From Aquanectria penicillioides (taxonomy: Eukaryota; Ascomycota; Sordariomycetes; Hypocreales; Nectriaceae), in NCBI GenBank assembly GCA_003415625.1, contig PYIU01000003.1:5766001-5830000 (forward strand): a stretch of 64,000 bases of DNA, in the 5' to 3' direction. The notes beneath the pieces were generated by a model. The model had not been told where the DNA came from. It worked only from the letters and a program-made list of their open reading frames with translations, and searched no databases. This document shows positions 1-64,000 of the stretch, in pieces; the stretch's first letter is position 1; each line of letters begins with the position of its first letter. Made by a program: the position numbers and the translations under genes.

Positions 1-352
1 ATCCGTGTGCTAAGATATAGCGGGGAGATGATATATCGTAAATGGTACGTATACAATGTTCCTATCAAGGAAACTCGCCTCCAAGTGTGCCATAGGCTAA
101 TTATGTTTATAATGTATGTTGTAAGAATGTCAGGGTATCGTTCATCGATAATGATGGTCAGGTAAAGACGACGCTGTTGCTCCAACCCAGACAGTGTGAA
201 ATGTCGGGCGCATGCACCGGGTATCAATTGCAATAACAACTTGTTGTAAAGAGCGTGTACTGGGGTGAGGACTCCCCACTCCGTTGGAAACTCAGTGATT
301 AACCAAAAGCGATTCTCGGGTGGCATCGACATCGCATATGAGCATAGCCACT
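1..352. other. Intergenic, 3' side of the first gene
   Basis: No open frame or RNA gene could be supported here. It lies directly downstream of the minus-strand gene ending at 353 and probably holds its 3' UTR. Confidence 0.5.
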
Positions 353-2869
353 TCATCTGAGACGTTTTCCATCCAGGAATTTGGGACTGGTTCCTTCGTA
401 GTACTGATCCTGATACTGCATAGCTTTTCTTGCTTGATATTCTGCCTTCTCATCTTCGTCCAGGCTGAATGCTTTCTTCAACCAACCAAAGGCGCTCTTC
501 TTCTTTTTCAGACGTTTTCCTCCGGCTTGCGTGGTTGCTCGAGAGGTGACAGTGGCAGCATCATCATACGTTGCAGTAGTTACGCTGCTCAAAGTGCTCA
601 TGCCACCCATGCGGGAAGGCTGTTGACGCACATGGCCTGGAAAGTACCCGGATGGGTGGGATTGCAGATTCTGGGCGTCAGCAGTGTGAGGTCGTTGCTG
701 AAGAGGAGAGTGGGGTGATGCGCGAACAGGATGGTAAAACTGCTGCTGTTCAGAATGCGGTGAGGACATCAGTTGAGGGTGAATGGGAACAGTGAAATCG
801 GCATGGGAGCTTGCACGAGGTAACCGATGTTGATGAAATGCTTCCATGTCAGAGGCGTAGGCAGAATCGGGAACCTGAGACAATGCTGTTTTTGGTGTGC
901 GGTCAGCAGTTGTTGGGCGGAGCATTCTCGCCTCCACACTTCTCGGTGGTATCTGGATCGATTCTGGAGGTGTTGTGCGCTGCCGTAAAGATGTCCTCTT
1001 CTGTAAAAACCCTCCTTGGGCCTGATGTCCCTGTGGAGGCGACTGCGCCTGGGGTTGAGCCCGAGACTGAGGCCGCGACTGTGGTCGCGACTGTGGCCTT
1101 GATTGAGGCCTGGACTGCGGCCTGGACTGCGGCCTAGACTGGGGTCTTGGAGAAGGGATCGTTTGAGACCTAGACTGAGGCCTCGGGGGAGGCATCGTTT
1201 GAGATCTAGACTGAGGTCTCAATTGCATATTCACTTGGGGCATGAGCTGAGGTGGTGACCCCCCTTTGACCATTGGAGAAGGAAGAGGCTCAGGAAGTTG
1301 AGGCGTATACGTCCGTGGTTGAAGAATATACAGCGGGCCATCGTCAAACCCGCCTTGGGAGTCCGCGGCGTCGGTTTCCGGCTTCTTGGGCGGCTCATTT
1401 TTCGTTTTTTCTTCAGTTGATATTATCTTAGGTGTACCACTGTAGACGGTTGGGGAGAGGGTTGGAAGTTCGATCTCGGGAACAGGAGCCGGTGCCTGTG
1501 CCGGTGCTGGTGACAGGGCAAGGGTTGGGGGAGGTGGGGGTGCCGCTGGTCGAAAGCTGATGCGAGGAGGAAGGAGGGGAGTAGATCCGGGAAGAGGAAA
1601 GTCGCTGAGGGTATCAACCTCGGGGTCCTCAACTCTAGGAGGTTGGAGCGTGTCTGCAGATGCCTCGCTGCGAATACTTGCGACGGGAGTAGTGGATTGG
1701 GGGCGAGAGGGCGTAGGTGACGAGGGTGATGATGGTGATGAGGGAGCTGAATCGTCTTCGTTTGCAGCGGCCTGGACGGGAAGAGAGAAAGGCGGAATAG
1801 TGGCCTGGTTGTGATTAGAGTCATTCACCCGTACAGCCGAATTACGGTGACCTACCCAAGTCTTTCGGCTCACCTCACCGGCCGTCTTCTCCATCTCAGC
1901 AACAATGGTCATCAACTTGATGATTAGCCCGTTCAAGTCTTGGGCTTGGTTGTTGAGATCATCAAAGGCGTTGAGCCAGCCATCGGCATTCCCCTTCATA
2001 GCCTGATAGATTTTGTTCAAATCAAGAGCGGATTGTGGCCAATCATTGTCCTTCTGAGCGTTCAGCCAGTCCATAAAGGCTTCGCTAGATCGAAGGCCCG
2101 CGTCGATGTCGTCGTCCCATTGTTTCATAGCAGCATTGGTTCGAGCCAAGATGTGGTCAATCTTCTCATTGCCAGCCAAAATTTGGGCCCGAAAGTTGCG
2201 GTCTTCGAGCATCCCCTCAAAGGCGTGGCGGTTGCCCATGGGTAGCTGAAGATGGGAAATGCGCTCTGTGAGATCTTGGTGAGCTTGAGCGAAGTCTTCA
2301 AGCATAACCTCGAGGAACTCGTCCACTTCGTCAATGTGGCCTTGCAGGATGGACACAACCTGAGAGTTGTCCGCGGCCAGGCCATTCAGGAGCAAGTATA
2401 CACCGAACGTGATTTGGGAAATCAACTTGTAGACTTCGTGCTGTTCCTGACCAGGACGATACCGCCACGGAGTATCGAAGGGTTCATCCTCAGCTCCTTG
2501 CTCAATGAGTTTCTCTCTGCGACCTTTTGCGTCAAGGTCTCTCAACTTCGGCTTTCCTGGGCCAGTTTGGCTATTAGTCACTTCCAGCAAAGATTCGGCA
2601 AAGGCTTCCTGCATAGATGGAACTGGGTGACGGGGAATGTTTTGGTCTGTGGATATGTGCCTTTCGGAGAGATCGACCTCATCCTTATCGAGATTCGAAA
2701 AGGAACGGTCCGATGCAGTGGCCGGTCCATCTTCCGAAGTAGGCACGAGGACGATGCGCAAGTCGCTGGGCTTGTCGAAGGTCAGAGGTGCGAGCGTGCT
2801 AGGAGGCACAGTGGCGGTGCTGGTACCCGAGAGGGTAAGTTTTGACATAGGTCGAAGGGTGGGCAACAT
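353..2869 (-). CDS. Low-complexity, coiled-coil-like fungal protein of unknown function
   Basis: An uninterrupted 838-codon frame beginning at ATG 2869. I do not recognise the family. Residues about 1-140 are polar. Residues about 140-350 are rich in Leu/Ile/Gln/Asp and look largely alpha-helical, suggesting a structured core. About residues 370-720 are low-complexity Pro/Ser/Gln, including a tandem R-P-Q-S repeat of seven or more copies. The C-terminus carries a strongly basic patch (KRLKKKKS) followed by an aromatic segment FGWLKKAF, which could be a nuclear signal or membrane-contact patch. Codon use and lack of stops over 2.5 kb argue that it is real; antisense frames are shadows. A cytoskeletal, signalling or polarity scaffold is possible, but nothing in the sequence proves this. 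Confidence 0.8.
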   Translation of the reverse strand: MLPTLRPMSKLTLSGTSTATVPPSTLAPLTFDKPSDLRIVLVPTSEDGPATASDRSFSNLDKDEVDLSERHISTDQNIPRHPVPSMQEAFAESLLEVTNSQTGPGKPKLRDLDAKGRREKLIEQGAEDEPFDTPWRYRPGQEQHEVYKLISQITFGVYLLLNGLAADNSQVVSILQGHIDEVDEFLEVMLEDFAQAHQDLTERISHLQLPMGNRHAFEGMLEDRNFRAQILAGNEKIDHILARTNAAMKQWDDDIDAGLRSSEAFMDWLNAQKDNDWPQSALDLNKIYQAMKGNADGWLNAFDDLNNQAQDLNGLIIKLMTIVAEMEKTAGEVSRKTWVGHRNSAVRVNDSNHNQATIPPFSLPVQAAANEDDSAPSSPSSPSSPTPSRPQSTTPVASIRSEASADTLQPPRVEDPEVDTLSDFPLPGSTPLLPPRISFRPAAPPPPPTLALSPAPAQAPAPVPEIELPTLSPTVYSGTPKIISTEEKTKNEPPKKPETDAADSQGGFDDGPLYILQPRTYTPQLPEPLPSPMVKGGSPPQLMPQVNMQLRPQSRSQTMPPPRPQSRSQTIPSPRPQSRPQSRPQSRPQSRPQSRPQSRPQSRAQPQAQSPPQGHQAQGGFLQKRTSLRQRTTPPESIQIPPRSVEARMLRPTTADRTPKTALSQVPDSAYASDMEAFHQHRLPRASSHADFTVPIHPQLMSSPHSEQQQFYHPVRASPHSPLQQRPHTADAQNLQSHPSGYFPGHVRQQPSRMGGMSTLSSVTTATYDDAATVTSRATTQAGGKRLKKKKSAFGWLKKAFSLDEDEKAEYQARKAMQYQDQYYEGTSPKFLDGKRLR

Positions 2870-5800
2870 GGTGGCGGCCGAGGAAAGGTTGCGTGGAAGG
2901 GAAAATCGAAGGGCTGCGGGTAGCCGTGCCCTCGTTGGACGAGCAGGCGGAGAGGCGTGGCGGAGGCGGTTGTTGAACGTGGGTGTGCGACGTTGTAGTG
3001 GTCTGCGTCTAGGGGTGCTGCGAAGTGCAACCAGAGGAACAAATGAATGGAGATTGTTGGTTGAAGAAAGAGTTGGCTATTAGCGCATCGCGAGAGCCGC
3101 CAGGAGCCAGAGTTCAGATGATGGCGAGCGCCATCATACTCTCAAAGTCGTCCCGAGGCGGTTGTGAAACTCTTGAGGAGGGGCGGTGGTGTGGGCGCGG
3201 GCCTATGGCGAATCGTCTCGGGACGTTGAGGATATTGACGAGAGCGAACGAGGTGACGTTAGGTGAGTGCAGGTGAGGCTCGATAGGAAAGAGATCGGCG
3301 GGACAAAAAAACGACTCGAGGCTGCGAGCTGTGTAGTTTATCTATAGCACCGAGCTGCAAAGGGGAGGATCATCAGCTGATCAGGGACCTCATTAGGTCC
3401 CGAGCAGATGCGTCGGTTGGTTCTTGACAATCCGGGGTAACCGCCGACCACGGTGATGATCCGCTGCTGCAAGTGGGAGATTCCCAAGCCAGCAGACGAT
3501 ACGGGGGGTAGAGGGCGAGAGGGGGGCGAGAGAGGAGGAGAGTAGGTAATAGAGGAAAGGAGGACGAGGGGAGTACGTTAAGAATAAAAGAAGGCGAAGA
3601 TTTGCCCGGCCCAGAATGACAAAGACCAGGTAGAAAGATGCTAGATGCAAGGTGGGCAAGGTAAGGCAAGGCAAGGTAAGGATGAAAAGAGAGGGGGAGG
3701 CGTGGGCTGGACTGGATGAATCCATGACACTGAGAGGGAAGCCAGTTGGTTCAGAAGCCCGCCTGTGGCCACGGAAGCGTTCCTTCCCTGGGCTACCTCG
3801 TCCTTCGTTCGTCCCTAGCCTATCCGCCGACCCTCGTCCTCGTCCTCGTCCTCTCCTCGGCCCTTGCGCTTTCCGCCTCTGCCATTTAGTCTGTGGGTTC
3901 CCCGGGTGGGCTGCTTCCCACCCCAGCAAAAGAGACAGTTACAGACGACGTGCACTTGCCTTGCTGCGCGGGTGCGATGCTGGCATGAGAATGTGCGTGT
4001 GCGTGTGCGTGTATGTATGTGCTCGCGCCAGAGAGTGTCAATCCTTCTCACTGTATCTTCCGTCCTTGCCTATCCTCACTGGTTCCTTCCCTCTTTCTCA
4101 CTCTCTCTCTCTCTCTCTCTCCCACTTACTTACCCTCACTCGGTCCCCTGAGCCTGAACCACGCCAGCAACCAACCTCCGCCAACGGCGCTCTTGGCGCG
4201 CTCAGCGCACTAGACTTGACTGGGCTCAAGTGCCCTGTGGCGGCCCCTCCGCCCCTTGAAAGCCCCCTGTCGCCATCTCCACCAAAGGCCACTGAGGGGC
4301 CTCTACACATCCACTGAACGTGACTGGGCTTCAGCAGCCCAGCGAAGCCACTGCAGGCTACCGAGTAGCCACTTGGAGCCACTTGGGCCACACTCGCGCC
4401 AATGCGACCTGGCCTTGCCCTGTCCAAGTGCGATGCTAAAATGTTAATACCAAAAATGGGGACTATGTGCAAACATAATTAACAGTGGGTAGGGATGCCA
4501 ATTGCGAAAAATGGTGGGGGGGCGACGATGTGTCTACCCCCATCCATGGTAATGATGCGCTGGTCCTCGTGCTCTTGTGTGGGTTGTAGCCGCTGTGCAG
4601 ACTGCTAAATTGGGAACAAGAGACCCTCCAATGGCCCCAGAGTTTGTGATCGAGGCCCTGGAGGCAATCCTCGCGTGGGCCTGGATGTGCCTGGGAGGCC
4701 TTCCCAAAAGTTTGACTTTTATTATTATTATTATTGCTCCGTATTTTTTTTTTTTTACTCCAACGCATCCTTCAGGGGCAACGTGATTGGAGATGGGGAA
4801 CTTGTGCTCGAGATGAGAAATGAGAGGCAACAGACGAGATTGGATGAGCATTGAATTGAGTCACCCTCCATCATTTAGTGATGACCACCCGCAGAATCAG
4901 CGACCTGGAAACATTGGCACAAACAAAGCGCGAGGCCAGTAAACAACGGGAAACATGGATCTAGATCTGCCGAGGTTTCTTTGGTGAGTGGGTGTGCGTG
5001 GCTCTGCGCGTGAAGCGTGCCGGCGGGAGGGATGGGATGGTGTGGTCTTTTACCCATTCCCGGCTCATGGGTTGCATTGGGAGCTTGATTAGGTACAAAC
5101 CAAGGCGAGGAAAAATCAATACTGCTACACTAATGTCGAGCCGAGAAAAATAAAGACTCCCGTCTGGACAGAGTGATCGGCCGCTATCGCACGATGGGTT
5201 GGTTCCCTAGTTTTTCAGAAGATGAATTAAAGCTACCGCGTTTGTCCCATCCATGCATTACCGGTACATCTGCCATCTCCCTTTGCCTCTGCCCTTCTTT
5301 TTCTTCCAACCCCATCCCGTATTCTTCCCCATCCTCAGTGCAACGCCGGTAATTAACAGACCTGGTTATCGGTTCAAAATGAAGCACGCGTGCACACCCA
5401 ATCTTTCTAGACAAAAAATCAGAGCCTCTCGTCTCGTTAGCTCAGGGGCCTGCAGATGCACAACCTGATCTTGCACATCGGCCCCCATGTCGCCTGTCGC
5501 CCGGCCCCCCCCTGGGGCCAATCTTTTCGCCTGGCCCAGGCTTCTCGAGCACCTCTCGGATAGTCTGGGGTGGCTTGTTGACGGGCCTCGACGGCCTCGA
5601 GCCTGGCCAGCCATTTCCAGGCCCAAACCAGAACGGGCCCATACTAGCCAGGATGGTCCCGGGCTCTAATCCAGGTGCGTGGCTTACGCTGGTACGCGGA
5701 TCGGGTAATTGGCCCAAACTTGGCGCTGTCAAAGGGGAAAGGGGCTTGAAATCGATCGGAACTTGTCAGTTTGGTCTGCTCCTCGTTTATTAAAATCATC

Positions 5801-7446
5801 CACTTCGTCATCTGCCAATCTGCAAATCGCACATTGCCGTATGCAGCGGGCGCCGTTGTTCCTTTCTTCCACCAGCCCGGTGCCCAGCCCACCCCGACTC
5901 CGAACCCGAACTGGAGATGACCGACTGCTGGGACTGGGGGGACCCGTGGCTCGACAGCGCCAGCCTGCAGGGGGAACCTCCTTGGCCCATCTAGAGCTAC
6001 TGTAGTCGCTAAGGAGTGACAGGTCAAGACAAACCACCCACCAGCATCAGCGCCTTGATGGCATGAGATGGCATGAGATACTGGTCGATTCTGTCATGAG
6101 CACGGTTCATTTCGGCCGGGAGACCTGCGTGCGAACTGCGCTACGACTTTGCGCACAGAAGTTTTCCAACTCATTTGTGGTACAGCTGCTCGCCATGCTC
6201 CATGAAGGGATGGAGGGGAGAACCGCGTCAAGAAGACGCTTGCTTCTATTTTATTTTATTTTTCAGCGCGCTCACCTCTTTCACGAATACCGCCCCAGTT
6301 GGAGATGCTTCAGGTTCGATAACCTTAGCTACCAGCAGCGGTGGGTGAGGTGAACCCTCAGCTCGGTGGGTGAGCTGACCGAGCTGATAGCTCGTCTCGT
6401 TGGTTTGAGACAATGGTCAATGGCAAGTTTCTGTGTGAGAAGTGCTATTCCAGCTTGTCTATTGACGATAGTGCGAAGTACAATGACAGTAACTACATGG
6501 TCTATTATTTCCGGATTGTATCCACACATCTGAGCCAAGTTGTGTCCATGCCTTCAATTTTCCTGAACCGGGACGCGCAAGCTGACGGCGTCAACAGTGG
6601 CGCCGAATCACCTTTTTATGACACGGACGCGCGCCCTGCTTGCCGCCGACAACCCGATGGGCCTTCAAAACGCTGCGGTGACGGGGCAGCGATGCGACAT
6701 CGATGCGTGCGACGAGGGCTAGAATCAGGACTCAACCGCTCAGAAACAAGGTAGGTACCTATGCAGATGCGACAGTGTAAGACCAAGAATCAAAGTGTCG
6801 GTGCCAAGGACGGGCCAAGTAGCTGTCACTTGGCTGCAGGAATAGGATAGGGTCTTCTGCGTCAGTGCCAGCCAGGCCGCAAGCTCAGCCAGGCAAATGG
6901 ACGATGCACAATGAGTTGTCAAGCCTGCTGCGGCTGATGGATGAGATGGCCCGTCTTCTAGAATTGCCAATGGCCAGGGCACAGCCCAACGGGATCAATG
7001 ATATCTTTCTCGCGTTTCCAAGCGCAAACCCTAATCACCATCCCTCGCGTCCATCATCTCCATCATGTCCAATTTGGGTTACGTCTCGGTCACGTTTCCC
7101 CAGCTGAGTTGCGCCTCCGACGTTGAGCACCCAGTTACGCTAAGCCACGGCGCGCAGCCCATCAGCGCCAGCACCAGCACCAGCACCAGCACCAGCACCG
7201 CCAACGCGCCAACCCACCGCCCACCCAGACCCAACCCACTGCACCCACACTGCCGCCCCCAGGCCAAGGCCAACGGGTAACGGCACCACCGCACCGCATT
7301 GCATTGATTGCAACCCACTTATCCATCGTCGTCATCGCAATCCCAGCATTTTTCCCTCCTCTAACCACCTCGTCTCCTCTCGCATACCTATACAATCGTC
7401 TGCGAGACGGCTCTTGGGAGCAATTCAACAACTACCACTCGCTGCA
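2870..7446. other. Long intergenic region with simple repeats, no supported gene
   Basis: About 4.6 kb without a convincing coding region; the frames seen are short, overlap on both strands and show no family signature. It contains several microsatellites: a GCAAGGTAAG-type repeat near 3648-3680, TCG/CCT triplets near 3835-3855, a GTGTGC tract near 3990-4020, a TC run near 4098-4122, and a CAGCAC hexamer array near 7165-7200. It should hold the promoters of the flanking genes: the minus-strand gene to the left and the plus-strand gene starting at 7447. Confidence 0.6.
7165..7200. repeat. (CAGCAC)n microsatellite
   Basis: A short tandem array of the hexamer CAGCAC, or trinucleotide-like CAG/CAC units, in the likely promoter or 5' UTR of the membrane-protein gene starting at 7447. 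Confidence 0.7.
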
Positions 7447-8454
7447 ATGGCTCCCAAAAACCCCTTCAAGTTCGGCACCGACCTCTGGGACCCGTCCAAT
7501 CGCTTCGAGACGTCGTGGCTGTTGAGTCCCTGGGCCCTGTTTGCCTGTCGCGCAGTTATCGTAAGTTGGCTTCACTCCCTTCCCCCGCTGGTCCCCGCCG
7601 GTTTTCCTTGTCGCGTTGTGAATGGGATCAACCTGCGCGCTTGCGCACGTTTGTTTTTTGCTCTTGCAGCTGCTGATATGCCGTCTCCGACTTGACAGTG
7701 CCTCTACACCTTCGTCACTCGTTTCTTCATCATTGGCTACACCTGCACCCACGATGAGCTCGGCGGCTGTCTCAACGTTCGCCAGTCCTTCTCCTACTTC
7801 ACCTACCTGACCTTCTGGGGCCTCCAATTCTACTTCCTCGTCGCTTCGATTCATACATTCACCTACGCCCGCACCGGTCGCCCGCTCCTCGACAGGTTCC
7901 CTCGCCCGCTGCAGGCTCTCCAGTCCCTGTACTACAGCACCATCGTCACGTACCCGTTCCTCGTCACCATTGTGTACTGGGGCGTTCTCTACAGCGGTCC
8001 ATGGTTTTCTGTCGATTTCACCGCGTGGTCGAACGTGAGCCAGCATGGTCTCAACAGCTTGTTTGCGCTGTTTGAGGTTTTCATCTCCCGCACGAACCCG
8101 CCCCTTTGGGTCCATATTCCGTTCTTAATCCTCATCCTTGCCATGTACCTCGCCCTCGCCTACATCACATATGCTGCCCAAGGATGGTATGTATACAACT
8201 TCCTCGACTACCAAAAGATCGGCGGTCGCGGAATCGTTGCCGCGTACATCATTGGCATTGCCGTTGGAATTGTCATCATCTTCTGCATCGTTTGGTGTGT
8301 CATCTGGGCTCGCAGGTGGGTCACTGAAACCAAGTTGGGTATGGAAGGCAAGTTCGCTGAGCAGCCTGCCAACAACGACACCGAGATGAATGCCATTGAG
8401 AACAAGTACGCTACGGGTCCTACGTCTGAGACGCCTGACCGTGTGTACAACTGA
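7447..8454 (+). CDS. Multi-pass membrane protein, possibly FAR-17a/AIG1- or rolling-stone-like
   Basis: Two exons, 7447-7560 and 7699-8454, give 289 aa. The intron 7561-7698 has a GTAAGT donor and a TTGACAG acceptor and preserves the frame. The protein starts MAPKNPFKFG and has about six hydrophobic segments, including stretches near residues 30-55, 70-95, 115-135, 165-185 and 200-240. The C-terminal tail is hydrophilic. The pattern (short N-terminal segment, W/F/Y-rich helices, acidic tail) resembles fungal members of the FAR-17a/AIG1 or rolling-stone group, but no catalytic residue stands out and this assignment is weak. An alternative upstream acceptor near 7669 would put the reading out of frame. 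Gene existence is well supported; function is not. Confidence 0.78.
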
Positions 8455-8881
8455 TTGCTGTGTGTGTTTTGATGGTGTCCTTCGAGTATGGCCATTTGGG
8501 GTAGATGTGGCGGCGTTTGGTCGGCGGCATCCTGTTTTAGGCATGCGTAGTGTGTCATCTGTGGATTACATACATGTATAATCGCATCGTTAGAATACCC
8601 AGTAGTGTGAGAATTGGCTTGGATCACGGCTTTGGAGTAATGCATAATTCACAATGAAGTTCCTATCTAGTTTCCAAGGTCCATGTAAGCGGCCCATAAA
8701 GTGAAGTAAATACCGAGCACAAAGGCAACTCAAATAGATAGATTATTATGTCGTACGCGTCACTCATTGCTATATATATAAATTATATGGCCTCGGTCCA
8801 TCATACATATACAATTACACAGCTCTCACCTATCTCCTGGGAACGAGCAGCCAAGCAATCCGTCGCGGGAGGACGTGAAAT
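8455..8881. other. Convergent intergenic region
   Basis: Space between two converging genes. It is AT-rich with TATATATA-like tracts near 8771-8795 and probably contains both 3' UTRs. No gene seen. Confidence 0.5.
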
Positions 8882-10927
8882 CTAACACTTGAGCATAAGT
8901 CCCCGCCGTCGTTCCGACTCACGAATCTCAAACATAACCTGGATGCCAACAAAAAGACAGCCGCAGGCAGCAAGAATAAAGAAAACACCTGGGAGTCATG
9001 AGTCATGTTAGCAGCCAATTCTCGTCAAATTCATAGGGGTGGCATGTTAAAACGTACCCGACCAAGTGTGCAAAATACTGTGCACAATGGTTTGCAAACC
9101 GTCTAGACCAACGGCGAAACCCACCAAGTTGGCAGAAATCATCATCAATACATTGAACACGCTGCCCACGCAGCAAAGCATTCGGTATTCGGTAGGCCTG
9201 TTCTCCCACTTCCGCTTGGGGAAGAGCCAAGCTGCGATCCACTCTGGAAGCATGAACAGGACAATCAGCCATCCCCAGATGAGGAGGCGTAGTTTGATGT
9301 CGTGCCACAAAGCGACAAAGGTAAAGACCAGGAGGAATGTCACGATCGACCGCGCAGTGTTTCGCCAATCGCGAAATGATGATCCTCCCAGCGGAATATA
9401 GATGTACCGGATAAGCCAGCGGTTGTAAGAACGGTGCCATGCTCGCCAGAACAGTTGCGTACTGAAGTTGTTGCTGACACATCGGACCATGTTCTCCGGT
9501 GGGTCTATGCCATCGATGAGGGCCCAAAGGCGGAAGAGCCTCCACGGAAGTAGAAGCTTCAACCAGATAATGTGCAGGTTCAAAAAGGACAAAAGGCTGA
9601 GTTGGGCGGCTGTGTAGGATGTCCAGTCCGGGCCAGCTCTGGTAATTGCGTTGACATAGTTAAAATGGAGAATCACTTCCATTGCAAGGAACACTCCGAG
9701 AAATCGGATAGCGTAGCGGATAGTACGCGGTCTCTCAATGCTAGTAGCACGGTACTTTTGCTGCGAGATGTAATCATTAAATGTGACGATTGGGCCAGTC
9801 AAGTACAGCGGGCCATAGATAGCATAGCCAATGTAGTTGCGAAATGAGAAGTCTTTCACGTCAGCGGGGATGGAAACCCGGTCTCGCTCTGAGAGATTCG
9901 CAGGGTCCAGCTGTTTCTTCTTTGACGCATTAGTTCATGGCCGGGCAAAAGGGGTGAGAATAGATGTCGACCAACCTCTAGGGCATTGGAATTGCCTCGG
10001 TCGAGGCTCCAGTAGTAATCCAGGTTAAAGCTGATGAGTCGCAAGATAGTAAAGTTGAACAGAACCTCCCAGCGTACCAGCAATCCCTTGAAGCTATCGA
10101 GCCAGGCACCAAACTGCATAAGTTCAGATTCAACCGGCCTTAGCTCGTTGCCAACGACGGCCATTACCGGAGGCGAAATGTGACTAGCAATGCTCCTGAA
10201 GTGGTAGCCATTGAAGAGTTCGTTGGCAAACAATGTGCAAACATTGAACACCCACGTAGCCAGAGGCACATGTTTTCGAGGCAGCTTCGTGGCCAGTTGG
10301 TAATTGATGCAGAGGATCGTAAAGACTTTGAATGCCGAGATTCCATGCAGGATCAACAAGAACAAGAATGCGAAGACGAAATCGAAGGACGCTCGTTGGT
10401 CGAGGCGGTTCGGTCCGCTGGTGGCCCTCCCCTTGATCGGGAAAACAAGGTTCCAGATCTTTCTCAGGAGTGGGTGGAAGAGTAGGAGGGAGGCCATGTA
10501 TGGCAAGTTCTTTCGGAAAACATAGTATTGGGCATCGGCGATGTCGATCCTACGGCCAGGAATCCAGCCAGGTGCCAGGTACATTTGGAACTCGTGATAT
10601 CGCGGATCAGATGCTAAGGCAGTGTTAGCTTGAAATATCCAAGGAGAAGCAGGCCTTGGGGGGAAATATACGTTTCGAGACATCGTATGCGACCCAGAAC
10701 ATGTAGGGAACGGCGAAGAGGAAGACGACGTAGTACAAGTAGAACTCGGGAGTGTTCCATTTTGATGGCTGTCCCCGGGGTCGTGCTTTGTGTGAGGATT
10801 CTTTCTTCGAGTCGGGATCGTTTCGCGAATCGATGACGGTCTGGTAGGGAACGGAAGACGAGGTGGTGAAGCGAGTGTCTAGGGTGTCGTGATCGTAGAC
10901 ATGCTTGACAAAGGACAGGAGGCCCAT
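8882..10927 (-). CDS. gup1: MBOAT family O-acyltransferase GUP1 (glycerol uptake / GPI remodelling)
   Basis: Four exons: 10927-10672, 10613-9976, 9910-9058 and 8988-8882. They give 617 aa, the usual size for fungal Gup1. The start MGLLSFVKHVYDHDTLDTRF and the internal pattern are those of Gup1. There are roughly ten to twelve membrane segments, and the MBOAT core lies in exon 3: NFSTQLFWRAWHRSYNRW is followed by the family His in FTFVALWHDI. In yeast, Gup1 resides in the ER and adds a long acyl chain to GPI-anchor lipid; it also affects lipid rafts and wall integrity. The last short exon encodes a final membrane helix and a basic tail ending MLKC. Exon sums keep the frame. Expression is likely constitutive; no special regulatory site was recognised. 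Confidence 0.93.
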
Positions 10928-11994
10928 GGTTGCGAAATGGGGAACAACAGGGAGGTGGCGCTTAGTTCATGGTGTATGGGCGAGGATAAGCGAGATAGCC
11001 GAAAAGGATGCGCGGCCAATATATGCGAGAGTCGCAGTAGGTGCAAACGAAGGGACGAAACTATCGAGAGAAATGCAAAAGGTGATGATGTCGTGGCCTT
11101 GTCGTGGGGTGGCGCTGAATCGAGGGACGGAGACGGAGATGTGGTGTTGAGACCGCCCCCCGGAGAAATAGGGTCGCCCGCACCCGCCACGGATGCATGG
11201 GCCCTAAGCCAAGGTTCGGTACCTACCTAAGGGTGCCCCAGAGTGGAGGCTCAAATCCAGGGGCTAGGGGGCCATTCACACGCACCTTAGGTGGCTTGGC
11301 CATGTTGAGCCCCTGAAGGGACAGCCAGAAATAGCCTAATGGAACCTGTAGGATGGCGAATTAGGAGCCGTATTACTCGCCCGACCCGTCGGCCTAACAG
11401 GCGATTACCGGCCCAGCTAAATCGTGGTTTCTCACCACCAAACTCGTCCTTGACACGCGTTTCTGCTTATTAGGTGTGCTTACCCTAAAGACGTGACATT
11501 TTCTCCTACGGACTTTCCACCGCCGCCACACAATTGTCCTGCTCGCTGGAGCACCCAAATGCGAATTGACAAGGTTCAAGCTGCTTTTTTGTTCTGTTTG
11601 CTATTTTATTTATTTCATTTTTCTTTGTTTTATTGTCTATTTATTTCTGTTATTTTGTTCTTGCAGTTTGCATTTCGCGTCGTCACTCTCTATGGCCGTC
11701 AAGTATACATTGGAATGCGGCACGGCCTTGAAGCGAAATTAAGCCTTCGTTCTCAATACGCCTCTCTTGACCGATACACGTATCGCAACGCCAGTGGAGG
11801 GGTATGGGTCGATTTCTTTCCAAACCAATCCCGAGGCTCGGGTTGCCCCTTGCAAGGAATTAACTCTTATCATTCCGTCCATCTCGCATCGAAGGCTAGA
11901 TGACATACAATACCTAAGCCACCTCCTTTTACCATTTCCTTCGTACCGGCTGTGCTCTGACGCCAGTTGCATGCGATCCCTCGTGTTCCCTGAT
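10928..11994. other. Intergenic: GUP1 promoter and 3' side of a regulator gene
   Basis: No coding region supported. The first part must contain the GUP1 promoter. A pyrimidine/T-rich stretch lies at about 11580-11665. Confidence 0.5.
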
Positions 11995-14085
11995 TCAATG
12001 ATTGTATCGTCTTCTGATTTCGGCATTAAGACTCTGCATTGTCCGAACTATGGGCAGTATGTCCCTTTGCCCTTTGCACAACAGTTCTGCCTGATCGCCA
12101 AGGCGTTCCAGCGACTTAATGTCATCCATGTGCTGATGGATGTCTGGAGCGCGCAGTATGTCATTGGCCAGATATGAAAAGGCAATGTAGCATCTGTAAG
12201 CGCCAAAGACAGTGACCATGGTCTCGACGTAAGGCATTATGACGAGCAAGCGTCCCATAAGATTGATGATGTGGCGGCACGCATCCATGACGACAGGTGA
12301 CTCGGGGATATCAAGTTCAGTAGTCACGGGCTCGGGAGACGTTGAGTCTAAGACCACCATTTTGCGAAACATGTATACTGCTGCCGTGTACCCAGTCAAG
12401 AGGACATCGGCCACCTCCCAGACTTCTGAATTGCCACTCGGACTATCCGTAATCCAGGCGCTCTGCAAGGGCATCAGCAAGTGTTGGGTAGTATCTGACG
12501 GGGGGACTTTCTTACCAGCTGCCATTGATCAAAGATTTGTAGTATCTCTCGACACAATCCCTCTGTTTTGACCATAATCTCAGTCTTTGTGTCATTCTCT
12601 GGGTCTTCAAGCAGTGCAAAGAAGCGAATAATGACAAGAGTGACACGCGAACTGGCCAAGAATGCGGCAGCTTGGATTCCATTAGGAGGCGGTTGTGAAT
12701 TGGCGTCCAGCCAAGGCAAGTTTACCCTCCAAGCATTGACCGACAGGATGGGTGGTTTGTTTAAAATAAGACGATAGTAGAGATCGATCTGAAGCACTTC
12801 CCAAAACCCCTTTCGATCATCATCACAGTCACACTTGTCATTTTCGGTGCCCCAATCGATGTCTGCACTATCAAGCTTGTGCAAGTTGAGAGTCTGGCAG
12901 TATTCGCATGCGTGTCTAAACATCTTGTACGAGAGTTCTTCATCGAAGAATTGATAGGCAACGCGAGTCTGAAACGTTAGTTTGAATCAATAAAAGGTAA
13001 GCAAATGAATAGCCTTACCATTAACAGAGCTGCTATCAAGTCAGTCATAGTCCCTGTTGCTTCTCGTTGCCATCCGGGAATCGCTCTTAGGCAGGCTAGG
13101 TAGCTCGATCGGGCATAAGCCAAACTGGCATGCGAAGATTCATTACTGGCCCTGAGGGTGCATCCAAGGTAAAGAATACAGTAATAGATGACCAGAATGA
13201 CGGGATCGATATGGATGTGCGGCACCCCGATGATGTCTGGTATTAACTGTATCGTCCTCTTGTCGAGAAGACTGAGGAACATCCATGTTGGTGTATGGGC
13301 GAAGTAGTCTGAACACCGACTGTTAGTCCCGGCGAATAGTTGAGAATGAACGATAGTGTCATACTGCTTAACCAATCCTTGGCCAGGTCAGCTGGGATCT
13401 CGATAGAATCTGTGATGACTGATGCGGACAGGCTGCGAAGCCTAAAGTCCTGAACTTGATCAACAGCATCCTTGAGAATGGTTGTTGCATCTAGTTCGAT
13501 TCGGCGCGGGGTGTCGCATGAGTCAATGCAGCTGGGAGTGTTTACCGTGGCCAGAGAGGGAGAGGTGGAAGGTGAAGTTACAGGGCATGAGATGGTGCCT
13601 GTGATTGATGTTGGTGGAGGGGCGAGACCAGCAGAACGGGCTTCAAGGCGATGAAGTCGGTCCAGGATAGTGGACAAGGTGGCTTCTGAATGAGAACTTG
13701 AACGGAACCGGCCGTAAGCACCACCGAAAGGCATGAGGTGGTAATAATGCAAGCTTACAATGATTCTTCCGCGATGGCGCGGGCGGTTTTCCTCTTGACC
13801 CGTTGCGGGTAAACGCATTCCGCATCATGGACCTTGCACCGACTACATTTGGGCATCAACCTATTGCATCTGACCTATCCCATGGCGAAGGCTATTTGTC
13901 AGTGGGAGAACGTGACACAGGCCTAAAGGAGATAAAACTGACTTTTCGATCTTTGCATCTTGTACACTGAAAAGCACTGGTTAGCTGATGTGATGGGACT
14001 CGAGCCTGGCACTTGGGGCTACAGGGAACAGGGCACGGCCTGAGCAACCTACTGATAGACGGTTTAGCTGCTCGGTATTTGGCAT
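11995..14085 (-). CDS. Zn2Cys6 transcription factor (fungal_trans domain)
   Basis: Seven-exon model: 14085-14053, 13966-13943, 13874-13759, 13696-13365, 13308-13019, 12968-12516 and 12462-11995, giving 571 aa. Phases agree at every junction. The zinc cluster is recovered only after splicing: CTRCKDRK from a 24-nt exon joins VRCNRLMPKCSRC and KVHDAEC. This gives the exact spacing C-x2-C-x6-C-x6-C-x2-C-x6-C. The rest resembles the fungal regulator middle homology region (for example the DPVILVIYYCILYLGC segment). It is a nuclear DNA-binding regulator. It diverges from the PDR transporter at 14955, so it may control that gene. The N-terminal start is the least certain part; an in-frame ATG at 14169 is the alternative. 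Confidence 0.85.
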
Positions 14086-14954
14086 CGCTAGATCCGGCAG
14101 CTGGGGACTAGCAGGGTACACGATAACAGATATGGGCGCGGATCGCGGCTCTGCAAGAGCGGGAAACAACGAGCGATGAAGTTGTCGACGGCTGGTGGTA
14201 TGATGAGCTGACGACGGACTCTCGGCGAAAATAAGTCCGCTGACAGAAGGCTCTGAGCCGACGGCGTTGCCGCCTCAATGCTAACTTCTTTTACGCAATA
14301 GGTTTCTCTATTCGCGGTATTCGGTCACGCCCTGCCCCGGATTTACGGAGCAGCTTTATTTATATGTGGGGGATTCTGTTCAGGTCTGGGCTTACCAATG
14401 GGACGCAGCGGGGGATCTAGTGATGATATTACAAAGACAAAAAGACAAGGGAACTCGTATATTTATTTAGTCAGGTCGAACGGGAAGTCAGCCATTGACC
14501 AAATCTGGCGCACTAACGGAGCTTGGCATCACCGAGCCATGGCAATCTCGAGGGTTAGGGTTATTGACTCAGAGTTTTCATCAACCGTGACGGGGATTCG
14601 GACTCTCAGCAACCGAAAGCCCGTCTAATGTATCCACAGATCCCCACTGACAGACACCGAGAGTGCAAGTTTCGGCATTTCTCCGCTTAAGGAAGGTTTG
14701 TTTTCCTAACTGCTTTTCTTTTTCTTTGCAAAGCCCAGTAATATTCCCAGTGTTTTCGGTGGGACCTCCTCTTGTGATTAATGTACTGGGTAGTTGTTCT
14801 TACGTTTCTTCAATTGTGCTGCTCGTATATAACAAGGCGCCAATTGCCCGCCAATTGCCTCTAGCTAGAATGATCAATCTAAGTTCTGCCGTATCTTTCT
14901 TCTTGCCATACTTGAATTGTGAGCCACCGCGGCGTGAGAGCTTTATAACAAAGA
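14086..14954. other. Divergent promoter region between regulator and PDR transporter
   Basis: About 0.87 kb shared by the minus-strand Zn2Cys6 regulator and the plus-strand transporter. It contains a Gal4-type CGG-N11-CCG site (14599-14615) and a CCGCGG hexamer at 14927-14932, 22 bp before the transporter ATG, which resembles the core of the yeast pleiotropic drug response element. No gene supported inside. Confidence 0.55.
14599..14615. promoter_or_regulatory. CGG-N11-CCG inverted repeat, Gal4-type zinc-cluster site
   Basis: The sequence reads CGG, 11 bases, CCG, extended by one base pair on each side to TTCGG...CCGAA's symmetric arms (14597-14617). This is the spacing recognised by Gal4-class Zn2Cys6 dimers. 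It lies about 340 bp upstream of the PDR transporter start and about 510 bp upstream of the divergent regulator. A role in regulating either gene is inference. Confidence 0.4.
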
Positions 14955-17900
14955 ATGGGAACTGGCCAGCCGGGGGCCATCGAGCCCAGCCGCCTCCACC
15001 ACCCCCAGCTCAGTGGTTCAGCTGCAACCTCATTGACAGCTGCAGGGGAAGAAAAGTGGGTGTCCAATGCCGGCTGTGAGGATCAAGAGGAACGCTCTCA
15101 TGAGGAAGTCCTCGAACTCGCACGTCGCCTCACAACCCAATCACGTGCCGCACCAGGCACCTTGTTTCCGCTCGCTGCCGACGGGCCATTGAACCCAAAC
15201 AGCCCAGACTTCAATGCCCGAAAATGGGCCAAGGCCTTTTATGACCTTCGAACCGACACTTCTGAAGGGAACCCACCAAGAACGACGGGTGTGGCCTTTA
15301 AGAACCTTGATGTGTATGGGTTCGGCACCGACACGGACTTCCAAAAGAGTGTTGGCAACATTTTTCTCGAAGCTGTTACTATTTTCAAGAAACTACTACA
15401 TGACAAGCAGAAGCGTGTAGACATTTTGCGCGATGTGGAAGGCGTCTTACATTGTGGAGAGATGCTTGCAGTCCTCGGCCCCCCAGGCTCGGGCTGTACA
15501 ACGTTTCTCAAAGCGATTGCGGGCGACACCTACGGGTTTTACATCGACGAAGGGGCAGAGCTTAACTATTCTGGCATCCCAACCAATGAGATCCGAACCG
15601 CTTTCCGTGGAGAGGCCATCTACACTGCTGAGGTTGACCAACACTTTGCTCATCTCACTGTAGGAGACACGCTCTATTTTGCAGCGCGCTCAAGATGCCC
15701 TAAAAACATCCCAAATGGCATTACCCGAAACGAATATGCGGAACACCTACGGGATGTTACCATGGCCATGTTTGGCATCTCTCACACAAAGAACACCCGC
15801 GTCGGGGACGATTTCGTGAGGGGTGTTAGTGGCGGAGAGAGAAAGCGAGTCACCATTGCAGAGGCAGCCTTGAGTTACTCACCACTGCAGTGCTGGGACA
15901 ACAGCACAAGAGGCTTGGATAGTGCGAACGCCCTTGAATTCTGTCGGACATTGAGGACCCAGGCGGACGTTATTGGTTGCACCTCTGCCGTGGCCATCTA
16001 CCAGGCATCTCAGGATGCGTATGAGGTTGGTTGATCCATCCGGCGATTATTAAGTTGTCTGATAGTAGACTAACATAAAGATAGGTATTTGATAAGGTCC
16101 TTGTCCTCTATCAAGGACGACAGATCTTCTTTGGCAAGACTTGTGAGGCCAAGGGATACTTTGAGAACCTTGGTTTCGGATGCCCAGAGCAGCAAACCAC
16201 TGCCGATTTCCTTACTTCAATGACCAGCCACAAGGAAAGAATCGTTAGAACTGGCTGGGAGGATAAAGTGCCTCGCTCTCCTGACGAATTTGCGCAAGCA
16301 TGGAAGAAGAGCACTCATCGGGATAGACTCTTGGTGGAGATGGATGCCTATCTTAGCCGTCATCCTTTTGGCGGCGAGAACTACGAAAAAATTTGTCCAA
16401 TCTCGAAAGCTGGACCAGTCCAATTGGCAGAGGGTTAAGTCTCCCTTTACATTGTCATATGTGGACCAAATGAGCCTTACCTTGGGACGGTCTTGGCTTA
16501 TGCTAAAGGCTGACCCCAGCGTCACAATCACTATGCTGCTTTGCAACCTCACCGAGTCACTGTTTGTTTCAAGCCTCTTCTACAATATCCCCGAGAACAC
16601 TGGGGCATTTTTCAAGCGAGGATTTTTGATATATTTCATTATGATGATGAACACCTTCAACAACGTCCTTGAAATCCTTACTCTCTATGCCAAGCGGAAC
16701 ATTGTTGAAAAACACTCCCGATACGCCCTTTATCACCCTAGCGCTGAAGCTCTCTCGTCCATCATCGTTGACATTCCGTACAAGGTTTTCAATGCCATCA
16801 TGATAAACACAATCTTCTACTTCATGGGAAATTTGAAAAGGGAGCCAGGCAACTTTTTCTTCTTCCTCATGGTGTCATTCTCGGTGTCAATGAGTATATC
16901 AATGGCATTCCGTCTCATCGCCTCGCTCACAAGAACCATCGCTCAAGCGCTCGCGCGCGCTTCGATTCTGCTTCTAGCCATTGCGCTGTATACAGGCTTT
17001 GCAATTACTCCGCAATATATGCCAGTGTGGATTGGATGGATTCGATGGCTCAACCCAACGTTTTACGCCCAAGAGAGTCTCATGATCAACGAGTTTTCGA
17101 ACAGAGTCTTCCCTTGCTCTAACTTTGTCCCACAAGGCGCCGGGTATGAGTCGGCTTCTGGAAACTCAAGAGCATGCTCGGTCCAGGGCTCAGTCCCAGG
17201 CGAGGACACTGTTCATGGTTCAACGTACCTCACTTCAGCATATGGATACAAGGACTCACACAAGTGGCCTTACTTTCTTGTCGTCGTTGCTTTTGGAGTT
17301 CTGTTCCTAATTCTCCACCTCATATCCACTGAGTACATCACCGAGGAGAGATCTAAAGGAGAGGTGCTAGTCTTTACTCGCAAGGCTCTTAAGAATCTTT
17401 CACAAAAGGTATCGGGCGATGAAGAGTCCGGTGAGGTTAGCAGAGGACGACTGGATAGCTTTGATAGCCCTGATGAAATCTCAGATGTGGAGAAGCAAAG
17501 CTCTGTGTTCCATTGGAGGAATGTTTGTTACGATGTCAATATTGAGGGAGAGAACCGCCGAATCCTTGATCATGTGGATGGTTGGGTTAAGCCAGGAACA
17601 CTGACTGCTCTCATGGTATGCTACTCCGCAATTGAGAACGAATATTTGCTCATTTTTGGTGTTTTAGGGTGCTTCCGGGGCTGGCAAAACAACTTTGCTC
17701 GATGTTTTGGCTAGTCGTGTGACAATGGGAGTTGTGACCGGCGACATGCTGGTTGATGGGAAACGTCGCGATGAATCCTTCCAGAGAAAGACCGGGTATG
17801 CCCAACAGCAAGATCTCCACGTACATACCTCAACTGTGCGAGAGGCCCTCAACTTTAGCGCACTGCTTCGCCAACCTCCACGTTACTCTCGAGAAGACAG

Positions 17901-19668
17901 ATTAGCTTATGTCGATACCGTTATCACACTTCTGGATATGGGGGAGTACTCTGATGCCATTATCGGTGTTCCAGGAGATGGCCTTAATGTCGAACAGCGC
18001 AAGAGACTAACTATTGGAGTTGAGCTGGCAGCGCGACCCCAGCTTCTGCTTTTCCTGGACGAACCAACCTCAGGTCTTGATAGCCAGACTTCTTGGTCTA
18101 TCTGCAACTTGATGGAGAAATTGACCAAGAATGGGCAAGCTATCCTGTGCACAATTCACCAGCCGTCGGCTATGCTGTTCCAGCGTTTTGACCGGCTCCT
18201 GTTGTTGTCTAAAGGCAGAACCATCTACTTTGGAGATGTTGGCAAGAATTCAGATATTCTTGTTGATTATTTTGTACGCAACGGTGCTCGGGAATGCCAA
18301 GCCGGGGCGAATCCTGCAGAGTACATGCTGGATGTTATTGGTGCGGCTCCTGGTTCTCATACGGACATCAACTGGCCTGAGGTGTGGCAGGCATCCCCAG
18401 AACGTGCCCACGTACAAGACGAGCTTGCAAGATTAGTCGCAGAGGGCAGTTCCGTCGTACATGGGACGGCTGACGATCCATCAAATTACAAGGAATTTGC
18501 CGCCTCTCCAAGAGATCAGTTCGTGGAGGTGACGAAAAGGCTGTTCAAACAGTACTGGCGTAGTCCGGGATATATTTATTCGAAGATTACGCTTTCTGCA
18601 GGTGCTGTGAGTAGACAACTGAAATGTGTCTGGATGGGAGATCCAAGCTAACTATTCAATGCCAGTCTCTGTTTATCGGTCTCACATTCTTTGACGGAAA
18701 GAACACAGAGCGTGGCCTACAGAACCAGATGTTTGGTGTTATGATGATTTTGACTATTTTTACTCAAGTTGTTAACCAAATGATGCCCGCCTTCGTTGCT
18801 CAGCGCACAATGTACGAGGCACGAGAACGCCCCTCGAAAACTTATTCTTGGAAGGCATTCATGGGCTCAACAATTCTTGTGGAGGCAATCTGGAACTCGG
18901 TAAGCTTTCGCAATGCCTTGTGATGGGATAAAAACGCAAATCTAACATTTATTTTTTTCGCAGTTTATCGCGGTGTTGAGTTTTGTTTGTTGGTATTTCC
19001 CAACTGGGCTTTACCGCAACGGCTCCCAGACTGACTCGCTTGATTCACGGAACGCGACTGTGTTTCTGTTCATCTGGCTCTTTTTTATGTTCACAAGTAC
19101 TTTTGCAAACATGATTATTGCTGGATTCGACAGTGATGAGGTTGCCGGAGCCGTGGTCACTCTCATTATGATAATGATTTTCTCATTTGCTGGGTATGTT
19201 CATTTGCTGTTGATATGTTGAATTTTCTAACTCTGTTGGAACAGTATTCTCGCCCCCCCCGAGGAGCTCCCAGGTTTCTGGATATTCATGTATAGAATCA
19301 ATCCGTTTACCTACATCGTGGAAGGCCTTCTCGGTACCGCTATGGCAAATGCTGATGCATCTTGTGAATCGAATGAAGTCATCAAATTCACGGTTCCTAA
19401 TGATACGACCTGCGGCGCTTATCTGAAATCATATATTGAATATGCCGGTGGATACGTGAAAAACCCCGATGCTGGAAATGGAGCTCAGTGCCAATATTGC
19501 ACTATATCTAACACTAATGCCTTCTTGGAAACTAGGGGTGTTAACTTTGAGAATCGATGGAGGGACTTTGGGTTTATGTGGGCTTATATCCTCTTCAATG
19601 TCGTGGCAGCGCTAGCGATATACTGGCTAGCAAGAGTGCCAAAAGTAAAGAAGGAGAAAATGGAATGA
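14955..19668 (+). CDS. Full-size PDR-type ABC transporter (ABCG), one frameshift
   Basis: Six exons: 14955-16025, 16085-17615, 17668-18606, 18666-18899, 18964-19193 and 19245-19668. Introns have CTAAC-like branch sites. The order is NBD1, TMD1, NBD2, TMD2, about 1475 aa, typical of fungal PDR pumps. NBD1 has the fungal degenerate Walker [10 protein letters not shown], signature VSGGERKR and Walker B LQCWDN. NBD2 has canonical [17 protein letters not shown] and [13 protein letters not shown]. These are plasma-membrane exporters of drugs, fungicides and metabolites. Exon 2 contains one extra base in an A run (16386-16391). The first frame stops at 16438, while the conserved [10 protein letters not shown]...SPFTLSY block continues in the next frame. 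The exon sum is divisible by three only if one base is removed. This is either a sequencing error or a recent inactivation. Confidence 0.93.
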
Positions 19669-20294
19669 TTGAGATAGAACTCGGGATGTTAACTTTACAA
19701 AGGGGAAAATATTAAAAGAATATTTGACTGGCACAGTCAGCTACATAACATCAATGTTGCCCCCATATTTTACAACTAAGGGAAAGAATTAACAGTAACC
19801 TACGAATTTCAGTTAAATCCTTTAGCTTAGAACTGAAGCTAATGATGGAGCTAAACTGTTTTTAATCTTTGTGTATATTTGGACCCAGACTGTAGGGATT
19901 TACCATCATCGCCTTAGGTCCTCCTTATTGTAGCTAAAATGTTAGGAAGCAGTTGAATTTGGTGTCGATGAGCTGGCAACGTAGGCTGAGTGTTTTACCA
20001 TAAATAGATGAGATTAAAACTAAATTTACAGTCTTCATACGTTTTTTTACGTGCAAGCTACGCGAGACATCATGTGAATGCGTGCCTGAAGAAAAGTGAG
20101 CTGCGCGGATAGCACGATTGAAAGAATGATGCAGGCGAAAAATTCAAAAACAGAGAGTTGGGCCACTGATAAATGAAAGAAGGGTTTATGTAGGTATATA
20201 AGGGACATCAAACAGTTGATGGGAAAATAAGCAATAGAGACAGTGATGTTCTCCATCAGCTATTAGGTATGATTGCGTTATGTTAACATTGCGT
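19669..20294. other. Convergent intergenic region
   Basis: AT-rich spacer between the transporter and the second regulator, probably both 3' UTRs. Nothing else recognised. Confidence 0.5.
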
Positions 20295-22147
20295 CTACTG
20301 GCTCTCTGATTGAATCAATAGCCGAAGACATTTTCCTACATCCCATAAGTTTAATTTAATGTGTTCCATGATAAAATCTATGTTCAATGAAAATGAGAAT
20401 TGCTTACCTGCAACTTCCCAGCGTGGCGCTAGAAGTGTCAACGCTTCTAGAAGCAGCTGCATTGTTTCAGTAACTCCCTCAGCGATATCGCCCTCCCGAA
20501 TAAACCATTGACACTCAGTTGCAGCATCATAAAGGCCTTGAATAACAAGAGGACTGATCTTTTCCAGATCTCTCGCACCTTGCGAAAGCACACTGCGCGC
20601 GAGAAAAGCGCCTCGAGGACCCATGATCTGTTTTATTCCAACTATGCATGCAGCTTGCATTTTACTCTCCTCGACGAATCGTTGGTCAGTATCGTTAGGT
20701 AGATTACATGCATATAGGTGATAAAGCGCCAGCCTTGCAGAAATACAGAGTGAAATATCGAGGGTGGTAGCCGTCTCGTAACTCATAGGATCTTCGGAAG
20801 ACGTCGAGAGATATTTGTCGAGGGCATCGAGAGTTGAACTTAACTGCAATGCTTCGTCCAAGATTAAATCTCGCGTTCGTCCGGAATTCTGGGTGTTTCT
20901 ATGGACGATAACACGCCCCAGGATATGAGAAACTTGACAGACGCGTGAATATGGACCAATCTCAGAATCCGATAGGAATCCGGTGCTGAACAGAGCCTGC
21001 GTTGTTCCTATTCCGCCTCTGAACCACTCGGCGTCAGTTGTAGGTAGAAGTTCACCCTTTGCTGGCTCGGGGATGGCAAGAGGAAACCCAGTGGGACCTA
21101 GATTGATGAATCTTGGCGAAATCAGTATGCAACAACCCACACTGGAGGATATGTATTCGGGAGAAAACCAACCGTTCAAGTATCGATGTTGCCCACCAAG
21201 TGCGGCGTTCCTCCTCCCAACATGTCCAGGTTGGAGGTGTTTGAAATAATTGTGAGGCGTTTTTGCGGTCATGAATTCCCCTTAAGATTCCAAGCCTAGC
21301 TGCCCGACCTATGGTTAAATAGGCGGCTGGGAAGATGCCGTGACCGATTTCATGTAACGCAATAAGAATAAGAGACTGAAAAAGATGCAGAGAGGCCGGA
21401 GATAGTTCTTCCACAGTGTTCACATAGCTCTTCGCTGCTTTATACAAGCTGGAATATGCCGCTGAAGAATCGCTGAGTTGAGGAGACTCGCAAACTAGCT
21501 TCATGCACAACAACAACGAAGCTAACCCAGAAGTCTCCGCAGGCTGATTGGCTTGAATGCTTTGGTTCAGCCTCTTCCTACTGACGAATGGGAACCAAGT
21601 ATCGATGGAATTGAAATAAGGTTCACATATAGCGTTTGAATCTGCCCCCAGTAATTGCGAGATGTGATGCGGGACTAAATGAAAGCTCTTCAAAGCAGAC
21701 TGAGAAACAGGTTGGAATAAGTCTCGGTCAATAAAAAAAGCATCAGGGAACGAAGGGGCGACTTCATTACCGATAGAGGCAACGGAGGTAACAGATGGTG
21801 CAGACTCGGTTTCGTTTGATGCTCGCGATCCGTAGGGCTTTCTTCTTGCGGGATACTCGCAACTTTTGCCTAGGCGAAGGCACTAGGCGGTTCTGTCAGT
21901 TCGCAGTCAATTGATACATAGTTGTGCGTCAAACCAGTGAACAAGACGGGAGCTCTCGCTTGCACTTCCTCTTCAGGCGGCTGTAGATGAATTAGAGAAA
22001 TTATCGAGGATGGATCCAGGCGGCTCATTCTTACCTGCATGGCCGGCACGCTTGGGCTGCACGCGCCGAGCGATCGGGTGAGGATGCGGGCTCATCGGGG
22101 GACTGACCAACAGAAGCATCGGAGACGGGGAACCCGGGGGAGAACAT
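20295..22147 (-). CDS. Zn2Cys6 transcription factor (fungal_trans domain)
   Basis: Exons 22147-22035, 21980-21935, 21882-21173 and 21111-20408, then 20335-20295 after a probable 72-nt in-frame intron (20407-20336); 537 aa. The zinc cluster is assembled across three exons: CRPCSRLKRKC, KRELPSCSL and CLRLGKSCEYP. Spacing is exactly C-x2-C-x6-C-x6-C-x2-C-x6-C. The middle region WWATSILERFINLG followed by a P-x-P segment and LLPTTDAEW is the classic fungal regulator homology block. The spliced end WEVAGKCLRLL matches the usual R-W-x-V-A-G-x-x-L-R ending better than the unspliced reading does. It is divergent from the dehydrogenase at 22637, so that gene is the obvious candidate target. Confidence 0.88.
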
Positions 22148-22636
22148 TGTGCCGAACCAGGGAGTTAGGAGCTACTGTTTCCCCGATTTATGCCTCTAGA
22201 TGCACGATAAATGCGTCATGAAGTGGCCGAGTCGGTGGCCGTCGTGACGCAGCGGTTGTTGTGAGCGGGGGCGGGAAATCAGAGCGGACAATTGAGCTTA
22301 CACTTGCCGCTCGCGGCCCCACTCCGCTTCTAGACAACCTCAACACCGCAGCGGACAATCCATCATCCAAAGAGCCGCTCTTGCTGTACACGCCCGCTCC
22401 ATGATGCGTAAAATTGACGGAGTTAGGAAGCTGGGAGCTATTTCCTTGGCTTTCTAATATCTATATATTGGGATCATGATCCTCCTGTTCGTAAATCCTC
22501 CTCATCAATCACTCAGCTTTCACACTCAGCCTTGTCACAAACTCAACACTCCTCTACTTCTATTATACACTGCACTGAACTGCATTGCATTGTTCTCTTT
22601 CAATAACTCATAGTAGTCCACCTACCAATCATCAAA
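22148..22636. other. Divergent promoter between regulator and dehydrogenase
   Basis: Contains a direct repeat AGCGGACAAT at 22283-22292 and 22350-22359, both with a CGG half-site, and a TATA-like CTATATATT at 22461-22469, about 170 bp before the dehydrogenase ATG. A CA/CT-rich leader precedes that ATG. No gene supported. Confidence 0.55.
22283..22359. promoter_or_regulatory. Paired AGCGGACAAT direct repeats with CGG half-sites
   Basis: Identical 10-mers at 22283-22292 and 22350-22359, spaced 67 bp start to start, roughly six helical turns. Tandem CGG half-sites suit Zn2Cys6 proteins, one of which is encoded next door. Binding is inferred only. Confidence 0.3.
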
Positions 22637-23708
22637 ATGTCTGACCAGCTCAAGCCCTATGCCCACATCTTCGCCAACCCCAAAGGGCCAGGCGACGCCA
22701 GACCTACTGCTCTTCAGATCATCAAAGATAATGATCTGGTAAACCAGTGGGGCGGAAAGGTTATTCTATTAACTGGCGGCAACACTGGACTCGGTTTCCA
22801 GACTGTGCGTGCACTTCGTGCCACAGGTGCAGACATCTTCATTACATCCAGGACCCTCGAGAAGGGAGAGGCAGCAATTGCTGAGCTCCTGAAGTCCTCA
22901 GAGGGAAGCGGGAGGCTCGAAGCCATCGAAATGGATATGAACTCTCTTGAGTCTGTTAAGAAAGCTGCAAAGACCTTCCTATCCAAATCGCAAAAATTGA
23001 ACGTCCTTGTGAACAATGCCGGTAAGTGTTGGCTGGGTCAAGCATAGATTTGCATCGCTAACACTCGTCCTCAGGAGTCATGGCAATCCCAGAGAGAGCC
23101 GAGACCAGTGATGGCTTCGAGCAGCAATTTGGAGTGAACCACGTAGCTCACTTCACCCTAACTGCTTTGTTGCTGCCCACCCTTCTCTCCAGCTCTACCC
23201 CGACTTCAACTCCCGAGTCGTCGCTCTCACCTCCAACGGCCACAGATACTCTCCACCCAACTGGGACAATATCAACTTAGAGACCAATTACGATCCTTGG
23301 ATTTCTTACGGACAGTCCAAGACTGCAAACATCTGGCTGTGCAATTACATTGACCGCGTCTACGGGCCCCTCGGCGTGCATGCTAATGCTGTGCACCCTG
23401 GTGGCTCTCTTACGGGTCTTATGCAGCACTTGCCCGCCGAAATGCTTGCAGGATGGGACACCAATGAAGTATTGAGAAATTATCTGTCATCAAACGAACA
23501 AGGTGCTGCGACATCGGTTTGGGCTGCAGCTGCAAAGATCCTGGAGGGTATGGGCGGCAAGTATTTGACCGACTGCGGCACTGGTGATCTCGCCAAGGAG
23601 GGAGCGGGAATCGAGGATCCAGGTTATGCATTGCATGCATTTGATGAGGAAGGAGAGAACAAACTATGGAAACTGAGCTGTGAGCTTACTGGTGTCAAGC
23701 CCGAGTGA
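22637..23708 (+). CDS. Short-chain dehydrogenase/reductase (WWOX/retinol-dehydrogenase-like), one frameshift
   Basis: Exon 1 is 22637-23021 and exon 2 is 23075-23708, with a GTAAGT donor and CTAAC branch. The protein would be 339 aa. It has the Rossmann glycine motif TGGNTGLG (about residues 50-57), NNAG after splicing, a catalytic Ser in ALTSNGHR, and YGQSK as the YxxxK pair. It would use NAD(P)H for an unknown substrate. The frame breaks at a CCCC run (23198-23201): before it the frame reads LLSSSTP and then reaches a stop at 23278, while the conserved [13 protein letters not shown]... continues one base over. Adding one C restores the frame, and the exon total becomes divisible by three. 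Either a homopolymer sequencing error or a null allele. Confidence 0.87.
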
Positions 23709-26700
23709 GGGAGTGGGTGGAAATGCAGCTATCGGTCATTACCATGATAGTGAGCCTATACCTCAAGCGGATAGGGGTCGGAGAGTGGATGCTAGACGGT
23801 GATTTTTTTCAAAGTATAATAGACATTTATATAGAGCAATTGTTACATTTGTTTTATCTTATAAGCTATAATTGGTGATGGCGTGACCATGAGACGAAGC
23901 AATTATGTATTAGCAAGATCCGAGCAAGGGCGTCGAATCCGCCTCCATATTGAAACGATGAGACATGTGCCATGCAAGATGTGACTGCGAGATCTTCGCT
24001 GTTTTTGATTAATGTATTCAAATGTTAAATTCAATTGCCGTGCGGACGGACAGTCATGGGAGAAAGACACATAAAATGTGGGATGACTGTGTCGGAGGCA
24101 AGCGATGTACAACACAACCCCTGAAAAATGTCACTGGAGCAAGTAATTTATTATGGGCCAACCCCGCCAAACATAACCTACTCTGCAACTCTCCCATTTT
24201 TCAACATTTTTAAAAACAGAAAAAAACAAGCAAATGGGAATAATTAATATTATCCGATTTACTCTACATTAAGAAATATTTTTTATTGTTTTTCTAAAGG
24301 AAAAGGTTCATGTTTTGAGCTAGGGTACCCTGCAAATACAGACCCACCACTGGACAATCATTCAAGCGTTGCACTGTAAAGTTTCGACAAGGTGAAGTCC
24401 TAACCAGGTTGCCGTAGATGGAGGAGGAGGCCAGAGCCTCCAGAAAAGCACAACATCATGATCCAAAATAGAAATCGAACGATAAAAACTTGGCTCCAAC
24501 GAATCATGTCACCAAATCAGGTCTGAGCGAAAAAAAACCCCAGGGTTGTTGTGTCAATGGGTGACAGTCGGCTTGGTCAGTTTCTTGGACCAACGGACTT
24601 TATACCTTTATGGCCGATAACCTCTGCAACTGCTGGCCATATGGTGGCTCGTGGAGCTCCTAGCGGCTCTCGCTGCGCTCTCCTCCGGCTGTCGTCTTAT
24701 CTCGATCTTTGTTATCCCCATCCTCACTGCAGATTGTGGTTGGGAGACAGACCACTGCGGGGATTGAGGAACGTGCCTCACTCACTGTGGAGTCGGACTC
24801 GCAAGCAGACCCCCTTACCACCCAACCAACATCTTCCCGGAATAGCCCTGTGCTTTCCGGTACTGAGTGGATCAAGCGAGCCAGAACAAGCCCTGTACAC
24901 AAGGAAAATCCATGACTTGGCCCCTGGGACGGCGAATGGCCTTCCTGACAGGTGCGAGACAGGTCCCTGGCAACCAGGGGGAGGGTCCCTTTCGGTTTGA
25001 CGCATTCGTCGCCTATGGACTCGCCGAAGCCGTAGATGGACACACGAAAAGGGGATGTGGAGTAAACGCCGACCACTTGGGAAGGCTCTCTTATATCATC
25101 AAGGCAACGTGCTGGGAATGGCATCCACTGCGAGTATATTTTTTTTTTTAACGACTGAAGGATAGGGAGGGAATGCCGATTGGCCTTTTGTTCCTGACGA
25201 ATGAATGCGTTTTGAAGGGTTCGCCGTTGTCAGAACTGACAACACGCATTAATAACCGGCGCGGGCTATCGCGGGATACCATTACCTAGGTGCCCGAGAC
25301 CATAGCAATTCAACTTCGCCGATCGGCTATCTCTCAAAAGGCTGCCCGTGCCGGTTATTGCTGGAATTGGTTTATTTTTGTTACGACGCAGCATCCCGAA
25401 ACCTGAATGGAGTCAAGGGAGGTTGAGGTGATATCCGAAGTGGGCAGACCCTCTCTGCTCTGACAATGGTTGCTGTGTGAAGGCCAATGCCACGGCCTCG
25501 GGATGAGCGTCGTCGAGGACCAAGTCTGGCAAAGTCTGGCAATGTTCACGTCACGTTGCAACGTGTTGGTTGGGGTTGGGCACAGAAGCTATCCACAGTG
25601 TACATACGACCAGCCCGTATCCTGGAACAGTCGCCTCCAGGATAGATGGGCATCCACGGGTTCGCCGGATTCACGCCCAAGTTGAGCTTTCGGTTGGTGA
25701 ATTTCCAGGACTAGAAACCGTTATGTCGGCCTGACAATATGAACTCAGTGATTTCCTGCTTGGCGATTCTCGTGAAGGATCAGAGAAGTCGGGGTTTGTT
25801 CTAACAGCATCGCTGCACCTGTCAACGGGACAGGCCCAAGTACGTCGCCGAAAAATGGGCGGGCATTTTAATTTCCCGCCAACAGCACGAAAGAAATGAC
25901 CCCGAACCAATCCTCTCGGATTCATTACAGGCTCAACCAAGCTCTGAAGTGGGCAGGTGTGTGCTCGAAGCTCGGCTCACCAGCGGAACCCGGCTCAGCT
26001 GTGACCAACGAATGCTACAACACGGGGCAACGACCTCTCCTCACCCCACCGCAGTTTTTCATCAAGAGGATTGTCGCGAGGGCGATAACGTGGGCCGGTG
26101 CCGTGAGGATCCTTCTCTTGTGATCGGCCAGCAGCTTCTCGCCAGATCCTCGACGGTATCTTCTGGTGGGATGACGACCGTTAGGCAATGGCTCCAAGTG
26201 GCCCAGGGCCGAGGACTGGTGCCAACTTACCAGACAGAGGTTCATCGTCGCCCGAGCGACAAGCATGGCAGTGCCCCATGCTGATTGGCGATTTATGGAA
26301 GAGCAGATTTTCGCAGCCGGGACTCGGGCTCCAGCAAAACTGCCTGACATGGAATACTACAGAAGTGTCGAAACCAGGGTGCCGCTCGAGCAAACCGCGG
26401 CAACGGTGAATGCGAACCATATGGAGACCATAGCAGGACGTGCAGTTCACCTGACCCAAGACGCACATTCTTTTTTTTTCTCTTTCTTCTGTCTTGTTCT
26501 CTTCCTTCGGCTGGTGACAAAATTCTTACTCGTCGGAACGCTCAATGAACTAGGGCAGGATAGTATGGTCGCATTGTAGAAGGGGTTCCTTGCTGATCGC
26601 CTGTGGGGTTACTCTTGTGCGGATGGTCTCAACCGTTTGAATCGCCGAGAAGGAGAAAAAAAAAGAGGGCGACCAAAGATTGCCGAATAGAGGGCACAGA

Positions 26701-27580
26701 CAGGCTTCGTTTGTGAAACAAAGGCGTCTGGCAGTTATCCGTCAGTCGGGTCATTTCCCGTTTCGGCCACCGTTTGGATGCCACTCTAGCCACCCCGGCA
26801 GTTGTGAGTGATGTGGTGTGATGCTTCGGGACGAATTCCGGCTCCACGGCAAGATAGAATGCTGACGCCAAGGCAAACCGGACTAGTTCCGTTATGCCAC
26901 GCTCGTCAAGTGGCATGACGGCGGCAACGAGATCCTATCATCCATGTAATGTGCTCAACTTGGCATAACATGGATTCAACTCCCTCCAGTTCTGGGGGCG
27001 GTTGCGCATCCTGCTCGCCCACTTGAAGAGGGAGCATACATCCCCTATCCTCGTTCGATGCCCGTGAAGAGGGAGGGTTGCTTTGCATCGCCAATCATGT
27101 TATGTACGACATGCAACCGGCCAAGGTTGAGTGAGCCTGGAGGATTCGACACCTGGTCTTGTATAAGCATCTGAGGATTCGGGGGCTATCGAGATAGGCA
27201 GTCAATAGTGTCTTTTACATTTGTCCTACCGATTGACCGGGCCGACCGCGCGCTCTATGTTTGTATGTATATATGTATATAGGTATATTTGTACACGTTT
27301 GCATTATTTTTATTCTTTTTCTTTCTCCCTCTTCGTCGGGGATAAACCGGTATGCCGAGACAGCGTCGCGGATCGCAGGCATCTGTGACATGCGCATGAA
27401 CATCCCGGTCATTCCGTACCAAAAACTTTAGGCAATATCCAGCTCTGTTTCCGGATCCTGTCCGTACCCCCCAAGCGAGATGTGATGCCTGGACTTGTCC
27501 CTTCCTCTTCCTCCCGCGCCGTGCCCGTGTAACATCTGTTGGTGACCGATGTGATGAGATAGGAAATTGCTTATGCACTA
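23709..27580. other. Long intergenic region without a supported gene
   Basis: About 3.9 kb. Frames up to about 150 codons exist on both strands but overlap each other and show no family motif, intron-compatible extension or codon bias. It includes an AT-rich part (24200-24300), an imperfect 16-bp inverted repeat at 25251-25359, and a T/A microsatellite near 27256-27290. Confidence 0.5.
25251..25359. repeat. Inverted repeat, possible MITE or hairpin
   Basis: AATAACCGGCGCGGGC at 25251-25266 is matched, with one mismatch, by its reverse complement at 25344-25359, giving a 109-bp unit with 77 bp between arms. No transposase or clear target-site duplication was confirmed. Confidence 0.35.
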
Positions 27581-29007
27581 TTAAATTTGTCGTTTGCGGT
27601 TGGGATCTTCCCGTCCTTGGGATATGACCGACACATCAGTTTTGACCATGATGGCACGATCGTACTCTGAACTTCCTTGGCTGCCCGGGCTGCGGTTTGA
27701 TGCAGTGTCACCGCCCTGGACTTTGTACGTTAGTTCGACCTCGTCGTCCTCGATCCTGGAGTGCCCAGCATTGAAGCGACCGACAACGTTGCGGGAATGC
27801 AAGTTCCCTGTCCCCGATTGACCAGTTCTGTCGCTCACGTAGTACGGGCTGCTGCTGGATCCCTTCTTGCGCCCCATGCGAAACAGAGGGGCAAGTGTTG
27901 GTAGGCAAGCGGAGATGATGGCAACGGATGGTTCTATGCTGGACCAGGCGAAAGACGGTCCCATCCACCATGTCGCGTCCACGTTCTTGAAGAGTCCATT
28001 GAGGTAGTAGATGCGGACGATACTCGCGACACATACACTATTGCGAGTCAGGGTTCAATTATGAAGAAGAGGTAATGGCGTGGTAGGGGTAACTTACAAG
28101 CTGCCAAGCAGCATGATACCGACAATCGAAGCCTTGGACCTCTTGTTCAAGTGAAGCTGCAAAATCCTAGGAATAGGTACCACCAAGATAACAATGTCGT
28201 TAAGCATGTTGACAATGCCGAGAAGAAGGAAGAACAGATGAGTATCGATACAGGTGCCCGTGGCTCCAAGATATTGGTTCCAGTAGAAACTGATGGGTCG
28301 GCAAGCGCAAGCCATGGTGATCCATAGGATGAAAGGGTAGATGCTCGTGAGGAAAACCGCTGACCAGAACATGATGTTGAACAACCGGTTTGAATCGGCT
28401 TTGGAACGGAAGAGGCGATGGTACAGCAGCAAAATGCTGACCTTTGTCGACGTGACGGCCAAGGCGTATACGTATGGCTCGGCGTAAACGAGCTGTGCGC
28501 GTGGTCATTATTTTCGTGAAACTCGAATTTGGTGGAGAGAGAGCCAAACTCGCGATGTGGACGTACCTTGATGAGTTTGATGAATCTTTGGATATTGTTA
28601 GACCACACGTGCTCGCCAGCACCATGATTTCCAGCTATTCAGGTTGAAAAAAAAAATTTCATCAGGATAATGGCTCCAAATCGATGCAATGCTTCGGTAT
28701 GGATTTCACTTACCCAAAATAGTCATCGCCACTGTCACTCCGGTGCAAAACTGCCAAACGATGAGCAATTGAAATCAAATTAGTGGCGGTTGGCGAGACT
28801 TACAATGCTGAGAACAATTGCCCAATCGTCCCACCATAGGTTTGAGCCTTTCATATTTCTCACAACGAATCGTAGTAGGACGAAAAACGCAGCAACACCA
28901 AGCGCAACGCAAACGACGATGTTGTACGCGGTAACAATCCGCTCGGTTAGGTCGAGGGTGCTCGGAGGCTCGCCAAAGATGGCGAGGATATGGGCGTCAA
29001 TGGCCAT
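27581..29007 (-). CDS. SAT4/rhodopsin-like seven-helix integral membrane protein
   Basis: Five exons: 29007-28804, 28750-28714, 28634-28567, 28492-28098 and 28037-27581, giving 386 aa with consistent phases. The order of features is typical of the fungal rhodopsin-fold domain family (satratoxin cluster SAT4-like). There is a lumenal N-terminus, TM1 near residues 23-45, the WWDDWAI motif after TM1, a GAGEHVW segment, a KVSILLLYHRLF helix, two conserved Cys in MACACRP, and WNQYLG before CIDTHLFFLL. It ends with a polar cytoplasmic tail of about 100 residues rich in Ser/Gly/Asp. These proteins are plasma-membrane receptors or structural proteins of unknown ligand. The reading frame extends upstream to a TTG at 29085, but the first ATG is 29007. 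The nearest neighbour is the acyltransferase at 30307, divergent from it. Confidence 0.88.
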
Positions 29008-30306
29008 AGTTGCAAAGCTTGGTTGGTTCTCCAACCAAAAGATCAATGACGAACCAACAGCCGTACTCAGTTCGAGGCTGGGCAAATCAGCCTCGCAAGT
29101 TTAGTTTTGCGTTCAAAAATCGCCCCTAACTGTACCCGCGGCTGCGGTACAGGCACACGGGGACTTCTTAATAGATTGTTGGGTCTTGTCATCACGTATG
29201 CAAGGAACGGCGAACGGGCTACCGACTCCATTCTCATGGGACCTTGACTCGATGATCGTTACTGGTCCTGTCATGCAAGCCGCAGCCATTTGGCACCACA
29301 AGGGCAGTAGCCGGGTCTCAAGCAGAAGAAAAACGCAATGCTATGGCATGACAGATCCGCTGCCAGTGCTGCGCCGCAAGGAAACATAGTAAGGGCCTTC
29401 CCAGCACTCCAACCACATTAATTCTGTGTTGGTAAGGGGGCACAGAAATCCCTGAAACACGGAGACGCGGAGTGGACGAGGTGGATCCGGCTCGCATGCG
29501 AGGAGCTCAGATCCTGTGCCGGAGCCGCATCCCCGACGACTTCATCGGAGGAGGTCGGATATTTCGATCGACAGGGAGGGAACACGGGCAACATTGCGGC
29601 TTGTGTGGTTTGCCTGGGTGTGCCCACTTCCTATCCCGGACCGTATGCGGGCTATCGTTCATAGCACGGCTTCTAAAACGGTTGAGCCTGCACCTGGGCA
29701 CTGATACCGAGTTGACGCTACTAACTACACACACGTGGGCTACGTATCCCAAATATACCCTGGTAACGTTCCAATGCCTTCTCCAAACTCCCCCTTCGGC
29801 GAATCCAGATATGCCCGGGTCCTAGCAACCGGATCCCTGGAGTGCCAGGGCACCAGGCCTCGACCAACAACCTTTGGCCCGGCACCGCAGACGTCGTATC
29901 ATGGGCGGGCTCGATGGCGTGTCAGGAGAAACACAATGGATAGTGGCAAACCGTTTCAATTGCTTGGGATCCATGCCTCCTTCCCAATTGGAGAGAGTAT
30001 GCCCCGATTCGACCTCCCCAGAGAACCCAGAAACGCGGCTATCGCACTTATACAGGTAAGGGAAAGTCGCCCGGCTAAGGGAGGACGCCGTGGCAACTCT
30101 CCAAGAGTATATGATTAAGGTCATGTCGTCTTTCCATCTAGCCGACCTGCAGCCTATCCTCGAGTTTGTTTCATATCTTCCCACGTTTTAATCCTTTGAG
30201 AGGCTTTGTGGTCCTACCTTGACTAGAGGCCCGATATTTATTGTCCCAAACCAAGAAAAACTCTTTTCCTTTTTTCAAGGAGCGCATTCATACGTTATAA
30301 ATCATC
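29008..30306. other. Divergent intergenic region
   Basis: About 1.3 kb between the SAT4-like gene and the acyltransferase. Short frames occur on both strands without family motifs. A T/A-rich leader precedes the acyltransferase ATG. Confidence 0.5.
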
Positions 30307-31821
30307 ATGGAGACTGTAGCTCCCATTGAAGTCATCCCCATCGACCAGCCAGTCGTTGCTGAGAAGCACGAGGCTGCCGTCCATGTCACAGAGTTGCCAG
30401 ACCTCGCTCCTCCCCTATTGCCCACCGAGCAGGTTGGTCCTAAGGGATGGGTCCGCAACATCTTCTTCTTCGAGCTGCCAGAGAACTACGACATCGAGGC
30501 CCTTTCAGAGATCCTGAGGACCAGCTACAAGTCCTTCAAGGACCGCACCCCCGTCGCGGGCTGTGAGGTTATCCCCATGGAGGGCAAGCAAGCTGGTCTC
30601 TTGCAATTCCACAAGTATGGTGAGGAGGTCGACGACTTTGCCGTCAAGGATCTCCGTGCCGAGGGTGCGTTCCCTACCTTTGCCGAGCTCAAGGCCCGAG
30701 GCTTCCCTGCCTCTGTCCTCGACCCCAATGTTGTTACCAAACGCGGTCTCGGTGGTGAGTGGCCAGGACTCGGTGACCATTTGACCGTCACTTTGATGCA
30801 GGCCAACTTCATCCGTGGTGGCCTGCTTCTCAACATGTTCTTCCTCCACGCCTACTGTGACCACACCTGCGCCTACAAGTTCACCGAGATCCTTGCCGAG
30901 GAGGTTCGACGTGCCCAGGGCATCCCCATCACCGAGCCTGCCGAGATCCCCTGGGAGGACCGCCAGAAGCTTATGAGGGTCTCTGGTAACAACCCTGACC
31001 TAGACTTGGCCCACCACGAGTACATCGAGCTCCCATTCACCCCCACCGAGGTGCCACCCAAGCTGGCCTCCCCTATCCACCACGGGCATGTCTGGTACTT
31101 GTCTCCCGAGAATATTGCTGCTCTCAAAGAGGAGGCCTCGCCAAAGAATGCTAAGTTGCTGAAGGATGAGAACCTCCCAGAGTTCATCTCCACCAATGAC
31201 GCCCTGACAGCCTTGATATGGCGATCCACAATGGCTGCTCAGCACCCTAGCCTCTCTGTACCTGACAGTGAGATTAGCTCCGATGTCCCAGTTGCCGGCG
31301 GCCCTTCGCAGGTAGCAATTGCCCTTGATGCTCGCCGACGAACTGGTGTCCCTGTTCACAAGCATCTTATTGGCAACATCCTCGGATTCGCCCCCGCCAT
31401 TTTCGACCTTAAGAAGGTCGTGAACGAGGCCTCGCTTGCTGACTTGGCCATTATCTGCCGCAGAGCTGTCGCCAAGGCTGAGGGTGTTTATCTTGACGAG
31501 CTTACCACTATCATTGAGGGTCTTCAGGATGTGAACCGCCTGGCTCCCGTTTGCTTCCTCGACATGCCTGGCAACCACATGATCCAGTCGACGTGGCGCG
31601 AGTTCCCCTTCTACGATCTTCAGTGGGGTCCGGCCTTCGGTGACAACATGCACGCCTTGAGGCCTCCAGCTTGTGGAGTTACTCACACCATGCAGATTGT
31701 TCTGCCTGATCCTAAGAAGGGTGGTGTGGAGGTGTGGGTTGGTGTCGAGAGCTCTTGCATGGATCGGCTCTTGAGCGACCCAGTCTGGAGAAAATATGCC
31801 GATGCCCCTGATGGCCTGTAA
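30307..31821 (+). CDS. BAHD/TRI101-like O-acyltransferase (PF02458 type)
   Basis: A single 504-aa exon. The catalytic motif H-x3-D is seen as HAYCD at residues 181-185, and the second BAHD-type motif, DFGWG in plants, appears as DLQWG at about 437-441. The length fits the fungal trichothecene-3-O-acetyltransferase-like branch, which transfers an acyl group from acyl-CoA to a hydroxyl of a secondary metabolite. Similar proteins serve either in biosynthesis or in self-protection. No polyketide, peptide or terpene synthase is present in this window, so the acceptor cannot be guessed. The gene is unusually codon-biased (C-ending codons, e.g. many AAG, GAG, CTC), which suggests high expression. 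There are no introns. Confidence 0.9.
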   Translation: METVAPIEVIPIDQPVVAEKHEAAVHVTELPDLAPPLLPTEQVGPKGWVRNIFFFELPENYDIEALSEILRTSYKSFKDRTPVAGCEVIPMEGKQAGLLQFHKYGEEVDDFAVKDLRAEGAFPTFAELKARGFPASVLDPNVVTKRGLGGEWPGLGDHLTVTLMQANFIRGGLLLNMFFLHAYCDHTCAYKFTEILAEEVRRAQGIPITEPAEIPWEDRQKLMRVSGNNPDLDLAHHEYIELPFTPTEVPPKLASPIHHGHVWYLSPENIAALKEEASPKNAKLLKDENLPEFISTNDALTALIWRSTMAAQHPSLSVPDSEISSDVPVAGGPSQVAIALDARRRTGVPVHKHLIGNILGFAPAIFDLKKVVNEASLADLAIICRRAVAKAEGVYLDELTTIIEGLQDVNRLAPVCFLDMPGNHMIQSTWREFPFYDLQWGPAFGDNMHALRPPACGVTHTMQIVLPDPKKGGVEVWVGVESSCMDRLLSDPVWRKYADAPDGL

Positions 31822-32497
31822 GCATACATATATTCTTACAAACATCCGTTCCGTGGAAGATGTTGCGGAAAGAAATTCAGAAACAATCAAACAAAAATCA
31901 ACGGCGCTGGCCCACAGTTGCACATGAATGCGAGATGGTTGAACGGGTCAGCAGCTTCTACTGAAAGGCGGCCTGCTTGTCAGAACGGCTTGCGGGCTTA
32001 TCAAACTAGAAACAAGCTCATTCTTCAAACAAATCCCAAATTAATACCGCTCTTCCGACGCAAGGCACACAAGAGAGCTAGAAGTGTGGTGGCGCACCAT
32101 GGAGATTGATTTTGAAAGAGTGTATGACTTGTCGATATGTATATATGTGTCTCAGATATGAAAGTAAATGCTCGGTACATAAGAACATGAAATTGTACAT
32201 TTTGCAATCTCCGGCGGTGCATGTTTGTACGGGGTCCGCTCTGTCGGGACAGCAGGTTCCTGGGGCTCTCTGACGCTATATGTCCGCAGAGCAAGGAACA
32301 AGGCTTGGCTGCAAAACCTGGTTGTCAAAGTAGAAACTAGTGGTAGTGAAAAATGCACCTTGGATGCAGGCATGTAGTATGAGGCAAAATCAGCAGTGGG
32401 TACAGATCTGTCAGTGATGCTGCCGGTGCCGATGCAAGAAGTTGGTTGACAAGATGGATGTGAGGCGGGAAAGGGGATCTGAGACGACGAAGAAGGC
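31822..32497. other. Intergenic
   Basis: Probable 3' UTR of the acyltransferase and spacer to the tRNA gene. A TATATATGTG tract lies near 32138. No gene supported. Confidence 0.5.
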
Positions 32498-32511
32498 TAT
32501 ATTATTAATTA
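32498..32511 (+). promoter_or_regulatory. TATA-like element upstream of the tRNA gene
   Basis: TATATTATTAATTA lies 26 to 39 bp before the first tRNA nucleotide. AT-rich boxes at about -30 help TFIIIB positioning in fission yeast and many fungi. A CAACCAA motif follows at 32526-32532, 5-11 nt before the tRNA; CAA is a common fungal Pol III start site. Confidence 0.55.
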
Positions 32512-32561
32512 GTTGCCAGCGCTTTCAACCAATGAAAGCAATTTGGCGCAGTGGAAGCGCG

Positions 32562-32615
32562 GTATGTCTATCTCACAACCTCGACGGTCTTCGTTCGATT
32601 ACTAACTTGTCCCAG
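32562..32615 (+). other. Intron 1 of the initiator tRNA, spliceosomal type (54 nt)
   Basis: Begins GTATGT and ends CCCAG. A perfect yeast-type branch sequence TACTAAC sits at 32600-32606, with the branch A 10 nt before the end. Length and signals match the mRNA introns in this window. It interrupts the tRNA between the D stem (position 26) and anticodon stem (27). It also contains GTTCGATTA (32593-32601), resembling a B box. Confidence 0.85.
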
Positions 32616-32635
32616 CCGGGCTCATAACCCGGAGG

Positions 32636-32688
32636 GTAAGCCTCACATTCGACTCCTCGTCATGAAGGTCGACTAACAAGCAACTCAG
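32636..32688 (+). other. Intron 2 of the initiator tRNA, spliceosomal type (53 nt)
   Basis: Begins GTAAGC, ends AACTCAG, and has branch sequence GACTAAC at 32671-32677 with the branch A 12 nt before the end. It splits the variable loop after position 46 (AGG|TC). Confidence 0.85.
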
Positions 32689-32718
32689 TCGCACGATCGA
32701 AACGTGCAATTGCTATAC

Positions 32719-32745
32719 ATACCCTTCTAGGGTATCATCTTTTTT
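32719..32745 (+). terminator. Hairpin plus T6, likely Pol III terminator
   Basis: ATACCC (32719-32724), a 5-nt loop and GGGTAT (32730-32735) form a 6-bp hairpin just after the tRNA 3' end. A run of six T follows at 32740-32745, enough for RNA polymerase III termination in fungi. Confidence 0.6.
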
Positions 32746-34318
32746 GCATCGTTTTGTGATTTTTTGCTGTTGAAAATTGCCTTTTGTAAGAGCATCGCAC
32801 AGGCAGCCGAATGAGTCATTTTGAGGTACCTACCTGGTGAGATGAACTGCAGCACCAAGGGCGCCCCACCCCTGGAAATTGATGCACGTCGATACTGTGT
32901 TTGACATCAAATGTTTTGTATTCTTTTCTTGTAATTAATATTTATTGTTTATTGTCCATATCTTAAAATTTATGTTCATTCTTTTGTTGTCAACCGTGTA
33001 TATTTTTTTAGTATTCCTTTGAAGCAGGTTCTGCAAATTTATATTGTGAATGCTTCAATTCCCACCATGTTGATAGAAGAAAAAAGATGCCAAATTCCAC
33101 ATTGCCACGTTCGTCCTTACATGACGAGTGTTGGATCTAATCGCTTCTACAAGGTACATTGCAAGTGATTTTATCTGGAGTTTCTCTCTACCGACAGATA
33201 TTTAAGTATCTTGCTCCTTCGATGCTGTCATGTGGACACCAGGCCAATGAGCTCATCAGTTACCTCAACCATTATCAACAGCACTAAATTTGGCACCCTC
33301 TCGCCGCCTAGTCGCAGCAAAAAGGGCGGGCAACGCTCCCTCAGATGAACCAGCAAGTGGCCAGCGCACATCTCATCACGCCCAGGCCTTACTTTTATTC
33401 TCTATTGCCTTGCACGTCCAGAACGAAATCAGGAGTCAGTATCTATACTTGCTCACGAAGTAGACCGAGCCCTTGAAATCAGCATGCAGAATAAATCATC
33501 TCCTTCAATTACGGCAGACAATCGTCCATGGAAGAGGAGAGCTTGCGGAGAACTTGGTTGGAACTGTAGGTCACAGATGGGTTTATGACAGCCCGACTTC
33601 TTCATATGTGGAGTGATATTCGGTGTCATTGTGCAACTATCTGTGTGCTCCCTCTATCCTTTCTTTCTTTCTTTCTTTCTATTTATCGCCCAGGGGAGTA
33701 ATACTCCCAGCGTCCCTAAAGGCATGGGGCGTGCAGGAGCCATCTGTCCTAACTAAGTAGCTATGTAACAGGTCGTAAGGCAGTCTTGAAGATATCCTGC
33801 AGGTCTAGTCCATTGATGCTTGGTGTTGATCGCGCTGTGTCCTTGACTCTGCCGGTTGAGCTCGTGTCCAGGCTCCTTCCGTCCTGCTAGCTTTCAAGAG
33901 CAATTTGATGATCGCAGTTCACCCATTCCCGTGCGGTTGCTACAGCTAACGACGATAACCTCTAGATAGGAATACGATATCACTTTAAGATTTGGTTACG
34001 AAATATATATTGCGGTAAATGAGACAATTCATATACGATCGCAAACTACTTCTAAACCCCACACCTGCCAAGCCGCGGGTTTCTCCTATTGCCGAACTAG
34101 GCCAATATTCTCCAACAACAAAAGACGATGGTCAAATGGCGTGCTCCGAATCATCAACCAACTCCGCGCCTTCGTGGAGGGAACATGAGGAATATACTTA
34201 TTTAGTCATCTGAAGCAAACTCAGGAGCTCTTTTTATCTTTCAATTCAAAGTCCCTGGATCCTACTCTTAATTGTAGTTCAATCGCTCCCTTGTACATTT
34301 GACACCGACTATCGCAAT
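32746..34318. other. AT-rich intergenic region
   Basis: No supported gene. It includes a (TTTC)n tract at about 33660-33681. Base composition is visibly richer in A/T than around the genes to the left, and it leads into two decayed genes. Confidence 0.5.
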
Positions 34319-35923
34319 ATGGCCAGTCACAATACCAATTCGCATCCAAGAAATGGATTCTGAACTTTTTCTTCATTAGCAATCATGCATTTGCAGCACC
34401 AGGTGAGTTGTCTGAAAGATTCAAATAGAGGAATAACTGAAGCTCAATACTATGAAGGGTCATGGCGACATCCTCGAAATCAGAGCTCGCGTTACAATGG
34501 CATTACTTACTGGATTGAGCTGGCAAAGCAGTTGGAAGGAAACTTCACGCAATCTTTTTAGCTAGTGTTCTCGGGTCCTATAACATTTATCAAGGGCATA
34601 GGAACATTAAGCCAGTCCTTCACGAAGCCGCGCAATTGCCGATTTCGGATCCCTCGTTCGTACTTCACTTCGAATTCACATTTCGATGCGAAACTGACCT
34701 TGACAATCACCTGATAGATAGATTACCCATAGCAACAATGGCTGCTGTGACAAAATCCCTCTCTTTTAGCCTAACAGCTTTTACGACTTATGAGTCGCAC
34801 TATCTTCTAGCGCGAAGATATGCAACCTTCGACCACCCAACCAACGGCCGAATCGCTTGGAATGTCGTTACAAGTTATCTTGAAAGTGCTGGAGAAGTCT
34901 GGGATTAAAAGAAAAAAAATTCCCACAACGAGCGATACGCCATTGTGGATGAATTTTTAGAGGTGATAAACAAACTTCTTGATGGCTCGTGGAGAGATGA
35001 TGCAGTTGTGTTAGACCACCTGACAAGCAGTACACTCATCCTAACAGAGTGAGGGGAATAGAGCACGAAGGGTAGGTCAATCATGGAACTACTATTAGGA
35101 ATGAACATCGATGATTAGAAATAACTCGACAAAGCAAATATTCCCAAGTCGCAGGTCCATCCCTAGTTGAGCCCTCGAGACAACGCACGCCTTTCATTTT
35201 CCAAGCCGGGGCCAGCAAGGCCGGTAAAGCATTTGCATCAAGGCATGCAGAACCCATTTTCCTTCCTGGGATGGACTTTCGATCTGTGAAACGAATTGTT
35301 GATAAGCTCCGATCCTTGGCCATAGATTGGGGTCGGGACCCCAGGAGCCTCAGGTTTATCACCGGAATACACATTGTGTTGGCTGAGACTGACGCCCAAG
35401 CCGAAGCGAAGTATGAGGAATACCTCTTTTATGCTGATTTGGACTGATTTCCTACCCTTTTTGTTGGATAGAGCGGCACAGATCTCAGCAGTTTCGGTGA
35501 CGATGATGACTTGAAGTTCGCAGGGCCTCCGACCATGCAAAGAATTGTAGAGACATGGAATGAAACTATTCCAGGTAGCGACAATATCAAGTGGACTGAA
35601 GTGCAAGTTGCACAGGAGCTTGCACTGGGCGGCCCACGTGCTCGAGCGGTTATCACTCTACAAAAACTTGGCAGATATATTACAAAATGGGTTCGGGAGA
35701 CCGACATTGATTGCTTCAATATTTCTTACTCTATTGCTGCAGCAGACTTCGAGGACCATGCAAAATATCTAGTTCCCGAGGTCAAGTCTCGAGGCGTTTT
35801 CTAGGGTGCAGCAGAGGCAGAAGGCAAAACAATCCGGGAGAACTACTTGGGCGAGACTTCGCTATGGATGGAAGGCTCACTAGTGATCACCCTGGTGCCA
35901 AGCATAAGTGGACGGCTGGTTAA
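34319..35923 (+). pseudogene. Decayed NtaA/SnaA/DszA-type FMN monooxygenase
   Basis: Conserved blocks of the luciferase-like flavin monooxygenase family lie in order but in shifting frames: KKWILNFF (34350), YYEGSWRHP and YNGITYWIELAKQLE (about 34450-34545), PISDPSFV, then YLLARRYATFDH and GRIAWNVVTSYLESA (34636-34908). Further on are VDEFLEV-LLDGSWRDDAVV, a VKRIVDKLRSLAIDWGRDP block to YADLD (35282-35446), AGPPTMQRIVETWNETIPG to YLVPEVKSRGVF (35521-35804), and a final HPGAKHKWTAG (to 35923). Frame changes and stops separate them. Living members are FMNH2-dependent oxygenases for nitrilotriacetate, sulfonates or heterocycles. It now has no intact frame. Confidence 0.82.
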
Positions 35924-37427
35924 CAGTCCGGATTGTCTTAGGTCTCTCAATTCTAAGGGTTCAAAAGTTAGAAATATCACCCCAAATATTACTGCTTTCG
36001 CAGCGTTGCCGAACACTAAACAAAGCCACTTCTTCAGCATTCGATGAAAACTCACTAGGGCTAGAGTGAGCCCGCATTAATATTTGAACTTTTCCCCAAC
36101 TTGTTACGAAAATCTAGTTCACTTCGCCTTGGGAATGCTCTTTTCATGATCAAAAGATTCAGGGTAGTACTATTCATACAGTCCACTTTTGCTGATGGCA
36201 CAGTTTCACATGATATCTCGCATGGCTAGGACTCAAGGAATCACCTAGGTGACACAGCACGTGTACGTTGCGCTTTTATTCGCACTACTTCCAATAATAG
36301 CTAGATTGTAAATACTAACCACCGTAAAGGTAGAGCAGAGCCATGGTTATGATAATATAACGTCTGATCCTGGTGTTGATGTAAGCTAAGATTAGAGAGA
36401 AGTTGACTTTTATCAGCCTTAGATTCATGCTGAAAGATTACATCCTAAATTTTTAATTTACTACAACTGTCATGGAATTTCTAATCACATAGCGTTGAAG
36501 ATTTAGAAAGAAACAAAATGGAAATTTTTATACATGTGGCCAACTGCGCTCTGAGCAAAAGTAGGGCATGCAAATAGCACAAGTCGAAATTGATACCTTG
36601 TTGAGCAAATAATGATGTGAGCTTATTTGTAAGTAAAGATGGGCGATTGCCGAAATCAACGGATAAATCAGCAGCCGCGTCACCTTATCGACTAACTATG
36701 AGAGAAAGCGATTATTGGTTCTGATTGCGTGATGTAGCTTCTCGGGCGCTTTGGCGAGGACCCAGTAGCCAAGAAAATGAGCTTGACAAGCGGCTAAAAT
36801 ACCTCTCCTATAAAACTCGGGCTATTCCAACTGGAAACAGATAGGTTGACCGAAATGGTCAAGGGGAGTAGATAACAGGGATACATCGCCGAACATGGCT
36901 GCCACTATCGAAGCACGACAGCAGCCTCGAGTTCGGAAATTTCTTGGCAATGCATGAAGAGATCGGAGCACGCCTTTGACCAAGGAATTTGACAATGCCA
37001 AGTGCGAGGTCCTTGATCAATTAGTCGCTGTCAAGGGTGGAAAGCACTGCTATCCAGATATTTGGTTGCCGAAGATCCATTGCGTGATTGCACCCATCGG
37101 AGATCATCATGCAGGTGGCGCACTTGGCATCCAACGGGGCTGATATAATATTCATTGAGATTCTTGCCAGCCGAATAAGAATCTACTCTCTGGAGGTCGA
37201 CTCGACGCCTTCTATCTAGACCCGACGCCTTGCGTCTGAAGATTACGCCCACAGCCCACCTGTACACCTTTTGAGTGCTAGTGCAGACTATTGAGGTGAC
37301 TCGGTCTTATCAACCATCATGCGGACCAGAAAGAAGCGCCACAGGAGGAAATTACAATCAGCCTAGTTAGTGATCTTGTCCTATCATGACACACAATCAG
37401 TTATTTATCCCAGTCGCAGTAAAATGG
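35924..37427. other. AT-rich interval between two pseudogenes
   Basis: No intact gene. A short ATG-initiated stretch at 36896 (MAATIEARQQPRV...) could be the N-terminus of the following transporter remnant or of another dead gene; it is soon closed by stops. Confidence 0.4.
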
Positions 37428-38645
37428 AACCGTTCGCCGACCTACAATACCACCATTTTGGGGATTTGTAGCTTCGCCGCACCTGGCTTATGAGGGGCCA
37501 TGAACTCATTGGGTGCAGGCGGAGCACAAACGCCATACCTCGTGAACACAGGGAATGCGCTGACGTTCTCCCTGATGGTCATCTCTTGCTGGACCACCAG
37601 TAGTGTTGTCAAGCACATACATCGGTATCAAGGGCGCTTTTATAGTGGGGACTGTCGGTTTTGCTCCCTATAGTGCCGGGCTGCACTTGAACAATCGGTA
37701 TGGCGTCGGGTGGCTGGCAATCCTGGGTGCTGCGTTTTGTGGCATTTCAGCTGGGATTTTCTGGGCGTCCGAGGCTGCAATAGGAATCAGCTATCCTGAG
37801 CTGCGGAACAGGGGAAGATTAGTGGCATATTGGCTCACTTGGACACGGCTCGGACAAATTTTGGGCGGCGCCATCAATCTGGGCCTGAATGCGGATCGTA
37901 GCAAAGCTGGCAAAGTCTCCTATGCAACGTTCCGATGGAAAGCAAGTGGAGTTTTCCATCTTCAATCACCCTTGGCAAGAGTTCAAAGCCACAACGAGAA
38001 CTTTTTTGACCAAGGAATTTCTCCTCCTTATCTTGCGGATCGGCCAGGCGGTTTATTCAAGGTCGATCTTCTTCACTTACATTGCGCTTTGGTTCAGCGT
38101 GCGAGCTAGAACTCTGGGTCTTTCTTGTCAGGGATGGTGGCGGTCGTTGCAGGGGACCTCCTTGGACTATGGTTGAACAAAAACCATATTGCCCTGAAGA
38201 AGAGGGTCAGATGGGCATTTGCGGTCATAATGGCTCTGCAAGGCGCATGGTGGATCTGCCTAACTGTGAACGTCACCGAATACAGCCGAACTCAACCAGC
38301 CTATGACTGGAGTGATCCAAGGTTTAACCAGGCATTAGTGGTGTTCATTTTTCTTGTTTCGGTATTCCAACTCAACTACAACTTTGCCTTTTTCATTATC
38401 GGCCAATTGTCGACAAACCCCCGGGAGACGATTCGGCTAGCCGCCCTGTTGAGGGGTACTGAATCTACTTGGCAAGCACTCAGTTACGGTCTGAATACAA
38501 TTCCTATTTTCGCGTCTGTTGCAGGGGCATACCTGAACTTTACCCTTTGGGCTCGGTCACTGTTTCCCGCATAGCTAGTTATCAGAGAGTTTGGGGTAAA
38601 GAAGGGGCAGGACAGCCAGACGGAGGAACCAAGCGAGTCTCAATG
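37428..38645 (+). pseudogene. Decayed UNC93-like major facilitator transporter
   Basis: Reads, in several frames, as a fungal UNC93-like (DUF895) carrier: YNTTILGICSFAAPGL and MNSLGAGGAQTPYLVNTGNA (37441-37560), IGIKGAFIVGTVGFAPYSAG and GISAGIFWASEAAIGISYPE (37620-37800), GQILGGAINLGLNADRS, EFSIFNHPWQEFKATTRTFL (about 37950), LSGMVAVVAGDLLGLWLNKN and RWAFAVIMALQGAWW (38125-38270). The last part runs to IFPA-like SLFPA, TAG, LVIREFGVKKGQ (38500-38645). At least two frameshifts and stops within GL*GAMN and SLFPA*LVI break it. Family members are multi-pass plasma-membrane proteins. It stands 1.5 kb from the dead monooxygenase on the same strand, suggesting one lost catabolic pair. Confidence 0.82.
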
Positions 38646-39449
38646 ACTGGCATCAAAGTCATGATAGGGTTTGTGACTAGGCAATATTCTTAGCTTGTGG
38701 TATCAAATTGTGTGAAATTCCACTTACGGTTCATTACCTGACGATAGTGTTATTGAGAGTGCGAAACGTAATTTGCTGGGAATAAGACTTATTAGAAGTA
38801 TAGGATTCGGTTTTGACCATTCAAGGATTACGAGGGAGATACAGATGATACAGATGATGTTGAACCCATAATCTAACATCAAATGTCGAAATAATGGTTG
38901 CAATAACACTAGAATTGGGTCACACATAGACATAATTAACCCTACATTCAAACTATGGAAGGAGGAGCAGAACCTGGGTCAGGACAGGCAATGATGAGGA
39001 ATGCCGCCAATTAAGCCGGTGCGTTGACTCCACTAGTCCACCATTGTCCCACTGTTGAAGGATTACCCTAGACCGCGACTATTGATAAGAATTAGCACTT
39101 TTGGCGGACCACCCCGCGAGGAACAAATAATTTGATGATCTGACTCCTCATAAAGTAGCCTATCATGGATATCGTGATCCTTCATTGAATCCCACGCTGA
39201 CAAATAATGGTTGCCTGATGGCCTCGTTTGGCTCGGCGATCCGAACCCAATCTATCAGATTGCTCTGCGACCCCGACCCGATCACATTCATATGCTTATT
39301 TCTCCCCCTGCTCAGTCCACAAAGGAGCGCCTCCACCTTGTCTCCGACCGGAAAACCGAGAGACGATTTGATCGATTACGTGTAAGTTCCGTATTTCGTG
39401 TCGGTACCTGTCAAACTCCCCACAACGTCTGCGGAGGCCAGCAGCCGTG
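38646..39449. other. Intergenic
   Basis: Nothing supported. Likely contains the promoter of the DJ-1/PfpI gene. Confidence 0.5.
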
Positions 39450-40504
39450 ATGGCTACACCGAAAGTCCTTATCCTGCTCGCTGATTATGGGCATGAGCCC
39501 ACGGGTAAGTCTCAAAGCCCCGATATTGGAATTGGATCAGCTGAGGCGCAATCGACCGGCAGAGGTCACGGTACCCTACGTCGCATTCAAGAAGGCGGGC
39601 TTCAATGTGCAGTTTGCGACGGAAAATGGGAAAAGTCCGGAGTGCGACAAAGTTTTGCTGGAAGGTCTAGGCCAGAAACTGCTGGTAAGCTTCAAGATCC
39701 AATACTCCGTTCTCTGGATGCGCCTCGATGGTAATATAGTCGCCCGCCAATGCGGCTAACACGGCGGTGATTTTGTAGGGCGCCAAGAAGACCGTCATAC
39801 GAGACTACACCGGCATGGTGGCATCGGAGGCGTGCCAGCAGCCACTTGCGTGGTCTGCAGCGGGCTTTTCGCTAGATGACTTTGCGCTCGTGTTTCTCCC
39901 TGGCGGCCATGACAAGGCTGTCAAGCAAGTCCTCGACTCAGCCACGGTCCATGCGCTCTTGGCAGACTACTTCCCCAAAACCAGGCGATCGGGAGGCACC
40001 AAAGCCATCGGCGCCATCTGTCATGGTGTCCTGGTGCTGGCTAACGCTAAAGGGGCTGATGGGAAGAGCTTGCTCAGCGAGTGCTCCACCACTACTCTCC
40101 CGGCCCGCTTTGAGCAGGTTGCATTCTGGGGAACCCGGATGTTCCTGGGAGATTATTACAAGACGTACGGTGTCGGTAGTGAGGATGTCGAAGATTCGGT
40201 GAGACAAACCCTCGCACGGCCCCCCCGCCCTCGTGGACTGATATGAAGAGCGAATAGATCAAGAAGTGTCTGAACGAGCCCGAGAAGCAGTACAAGAGCA
40301 GTCTGGCACTGTCACCGTAAGAATTCCCGCGGACCCCCGGGCCACTGGTACCACGTGTATGCGGGTGCCCTTGAACACGACTAATAAATGTTCCGCAGGT
40401 TTGTGGTGGAAGATGCCCAGTACAACTACATCAGCGCTCGGTTCCCGGGTGACACGGAAGAGATGGCCCAGAGGATGGTGAAACTAGTCCAAAGCTTGTC
40501 TTGA
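39450..40504 (+). CDS. DJ-1/PfpI superfamily protein (class I glutamine-amidotransferase-like)
   Basis: Five exons: 39450-39504, 39563-39684, 39779-40198, 40258-40316 and 40399-40504, giving 253 aa. The ATG at 39450 begins MATPKVLILLADYGHEPTE. The nucleophile elbow is AICHGVLVL, with Cys in the usual A-x-C-H-G setting, and the upstream GG of FLPGGHDKA and the acidic residue near LLADYG-HE-PTE fit the family. Members act as cysteine hydrolases, glyoxalase-III-like enzymes or stress proteins; which applies here is not decidable. All exon phases agree and the sum is a multiple of three. The C-terminal FVVEDAQYNYISARFPGD segment is typical of the fungal branch. Confidence 0.88.
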
Positions 40505-41508
40505 ACGTTTATGTCAGTCAATGTAGTAGTATGCAAAATCTTGCTCGCCATCTCCAGTAATCGCCGATCCTCCACTCCCCTATCATTTGATGCATGACCG
40601 TTAGGCTACACACCCTCCCCTCCTAGGCGCAGTGCACCGCGGCGCGTTATTCGAGTGGATAGCGGGGTTCCCAATATAATGGACACGCGAACATCCAACG
40701 CCCTTACGTGATCTCTGCTGACCTGGGAGCGATGAATGGATGACGACTCACTACCGACAATGGCTTTTAGACATACATTACCGATACATGATACATGTAC
40801 ATACGCCAAGAACGGCGAGACAAGGAAGGAAATAGTCGGCTGGGTCTTCCGATAATTACCACCGGTTCTTGCCAAGGCTGGGAGTGGGGTGGGAGCCGTT
40901 TTTGAACCTTGGCCGATTCCCGAAGAAATCGAAGTTGCGGAGCCTCCGAAGGACCGTGAACCGGCAACAGCATCCGCGTGCAGCTGTGGCAATATGACGT
41001 ACAGGCTCTGATAGACGCGAACTCGGCTATCCTTCGGTCGCAATTGACAGCCGGGCGTATGCCAACTGGGCTGCGACAAGGCCGAAGGACGAGTGGGAAC
41101 CGGCGGGTTAATGGGGTCAGTCCACAGCCTACCGTTCCGGCCGCGGACGCCGTGCGTCCCGAGAGGGACCCGATGAGGTTCCGACTGAGGTTCCGACTGG
41201 GCTGCGGCCATAACCGACGCCGGGGTTCGCAAAAGTCCCATAGCATACCTGAGGCACTACTGCGGCGAGATTAAGCTATTTTCCATGCCACAATGGAGAC
41301 AAGACGGGGCAACTGTGCGTATGCTGGGGCAGCACAGCCTCGCTAGGTCTGGTTAAGTGGCACTGGCCCTTTATGCAACTAGTGGGGATGTGCTGACGGA
41401 TCCATGCTCATGGCCATGACCGTCGCCTTATAAGCAATCCTCACCATGCTCCGGCCAGCGTCTTGTTGAGGCTGCCTTTTCCATCACGACCGACAAAGCA
41501 ATGTAATA
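40505..41508. other. Intergenic
   Basis: About 1 kb, no supported gene despite a 211-codon minus-strand frame with no recognisable motif. Contains the promoter of the following regulator. Confidence 0.5.
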
Positions 41509-43345
41509 ATGTCGGCGGTCAAAGACAAGCCCAAGAAATGGACCCGGGCGAAGGCCCCCCGCGTCAGAACTGGCTGTAAAACTTGGTACGCCGAGCCAAA
41601 CCCGAACACATACATCTCTCTCTCTCTCTCTCTCCCTGTCCGTCTGTCTCTGCGATAGGATTCCACTAACTCGGCGCCTGTAGCAAGTTCGTGACCGCTG
41701 CCCCGGAAAACCCCAGTGCCCCATTGCTTATTTTGTATTGAATAGAATCCGCCATCTCAAGTGTGACGAAGGGAAGCCGCACTGTCGCCGATGCGAGAAG
41801 GACGGCCATGTGTGCGACGGCTACGAGGTGATTCTGGGCCGCAAGTCAAAGCCCAAGAAGAGCGATACTCCGCCCGAGGAGCTGCACGCCCTCACAATCC
41901 GACACAAGGAAACCGCCGCAGCCCCAATTACTTTACCCCCGAGGTTGATGGCCGATGTTTCTCGACTACCAACCGAGATGGACCTGTTCCACCATTTTCG
42001 AACATGTACTGTCCAGGACCTTGGCACCGCATTGACCCCAACTGAGTTCTGGTACATGCACGCTCTGCCACTCGGCCACGCCGTGGAACCCATCAAGTAT
42101 GCCATTTGCGCTCTGGGAGGCGCACACAAACGCTTCAAGTCGCAGGCGGCAGCTTCTCCCGCCGAGGCCTTGGCCATCCAAGCGTTGGAGGAGATTTCGA
42201 TTCAGCAGTACAACCAAGCGATCCACCACATCAAGTCGTTTACGCGCACGCCGTCAAACTCAAATATGGAAGTCATCCTCACATGCTGCGTTATTTTCAT
42301 CTGCATCGAGACTCTCCTGGGGCGGTACGCCGAGGCCCTACGTCACCTGCAGTCGGGCTGTGCCCTACTGACTTCACTGCGGCAGCTGTCGGCCGAAAGC
42401 ACAATGGCGGATGGGACTCAGCGCGAGGATGTAAAGGAGAGGAATAAGTTCTTCGATGACATTGCAGCCATGCTCTCCAGACTCGGCCAGGATGTGGCCA
42501 TCTACGTTGGGGCCGACGTTATCCCCCAGCTCTACTTCTATTTGACTCCGGATCTTGAGGTGCAGGAGCCCCTGACGCCCTTCGACTCGGTTTCCTCGGC
42601 GGCGAAATCACTTTTCCACATCGAGACCGAATGGAGCGCACGGGTATATCTTGCAGAGCAGCAAATGTGCGAGACCCCTGAGACGTGTCCATCCCTAGAT
42701 CAGAGCCCCAGCGGAACTCCGGTGGACGACTTTTACCCCAACGAAAAGGTATACCTGGAGACCGTGGCGCCCCTCTACTACAACTGGTGTGAGAGGTTCA
42801 ACTTGTTCAAGAACCAGGTGGATATGAAGGCTCTTCCAAAACAGGACCAACATCGAATCATGACTTTATCGATGGAGCAGGCTGTTTGGGCAGCTCTCTT
42901 AGAGCTGCAATCATTCGAGGACGACATAAGCCCAGATTCGTCACTCGAGATATTGCGGAGGGCTGAAGCATTGGTTCAGTCTGACTTTTTTGAAACCCTT
43001 CCCGTGTTTGCTTTCGACGCAAATCTGATTCCCGCAATGACGCTTGTTTGCACATCATGCAACGACATGGACATCCAGCGGAGGTGCGTCAACCTGTTGC
43101 GGTCTATCAGGAGGAGGGAGGGCATTTGGGATAGCCAAGAAATGGCGGATATTCTGGAGTCGATGGTGATGGCGAGGGAGAAAAATCTTGTTTCATGGGA
43201 TGTAATACCTTGGAAGGTGCCACAGTTGGCAGCGTTGGTTTCGTCTCTTCGTCTCTCCCCGTTCCGGGCACCTAATGGGATCTTATCGCTGGCCGAAGAA
43301 GGCGTTGAGTGTTTTTGGCACGGAGTCAGAGGTATTGCTTATTAG
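41509..43345 (+). CDS. Zn2Cys6 transcription factor with a 3-nt micro-exon in the zinc cluster
   Basis: Exon 1 is 41509-41585, from ATG to ...VRTGCKT plus two bases. A micro-exon CAA lies at 41684-41686, and exon 3 is 41746-43345; total 559 aa. The joined cluster reads TGCKTCKIRHLKC then DEGKPHCRRCEKDGHVC, exact Zn2Cys6 spacing and an extremely common fungal consensus. Without the micro-exon, direct joining makes a TGA stop. Intron 1 (41586-41683) has a CT microsatellite and CACTAAC branch before CTGTAG. Intron 2 (41687-41745) runs GTTCGT...GAATAG. The body lacks introns and fits the fungal aflatoxin-regulator-like C-terminal architecture: FHHFRTCTVQDLG, and helices with ICALGGAH and QYNQAIHHI. 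It would be a nuclear regulator; its targets are unknown. Confidence 0.88.
41613..41634. repeat. (CT)n microsatellite in an intron
   Basis: A CT-dinucleotide run of about 11 units within intron 1 of the regulator. It may act as a polypyrimidine stretch, though it is far from the acceptor. Confidence 0.7.
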
Positions 43346-43750
43346 ATTCTCCACACAGCGATCAATGAGAAATGTCATATTTATTCCCCCAGGACCTCTT
43401 GGTTTTTTTTTTTTTTTTTGACAAATCCAAGGAAAACCATTGGACGATTCCCCAGCGAAAGTCGCAGGTTCTAGTTCCAACTTTAATTTATAGTCAAGGA
43501 AGAGAGGAAGGAGGCCAAACCAGGGTTTTCCGTTTTAGTATACGACTAATTGTGTCTTGAGCCCGGGGGGTGCGGGACTAGTTTGATTGCCGCTTACACG
43601 AGGTTCGGGACAGGCGACATGATACTCGTGTAAACCCACCCGGTTGTTCGATTGTTTCTCCTTCGTATTCAATTTTTGTTTCTTTAGCTTTTTTGCTTAA
43701 TCTATGTTATTCCATTGGTCTATTTATGTATTTAATCTTTTTAATTTAAT
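43346..43750. other. Convergent intergenic region
   Basis: AT-rich spacer with a T run at 43403-43419 and a TTTATTTA-rich part at 43680-43760. No gene. Confidence 0.5.
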
Positions 43751-44550
43751 TTATTTATTTTGTGGAGAAAATCCTTCAACTTCCACACATTGTTCCTGAC
43801 TGACACCCCGCTTCAGTCGTTGATAAACGTCGGGCTCTCTTCTCATTATCAAGTGATAATCTTGCTTAGCCTTGTTGGAAAACGCAGTGCGGCCCTCATC
43901 CTTAAACCCAAAGCCCCGAAACGAGGGAGCCGTTATTGAATTCGTCTCCGTGTAAACCTCGACTTCGTTCTCGTCCGCATTTATCAATGTATGTTCGATG
44001 AGTTGGGTTTCTACGCCTAGTCGTTGATAATTTGGCAGGGTTGCCAAGACTTCTAGGTCTTATTCATACGTTAGTGATTGCGAGTTTCATGAGGAGATGG
44101 TTTTTTTTCATTCAACATACACTAAGAGGTCTTAGTCGTTGCTTGGGTGTAGACCGACCTCGACGGCTCGACAGTAAGCCGGGATAGCCAGTTGTTTACA
44201 CGGCCAAACATTTGAAAATCTTCACTTTCGCTTTCGTCTTCCTCGCTCCACTATTGGTCGTCTGAATCCGAATCTGAGTCTGAATTGGATTTAGATGAGT
44301 TGTCTCCATCATACTGGGTCCATAGTGTCTAGCCAACAATAAGCTCGCCGCCATCGACACCCTTGACTGCTTTTAACAGCTGGACACTAGGATCGGAAAT
44401 ATATGCAAGCAGATCTCTGGCCCAATACCGGTATTCCCGAGAGGTTTTTGGGATTATCTTGACGTCAAAGTCATCTTGATACGCGACGAAGTAGACATCC
44501 ACTAGGGCGGGTACGTCGTCTTGGCAAGCGGGCATGACCCGGAGTGGTAG
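43751..44550 (-). pseudogene. GNAT-family acetyltransferase, inactivated by three TAG codons
   Basis: The N-terminal GNAT fold begins LPLRVMPACQDDVPALVDVYF near 44550. It continues to LLKAVKGVDGGELIVG, and a second part (from 44058 to 43751) reads YLEVLATLPNYQRLGVETQLIEH to a normal C-terminus. An intron 44120-44059 (GTATGT...CACTAAC...AAG) joins the parts in phase. Three in-frame stops interrupt it: TAG at 44329-44331 (expected Trp in VGWTLW), 44251-44253, and 44122-44124 just before the intron. The acetyl-CoA loop is RLGVET, a weakened form of the R-x-x-G-x-G/A. The start ATG is also unclear. Living homologues N-acetylate small molecules or proteins. Confidence 0.75.
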
Positions 44551-46060
44551 GGCGGTCTGGACCACGGTCTTTTTTCTTTCTCTTTCATCGGTGCCTGTCG
44601 TACAGAGTACAGGGGATCGATATTCGTGTTTTTCGCGGGTTTGCAATTATCAGGGGACTGGGATCTGAAGAGCACCGCCGTGCACCTTGGGCCAGTCTAA
44701 TCCTTTTGAACTCGGCATTAACGAGTTGGGACGTCGTGGAGACCGCGGTCCCCGGTTGAGGAAGGCAGTGCAAGACTGAATCGCCATGATTGCGTTGCGT
44801 TGCGGTGCGTTGCGTTGCGTTGCGGGACGGGGCTTGGAAAGACGGCCTCAGCACACGGAGCCATTGGTGACAGATGCCATGCTTTAAATCTTCGACATGA
44901 TCGTCATCGCCAAGAACTCTCCGCATTTTTACGGCGCCGCCTCTCTCGTTGCTCTCTCGCGGCGCCACCAACAGCCGCCAGCAATGTTCCTCGAAGGCGA
45001 CAGCCCACGATATCCCGTTATTACGATTGACCCAATAAGCGACAAAGGCGAATGACCCCATCTCGGCTCCATCCGCCCGGGCAAGGGTGCAGAGGGACGG
45101 CCCCCACGCAGTGATTGGGCGCCTCGTAATTTCTTCACGGCCCACGGCCAGATCTGGACACGCCCCAGCCACAACGTGCCCTGTCTGGTGGCCTTTGATG
45201 GGACTTTCAGCCGTCAATCAAAGAGTGGACTATTGCGTTCCAGAACACGAGTGGGCCGCGCGCGACTGCTGTGGGCGCTGCTGATTGGGCGCATCGTAAA
45301 ACCCTAGATGCCGCCATCCGCATTGCGAAATCTCCCCAGCGTCGGCCAGCACGCTGCCCGGCAGCACTATCCGCGCCAGAGTGATTCTCGATCTTGCTGG
45401 ATTTCAATGGTGCGTGCGGAGGGGGAGCTCGTGTAAGCCCTTGTGAGCACCCCCTGCAAGCCCTTGAGAGCTCCCGTGCGAGCCAGCGTCGGCCGCGCGA
45501 GGGCCAGTCTTGAGCCCGTGATAGTGTCCGCAAGAGCCGCAAGAGTCCCCCCAATACGAATTAGAAATTGGGTCTGGGCCAAGCTCTGGGCCAAGCTCTG
45601 GGCCGTATTCCCCTGGTGCAACGCATTCCCGCCCATCAACTAAGGCGCGCCGCATTGAACGCTGCGCCGGGATACCGAAGCCAAAAAAGGACGTGGCGAT
45701 GCCCCAGGGACAGGCAATCCTGTCATACATCTCCGGAGTTGTCTGACCGTATTGATTAATTAACCTTGTGTGTGGCGGTGCCTTTTTATTCTTATTGCCA
45801 GCCTGATTGTCAAAACCTAATCCGTCGCTCGTTATTGTTCCTCTTCCCTTTCAACATTCCAATCCCTTCATTGTTCGCTCGCTGACGAAACTAACCGTCT
45901 TGTCTTGCCTTTGTCTTACATCGCCCGCGCCCTTCGTTCGTTTTATCGCCATCGCGCACTTTTTCGCGCCCTGGCGTGCGCCCCTGTCCCTCCACCCATC
46001 GGATTTCAACCCCCCCGCCCGCGCCGCAAACCTCCAGAAGTCAATCCCATCCACTCCACC
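44551..46060. other. Intergenic, with TTGCG repeat
   Basis: About 1.5 kb. A (TTGCG)n tract lies at about 44790-44825. GC-rich frames on the minus strand (up to 210 codons) show no family signature and were not accepted. The last 300 bp, C/T-rich, are the promoter/leader of the transporter gene at 46061. Confidence 0.5.
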
Positions 46061-47624
46061 ATGGGCGCCCAGATTCACCTTGAGGACGGCAAAGCTCCCA
46101 TCGCCGATTCCGCTGCAAACCCAGTCGCCATGGCTTCCCCCGCGCGAGCAAAGCTCCAAGCATCTCTCTACATCGCGTGAGTAGAATCGACCTTATTCCT
46201 TTCTGGTTCTGGGCGTCGAGGCCCCAGCCGTCGCCAGCTCGGGACGATGCGCTAGCGTCGGATCATGCCAACTACTTGAAGCTAACCTTGATGCTATTCA
46301 GAAACTGGATGTTCTTCTCCACAGTCACTATTCTCTTTAACAAATGGCTCCTCGATACTGCTGGATTCCGTACGTCTTTGTCTCTGCAAATGATGATTCC
46401 GTTCGATGCTAACCTGAATCGCTTCTAGGATTTCGTACGTAACCTCCAAATATCTCAACGGATGAATGCTTGCCGTTCGCCTCTTGACCCAAGCGATAGA
46501 GAAAAAAAAAAGGGCTAACAAGACCTCCAGCTATCATCCTTACAACATGGCATCTCATCTTTGCCACCATCGCGACCCAAATCCTCGCACACACTACTTC
46601 TCTCCTTGATTCTCGACACACCATTACTCTAACGCGCCGATTTTTTCTTCGCACCATTATTCCCCTCGGCCTCCTCTTCTCCGGCTCGCTCATCCTCGCC
46701 AACATCGTTTATCTCTACCTTTCCGTCGCCTTTATTCAGATGCTCAAGGCCGTCGGGCCCGTCGCCGTTCTCCTCGTCTCCTGGAGCTGGGGTGTCATGA
46801 AGCCCAACGTCAACACCTTCCTCAACATCCTTCTTATTGTGTCTGGCGTTGTTCTGGCTAGTTTGGGAGAGATTGCCTTCTCCTGGTTCGGTCTTATGAT
46901 CCAGCTTGCGGGCACCGCCTGCGAAGCTGTTCGACTTGTCATGATTCAAGTCATGCTGAACGGGGAGGGTATGAAGATGGACCCTCTCGTCAGTCTCTAC
47001 TACTTTGCCCCCGTCGGCACCGTCATCAACCTCTTCTTCGCTTTTATGTGCGAAGGCTCTTCATTCGAGTGGGCTGCTGTTGAGAAGGTCGGATACGGAA
47101 TTCTCTTCCTTAATGCTTTCGTGGCTTTCTTCCTCAACGTCGCGAGCGTCTTCTTGGTACGTTTCACATGGTTCTTCTGGCCAACCCTAGCAAATTTACT
47201 AACATGGGGTTCTCTACAGATTGGCAAGACTTCAGGATTGGTCATGTCCCTCAGTGGCATTCTGAAGAGCATTATTTTGGTCAGTGCCTCGGTTCTGATT
47301 TGGGGCACACAGATCAGCTGGATCCAAGCCCTCGGCTACTCCGTGGCTCTCCTGGGCTTGATCATTTACTCCGTGGGAGCCGAGGAGCTCACCAAGCAGT
47401 GGAACGCCGCCAAGTCCTGGTCATCCGAGGCCTGGGAATCCCACGACTCAGAGCACAGCACCATGGAATTGCCCACCGTCCGAAACGCAGTTCTCTGCTT
47501 GTTGACACTGATGACTGTCATCATGTGTGGTTTGGTCTGGTATTACCATACGCCGGTGGGCGAGCAAATGGACCAACTTGAAACCGGCAAGTCCGATATT
47601 TTGCATGCGTTGGATTTAGCATGA
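46061..47624 (+). CDS. Triose-phosphate / nucleotide-sugar transporter family protein (DMT superfamily)
   Basis: Exons 46061-46176, 46302-46369, 46439-46444, 46531-47156 and 47220-47624, giving 406 aa. Exon 3 is only 6 nt (GATTTC). With it the conserved reading NKWLLDTAGFRFP-IILTTWHL is restored; without it this block is lost. The protein has about ten hydrophobic helices, with the TPT-family signatures SVAFIQMLKAVGPVAVLL and the LTSG-like GKTSGLVMSLSGILK. Members exchange sugar phosphates or nucleotide sugars across Golgi or ER membranes; fungal members of this sub-branch are mostly uncharacterised. The 63-nt last intron is in frame without stops, so retention would add 21 residues. Confidence 0.9.
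46439..46444 (+). other. 6-nt micro-exon of the TPT-family transporter
   Basis: GATTTC lies between CTTCTAG and GTACGT. It supplies two bases of an Arg codon, a Phe codon and one base of a Pro codon in the FRFP motif. Both flanking introns (46370-46438, 46445-46530) have GTACGT donors and CTAAC branch sites. Confidence 0.8.
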
Positions 47625-48209
47625 AACCTACCTTACGAAGCGAAGATTTTGATATTTTTAGAATTAGACTTGCACAAGCACTAATACCCCTGTAATATGG
47701 AATAATAAACTAATAGACTATGAACCACGCCATACAACATTACGTTGCGTTACATTCATCCATGATTGAAATGGATCGCAAATGTGATCGACCGCATTAA
47801 ATCAAATCCCCAAATAAGCTTCTCAATACGAACTCTATATGACAAGGGCCTATATCGGGCGACCCGTAATTTAGGCCTCCTCTCGTGACCCTCAAAGCAG
47901 AGTTCGAGGCTATCCAGCATTACCCTGGCTGCGCATCGTTCCCCCTTTTTTCAAGGCCCTTCTGCTAGGGCTGTGCTATTTTCATTTTCCTTAGTGCCAG
48001 GGCGGACCTGCAAGCCCCACGTGGGGAAGACGGCCCGGCCGAGTCCTCGGAATTCCGGCCGAACGTCCAGCTGCCTGAGCTGAGTGGCATTGATTTATCC
48101 GTCCAGCCGGCCAAGGTTGCAACAGCATCAGGGATCAGGACGACTCGAGGCATTTTGCGCGCACAAGCTGCTTCGCTTACCAGGCATCACACACAGGCCG
48201 TCGGTCAGC
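47625..48209. other. Intergenic
   Basis: 3' UTR of the transporter and promoter of the HET gene. The HET reading frame stays open up to a GTG at 48084, but the first ATG is 48210. Nothing else recognised. Confidence 0.5.
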
Positions 48210-50420
48210 ATGCTGCCGCTCCTAAGACCACCAACCGCAGAGCCCTACGAGTATGCTCCGCTCACTTCGAGTCCCCGGGCCTTCCGGCTCGTGAAGCTGC
48301 TGCCGCCCATTCGGACGCTGCTGGGCGAGACGTTGCGCATCCGCCTCATCACCGTGGACGATGCCACCGCCTGTTCATATGAGACCCTCTCATATACGTG
48401 GGGGGTTACGGGCAAAGACCCACCAGATCGACGCATTCTTATCGAGTCCCAGACTCCGCATGAGCTTCGGGAGTTGTTCATTTACCGGCCTCTGGAGCTG
48501 GCCTTGCTCCACCTCAAGGCGGACCAGCCGGTGTTCATCGACCAAATATGCATCAACCAGTTTGACAGAGATGAAAAGGCGGTCCAGGTCCAGTTAATGC
48601 GAGAAATCTACGAGAACTGTACGCGTTTGTTGGTTTGGCTAGGTCCCGGAACAGGGCTGTCAAACTCGTACTTCGACTTCGTCCACAAGGTGTGCGAAGA
48701 GGGAGTATTGGGCCGATTCCTTGGTGCAGACAAGGATTATTTCTTGCAGGTATTTGACTCGGTCATGAACGACAAAATTGATGTCTCCGGGCCCGTCCTC
48801 CAGGATAGAGATGATGTACTGGCGCTGCTGTCGAAATACGGCGACGCCTTTCCCCTCAAAGGTGCAGTGGAAGTGTTGAGCAGGCCATGGTTTTTTCGCG
48901 TCTGGACCATCCAGGAGGTTTGCTTGGCTCCAACTGTCGTGTTTACCTGTGGCTCCCGCAGCCTCTGCATCGACTGCGTTCGCGTCGGAATGCTCTTCTT
49001 CACCATGTACAATACGCATTGGGTGAACCACGTGCAACACTCCGTCTCTCGAACTGAGCTTCGAATACGCGACCACATCCTTACTCTCAATCAAAGCCCA
49101 ATGCGTATCATTCAGGAACGCAAAGCGATCCATAAAACCAGGACTAGAAATTCGCTCTTCGATTTGATCATCATTTACAACGTGAACACTGACAAGAAGC
49201 TCCCAAGAATTGGCGCCACGCTAGCAGAGGACCGCATTTTCGGTATCATGGGCATGGCGGAGCCTCGGAGCTCGAATGAAGTAAATGTCCATTACAAAGA
49301 CACGAATCAAGTGTTTTTGGAGGTGGCTGCGCTGCTGGCTGTTCAAAATCTCGACATTCTCCTCTTTTCTCAATATCCCAAGAACTCCTCTGATTTGCCG
49401 TCGTGGGTGCCGGATTGGTCAATAGATTTAACCCTCCCGCACGGATACATGTCAATCCGCGAACCAGCATTCAACGTAGGAGGCAGCTTTCGAGATGTGC
49501 CTCAGGTCGACCTAGGAACAAGGAGATTGGTTGTGCGAGGCATCATTGTCGATACGATTGAGAAAGTCGGCAAGCAATACATGATGAGGGAGCTCGATTC
49601 GCACCTTGGGTCCGAGGTTGATTACCGTTCTGTACGAAGATTCTACGACGAAATTGACGAATTCTTGACCCAGTCTAATGTCACGGGTGACCATGAGATG
49701 GCGGCCATTTGCATCTCCGATTTCGACTTATCAGCTAAAGAATACCCGCCAGAACACAAAACCGCGATTCTGGAAACATTAAAGCCGGTCAAGGCTGCAA
49801 TTTATACCGCCGGACAAAGAATGTCCAAAAGTGATGATTTCTTGCACTCGTTTCACGTCTCTCGCATCGTTGGCACGCTTGGAACACTCCCCTGGTATTG
49901 GGTCCCTGTAAGTGAGTTCGACTCGCTCAGGCTTTGGGCCGCAGAGCCTCTGGTGGCCTTAAAGTCTTGGGGGAAAGCAGCATTTCTGTTCCTGTGTGAC
50001 CTAGCGGGCATTTTCTGTGCCTCGGCAACAGTGAATCTGGTTTCCAAGTATCTTCAACTACGGCGTCGATATCTTAACTTCAACTTTAACGCGCAGGAAA
50101 ATGAGAAAGCGCTGAGCAGGGTTGGGATCGATCCTAGTCTAGCCATAGAAATAGGTAACCATTCGGCCTTCTTGCTTAAAAACCACCACCGGCCGCTGTA
50201 TCTTACGAACGAAGGGTATGTTGGTACTGGCCCCCGCGACATGAAGCAGGGTGACTTAGTGGTCACTTTAAGTGGGCTGAGCGTGCCATGTGTACTTAAG
50301 AGGCATACGAATAGCAATGGAGATGATACCTACAAATACCTGGGGGAGGCATATTGCCACGGGGCTATGGGAGAAGACACGTTACAAGACCGCGAGCTGG
50401 CCAGTTTTACACTTATTTGA
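48210..50420 (+). CDS. HET-domain protein (heterokaryon incompatibility type)
   Basis: A single exon of 736 aa from the first ATG. The N-terminal half carries the HET domain: YETLSYTWG from about residue 57, then VFIDQICINQFDRDEKAVQVQLMREIYENC and LLVWLGPGT, and RPWFFRVWTIQEVCLA. Such proteins trigger programmed cell death when incompatible hyphae fuse, or act in other NLR-like allorecognition pathways. After the domain come a region with DRIFGIMGMAE and SWVPDWS, both usual in fungal HET proteins, a hydrophobic segment near residues 590-620 that might be a membrane helix, and a C-terminal YLTNEGYVGTGP...GDLVVTLSG block, often seen at the end of this family. No NACHT or WD40 partner domain is fused. 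Confidence 0.92.
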   Translation: MLPLLRPPTAEPYEYAPLTSSPRAFRLVKLLPPIRTLLGETLRIRLITVDDATACSYETLSYTWGVTGKDPPDRRILIESQTPHELRELFIYRPLELALLHLKADQPVFIDQICINQFDRDEKAVQVQLMREIYENCTRLLVWLGPGTGLSNSYFDFVHKVCEEGVLGRFLGADKDYFLQVFDSVMNDKIDVSGPVLQDRDDVLALLSKYGDAFPLKGAVEVLSRPWFFRVWTIQEVCLAPTVVFTCGSRSLCIDCVRVGMLFFTMYNTHWVNHVQHSVSRTELRIRDHILTLNQSPMRIIQERKAIHKTRTRNSLFDLIIIYNVNTDKKLPRIGATLAEDRIFGIMGMAEPRSSNEVNVHYKDTNQVFLEVAALLAVQNLDILLFSQYPKNSSDLPSWVPDWSIDLTLPHGYMSIREPAFNVGGSFRDVPQVDLGTRRLVVRGIIVDTIEKVGKQYMMRELDSHLGSEVDYRSVRRFYDEIDEFLTQSNVTGDHEMAAICISDFDLSAKEYPPEHKTAILETLKPVKAAIYTAGQRMSKSDDFLHSFHVSRIVGTLGTLPWYWVPVSEFDSLRLWAAEPLVALKSWGKAAFLFLCDLAGIFCASATVNLVSKYLQLRRRYLNFNFNAQENEKALSRVGIDPSLAIEIGNHSAFLLKNHHRPLYLTNEGYVGTGPRDMKQGDLVVTLSGLSVPCVLKRHTNSNGDDTYKYLGEAYCHGAMGEDTLQDRELASFTLI

Positions 50421-50727
50421 AGCCCCAATGAAGAGGCCATCTGTGACGGAGCAGGAAGGGGACAGACGTGGACGCTTCTGGATATCGCAACCCTTCTAGA
50501 AGCCTCGACCTTGATTGGGAGGATTGCTTTCTCTAAGACCAAAACCATCTGGCGTGGAATTCGACAAAGTTCTTGTAGGGATCTAGTCAAGCCGAACGAT
50601 TCTAGATACTCTTTGTTGACGTCATCGCTTTTTCCAAAATTCACACATAATTTCTCGACTTGAAGAGATTTGTTCAACCTCAAGACGGAATCCGGATCTA
50701 TTCCATTGTATTCGTGTATAGTCTATT
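50421..50727. other. Short convergent spacer
   Basis: Contains 3' ends of two converging genes. No gene seen. Confidence 0.5.
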
Positions 50728-51687
50728 CTAAACAACCATCCGGATCTTCAATTTATCGCCTTGCACAATCTCTTCCTTCCTTGACAAAAGCTCCTCCATG
50801 TCCCAAGTCGCGGATATGTATCTTGCCGATAGCCACTCTATCCTCTTTTCCGTCAGGAATACTATCGTGTCCGCGGGCAGGTTTGGAGTCTCAGTGAGAA
50901 AGGCTTGGCGTGCCTTTGGCAGACGGAATGCCAAGTCGGTTGGCACCCCGCCAGGGTGGATCGTGAAAGCAAGGATGCCATCCGACCCATGGTCGATGTC
51001 CAAGTAATCTGCGAACCGCTGCAGGGCGAGCTTGCTAGTTTGGTATGCCGATGCGCCTGGCGCTTGGAAATGCGCGCCTAGGCTGCCTACATTGACTATG
51101 ATCTTGTGGCCTCCGTTGATAAGAATCTGCGGCAAGAATGCGCGAGTGACTAGGTACGGCCCCCTTAAGTTTATAGTCAAGACTTTCCACCATTCCTCGG
51201 GGTCGCTTTCAAGGATCTTGGCCCTCTTCTCCAGGTAGCCAGCATTGTTGACCAAGATGTCAACACGTGGGAAGGCCTCTGCTATGGCCTTCGCAGCAGC
51301 GGTCACACTCGCTTCATCTGTGACGTCCAAATCCACCGCAACCACTTTTGGCGCCGATTTCCCAGCCTCCCTGGTAGTCTCTGCCAGTTGCGAAACGAGG
51401 GAGCTCAGATCAGATCGGGCTCCGATTCCAATTCCTGCACACCCTGCGATAGCATAGGAGAGAGCTATTTGCCTACCAATACCCTTCGAGGCGCCAGTGA
51501 TGAAGACATACTTGCCGGTCAAATCACGGCCGCGAGGGTCGATTGCTGGGTATGTGTCGTGGTGTGTCCGGGAAATGAAGTTAGATCCTGGCCCCGCGGA
51601 ACCTGTCAATAACTTGTGGCTCTTCTCCGGCTCCCTCCTTACACAGTCTCAGTTGGGGGATTTACCTGTATAGGCTGGCTCCGACAT
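50728..51687 (-). CDS. Short-chain dehydrogenase/reductase
   Basis: Exon 1 is 51687-51666 (MSEPAYT plus one base) and exon 2 is 51602-50728, with a 63-nt intron starting GTAAAT and ending GACAG; 298 aa. Classical SDR features are present: TGASKGIG (TGxxxGxG) near residue 40, DLDVTD, NNAG, a catalytic Ser in NVGSLGAH, and YQTSK as the YxxxK pair. HPGGVPTDLA follows as in many fungal SDRs. It is an NAD(P)-dependent oxidoreductase of unknown substrate. The 50.7-55.9 kb block is a run of three minus-strand enzymes (this SDR, a flavin monooxygenase and a proline-racemase-like enzyme) that could be co-regulated, but spacing is several hundred bases and each has its own promoter. Confidence 0.9.
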
Positions 51688-52250
51688 TGTGAATGAGATG
51701 AATTTTGTCGAAAAGGGTGTTGGGGCTTTGCGGGGGGGTGCAGGTTATACTGGAGTGTGAACTAGCGAATCACTGAAGTTGTGTCTGACACCATCGGGAA
51801 CTGATCAATCACACAGGAGATTAATAATCTTACGGGTAACTTAATCATAATCAATCTGACACAATTCACTATGTGTATGGTATCGTGGCACACGAAACGG
51901 AGCACACGGAGCGGTGCATCGAGTGTCTTTGGTAGGGCGTCACCAACCCTAAAAGATGGCGGGAACACTCGGCATATTGATAAGAAAGACGACTTGCGTA
52001 TGGTAGGACAATATCTTAGTCGTTTCTAAACTATTTAGCGCATAGATAAAATGCGTCTTCTACGAGGGCGAACTCCTACAGTTTAGTGTACGATGTGCAA
52101 CCTGGCTTATGTATTAAGGTTAGCTGCGTACGATGACGTCGCGATTGTCGCGCCAGCTCCAAGGACAAGTTGTATTTCGAAGACTTCGTGATTTGGAAAT
52201 CAATATCTATAAATTATTGTTTTGTTCATTTCTATGAAGATTCTTTGCGT
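51688..52250. other. Intergenic
   Basis: Promoter of the dehydrogenase and 3' end of the monooxygenase. No gene supported. Confidence 0.5.
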
Positions 52251-53845
52251 TTATAATTTTGGACGAGATTCCCTTTGCTCCCGAATTCTGTCAATCGCCT
52301 CTCTAAAGGCACGTTCAACATCATGCTCACAGATCCACCACGGGTCCATCCGCCGAAAGACTCGCTGCCTGAGCTGTTCGTCTGTTTCCACTTTTCCTCT
52401 CTCAACACTGACTTTCTGACCTGCAATCGCCTTGTGAACAACGCCTAGAAGCCTGTTGACATGTGGCTTTCGAGTCGCCTCGTAGATGCTGAAGATCTTA
52501 GCGATCTGCTTCTTTGTAGGTTTCTCGACCCCAGAGGAAGTCGCCGGCCAAACGTGATTGAGAGCGAGAAGTAGCGCATGCGCATCGTTGATTGCCAAAG
52601 ATCCTCCAGCGGCGAAGGCGCCACCATGAGTATGAGCAGCGTCGCCGACCAGTGTGACGCGATTCTCAAAGGACCACGTATCCAAGGCATCACCAGCAAA
52701 GTTGGGGAAGAGCTTGATGTAAGGAGCTGCTTCAATAAATGCTCGTACAGTTGGGTTCCAGTCCTAGAGACCTAGTTAGATATGATGTACGAGCATGGAC
52801 GAAGTAGTGATGCAACCCTTACCTTATATAACTTTTTGAATTGGTCCAAACTCCCAAGGTCATCCCACTGTGCATCTCGACCAAGGGCATTTGGGTCAGA
52901 AGGATCCGTGTGGAACCCTCCCACCGCCGTAAATAAGCCCTTTCCTTTGAGTAGATTATGATTAGTGAGATTGAGATTTACTGCGAGACCATACATAACA
53001 ATACCTAGATGAGAATGGAAGAAGTTTCGGTCGTGGCCAATCTATCGTGCGCAAATGGCATCAATTTCTAGCCCTTTCTGCACGAGGGGGTTTCCTCAAT
53101 ATTAATTACTTACCCAGTGAACTGCATCATCGGGATATTCGAGGTTCCCAAGTCTATATGACTCAAATGTCGCCCGCAGGGCAACCCATCCAGTCCAACG
53201 GAGAGTGTGGGACGGCACAAACGTCTTGCGGACATTCTATAGGAGAGGTCAGCCGTTAACATAGGCGTCTTTTTAAGGCTGTAAAGGGCGTAAACTTACG
53301 GAATGGATGCCGTCTGCACCAATGACAATGTCCGCGTCCGCCCTTGTTCCATCCTCAAAATACAGCGTCGCCCCGCGCTCGGGATCGGCCGTAACATTCA
53401 CAGTCTCTTTGCCTAGATGAATAATGCTTCCGGGCAAATTCTCAAGGAGTGCCTGATGTAAGTGCGCGCGATGATATCGAGCCGTGAAGTGTTTTTTCGT
53501 CTTGACGGTATAATGCACGTCGTGGTCAATTACTTCCTCGGTTTTCCAGTGTCGGTAAATCATGGGCCAGTCCGACTTTTGTTGCTGGAACACATCACCG
53601 GAGAGCGCATTTTCAACACCTAGCGTCTCCAGTGATCTCAGCCCATTAGGCCCTAGACCAATACTGGCCCCAATCTCCTTGAATTCGGGCGCACGCTCAT
53701 AGACCTGGACATCAACTCCCGGGTGTTTGAGGAGTGCAATGGCCGTGATAAGCCCAGCAATACCTCCACCCGCAATGGCTACTTTGAACTTGGAGGTCTG
53801 AGGAGATCTTTCTCCGCCCCTAGTTTCAGCTGGGTTTTGTGCCAT
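52251..53845 (-). CDS. FAD-dependent monooxygenase, salicylate-hydroxylase-like
   Basis: Five exons: 53845-53300, 53236-53114, 53041-53005, 52944-52823 and 52763-52251, giving 446 aa. The N-terminal dinucleotide fold has KVAIAGGGIAGL (GxGxxG-type) near residues 21-32, then a YERAP acidic end and the DG motif IGADGIHS. The second FAD contact is GDAAHTHGGAFAAGG. This is the class A flavoprotein monooxygenase layout used by salicylate 1-hydroxylase and by tailoring enzymes in fungal metabolism. It hydroxylates an aromatic or similar ring using NAD(P)H and O2. The 37-nt exon 3 encodes IGHDRNFFHSHLG. Exon totals keep the frame. Confidence 0.92.
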
Positions 53846-54822
53846 TCTGACAATCGGTTAGGAGATGGGTTCGTCGAGATTTGTGTCGAAGGGATTAAGA
53901 AATGTGGCTGCAATAGTCAGCCGGAATTGAGCAAAAGGATAAAAGGGCGCATGCCGAGTATTATCTAACCAATGAATTGGGACATGTCAAATATTGGAGC
54001 CATGCGATTTCGCAACCAGCGACGGACAAGACGTCATCTCTGATAACATACAGAGCCACAATCAGTCCCCGGTTTAATCCCCATTCAAGTCCCCAGTCGA
54101 AATTTAGTCCTTATATCACACAATTGAGCTAAACATTCTTTTCAACACTATTCCGAGGCCTGTTTTCTTTACTAAGTGTGTAGGCATAATTTTTGAACTG
54201 AATGGACCGATTTTGGCTCTAGGTTGATAAATCCACATTGGGCCAAGCGGCTCTTCTAGGCCTTCTTTAGGAAAAGAAGCTCCAGAAGGCAAAAGACATG
54301 CAAGAAACACCAATTTGAAGAGGTTCCGCGTGATTCTATCTCTTGGCTTTTTACTGCTGCAACTTCCACTTTGTCATTGGCAAATAACCTTGCATTTCAA
54401 TTAGCGTACTGTGTTTGGATCTTAGCATCCCAAATCTCGGCTCAACTCTCGGGACAAAACGATCCCTCCCCTACTTTGTCTTCTCCTCACTACCAACGCT
54501 TGGGGCTTGACATGTATCATTCTCTGGCATGGATGCCTTTGAGTTGTGCGGGGCATACAAGAAAGCTCACGCGAAATGCACTACTAAAATACATTATTTC
54601 AGCTTGAGACTAGTTGTACAGTGAACTTAGGAAGCTCCGGCATTTCCTTTATACTTACAACGAGAAGTGCGATGTTGGATCGGGACTCTTGGTTCCTTGT
54701 ACCCTATTCTTCTCTATTGCGACTGTGACAATTCAAAATATAGAAATTTAGTATCTAATCCAGCAATTGTCCGATTTCTCTAGGTTTCAGAGTCTCACAA
54801 GGAAATATTCCTTCTCCACTGG
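53846..54822. other. Intergenic
   Basis: About 1 kb with only short frames; holds the monooxygenase promoter and the 3' side of the next gene. Confidence 0.5.
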
Positions 54823-55863
54823 CTACTGAATATTAAGCCATTGATCTCCGACTCTGAAGCCTTGTGGAAAGGGATCCGAGGAGTCCAAGACAATCTGCTT
54901 AAAACTAGTGATCCAAGCACGTCCCTTGACTGTGGGCATCACTGCGGGGTAGTCTCCCACGGTTGTTGTGCCACGGATGTGGTTGACGAATTCTGTTCCA
55001 ATGATGCTCTTGTGCACAAACTTCTCGTTCACTTTCAGTTGCCCACGCGCGTGCATGATTGCCATTCTAGCACACGTTCCTGTTCCGCAAGGGCTGCGAT
55101 CAAATCTTCCAGGAGATACAACCACTGTGTTTATAGCCATCTTTCCTTGCTCCCCTGGTAAGTCCTCTGGCGGGTGTGTGAACTCCAAAATGCTCACTCC
55201 TCGGATTTCGGGATTCTCGGGGTGAACTGGAGTGTAAGCTCTTCGTACTGCTTTCTTAATCTTCTCACCAACTTCAACCAGCTTCGGACCATATTGGTTT
55301 TCTATTGACAGGCCAACGGACGCGGCGTCAACCACAACATACATCATTCCTCCCCATGCGATGTCGACGGAGACAGTCCCGACATCCGGCACGTCAACCT
55401 TATAGTCGAGTTTAAAGACAAAAGCCGGCACATTATCGAATGAAACGTTCTTGCATTTGCCACCTTCACACTCGGCCGTCGCTGTGACTAGCCCCGCGGC
55501 GGTGTCTAGCAGCACTTTTGTGACGGGCTCCTTCATCGGCACCATTCCCGTCTCTAACAGAACGGTAGTTGTGCAAATGGTATTTGAACCTGACATAGGA
55601 GCGTATTCTTCGCTTTCCAGGATCAAGAAACCAGCATCAGCTCGTGGATCGCATGGAGGCAGCACCAGGTTGGTGTTCATTGAGGCGCGGCCGCGCGGCT
55701 CATTCAGCACTAGTTTCCTGATGTCGTCCTGTTTTGTCGAGAAGTGCTGCAATTTCTCAAACATAGTCTTGGCTGGAACATCGAGAACACCGCCAATTAT
55801 AACATCCCCGACTTCTCCCTCGGCATGACAGCCGACGACTGAAATAGTGCGAGAAAACGGCAT
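54823..55863 (-). CDS. Proline racemase family enzyme (hydroxyproline epimerase / dehydratase type)
   Basis: A single exon, 346 aa from ATG 55863; the frame stays open to 55932 but MPFSRTISVVGCHAEGE is the usual family start. The fold motifs are clear: LNEPRGRASMNTNLVLPP, MSGSNTIC and DRSPCGTGTCARMA. In proline racemase the two active-site bases are Cys. Here the first position is Ser91 (MSGSN in place of MCGHG) and the second is Cys259. A Ser/Cys pair argues against simple proline racemase and for a hydroxyproline epimerase or trans-3-hydroxy-L-proline dehydratase, acting on collagen-type or hydroxyproline catabolites. The exact reaction cannot be read from sequence. Confidence 0.92.
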   Translation of the reverse strand: MPFSRTISVVGCHAEGEVGDVIIGGVLDVPAKTMFEKLQHFSTKQDDIRKLVLNEPRGRASMNTNLVLPPCDPRADAGFLILESEEYAPMSGSNTICTTTVLLETGMVPMKEPVTKVLLDTAAGLVTATAECEGGKCKNVSFDNVPAFVFKLDYKVDVPDVGTVSVDIAWGGMMYVVVDAASVGLSIENQYGPKLVEVGEKIKKAVRRAYTPVHPENPEIRGVSILEFTHPPEDLPGEQGKMAINTVVVSPGRFDRSPCGTGTCARMAIMHARGQLKVNEKFVHKSIIGTEFVNHIRGTTTVGDYPAVMPTVKGRAWITSFKQIVLDSSDPFPQGFRVGDQWLNIQ

Positions 55864-56686
55864 CTTTGTTGTTCTTGGCGAAGAATTACGGAAAGGTTTA
55901 AGTTGGCACAACGCCCTGATCTCCAACACCATACCTTATTTATGTATCTTATCTTTGTAATCCATTGTCTAGACGCCAATTAGGTTCGACCTTCGGCACC
56001 CAACGGGATGATCATCCGGAGCCGCGTTACCGTTCATTGTCGGGATGCGATTACATCTATACATGCAAAAACATGGTTACAGTACAGATCAAGGCATTGA
56101 AGTTCAAAAGAGAGATTGTTATCAATCAATGAAAGAAAACTCAAGGGCATAAACAACTAAATATATAAATAAGTGTTTGTATAAGACCGAATTAAATTGT
56201 AGACAAGCATCCATTCTCGCGTCTCTCCGAAAGGATGTCGGCAACATATCGGCATCTCATTCCGATCTCTTCTCTCCACCCGGACTGTTTTGCCGTCCAG
56301 TCGGGAATATGGGAAGGCGTTCTTGGAGCCCGGCGCTAGAGCGGGGTATGTGATTCTAGCGGATTCTCGAGGCTTTGTGAGTATTACTAAATACCAACTA
56401 GTAAGGTGTGGATTGATGAGAACTGCGGAAAGGATTGATGGACACATTCTCGGGGTTCGTGGTTGGATTTCATGTGGTAGGATATTGTTATATCCAAGGA
56501 TTGGTATCTTCTTCTATTCTCATATCGAGCACAACTGTTCCTTTTTATATTTAAGCAACGCTACAAATGTCCAGTGGTACTCCATGCCCCATGTGTACGG
56601 CACGATCATGCCGCAGCAGTCGCAAAGACTGATGATAAGATGTTCCCGTGTTTCAAGTTTTTATGCCATCGAGCCATTGTGGCATT
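55864..56686. other. Intergenic
   Basis: Promoter of the proline-racemase-family gene and 3' end of the RPC1 gene. No supported gene. Confidence 0.5.
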
Positions 56687-59600
56687 CTAGGCTGCCTTCC
56701 GCCCCTTTTTCTTCATCTCCGCCGTCCAGGCATCCTCGAACAAGGTCGGTTTAGGAGACAGATCGGCTGGTCGAATAGCCAGACGCCGCACAACCTGGAA
56801 TGCACCAGTGCCGACACTCATAGTTTGGCCCATAATGATACCCTCGCTGACACCTTCAATCTGGTCTGCTTTCATACCCGCGGCAGCGTCAAACAAGTGA
56901 TCTGGCGTCTTTTCAAACGAAGCCAAATGCAATACACTGTCTCTCATCTTTGAGAGCCCGAATCTAGTGATGCCAAGAACTTCTCCCTTGAAAGTCATGA
57001 CGTCTGCAAGAAGTTGCATATGACGGAGATCGATACCCATGTGCCCCATAACCTCGTTGATTTCGTTTGCGATGGATGTCCTAGCAGCCTCAATACCAAG
57101 AACTTCATTGCACTCCATAACACTGTTGGATGAGACCTTTGTGCCAATCACACCTTCGGTATTCATGCATGCTCGAAGGCCGTATCCCTCCACCAAAACT
57201 CGGTGGGTGCTTTCTTCAGAAGTCTCAATCAGAGCTCGTGTGGCTTCTGAGTAGCCAGAGATTGCCACGGCGGGAAGTCCTCGACGAAGGAAGTTCGCTC
57301 GAAGAAGCATATCCCCAGAATCCTCCGCAGCTTTGGTGGTTCTGACAGTTCTCTTTGCTGGCATCTCGCTGGTGTCCCTCACACGAATGACAATTCGATC
57401 GCCATTGATGGTTACATCACCCGGCTGTATTTTGAGCTTCTTGTCCTTGCAAATCGCCTGTGCGATGTCGAAAACACCAATGCCCAAGTGCATATCTGAG
57501 AGAGCGTCTGAATCGATCTGAAGAACCACATTGCCCTCGTCAGAGCGCCATTCGTCCTCGACAAAGTGGAGAACGTCTGAGAGAAATGTCTTCTCAATAC
57601 GCGCTTTGACGACCTTCGCGGCTTCGATTTGCTGATCGTTGAGTAGCGGGCAGCTAATAACCGGCGTGCTAATCAGCTTAGACGCGTTGATGATCTCCTT
57701 GATTCGAGGTACACCTTGAGTGATACTCATACCAGCGACACCAGCAAAATGGAAAGTCTTCAAGGTCATCTGGGTACCGGGCTCACCGATAGATTGCGCT
57801 CCGACAGCACCGACAGCATGACCGGGCTCAACATGAGCTTTCTTGTACTTCTCAAGACACAATCTGATAAAGAGTCTCAAAGTTGTGGCCGAAACCTTGG
57901 CTGTTCGATCAGCATGGTTTTGGGCTGTCAGGCTAGGCACCTTGCCATCTTCAAAGCCAGCTAGTTTTCGGACCTTTTCCAGCTTCGAAGCTAGACTCTC
58001 GACATGGCTTTCAATTTCTCTCAGGAATTTGCGCCCACCTTCATGCTCATCAATGCCATAGTTGCTATCATCCTCATAGTCAAGCTCTTCCTCGTGCACT
58101 AAACCCTTGCGTGGAAATCGCTTGCGCTCCATCTCCAGCATCGAATCACGCAACTCCCGGATCTTGTCAGGTGATAATGAGGGCTCATCATTGTTCCATG
58201 TGATGGTTTCCGCATGGCTCCATGTCCTCTTAAAATTGACTGGGTGATCATTACCTTCCATTTCATCCGGATCAAGCCTGTCGGCTCCATACTGGAACTG
58301 TACGATACTGCCGCCAGACGTGCGAACTGTATCATCGTACTGGGTAGATAGATCCTCGAGCGATTTCATCAGTCGGCGAGACATGTATCCGGTCTCTGCA
58401 GTCTTGACAGCAGTATCTACCAGACCTTCTCGACCAGACATGGCGTGAAAGAGAAATTCCGTGGGGAGAAGGCCAGTGTAGAAACTGTTCTTGACGAAAC
58501 CCTTTGAAGGTGGCTGACGAGCGTTCTTGTGGAAATGGGGCAGACTTCGATCTTGGAAACCATCAGCCACTCGTGAGCCACCGATAATTTGCTGACCGAC
58601 AAGGGCAACCATCTGAGCGACGTTGATTTCCGAACCCTTGGAGCCCGAGTTGGACATGATCAGCGGGGCGTTATTTCGACTCAAGGTGTCAATACAGTAT
58701 GCGCCGGCTGACTGTCGGACTTTACTGAGGATACCAGAGATGGAGTTCTCCAAAGTCTGCTCCATATTGCAACCAGGGGCCTTTTCTAGCTTTCCCGCCT
58801 TGAACAGTTCAATAAGTTCATCGGACTTCTTATAAGCGGCCGATACGAGATCTTCTTTGGCCAGTGTCAAGCTGTCAGTTGGGTAAACATCACCAACACC
58901 GATAGAGAAGCCTCGGTTCGTCAGATACCGGGCACAGAGTCTGGCCAGGCGGTTCATAGCTTGGACCGCTTCATCAGGACCATAATCTCGGAGAATAACG
59001 TAAAAGATAGAGTCTTTCTTGCCAGCTCCAACAGTGGACTTATCCATCGATCCGCACATGACCTCGGAATTTCGAATCACAAGCCAGCCATCGGCAGGGG
59101 TCATGTCGGGAGCCTGCCCTTGGACGAGCTTGAAGGTTCTGCATTTCGCCTCTAGGTTGATCTTGACCGGCGACTTCTTGTTTGGTCTGATCAAAACGCT
59201 GAAAACCTGCTTACCTGTCCACATAGCCTCTGGCTTGATGATTGCGGGCGGGGGCAGGTCTAGTGGCGTCTGACTGTCCAACATATGCATGCAGATGTAG
59301 GTGAAAGTCTTCCGATCGAAGAAGCTATCCTTGCTGCTTATTAGAAACGCGGCCGTGATGAAATCTTGAGTTGCTGCAATAATCGGTTCACCATTTTTCG
59401 GGGTGGTCAGGTTGTGCTTGACTCCCATGAGGTTGATGGCTTCAGCGCGGGCTTCCTCCGTCTGTGGAACATGCAAATTCATCTCATCTCCGTCAAAATC
59501 GGCATTATAAGGGTTACAAACACACTCATTGAGTCGGAAAGTCCTCCACGGGCGAACCTTGACAAGATGGCTCATGATACTCAGCTTATGGAGTGATGGC

Positions 59601-61218
59601 TGACGGTTGAATAGAACAATATCACCGTCCTCGAGATGACGCTCAACAATATCTCCGAAGACAAGGTTACGGGCAACCATATCCCTGTTACCGAATTTGA
59701 GAGATATCTTATAACCACCTTCGTCCTGTTTAAGGACCTGCTGAGCACCCGGCCAAACATCGGGCCCGTTTTTGATGCATTGTCGTAGCTTTTCAATATT
59801 GTGTCTCTGAACCCTTTCCGGGTAGGTCAAGTTCTTGGCAACAAGCTGAGGAACAGCTACTTGGTCAACTCCGAGGTTGGGATCGGGGGAAATGACAGTA
59901 CGGCCCGAGAAGTCGACTCGCTTTCCAGAAAGATTTCCTCGAAATCGTCCCTGTTTACCTTTGAGTCGCTGGCAGAAGCCTCTCGTCGTCTTTCCAAATC
60001 CGGGCTGCTGAAGTCCTGGTACATCACTATTGACATACATTGCAATTTGAGTTTGGAGGTATTCCCACTGCTCCATGATGGTCTGAAGAGGAGAGCCCCT
60101 CTGCAATGCTGAACGAATCATACCGCTGACCCACACAATGTCTGCAAGTTTTGTCGTGAGGTCATCCTCATTACTGGCATTGTCTTGAGCAACTGAAGGT
60201 CGGATACAGACCGGGGGAGCCGGGAGGAATTGCCAAATGAACATTTCAGGTCGACCCTCAGTGGGGTCCAAACCAAGAAGTTCACAGTCGGTGGGGCTAA
60301 TCGATTTGAAAAGATTGAGGACCCTCAGTGGGTTGAGGTCCTCCATCGCTTTGCGCAAATGCTTTTCGATCTCAGGGTTTTCGCGACGGGCCTCGGTGAA
60401 GGAGGCGTCAAATTTAACCTTGCTCTCTGGGGGTACCTTCTTGGCAGACGTAGATTTGTTGTAGAAGGAGAATTTGTCGTGGGCGAGTTTGAGGACGCCA
60501 ATCTTGCGAATTTGGCCGTTGACGGAGCTGCAGTAAGGGCATGTTCGAGCCTTGCGGCATTGCTCGTTGATCTTCTTGCATATCTGGGTTCGACGGAGGT
60601 TATCCAGGTACGGGCGTCGCAGCTCTTTGAGGAAGGCTCGTCGATCCTGCTCTTCAAGCAGTACACGACCACAGTCCTAAAACATAGTTAGAGAATGGGG
60701 TTTTCAAAGCCAGCTAGCAGGTCCAAGTACACACCTTGCAAATATCTTGAAGGATCCTCATTATGAAGCGCAAATATCCCACATGGAATGCGGGCAGTGG
60801 CAGCCTCACGTAGCCAAAGTGGCCATTGCAATTCTGCAGCGCTTCCTGGCAGGTGGAACATTTCCCCAGCTTACTCGATGTACCCTGCAATTGAAAGTCG
60901 GGTCAGTTGCCTCGCGGCATTCTATTACCGATGGAACTGAAGACCTTTACTCACCAGTTGAGGGTCGAGAGGGCCATGGCGATAAGGAGCGCGGTTGTTC
61001 TCGATATCGTAGAGCAGTCGGTTGGAAACTTCAACCACGGCTTGGTTTGCGATATCTTGATTGGATCTGCGAAGCAGTGCCGATGGTTAGCAGGTAAGGA
61101 AACGATATTGAACATGGCGGTCTGGTCCTCACTGGATGCCGAATTTGATCCCACGGAAGCGCTTGGGCAACCTGTCAACAAGCTGCTGCTTGACGGGGCT
61201 GTCGGTTGAGTTGGCCAT
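56687..61218 (-). CDS. rpc1: RNA polymerase III largest subunit RPC1 (RPC160)
   Basis: Four exons: 61218-61133, 61066-60955, 60884-60735 and 60676-56687, giving 1445 aa, normal for RPC1. The zinc ribbon appears as CSTCQEALQNCNGHFG, followed by a second Cys cluster (CRKARTCPYC). The catalytic metal motif NADFDGDEMNLH lies near residues 507-518 and the bridge-helix/trigger-loop region EPGTQMTLKTFHFAGVAGMSITQGVPRIKEI follows. The C-terminal part carries the Pol III-specific VMTFKGEVLGITRFGLSKM and FEKTPDHLFDAA blocks, and there is no heptad-repeat CTD. It forms the catalytic core that transcribes tRNA, 5S and U6 genes. Housekeeping gene. Confidence 0.97.
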
Positions 61219-63910
61219 GGTTGGCTTTTGTCGCAAATCCGGACGGCCCAGCTAAACGTTCAAGGGGACTGGGAGGGCCGGGACACGGTTACCCGTGCGA
61301 TTTTGGCTATATCGAAGCCCCTGTGTCGCCGGGGCGCGATCGTGGTGCGCTGTTCGATGGCTGTTCGATGGCTGGCGCTGGGATTATCTGGATGAGTCTT
61401 AAGGTGGGTTACGAAGCGACGCGGGAATCGCAAAAATTTCAGGCCGAGCAACGCAGGCATTCGCGCCAGAGGACCGACAAGGATAAGCAGCTCAGCAGTC
61501 TGGTGGGGGTCGGGGACTGCCCCGCATTCCCGCTGGGGAAAGGCGGGCTTGGAACCAGCGCTAAGTGTAACGCAGCTCTTGATGGTCAGATGGAAATGTG
61601 AGCTACGTCGTGTTGACGAAGCATTTTGCTGGTTATTGGGTCTTAAATGGTATTAGAAGGTTTAATTGACCAGAGTAGCTTTCGATTAGTTTTTTCCCTT
61701 TCGTTCGTTCTTTGGCCATCTCAGCTCTTGGAGTCATTCGCTGATCTAGCAGATAGTGGGTTTCACCCCCAAGGGCGAGGCTTGAGTGTTTATGCAACGG
61801 CTCTTGCCAATTTTAATACAAGAAATGATCAAATAAACGCCATACAACCATTTTGATCTTTGGGATGGTAAACATGTATGCGAACGCCAGAGAGAATGTG
61901 GCTCATCTATTACCCTCAATTCTCCGGAATCGTGACGACAGCAAGTTACCACCGCCTGTCTCTTTCGAATCACTCAAACACCCATCACACGCTAAATGCA
62001 AAGGAGGGCCATGAAGTATGTCCCATTCTACTGCACTGAGAAAAAAAAAGACTTGTAATATTTTGTACGAAGCATGTTCTAGAAAGTCCCGACGTCGCAC
62101 CGTAATTGGAAAATATGAGGGCCTACGGACTGGACTGCATACCTACAATAAAATATAAATAAATAAAATGTAAACCACGATAGATTTATATGACGAAAAT
62201 ATGAACAAAACCCACAGCAATACAACCAAGACGTGTAACGTAGGGCATGTTTGGTAGAGATTTGTGGCACTCCGTCACTTGTAGTGATAGTCATTGCTGC
62301 TGGATCTTTTGCTAGTGCGGTAGCTGGTAAATACTCAAACAGCGACTTATACCCACGCTCCTGATACATCTTTACCAGAAATTCCAAATGAATGAAATGA
62401 AGCCTTGCCCGGATAGCCGACCGGCAATGACGTGCTGAGAGTGCCAAGCCACACCGAGACATTGCTGAGACGGTTCATTGTGGAATAGGGAGCAGAATTG
62501 AGAGGTTTGCAGGGCCGAATGAGCCCAGTTCCTTGCACATAACATCAATATTTTCTGTTTCACACTCCTTGGCACTGCATTGACTAGTCCTCCTTCTACA
62601 AGGGTATGATGTGGTCTGCTTCAATCCTGACGCAATGACGTGGGCCTGCACGAGGTCATTATTCTCGACTTGCAACATTGCATGTTCTGTATAGTTTAAG
62701 CTTATTTTTAATTCAAATATTAAAAAAAAATTCATGCTTTGAAATTTCGTCAGCGTTCGGTATCCAAACGATGTACCGCTTGAAGCATAACCTGATGCTG
62801 AACGTTTGATGCAAATGATCAAGCCACTCAATAAGACCACCAAGCTCTTCTAAACTGGGTTTGGCTTGCACAAATTGGTATGGGTTACACCTTGATGTAT
62901 CATCTTTACCACCTCCTGACGTTTCTCCAGTGGAGGACATCCGATTTTGATGCCTGAAATACTTAGTGACATGGACGGACAAACAAAAAGCTTACCAGCC
63001 GCGTGTCTTCCTTTGACGCGTTTCTCCTCAATTTCACGGCCATGAACTACAAGCTAGAGATTAATGCTAGTATACACCCTATACTTGAGCCCAGCAAGTA
63101 GCAATGCACCGCGAGTACAAATCCCCTTTCTTCGTTCCATCTGGAGCAAATGTCAATCAAGACTGCATGAGTAGCTTCTAGTTTGCCTGACTGCGCGTGC
63201 TCTGCACAACTTGCCGAAACCCTTGTCGTCCTAGGATGCCTTGCGATGGGCCGGCTGGGCGGAGAGCCTTGATATGGCTTCGACGCCAAAAAGGGCAAGC
63301 AGGATGCTGCCCGGGATATTGTTATGCCTCGACGAGCTGAAAAAAAGCCTACACCGGGGCTAATTACTTTGAGATGCAGGAAGGCCGGTAGAAGCTGCCT
63401 CGCGTTGACATTCTGCGATGGTGGAGTCGCACAAGGAGCAGAGCCTCTCCAGGCTGAGGTCAGAGGCTCAATCCAGTCTTCACAATGACGGAGCCGAAGA
63501 TGTTCAATCATTGGGTTGTGGACAATTGGATATTACAGAGGACGAGTCTTTTGACATTTGCTTATAAGGAAATATGGACCAGGAATTTGGTGAGAGAAGA
63601 TGAACATGGGTAAAATGCGATCAGTCGAGATCAAGTCAATTTCAATGTGCTATGGAGCCGCTTTTCTAAGAAACGAATAATTGCCTTCCCCGTGCGACCC
63701 AGGATATATCCCATTCCACAAGGTGCATCAGAACGCCGAATCAGACCGAGCCAAGGCATCAGTGAAAAACAAAACAAAACGAAAAAAAAAAAAGAAAACC
63801 CCCTCCAAAGAGTATTGGTCATTGAAAGAATCGTTGCGCAGTCATGAGAAGTATTTACTTGAGAAAATATATATCGTGAAAGTTAAGAAAGAAAGGAAAC
63901 GGCACGCCAC
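61219..63910. other. Intergenic, possible gene remnants
   Basis: About 2.7 kb. The first 0.3 kb is the RPC1 promoter. On the minus strand at about 62470-63050 there are overlapping frames (for example one containing KPSLEELGGLIEWLDHLHQT) that look somewhat protein-like, and a 154-codon frame at 63047-63511, but none has a recognisable family or a complete spliced model. They may be remnants or chance frames. The T-rich and A-rich stretches near 62041 and 63781 are simple repeats. Confidence 0.4.
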
Positions 63911-64000
63911 TTATGCAATGAAGACGGTGGCCATGACAACTGCCAGCACAGGCCAGAAGCCGATGGCCTCCACCAACGATCGCATACTCTTGCTAGCGGA
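63911..64000 (-). CDS. C-terminal end of a gene running off the right edge (partial)
   Basis: A minus-strand frame enters from beyond position 64000 and ends at the TAA at 63911-63913. The visible 29 residues end in a hydrophobic helix (IGFWPVLAVVMATVFIA). This could be the last membrane helix of a transporter or the hydrophobic tail of a GPI-anchor signal. Too little is present to name it. Confidence 0.4.
   Translation of the reverse strand, partial: SASKSMRSLVEAIGFWPVLAVVMATVFIA

Follow-up and report, generated by a model that had tools for sequence, protein, structure and literature searches.

Initiator tRNA-Met genes of a hypocrealean fungus carry two U2-type introns each and are probably matured by the spliceosome

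Introduction

Can a nuclear tRNA be matured by the machinery that splices mRNA? The question is raised by a locus within a 64-kb stretch of fungal DNA (the whole stretch that was analysed, hereafter the window), in which the parts of an initiator tRNA-Met gene are held apart by two inserts resembling mRNA introns. Nuclear tRNA introns are taught as separate from mRNA introns, with one site and one endonuclease, and an essential tRNA with two mRNA-type introns in every copy found would, if the reading is true, break that rule. It would also mean that a short tRNA precursor is a possible substrate of the spliceosome, and that translation initiation is tied to splicing. The cited part of a review places nuclear tRNA introns exclusively at position 37/38, with exceptions mediated by bulge-helix-bulge (BHB) motifs in unicellular algae and nucleomorphs (PMC3978253).

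The host is a hypocrealean fungus, probably of the Nectriaceae, judging from its closest proteins. For the proline racemase in the window the closest named relatives are those of Neonectria and Fusarium lateritium at 85-88%, next to an unnamed protein at 89%, and for RPC1, the largest RNA polymerase III subunit (500 residues compared), they include Ilyonectria and Fusarium at 88%. The proximity of the RPC1 gene to the split tRNA gene is probably a coincidence. The genome searched comprises 53,758,348 bases (53.8 Mb) in 13 contigs.

Results

The split gene in the window

At window 32537-32715 (+), blocks of 25, 20 and 27 nt, namely AGCAATTTGGCGCAGTGGAAGCGCG (exon 1), CCGGGCTCATAACCCGGAGG (exon 2) and TCGCACGATCGAAACGTGCAATTGCTA (exon 3), join into a 72-nt initiator tRNA-Met with perfect pairing. 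They are separated by inserts of 54 and then 53 nt of the GT...CTAAC...CAG type (Table 1). These lengths and coordinates are as an initial annotation, made from the window sequence, had given them, and the initiator marks that it listed are present in the joined sequence. The CAT anticodon, A1-T72, A54, A60 and the four stems are found in the spliced form of 6/6 genomic copies (see below), as are the three G-C pairs that end the anticodon stem; A1-T72, the three G-C pairs, A54 and A60 are what we take to be the identity marks of a eukaryotic cytosolic initiator tRNA-Met.

ARAGORN recognised the joined 72 nt as tRNA-Met(CAT) with four paired stems, both alone and when 100 nt of the genuine flanking sequence were kept at either end. 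Run without its intron option, it found no tRNA in the unspliced sequence or in forms from which a single insert had been taken out; with that option, it assigned implausible identities (Asp, Phe, Val) to these unspliced and half-spliced forms. No tRNA was reported by ARAGORN for the raw 64-kb window. No Rfam family matched in the window at gathering scores, and a search of the 651 bases surrounding the split gene yielded none with E up to 10.

Table 1. Coordinates of the split initiator tRNA-Met gene, its neighbours and related loci (window positions unless prefixed by a contig)
Feature	Position	Strand	Remarks
Acyltransferase, single open frame, upstream of split tRNA	30307-31821	+	Pfam TRI-like_N, Transferase
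TATA-like AT-rich stretch, 26-39 nt upstream of tRNA	32498..32511	+	sequence; role putative
Exon 1, tRNA-iMet positions 1-26 (5' acceptor strand, D arm, G26)	32537..32561	+	six loci identical
A-box-like internal Pol III promoter element TGGCGCAGTGG	32544..32554	+	sequence
Intron 1, 54 nt, GTATGT...TACTAAC...CAG, between tRNA positions 26 and 27	32562..32615	+	sequence
TACTAAC, branch-site-like, intron 1; 10 nt after branch A	32600..32606	+	CTAAC, same distance, 6/6 copies
Exon 2, tRNA positions 27-46 (anticodon arm with CAT, variable loop start)	32616..32635	+	six loci identical
Intron 2, 53 nt, GTAAGC...GACTAAC...CAG, between positions 46 and 47	32636..32688	+	sequence
GACTAAC, branch-site-like, intron 2; 12 nt after branch A	32671..32677	+	CTAAC in 4/6 copies
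Exon 3, tRNA positions 47-73 (T arm with A54, 3' acceptor strand, A73)	32689..32715	+	six loci identical
B-box-like internal promoter element, initiator form, CGATCGAAACG	32694..32704	+	sequence
Trailer, Pol III terminator-like: 6-bp hairpin (32719-32735, by eye) and T6 run (32740-32745)	32719..32745	+	
RPC1, largest RNA polymerase III subunit	56687-61221	-	three short introns near start
Cluster of three split initiator genes, two + and one -	C6:3124841-3126487	+/-	379-base query
Contig-1 copy of split initiator gene	C1:2725068-2725317	-	379-base query
U6 snRNA gene (Rfam match)	C1:3831993		match starts inside intron
Intron of this U6 gene	C1:3831966-3832019		immediately before ACAGAGA box
Second U6-like gene	C7:1730381-1730484		without intron

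Six copies with identical exons and diverged introns

A 379-base query led to six places in the genome: the window, a group of three within 1.7 kb on contig 6, a further one elsewhere on that contig, and a single one on contig 1. Exact matches to GGGCTCATAACCC occur in these six genes and nowhere else in the genome. Introner-like repeats were rejected, as the 379-nt query matched only these six loci.

The exons are identical base for base in 6/6 loci (72/72 nt), and the insertion sites, 26/27 and 46/47, are common to all six genes. The introns vary from 52 to 55 nt at the first site and from 53 to 60 nt at the second, with a mean pairwise identity of 0.54 and 0.59, respectively, against 0.25 and 0.23 for shuffled sequence. 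Only 9/66 intron-interior columns are invariant, and under an intron-like drift the 72/72 invariant exon positions would have P ~5e-63 (a simple independent-sites estimate). Judged by these figures, the inserts of the six copies are of common descent and well diverged, with every exon base kept. The initial annotation had argued that perfect pairing would hardly persist by chance in a gene without function; since five further copies in the same genome carry identical exons, chance assembly of tRNA-like blocks was rejected. Its proposed check on homologous loci came out in the same direction when applied to the five paralogues, in which the stems are perfect and the intron positions unchanged.

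The 200 nt upstream have a mean pairwise identity of 0.18 (0.22 shuffled; highest pair 0.37) and the 200 nt downstream one of 0.25 (0.25 shuffled; highest pair 0.34). Average flank similarity thus does not exceed that of shuffled sequence, and conservation is essentially confined to the tRNA gene. On this ground a conserved Pol II host transcript was rejected, although in the pair of window and contig-1 copy the match extends 63 nt beyond the tRNA.

Intact initiator genes and other split tRNAs

Patterns of 25 and 27 bases across both exon junctions, allowing <=3 mismatches, gave no match in the 53.8 Mb assembly. With the Rfam tRNA model RF00005, 63 of 2343 candidates were scored and 62 matches listed; among those 62, all of them called by ARAGORN, the CAT anticodon occurs in three elongator genes only. 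The joined 72-nt query also gave no match in the genome, but with 0 candidates at the first step, and is weaker evidence than the junction patterns. The case against intact initiator copies depends above all on the two junction patterns and on the completeness of the assembly, with RF00005 in a supporting role. A search for further tRNA-iMet copies, as the initial annotation had suggested, thus turned up five more split copies and no intact one; the split genes are probably the only source of initiator tRNA in this fungus. All six split genes were missed by ARAGORN and are absent from the matches listed for the Rfam tRNA model, a warning that tRNA finders miss split genes of this kind.

Other tRNAs with spliceosomal introns were sought by several screens. 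The first gave 41 matches (78 in the reversed control), 11 of which are one repeated sequence, interpreted as the anticodon arm of a tRNA-Val; closer reading of four others showed nothing tRNA-like, and the remainder were judged from the printed match only. Since the initiator B box does not conform to its pattern, this screen is without a positive control. Further screens, with a pattern that excluded the initiator D loop, yielded 3 and 0 matches (controls 2 and 1). The last gave 10 rows (15 in the control), of which 7 were the six initiator genes and 3 were judged from the printed match. No other split tRNA was found in these partial genome screens. Scans of a prokaryote collection (0 and 1 matches) and a virus collection (0, 7 and 2) gave ten matches that all read as bacterial or phage tRNAs and, given the nature of those collections, provide no evidence either way on split tRNAs.

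Splice signals of the inserts

All 12 introns start with GT and end with AG (10 CAG, 2 TAG). Their 5' splice sites, GTATGT (3), GTACGT (3), GTAAGT (1) and GTAAGC (5), match U1, and a YTRAY branch site lies close to the 3' end in 11/12. In intron 1 all six copies have CTAAC, and the branch A is followed by 10 nt in each; in intron 2 the site is CTAAC in 4/6 (12-14 nt) and TTAAC in 1/6 (16 nt). Intron 2 of the contig-1 copy has CTTAC near its end and a sole YTRAY (CTGAC) 35 nt from the end, and this copy may splice poorly.

The RPC1 introns, three in number and located by aligning the gene with a homologue, measure 66, 70 and 58 nt, with the 5' sites GTGAGG, GTGAGT and GTGTGT, the branch sites CTAAC, CTGAC and CTAAC, and YAG ends. 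The inserts had been described as being like the mRNA introns in the window; this holds for their signals, and with respect to length the RPC1 introns (one gene, three introns) are slightly longer. Because of their ends, their branch sites and the comparison with RPC1, the inserts read as ordinary U2-type introns in nearly everything that sequence can reveal.

Intron position and BHB geometry

At the real junctions the strict BHB geometry leaves a central helix of 0-2 of 4 bp in 12/12 introns. When a shift of 1 nt to either side is allowed, 3 of 4 pairs form in 7 introns and 2 of 4 in 5, but never 4, and 62% of random junction pairs reach at least 3 of 4. The insertion sites of all six copies, 26/27 and 46/47, differ from the 37/38 expected for TSEN. 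Intron position and the absence of a strict BHB in 12/12 thus contradict removal by TSEN, and both agree with the initial annotation, which had not expected TSEN to cut at these sites.

Introns of the usual kind do occur in this genome. With the intron option, ARAGORN assigned an intron at position 34-40 to 21/22 tRNA matches examined, although some isotypes and exact positions among these 22 calls look unreliable and forced fits can arise with this option, the split initiator being an example. Each of the elongator tRNA-Met genes, of which there are three (L120, L121 and L122), is 105 nt long, with introns of 31, 31 and 14 nt, respectively (ARAGORN), and these introns are of the ordinary anticodon-loop type. 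The two methionine tRNAs of the fungus are therefore split by two different kinds of intron.

Transcription signals

TGGCGCAGTGG and CGATCGAAACG presumably match the A-box and B-box consensus, respectively. At -40 to -21 the AT content is 0.67-0.70 in the six split genes and 0.52 in 30 other tRNA genes, a small sample. The first T4+ run follows the six tRNAs at +4, +5, +11, +25, +28 and +28 nt (+25 in the window), and the 30 best-scoring other tRNA genes have theirs at +2 to +36 nt. Within 28 nt, a T4+ run is present in 6/6 split genes against 9.8% of 14,400 random flank positions, and a T6+ run in 6/6 against 1.6% of the same number. T4+ runs inside the gene number 0/6 in split genes and 1/30 in other tRNA genes. 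TTTT is absent from the 12 introns, which is not significant by itself, as 15% of shuffles likewise lack it, and it is present in one of the three RPC1 introns. By its layout of A and B boxes, a T-run and no internal T4+, this is a type 2 Pol III gene, which would be transcribed as such.

The unspliced RNA was also folded. In the predicted minimum-energy structures the acceptor and T stems form in 6/6 copies, the anticodon stem in 5/6 and the D stem in 3/6, with predicted mean pairing probabilities of 0.63-0.93 for the acceptor stem and 0.83-0.99 for the T stem. Since the acceptor and T stems are predicted to form before splicing, RNase P and RNase Z could act before or after it.

An mRNA-type intron in U6

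Other fungi also carry mRNA-type introns in their U6 genes. In the present genome, one of two U6 matches contains a 54-nt intron of this type, GTAAGT...CTAACATCCATTCAG, directly before ACAGAGAAGATTAGC. The second, U6-like gene is divergent and reads straight through; it shares the upstream TTATAATGC motif with the first, has a T-run, and may represent either a variant of U6 or a copy in decay. The cited parts of two papers describe S. pombe U6 as a Pol III transcript from which the spliceosome removes an mRNA-type intron (PMC8917221; PMC10484740). The likeness to the split initiator genes lies in a small structural Pol III RNA with a short mRNA-type intron; unlike U6, the host here is a tRNA, and it has two introns, both in every copy found. 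A reverse-splicing origin has been proposed for the U6 intron, which lies near catalytic nucleotides, but it does not carry over as directly to a tRNA.

Discussion

It is very probable that the six loci are functional initiator tRNA-Met genes with two U2-type introns each, transcribed by Pol III and matured by the spliceosome. We infer transcription, the splicing agent and use in translation from what can be read at the loci themselves, that is, the gene structure in six copies, the identity of the exons, the divergence of introns that keep their signals, the layout of the terminators, and the lack of an intact junction in the assembly and of a strict BHB. The initial annotation had read the window gene as spliceosome-matured, and this reading gains support from the paralogues with their perfect stems and unchanged intron positions, from the failure to find an intact copy, and from the position and BHB data that contradict TSEN. 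Scarcely less probable is the wider claim that all cytosolic initiator tRNA of the fungus is matured in this way. This would be a third splicing route for nuclear tRNA beside TSEN and self-splicing, and it would make each round of translation initiation need pre-mRNA splicing factors and link Pol III output to spliceosome activity.

In the proposed pathway, the A box of exon 1 and the B box of exon 3 would direct Pol III to produce a precursor of ~180 nt plus trailer, ending at the T-run. Both introns would be removed as lariats by the spliceosome, as is the mRNA-type intron of fission-yeast U6, and the ends would be finished by RNase P, RNase Z and CCA addition, where trimming could precede splicing. 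Because the fungus probably has no other initiator tRNA, translation initiation would depend on the spliceosome.

The spliceosome might instead act on a capped, short non-coding Pol II RNA from which the same tRNA is then excised. Spliceosomes normally act on capped Pol II RNA, and TTTT is not significantly depleted in the introns, both of which would suit such a precursor. However, the conserved unit is the tRNA itself, in flanks that on average resemble shuffled sequence, its A- and B-box-like sequences are intact, and T-runs follow at +4 to +28 in 6/6 copies, as in other tRNA genes, with no T4+ inside. Moreover, S. pombe U6 demonstrates that a Pol III RNA can be spliced, and we regard a Pol II precursor as improbable.

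Much less probable still is that TSEN acts here at non-canonical positions, as in Cyanidioschyzon merolae, and that the mRNA-like signals are accidental. It is true that other tRNA genes of the genome, including elongator Met, have TSEN-type introns, and the cited part of the review reports ectopic tRNA introns of C. merolae that are removed via BHB motifs, as well as many ectopic nucleomorph introns without a defined BHB (PMC3978253). Against this, the sites are 26/27 and 46/47 instead of 37/38, the strict geometry gives 0-2 of 4 pairs in 12/12 and the shifted one 2-3 of 4, no better than random, and GT, AG and branch sites are kept while the rest of the intron drifts, which TSEN would not require. 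Equally hard to credit is that the six loci are dead or dying and that the working initiator tRNA stems from an intact gene missing in the assembly. Assemblies can miss stretches, but dead copies would have decayed, whereas the 72 exon bases are kept in 6/6 while the introns differ at nearly half their positions. Maturation by the spliceosome from a Pol III transcript accordingly remains our preferred reading.

How does this arrangement compare with known systems? Spliceosomal introns are found in nuclear rRNA genes of lichen-forming ascomycetes, which likewise are structural non-coding RNAs, although transcribed by Pol I and not Pol III tRNAs. Canonical TSEN introns also interrupt nuclear tRNA genes, including those of this genome, and must be removed before the tRNA can function, but they lie at position 37/38 and have other signals and a BHB. 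At 52-60 nt, the inserts are far too short for a group I intron. According to the cited part of the tRNAscan-SE 2.0 paper (PMC8450103), such introns interrupt bacterial tRNA-fMet, also an initiator tRNA and likewise missed by a tRNA finder. They are, however, self-splicing ribozymes in the anticodon loop. Several introns per tRNA, at unusual positions, occur in C. merolae and archaeal tRNA genes according to the cited part of the review (PMC3978253); those are BHB-mediated, unlike the present ones with their spliceosomal signals and no strict BHB.

The same part of the tRNAscan-SE 2.0 paper lists 6/173 eukaryotes (incomplete fungal genomes excluded) without a predicted CAT subtype, all of them explained by mislabelled iMet (PMC8450103). 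From this, the split state would not seem to be widespread in well-studied fungi. Searches of the open-licence literature brought up no nuclear tRNA gene described as having a spliceosomal intron. The intron family is known and so, from the U6 precedent, is a spliced Pol III RNA; for a tRNA made this way we know of no earlier case.

As to the origin of the introns, initiator tRNA is a usual primer of LTR retrotransposons, and it is therefore plausible, as a hypothesis, that an initiator tRNA was reverse-spliced, reverse-transcribed and recombined into the gene.

A minor observation concerns the start of intron 2 (window 32636-32645), which reads GTAAGCCTCA in 5/6 copies and GTACGTCTCA in one. 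This conservation seems to go beyond the needs of splicing, and around the 5' splice site CCTC could pair with the GAGG that closes exon 2.
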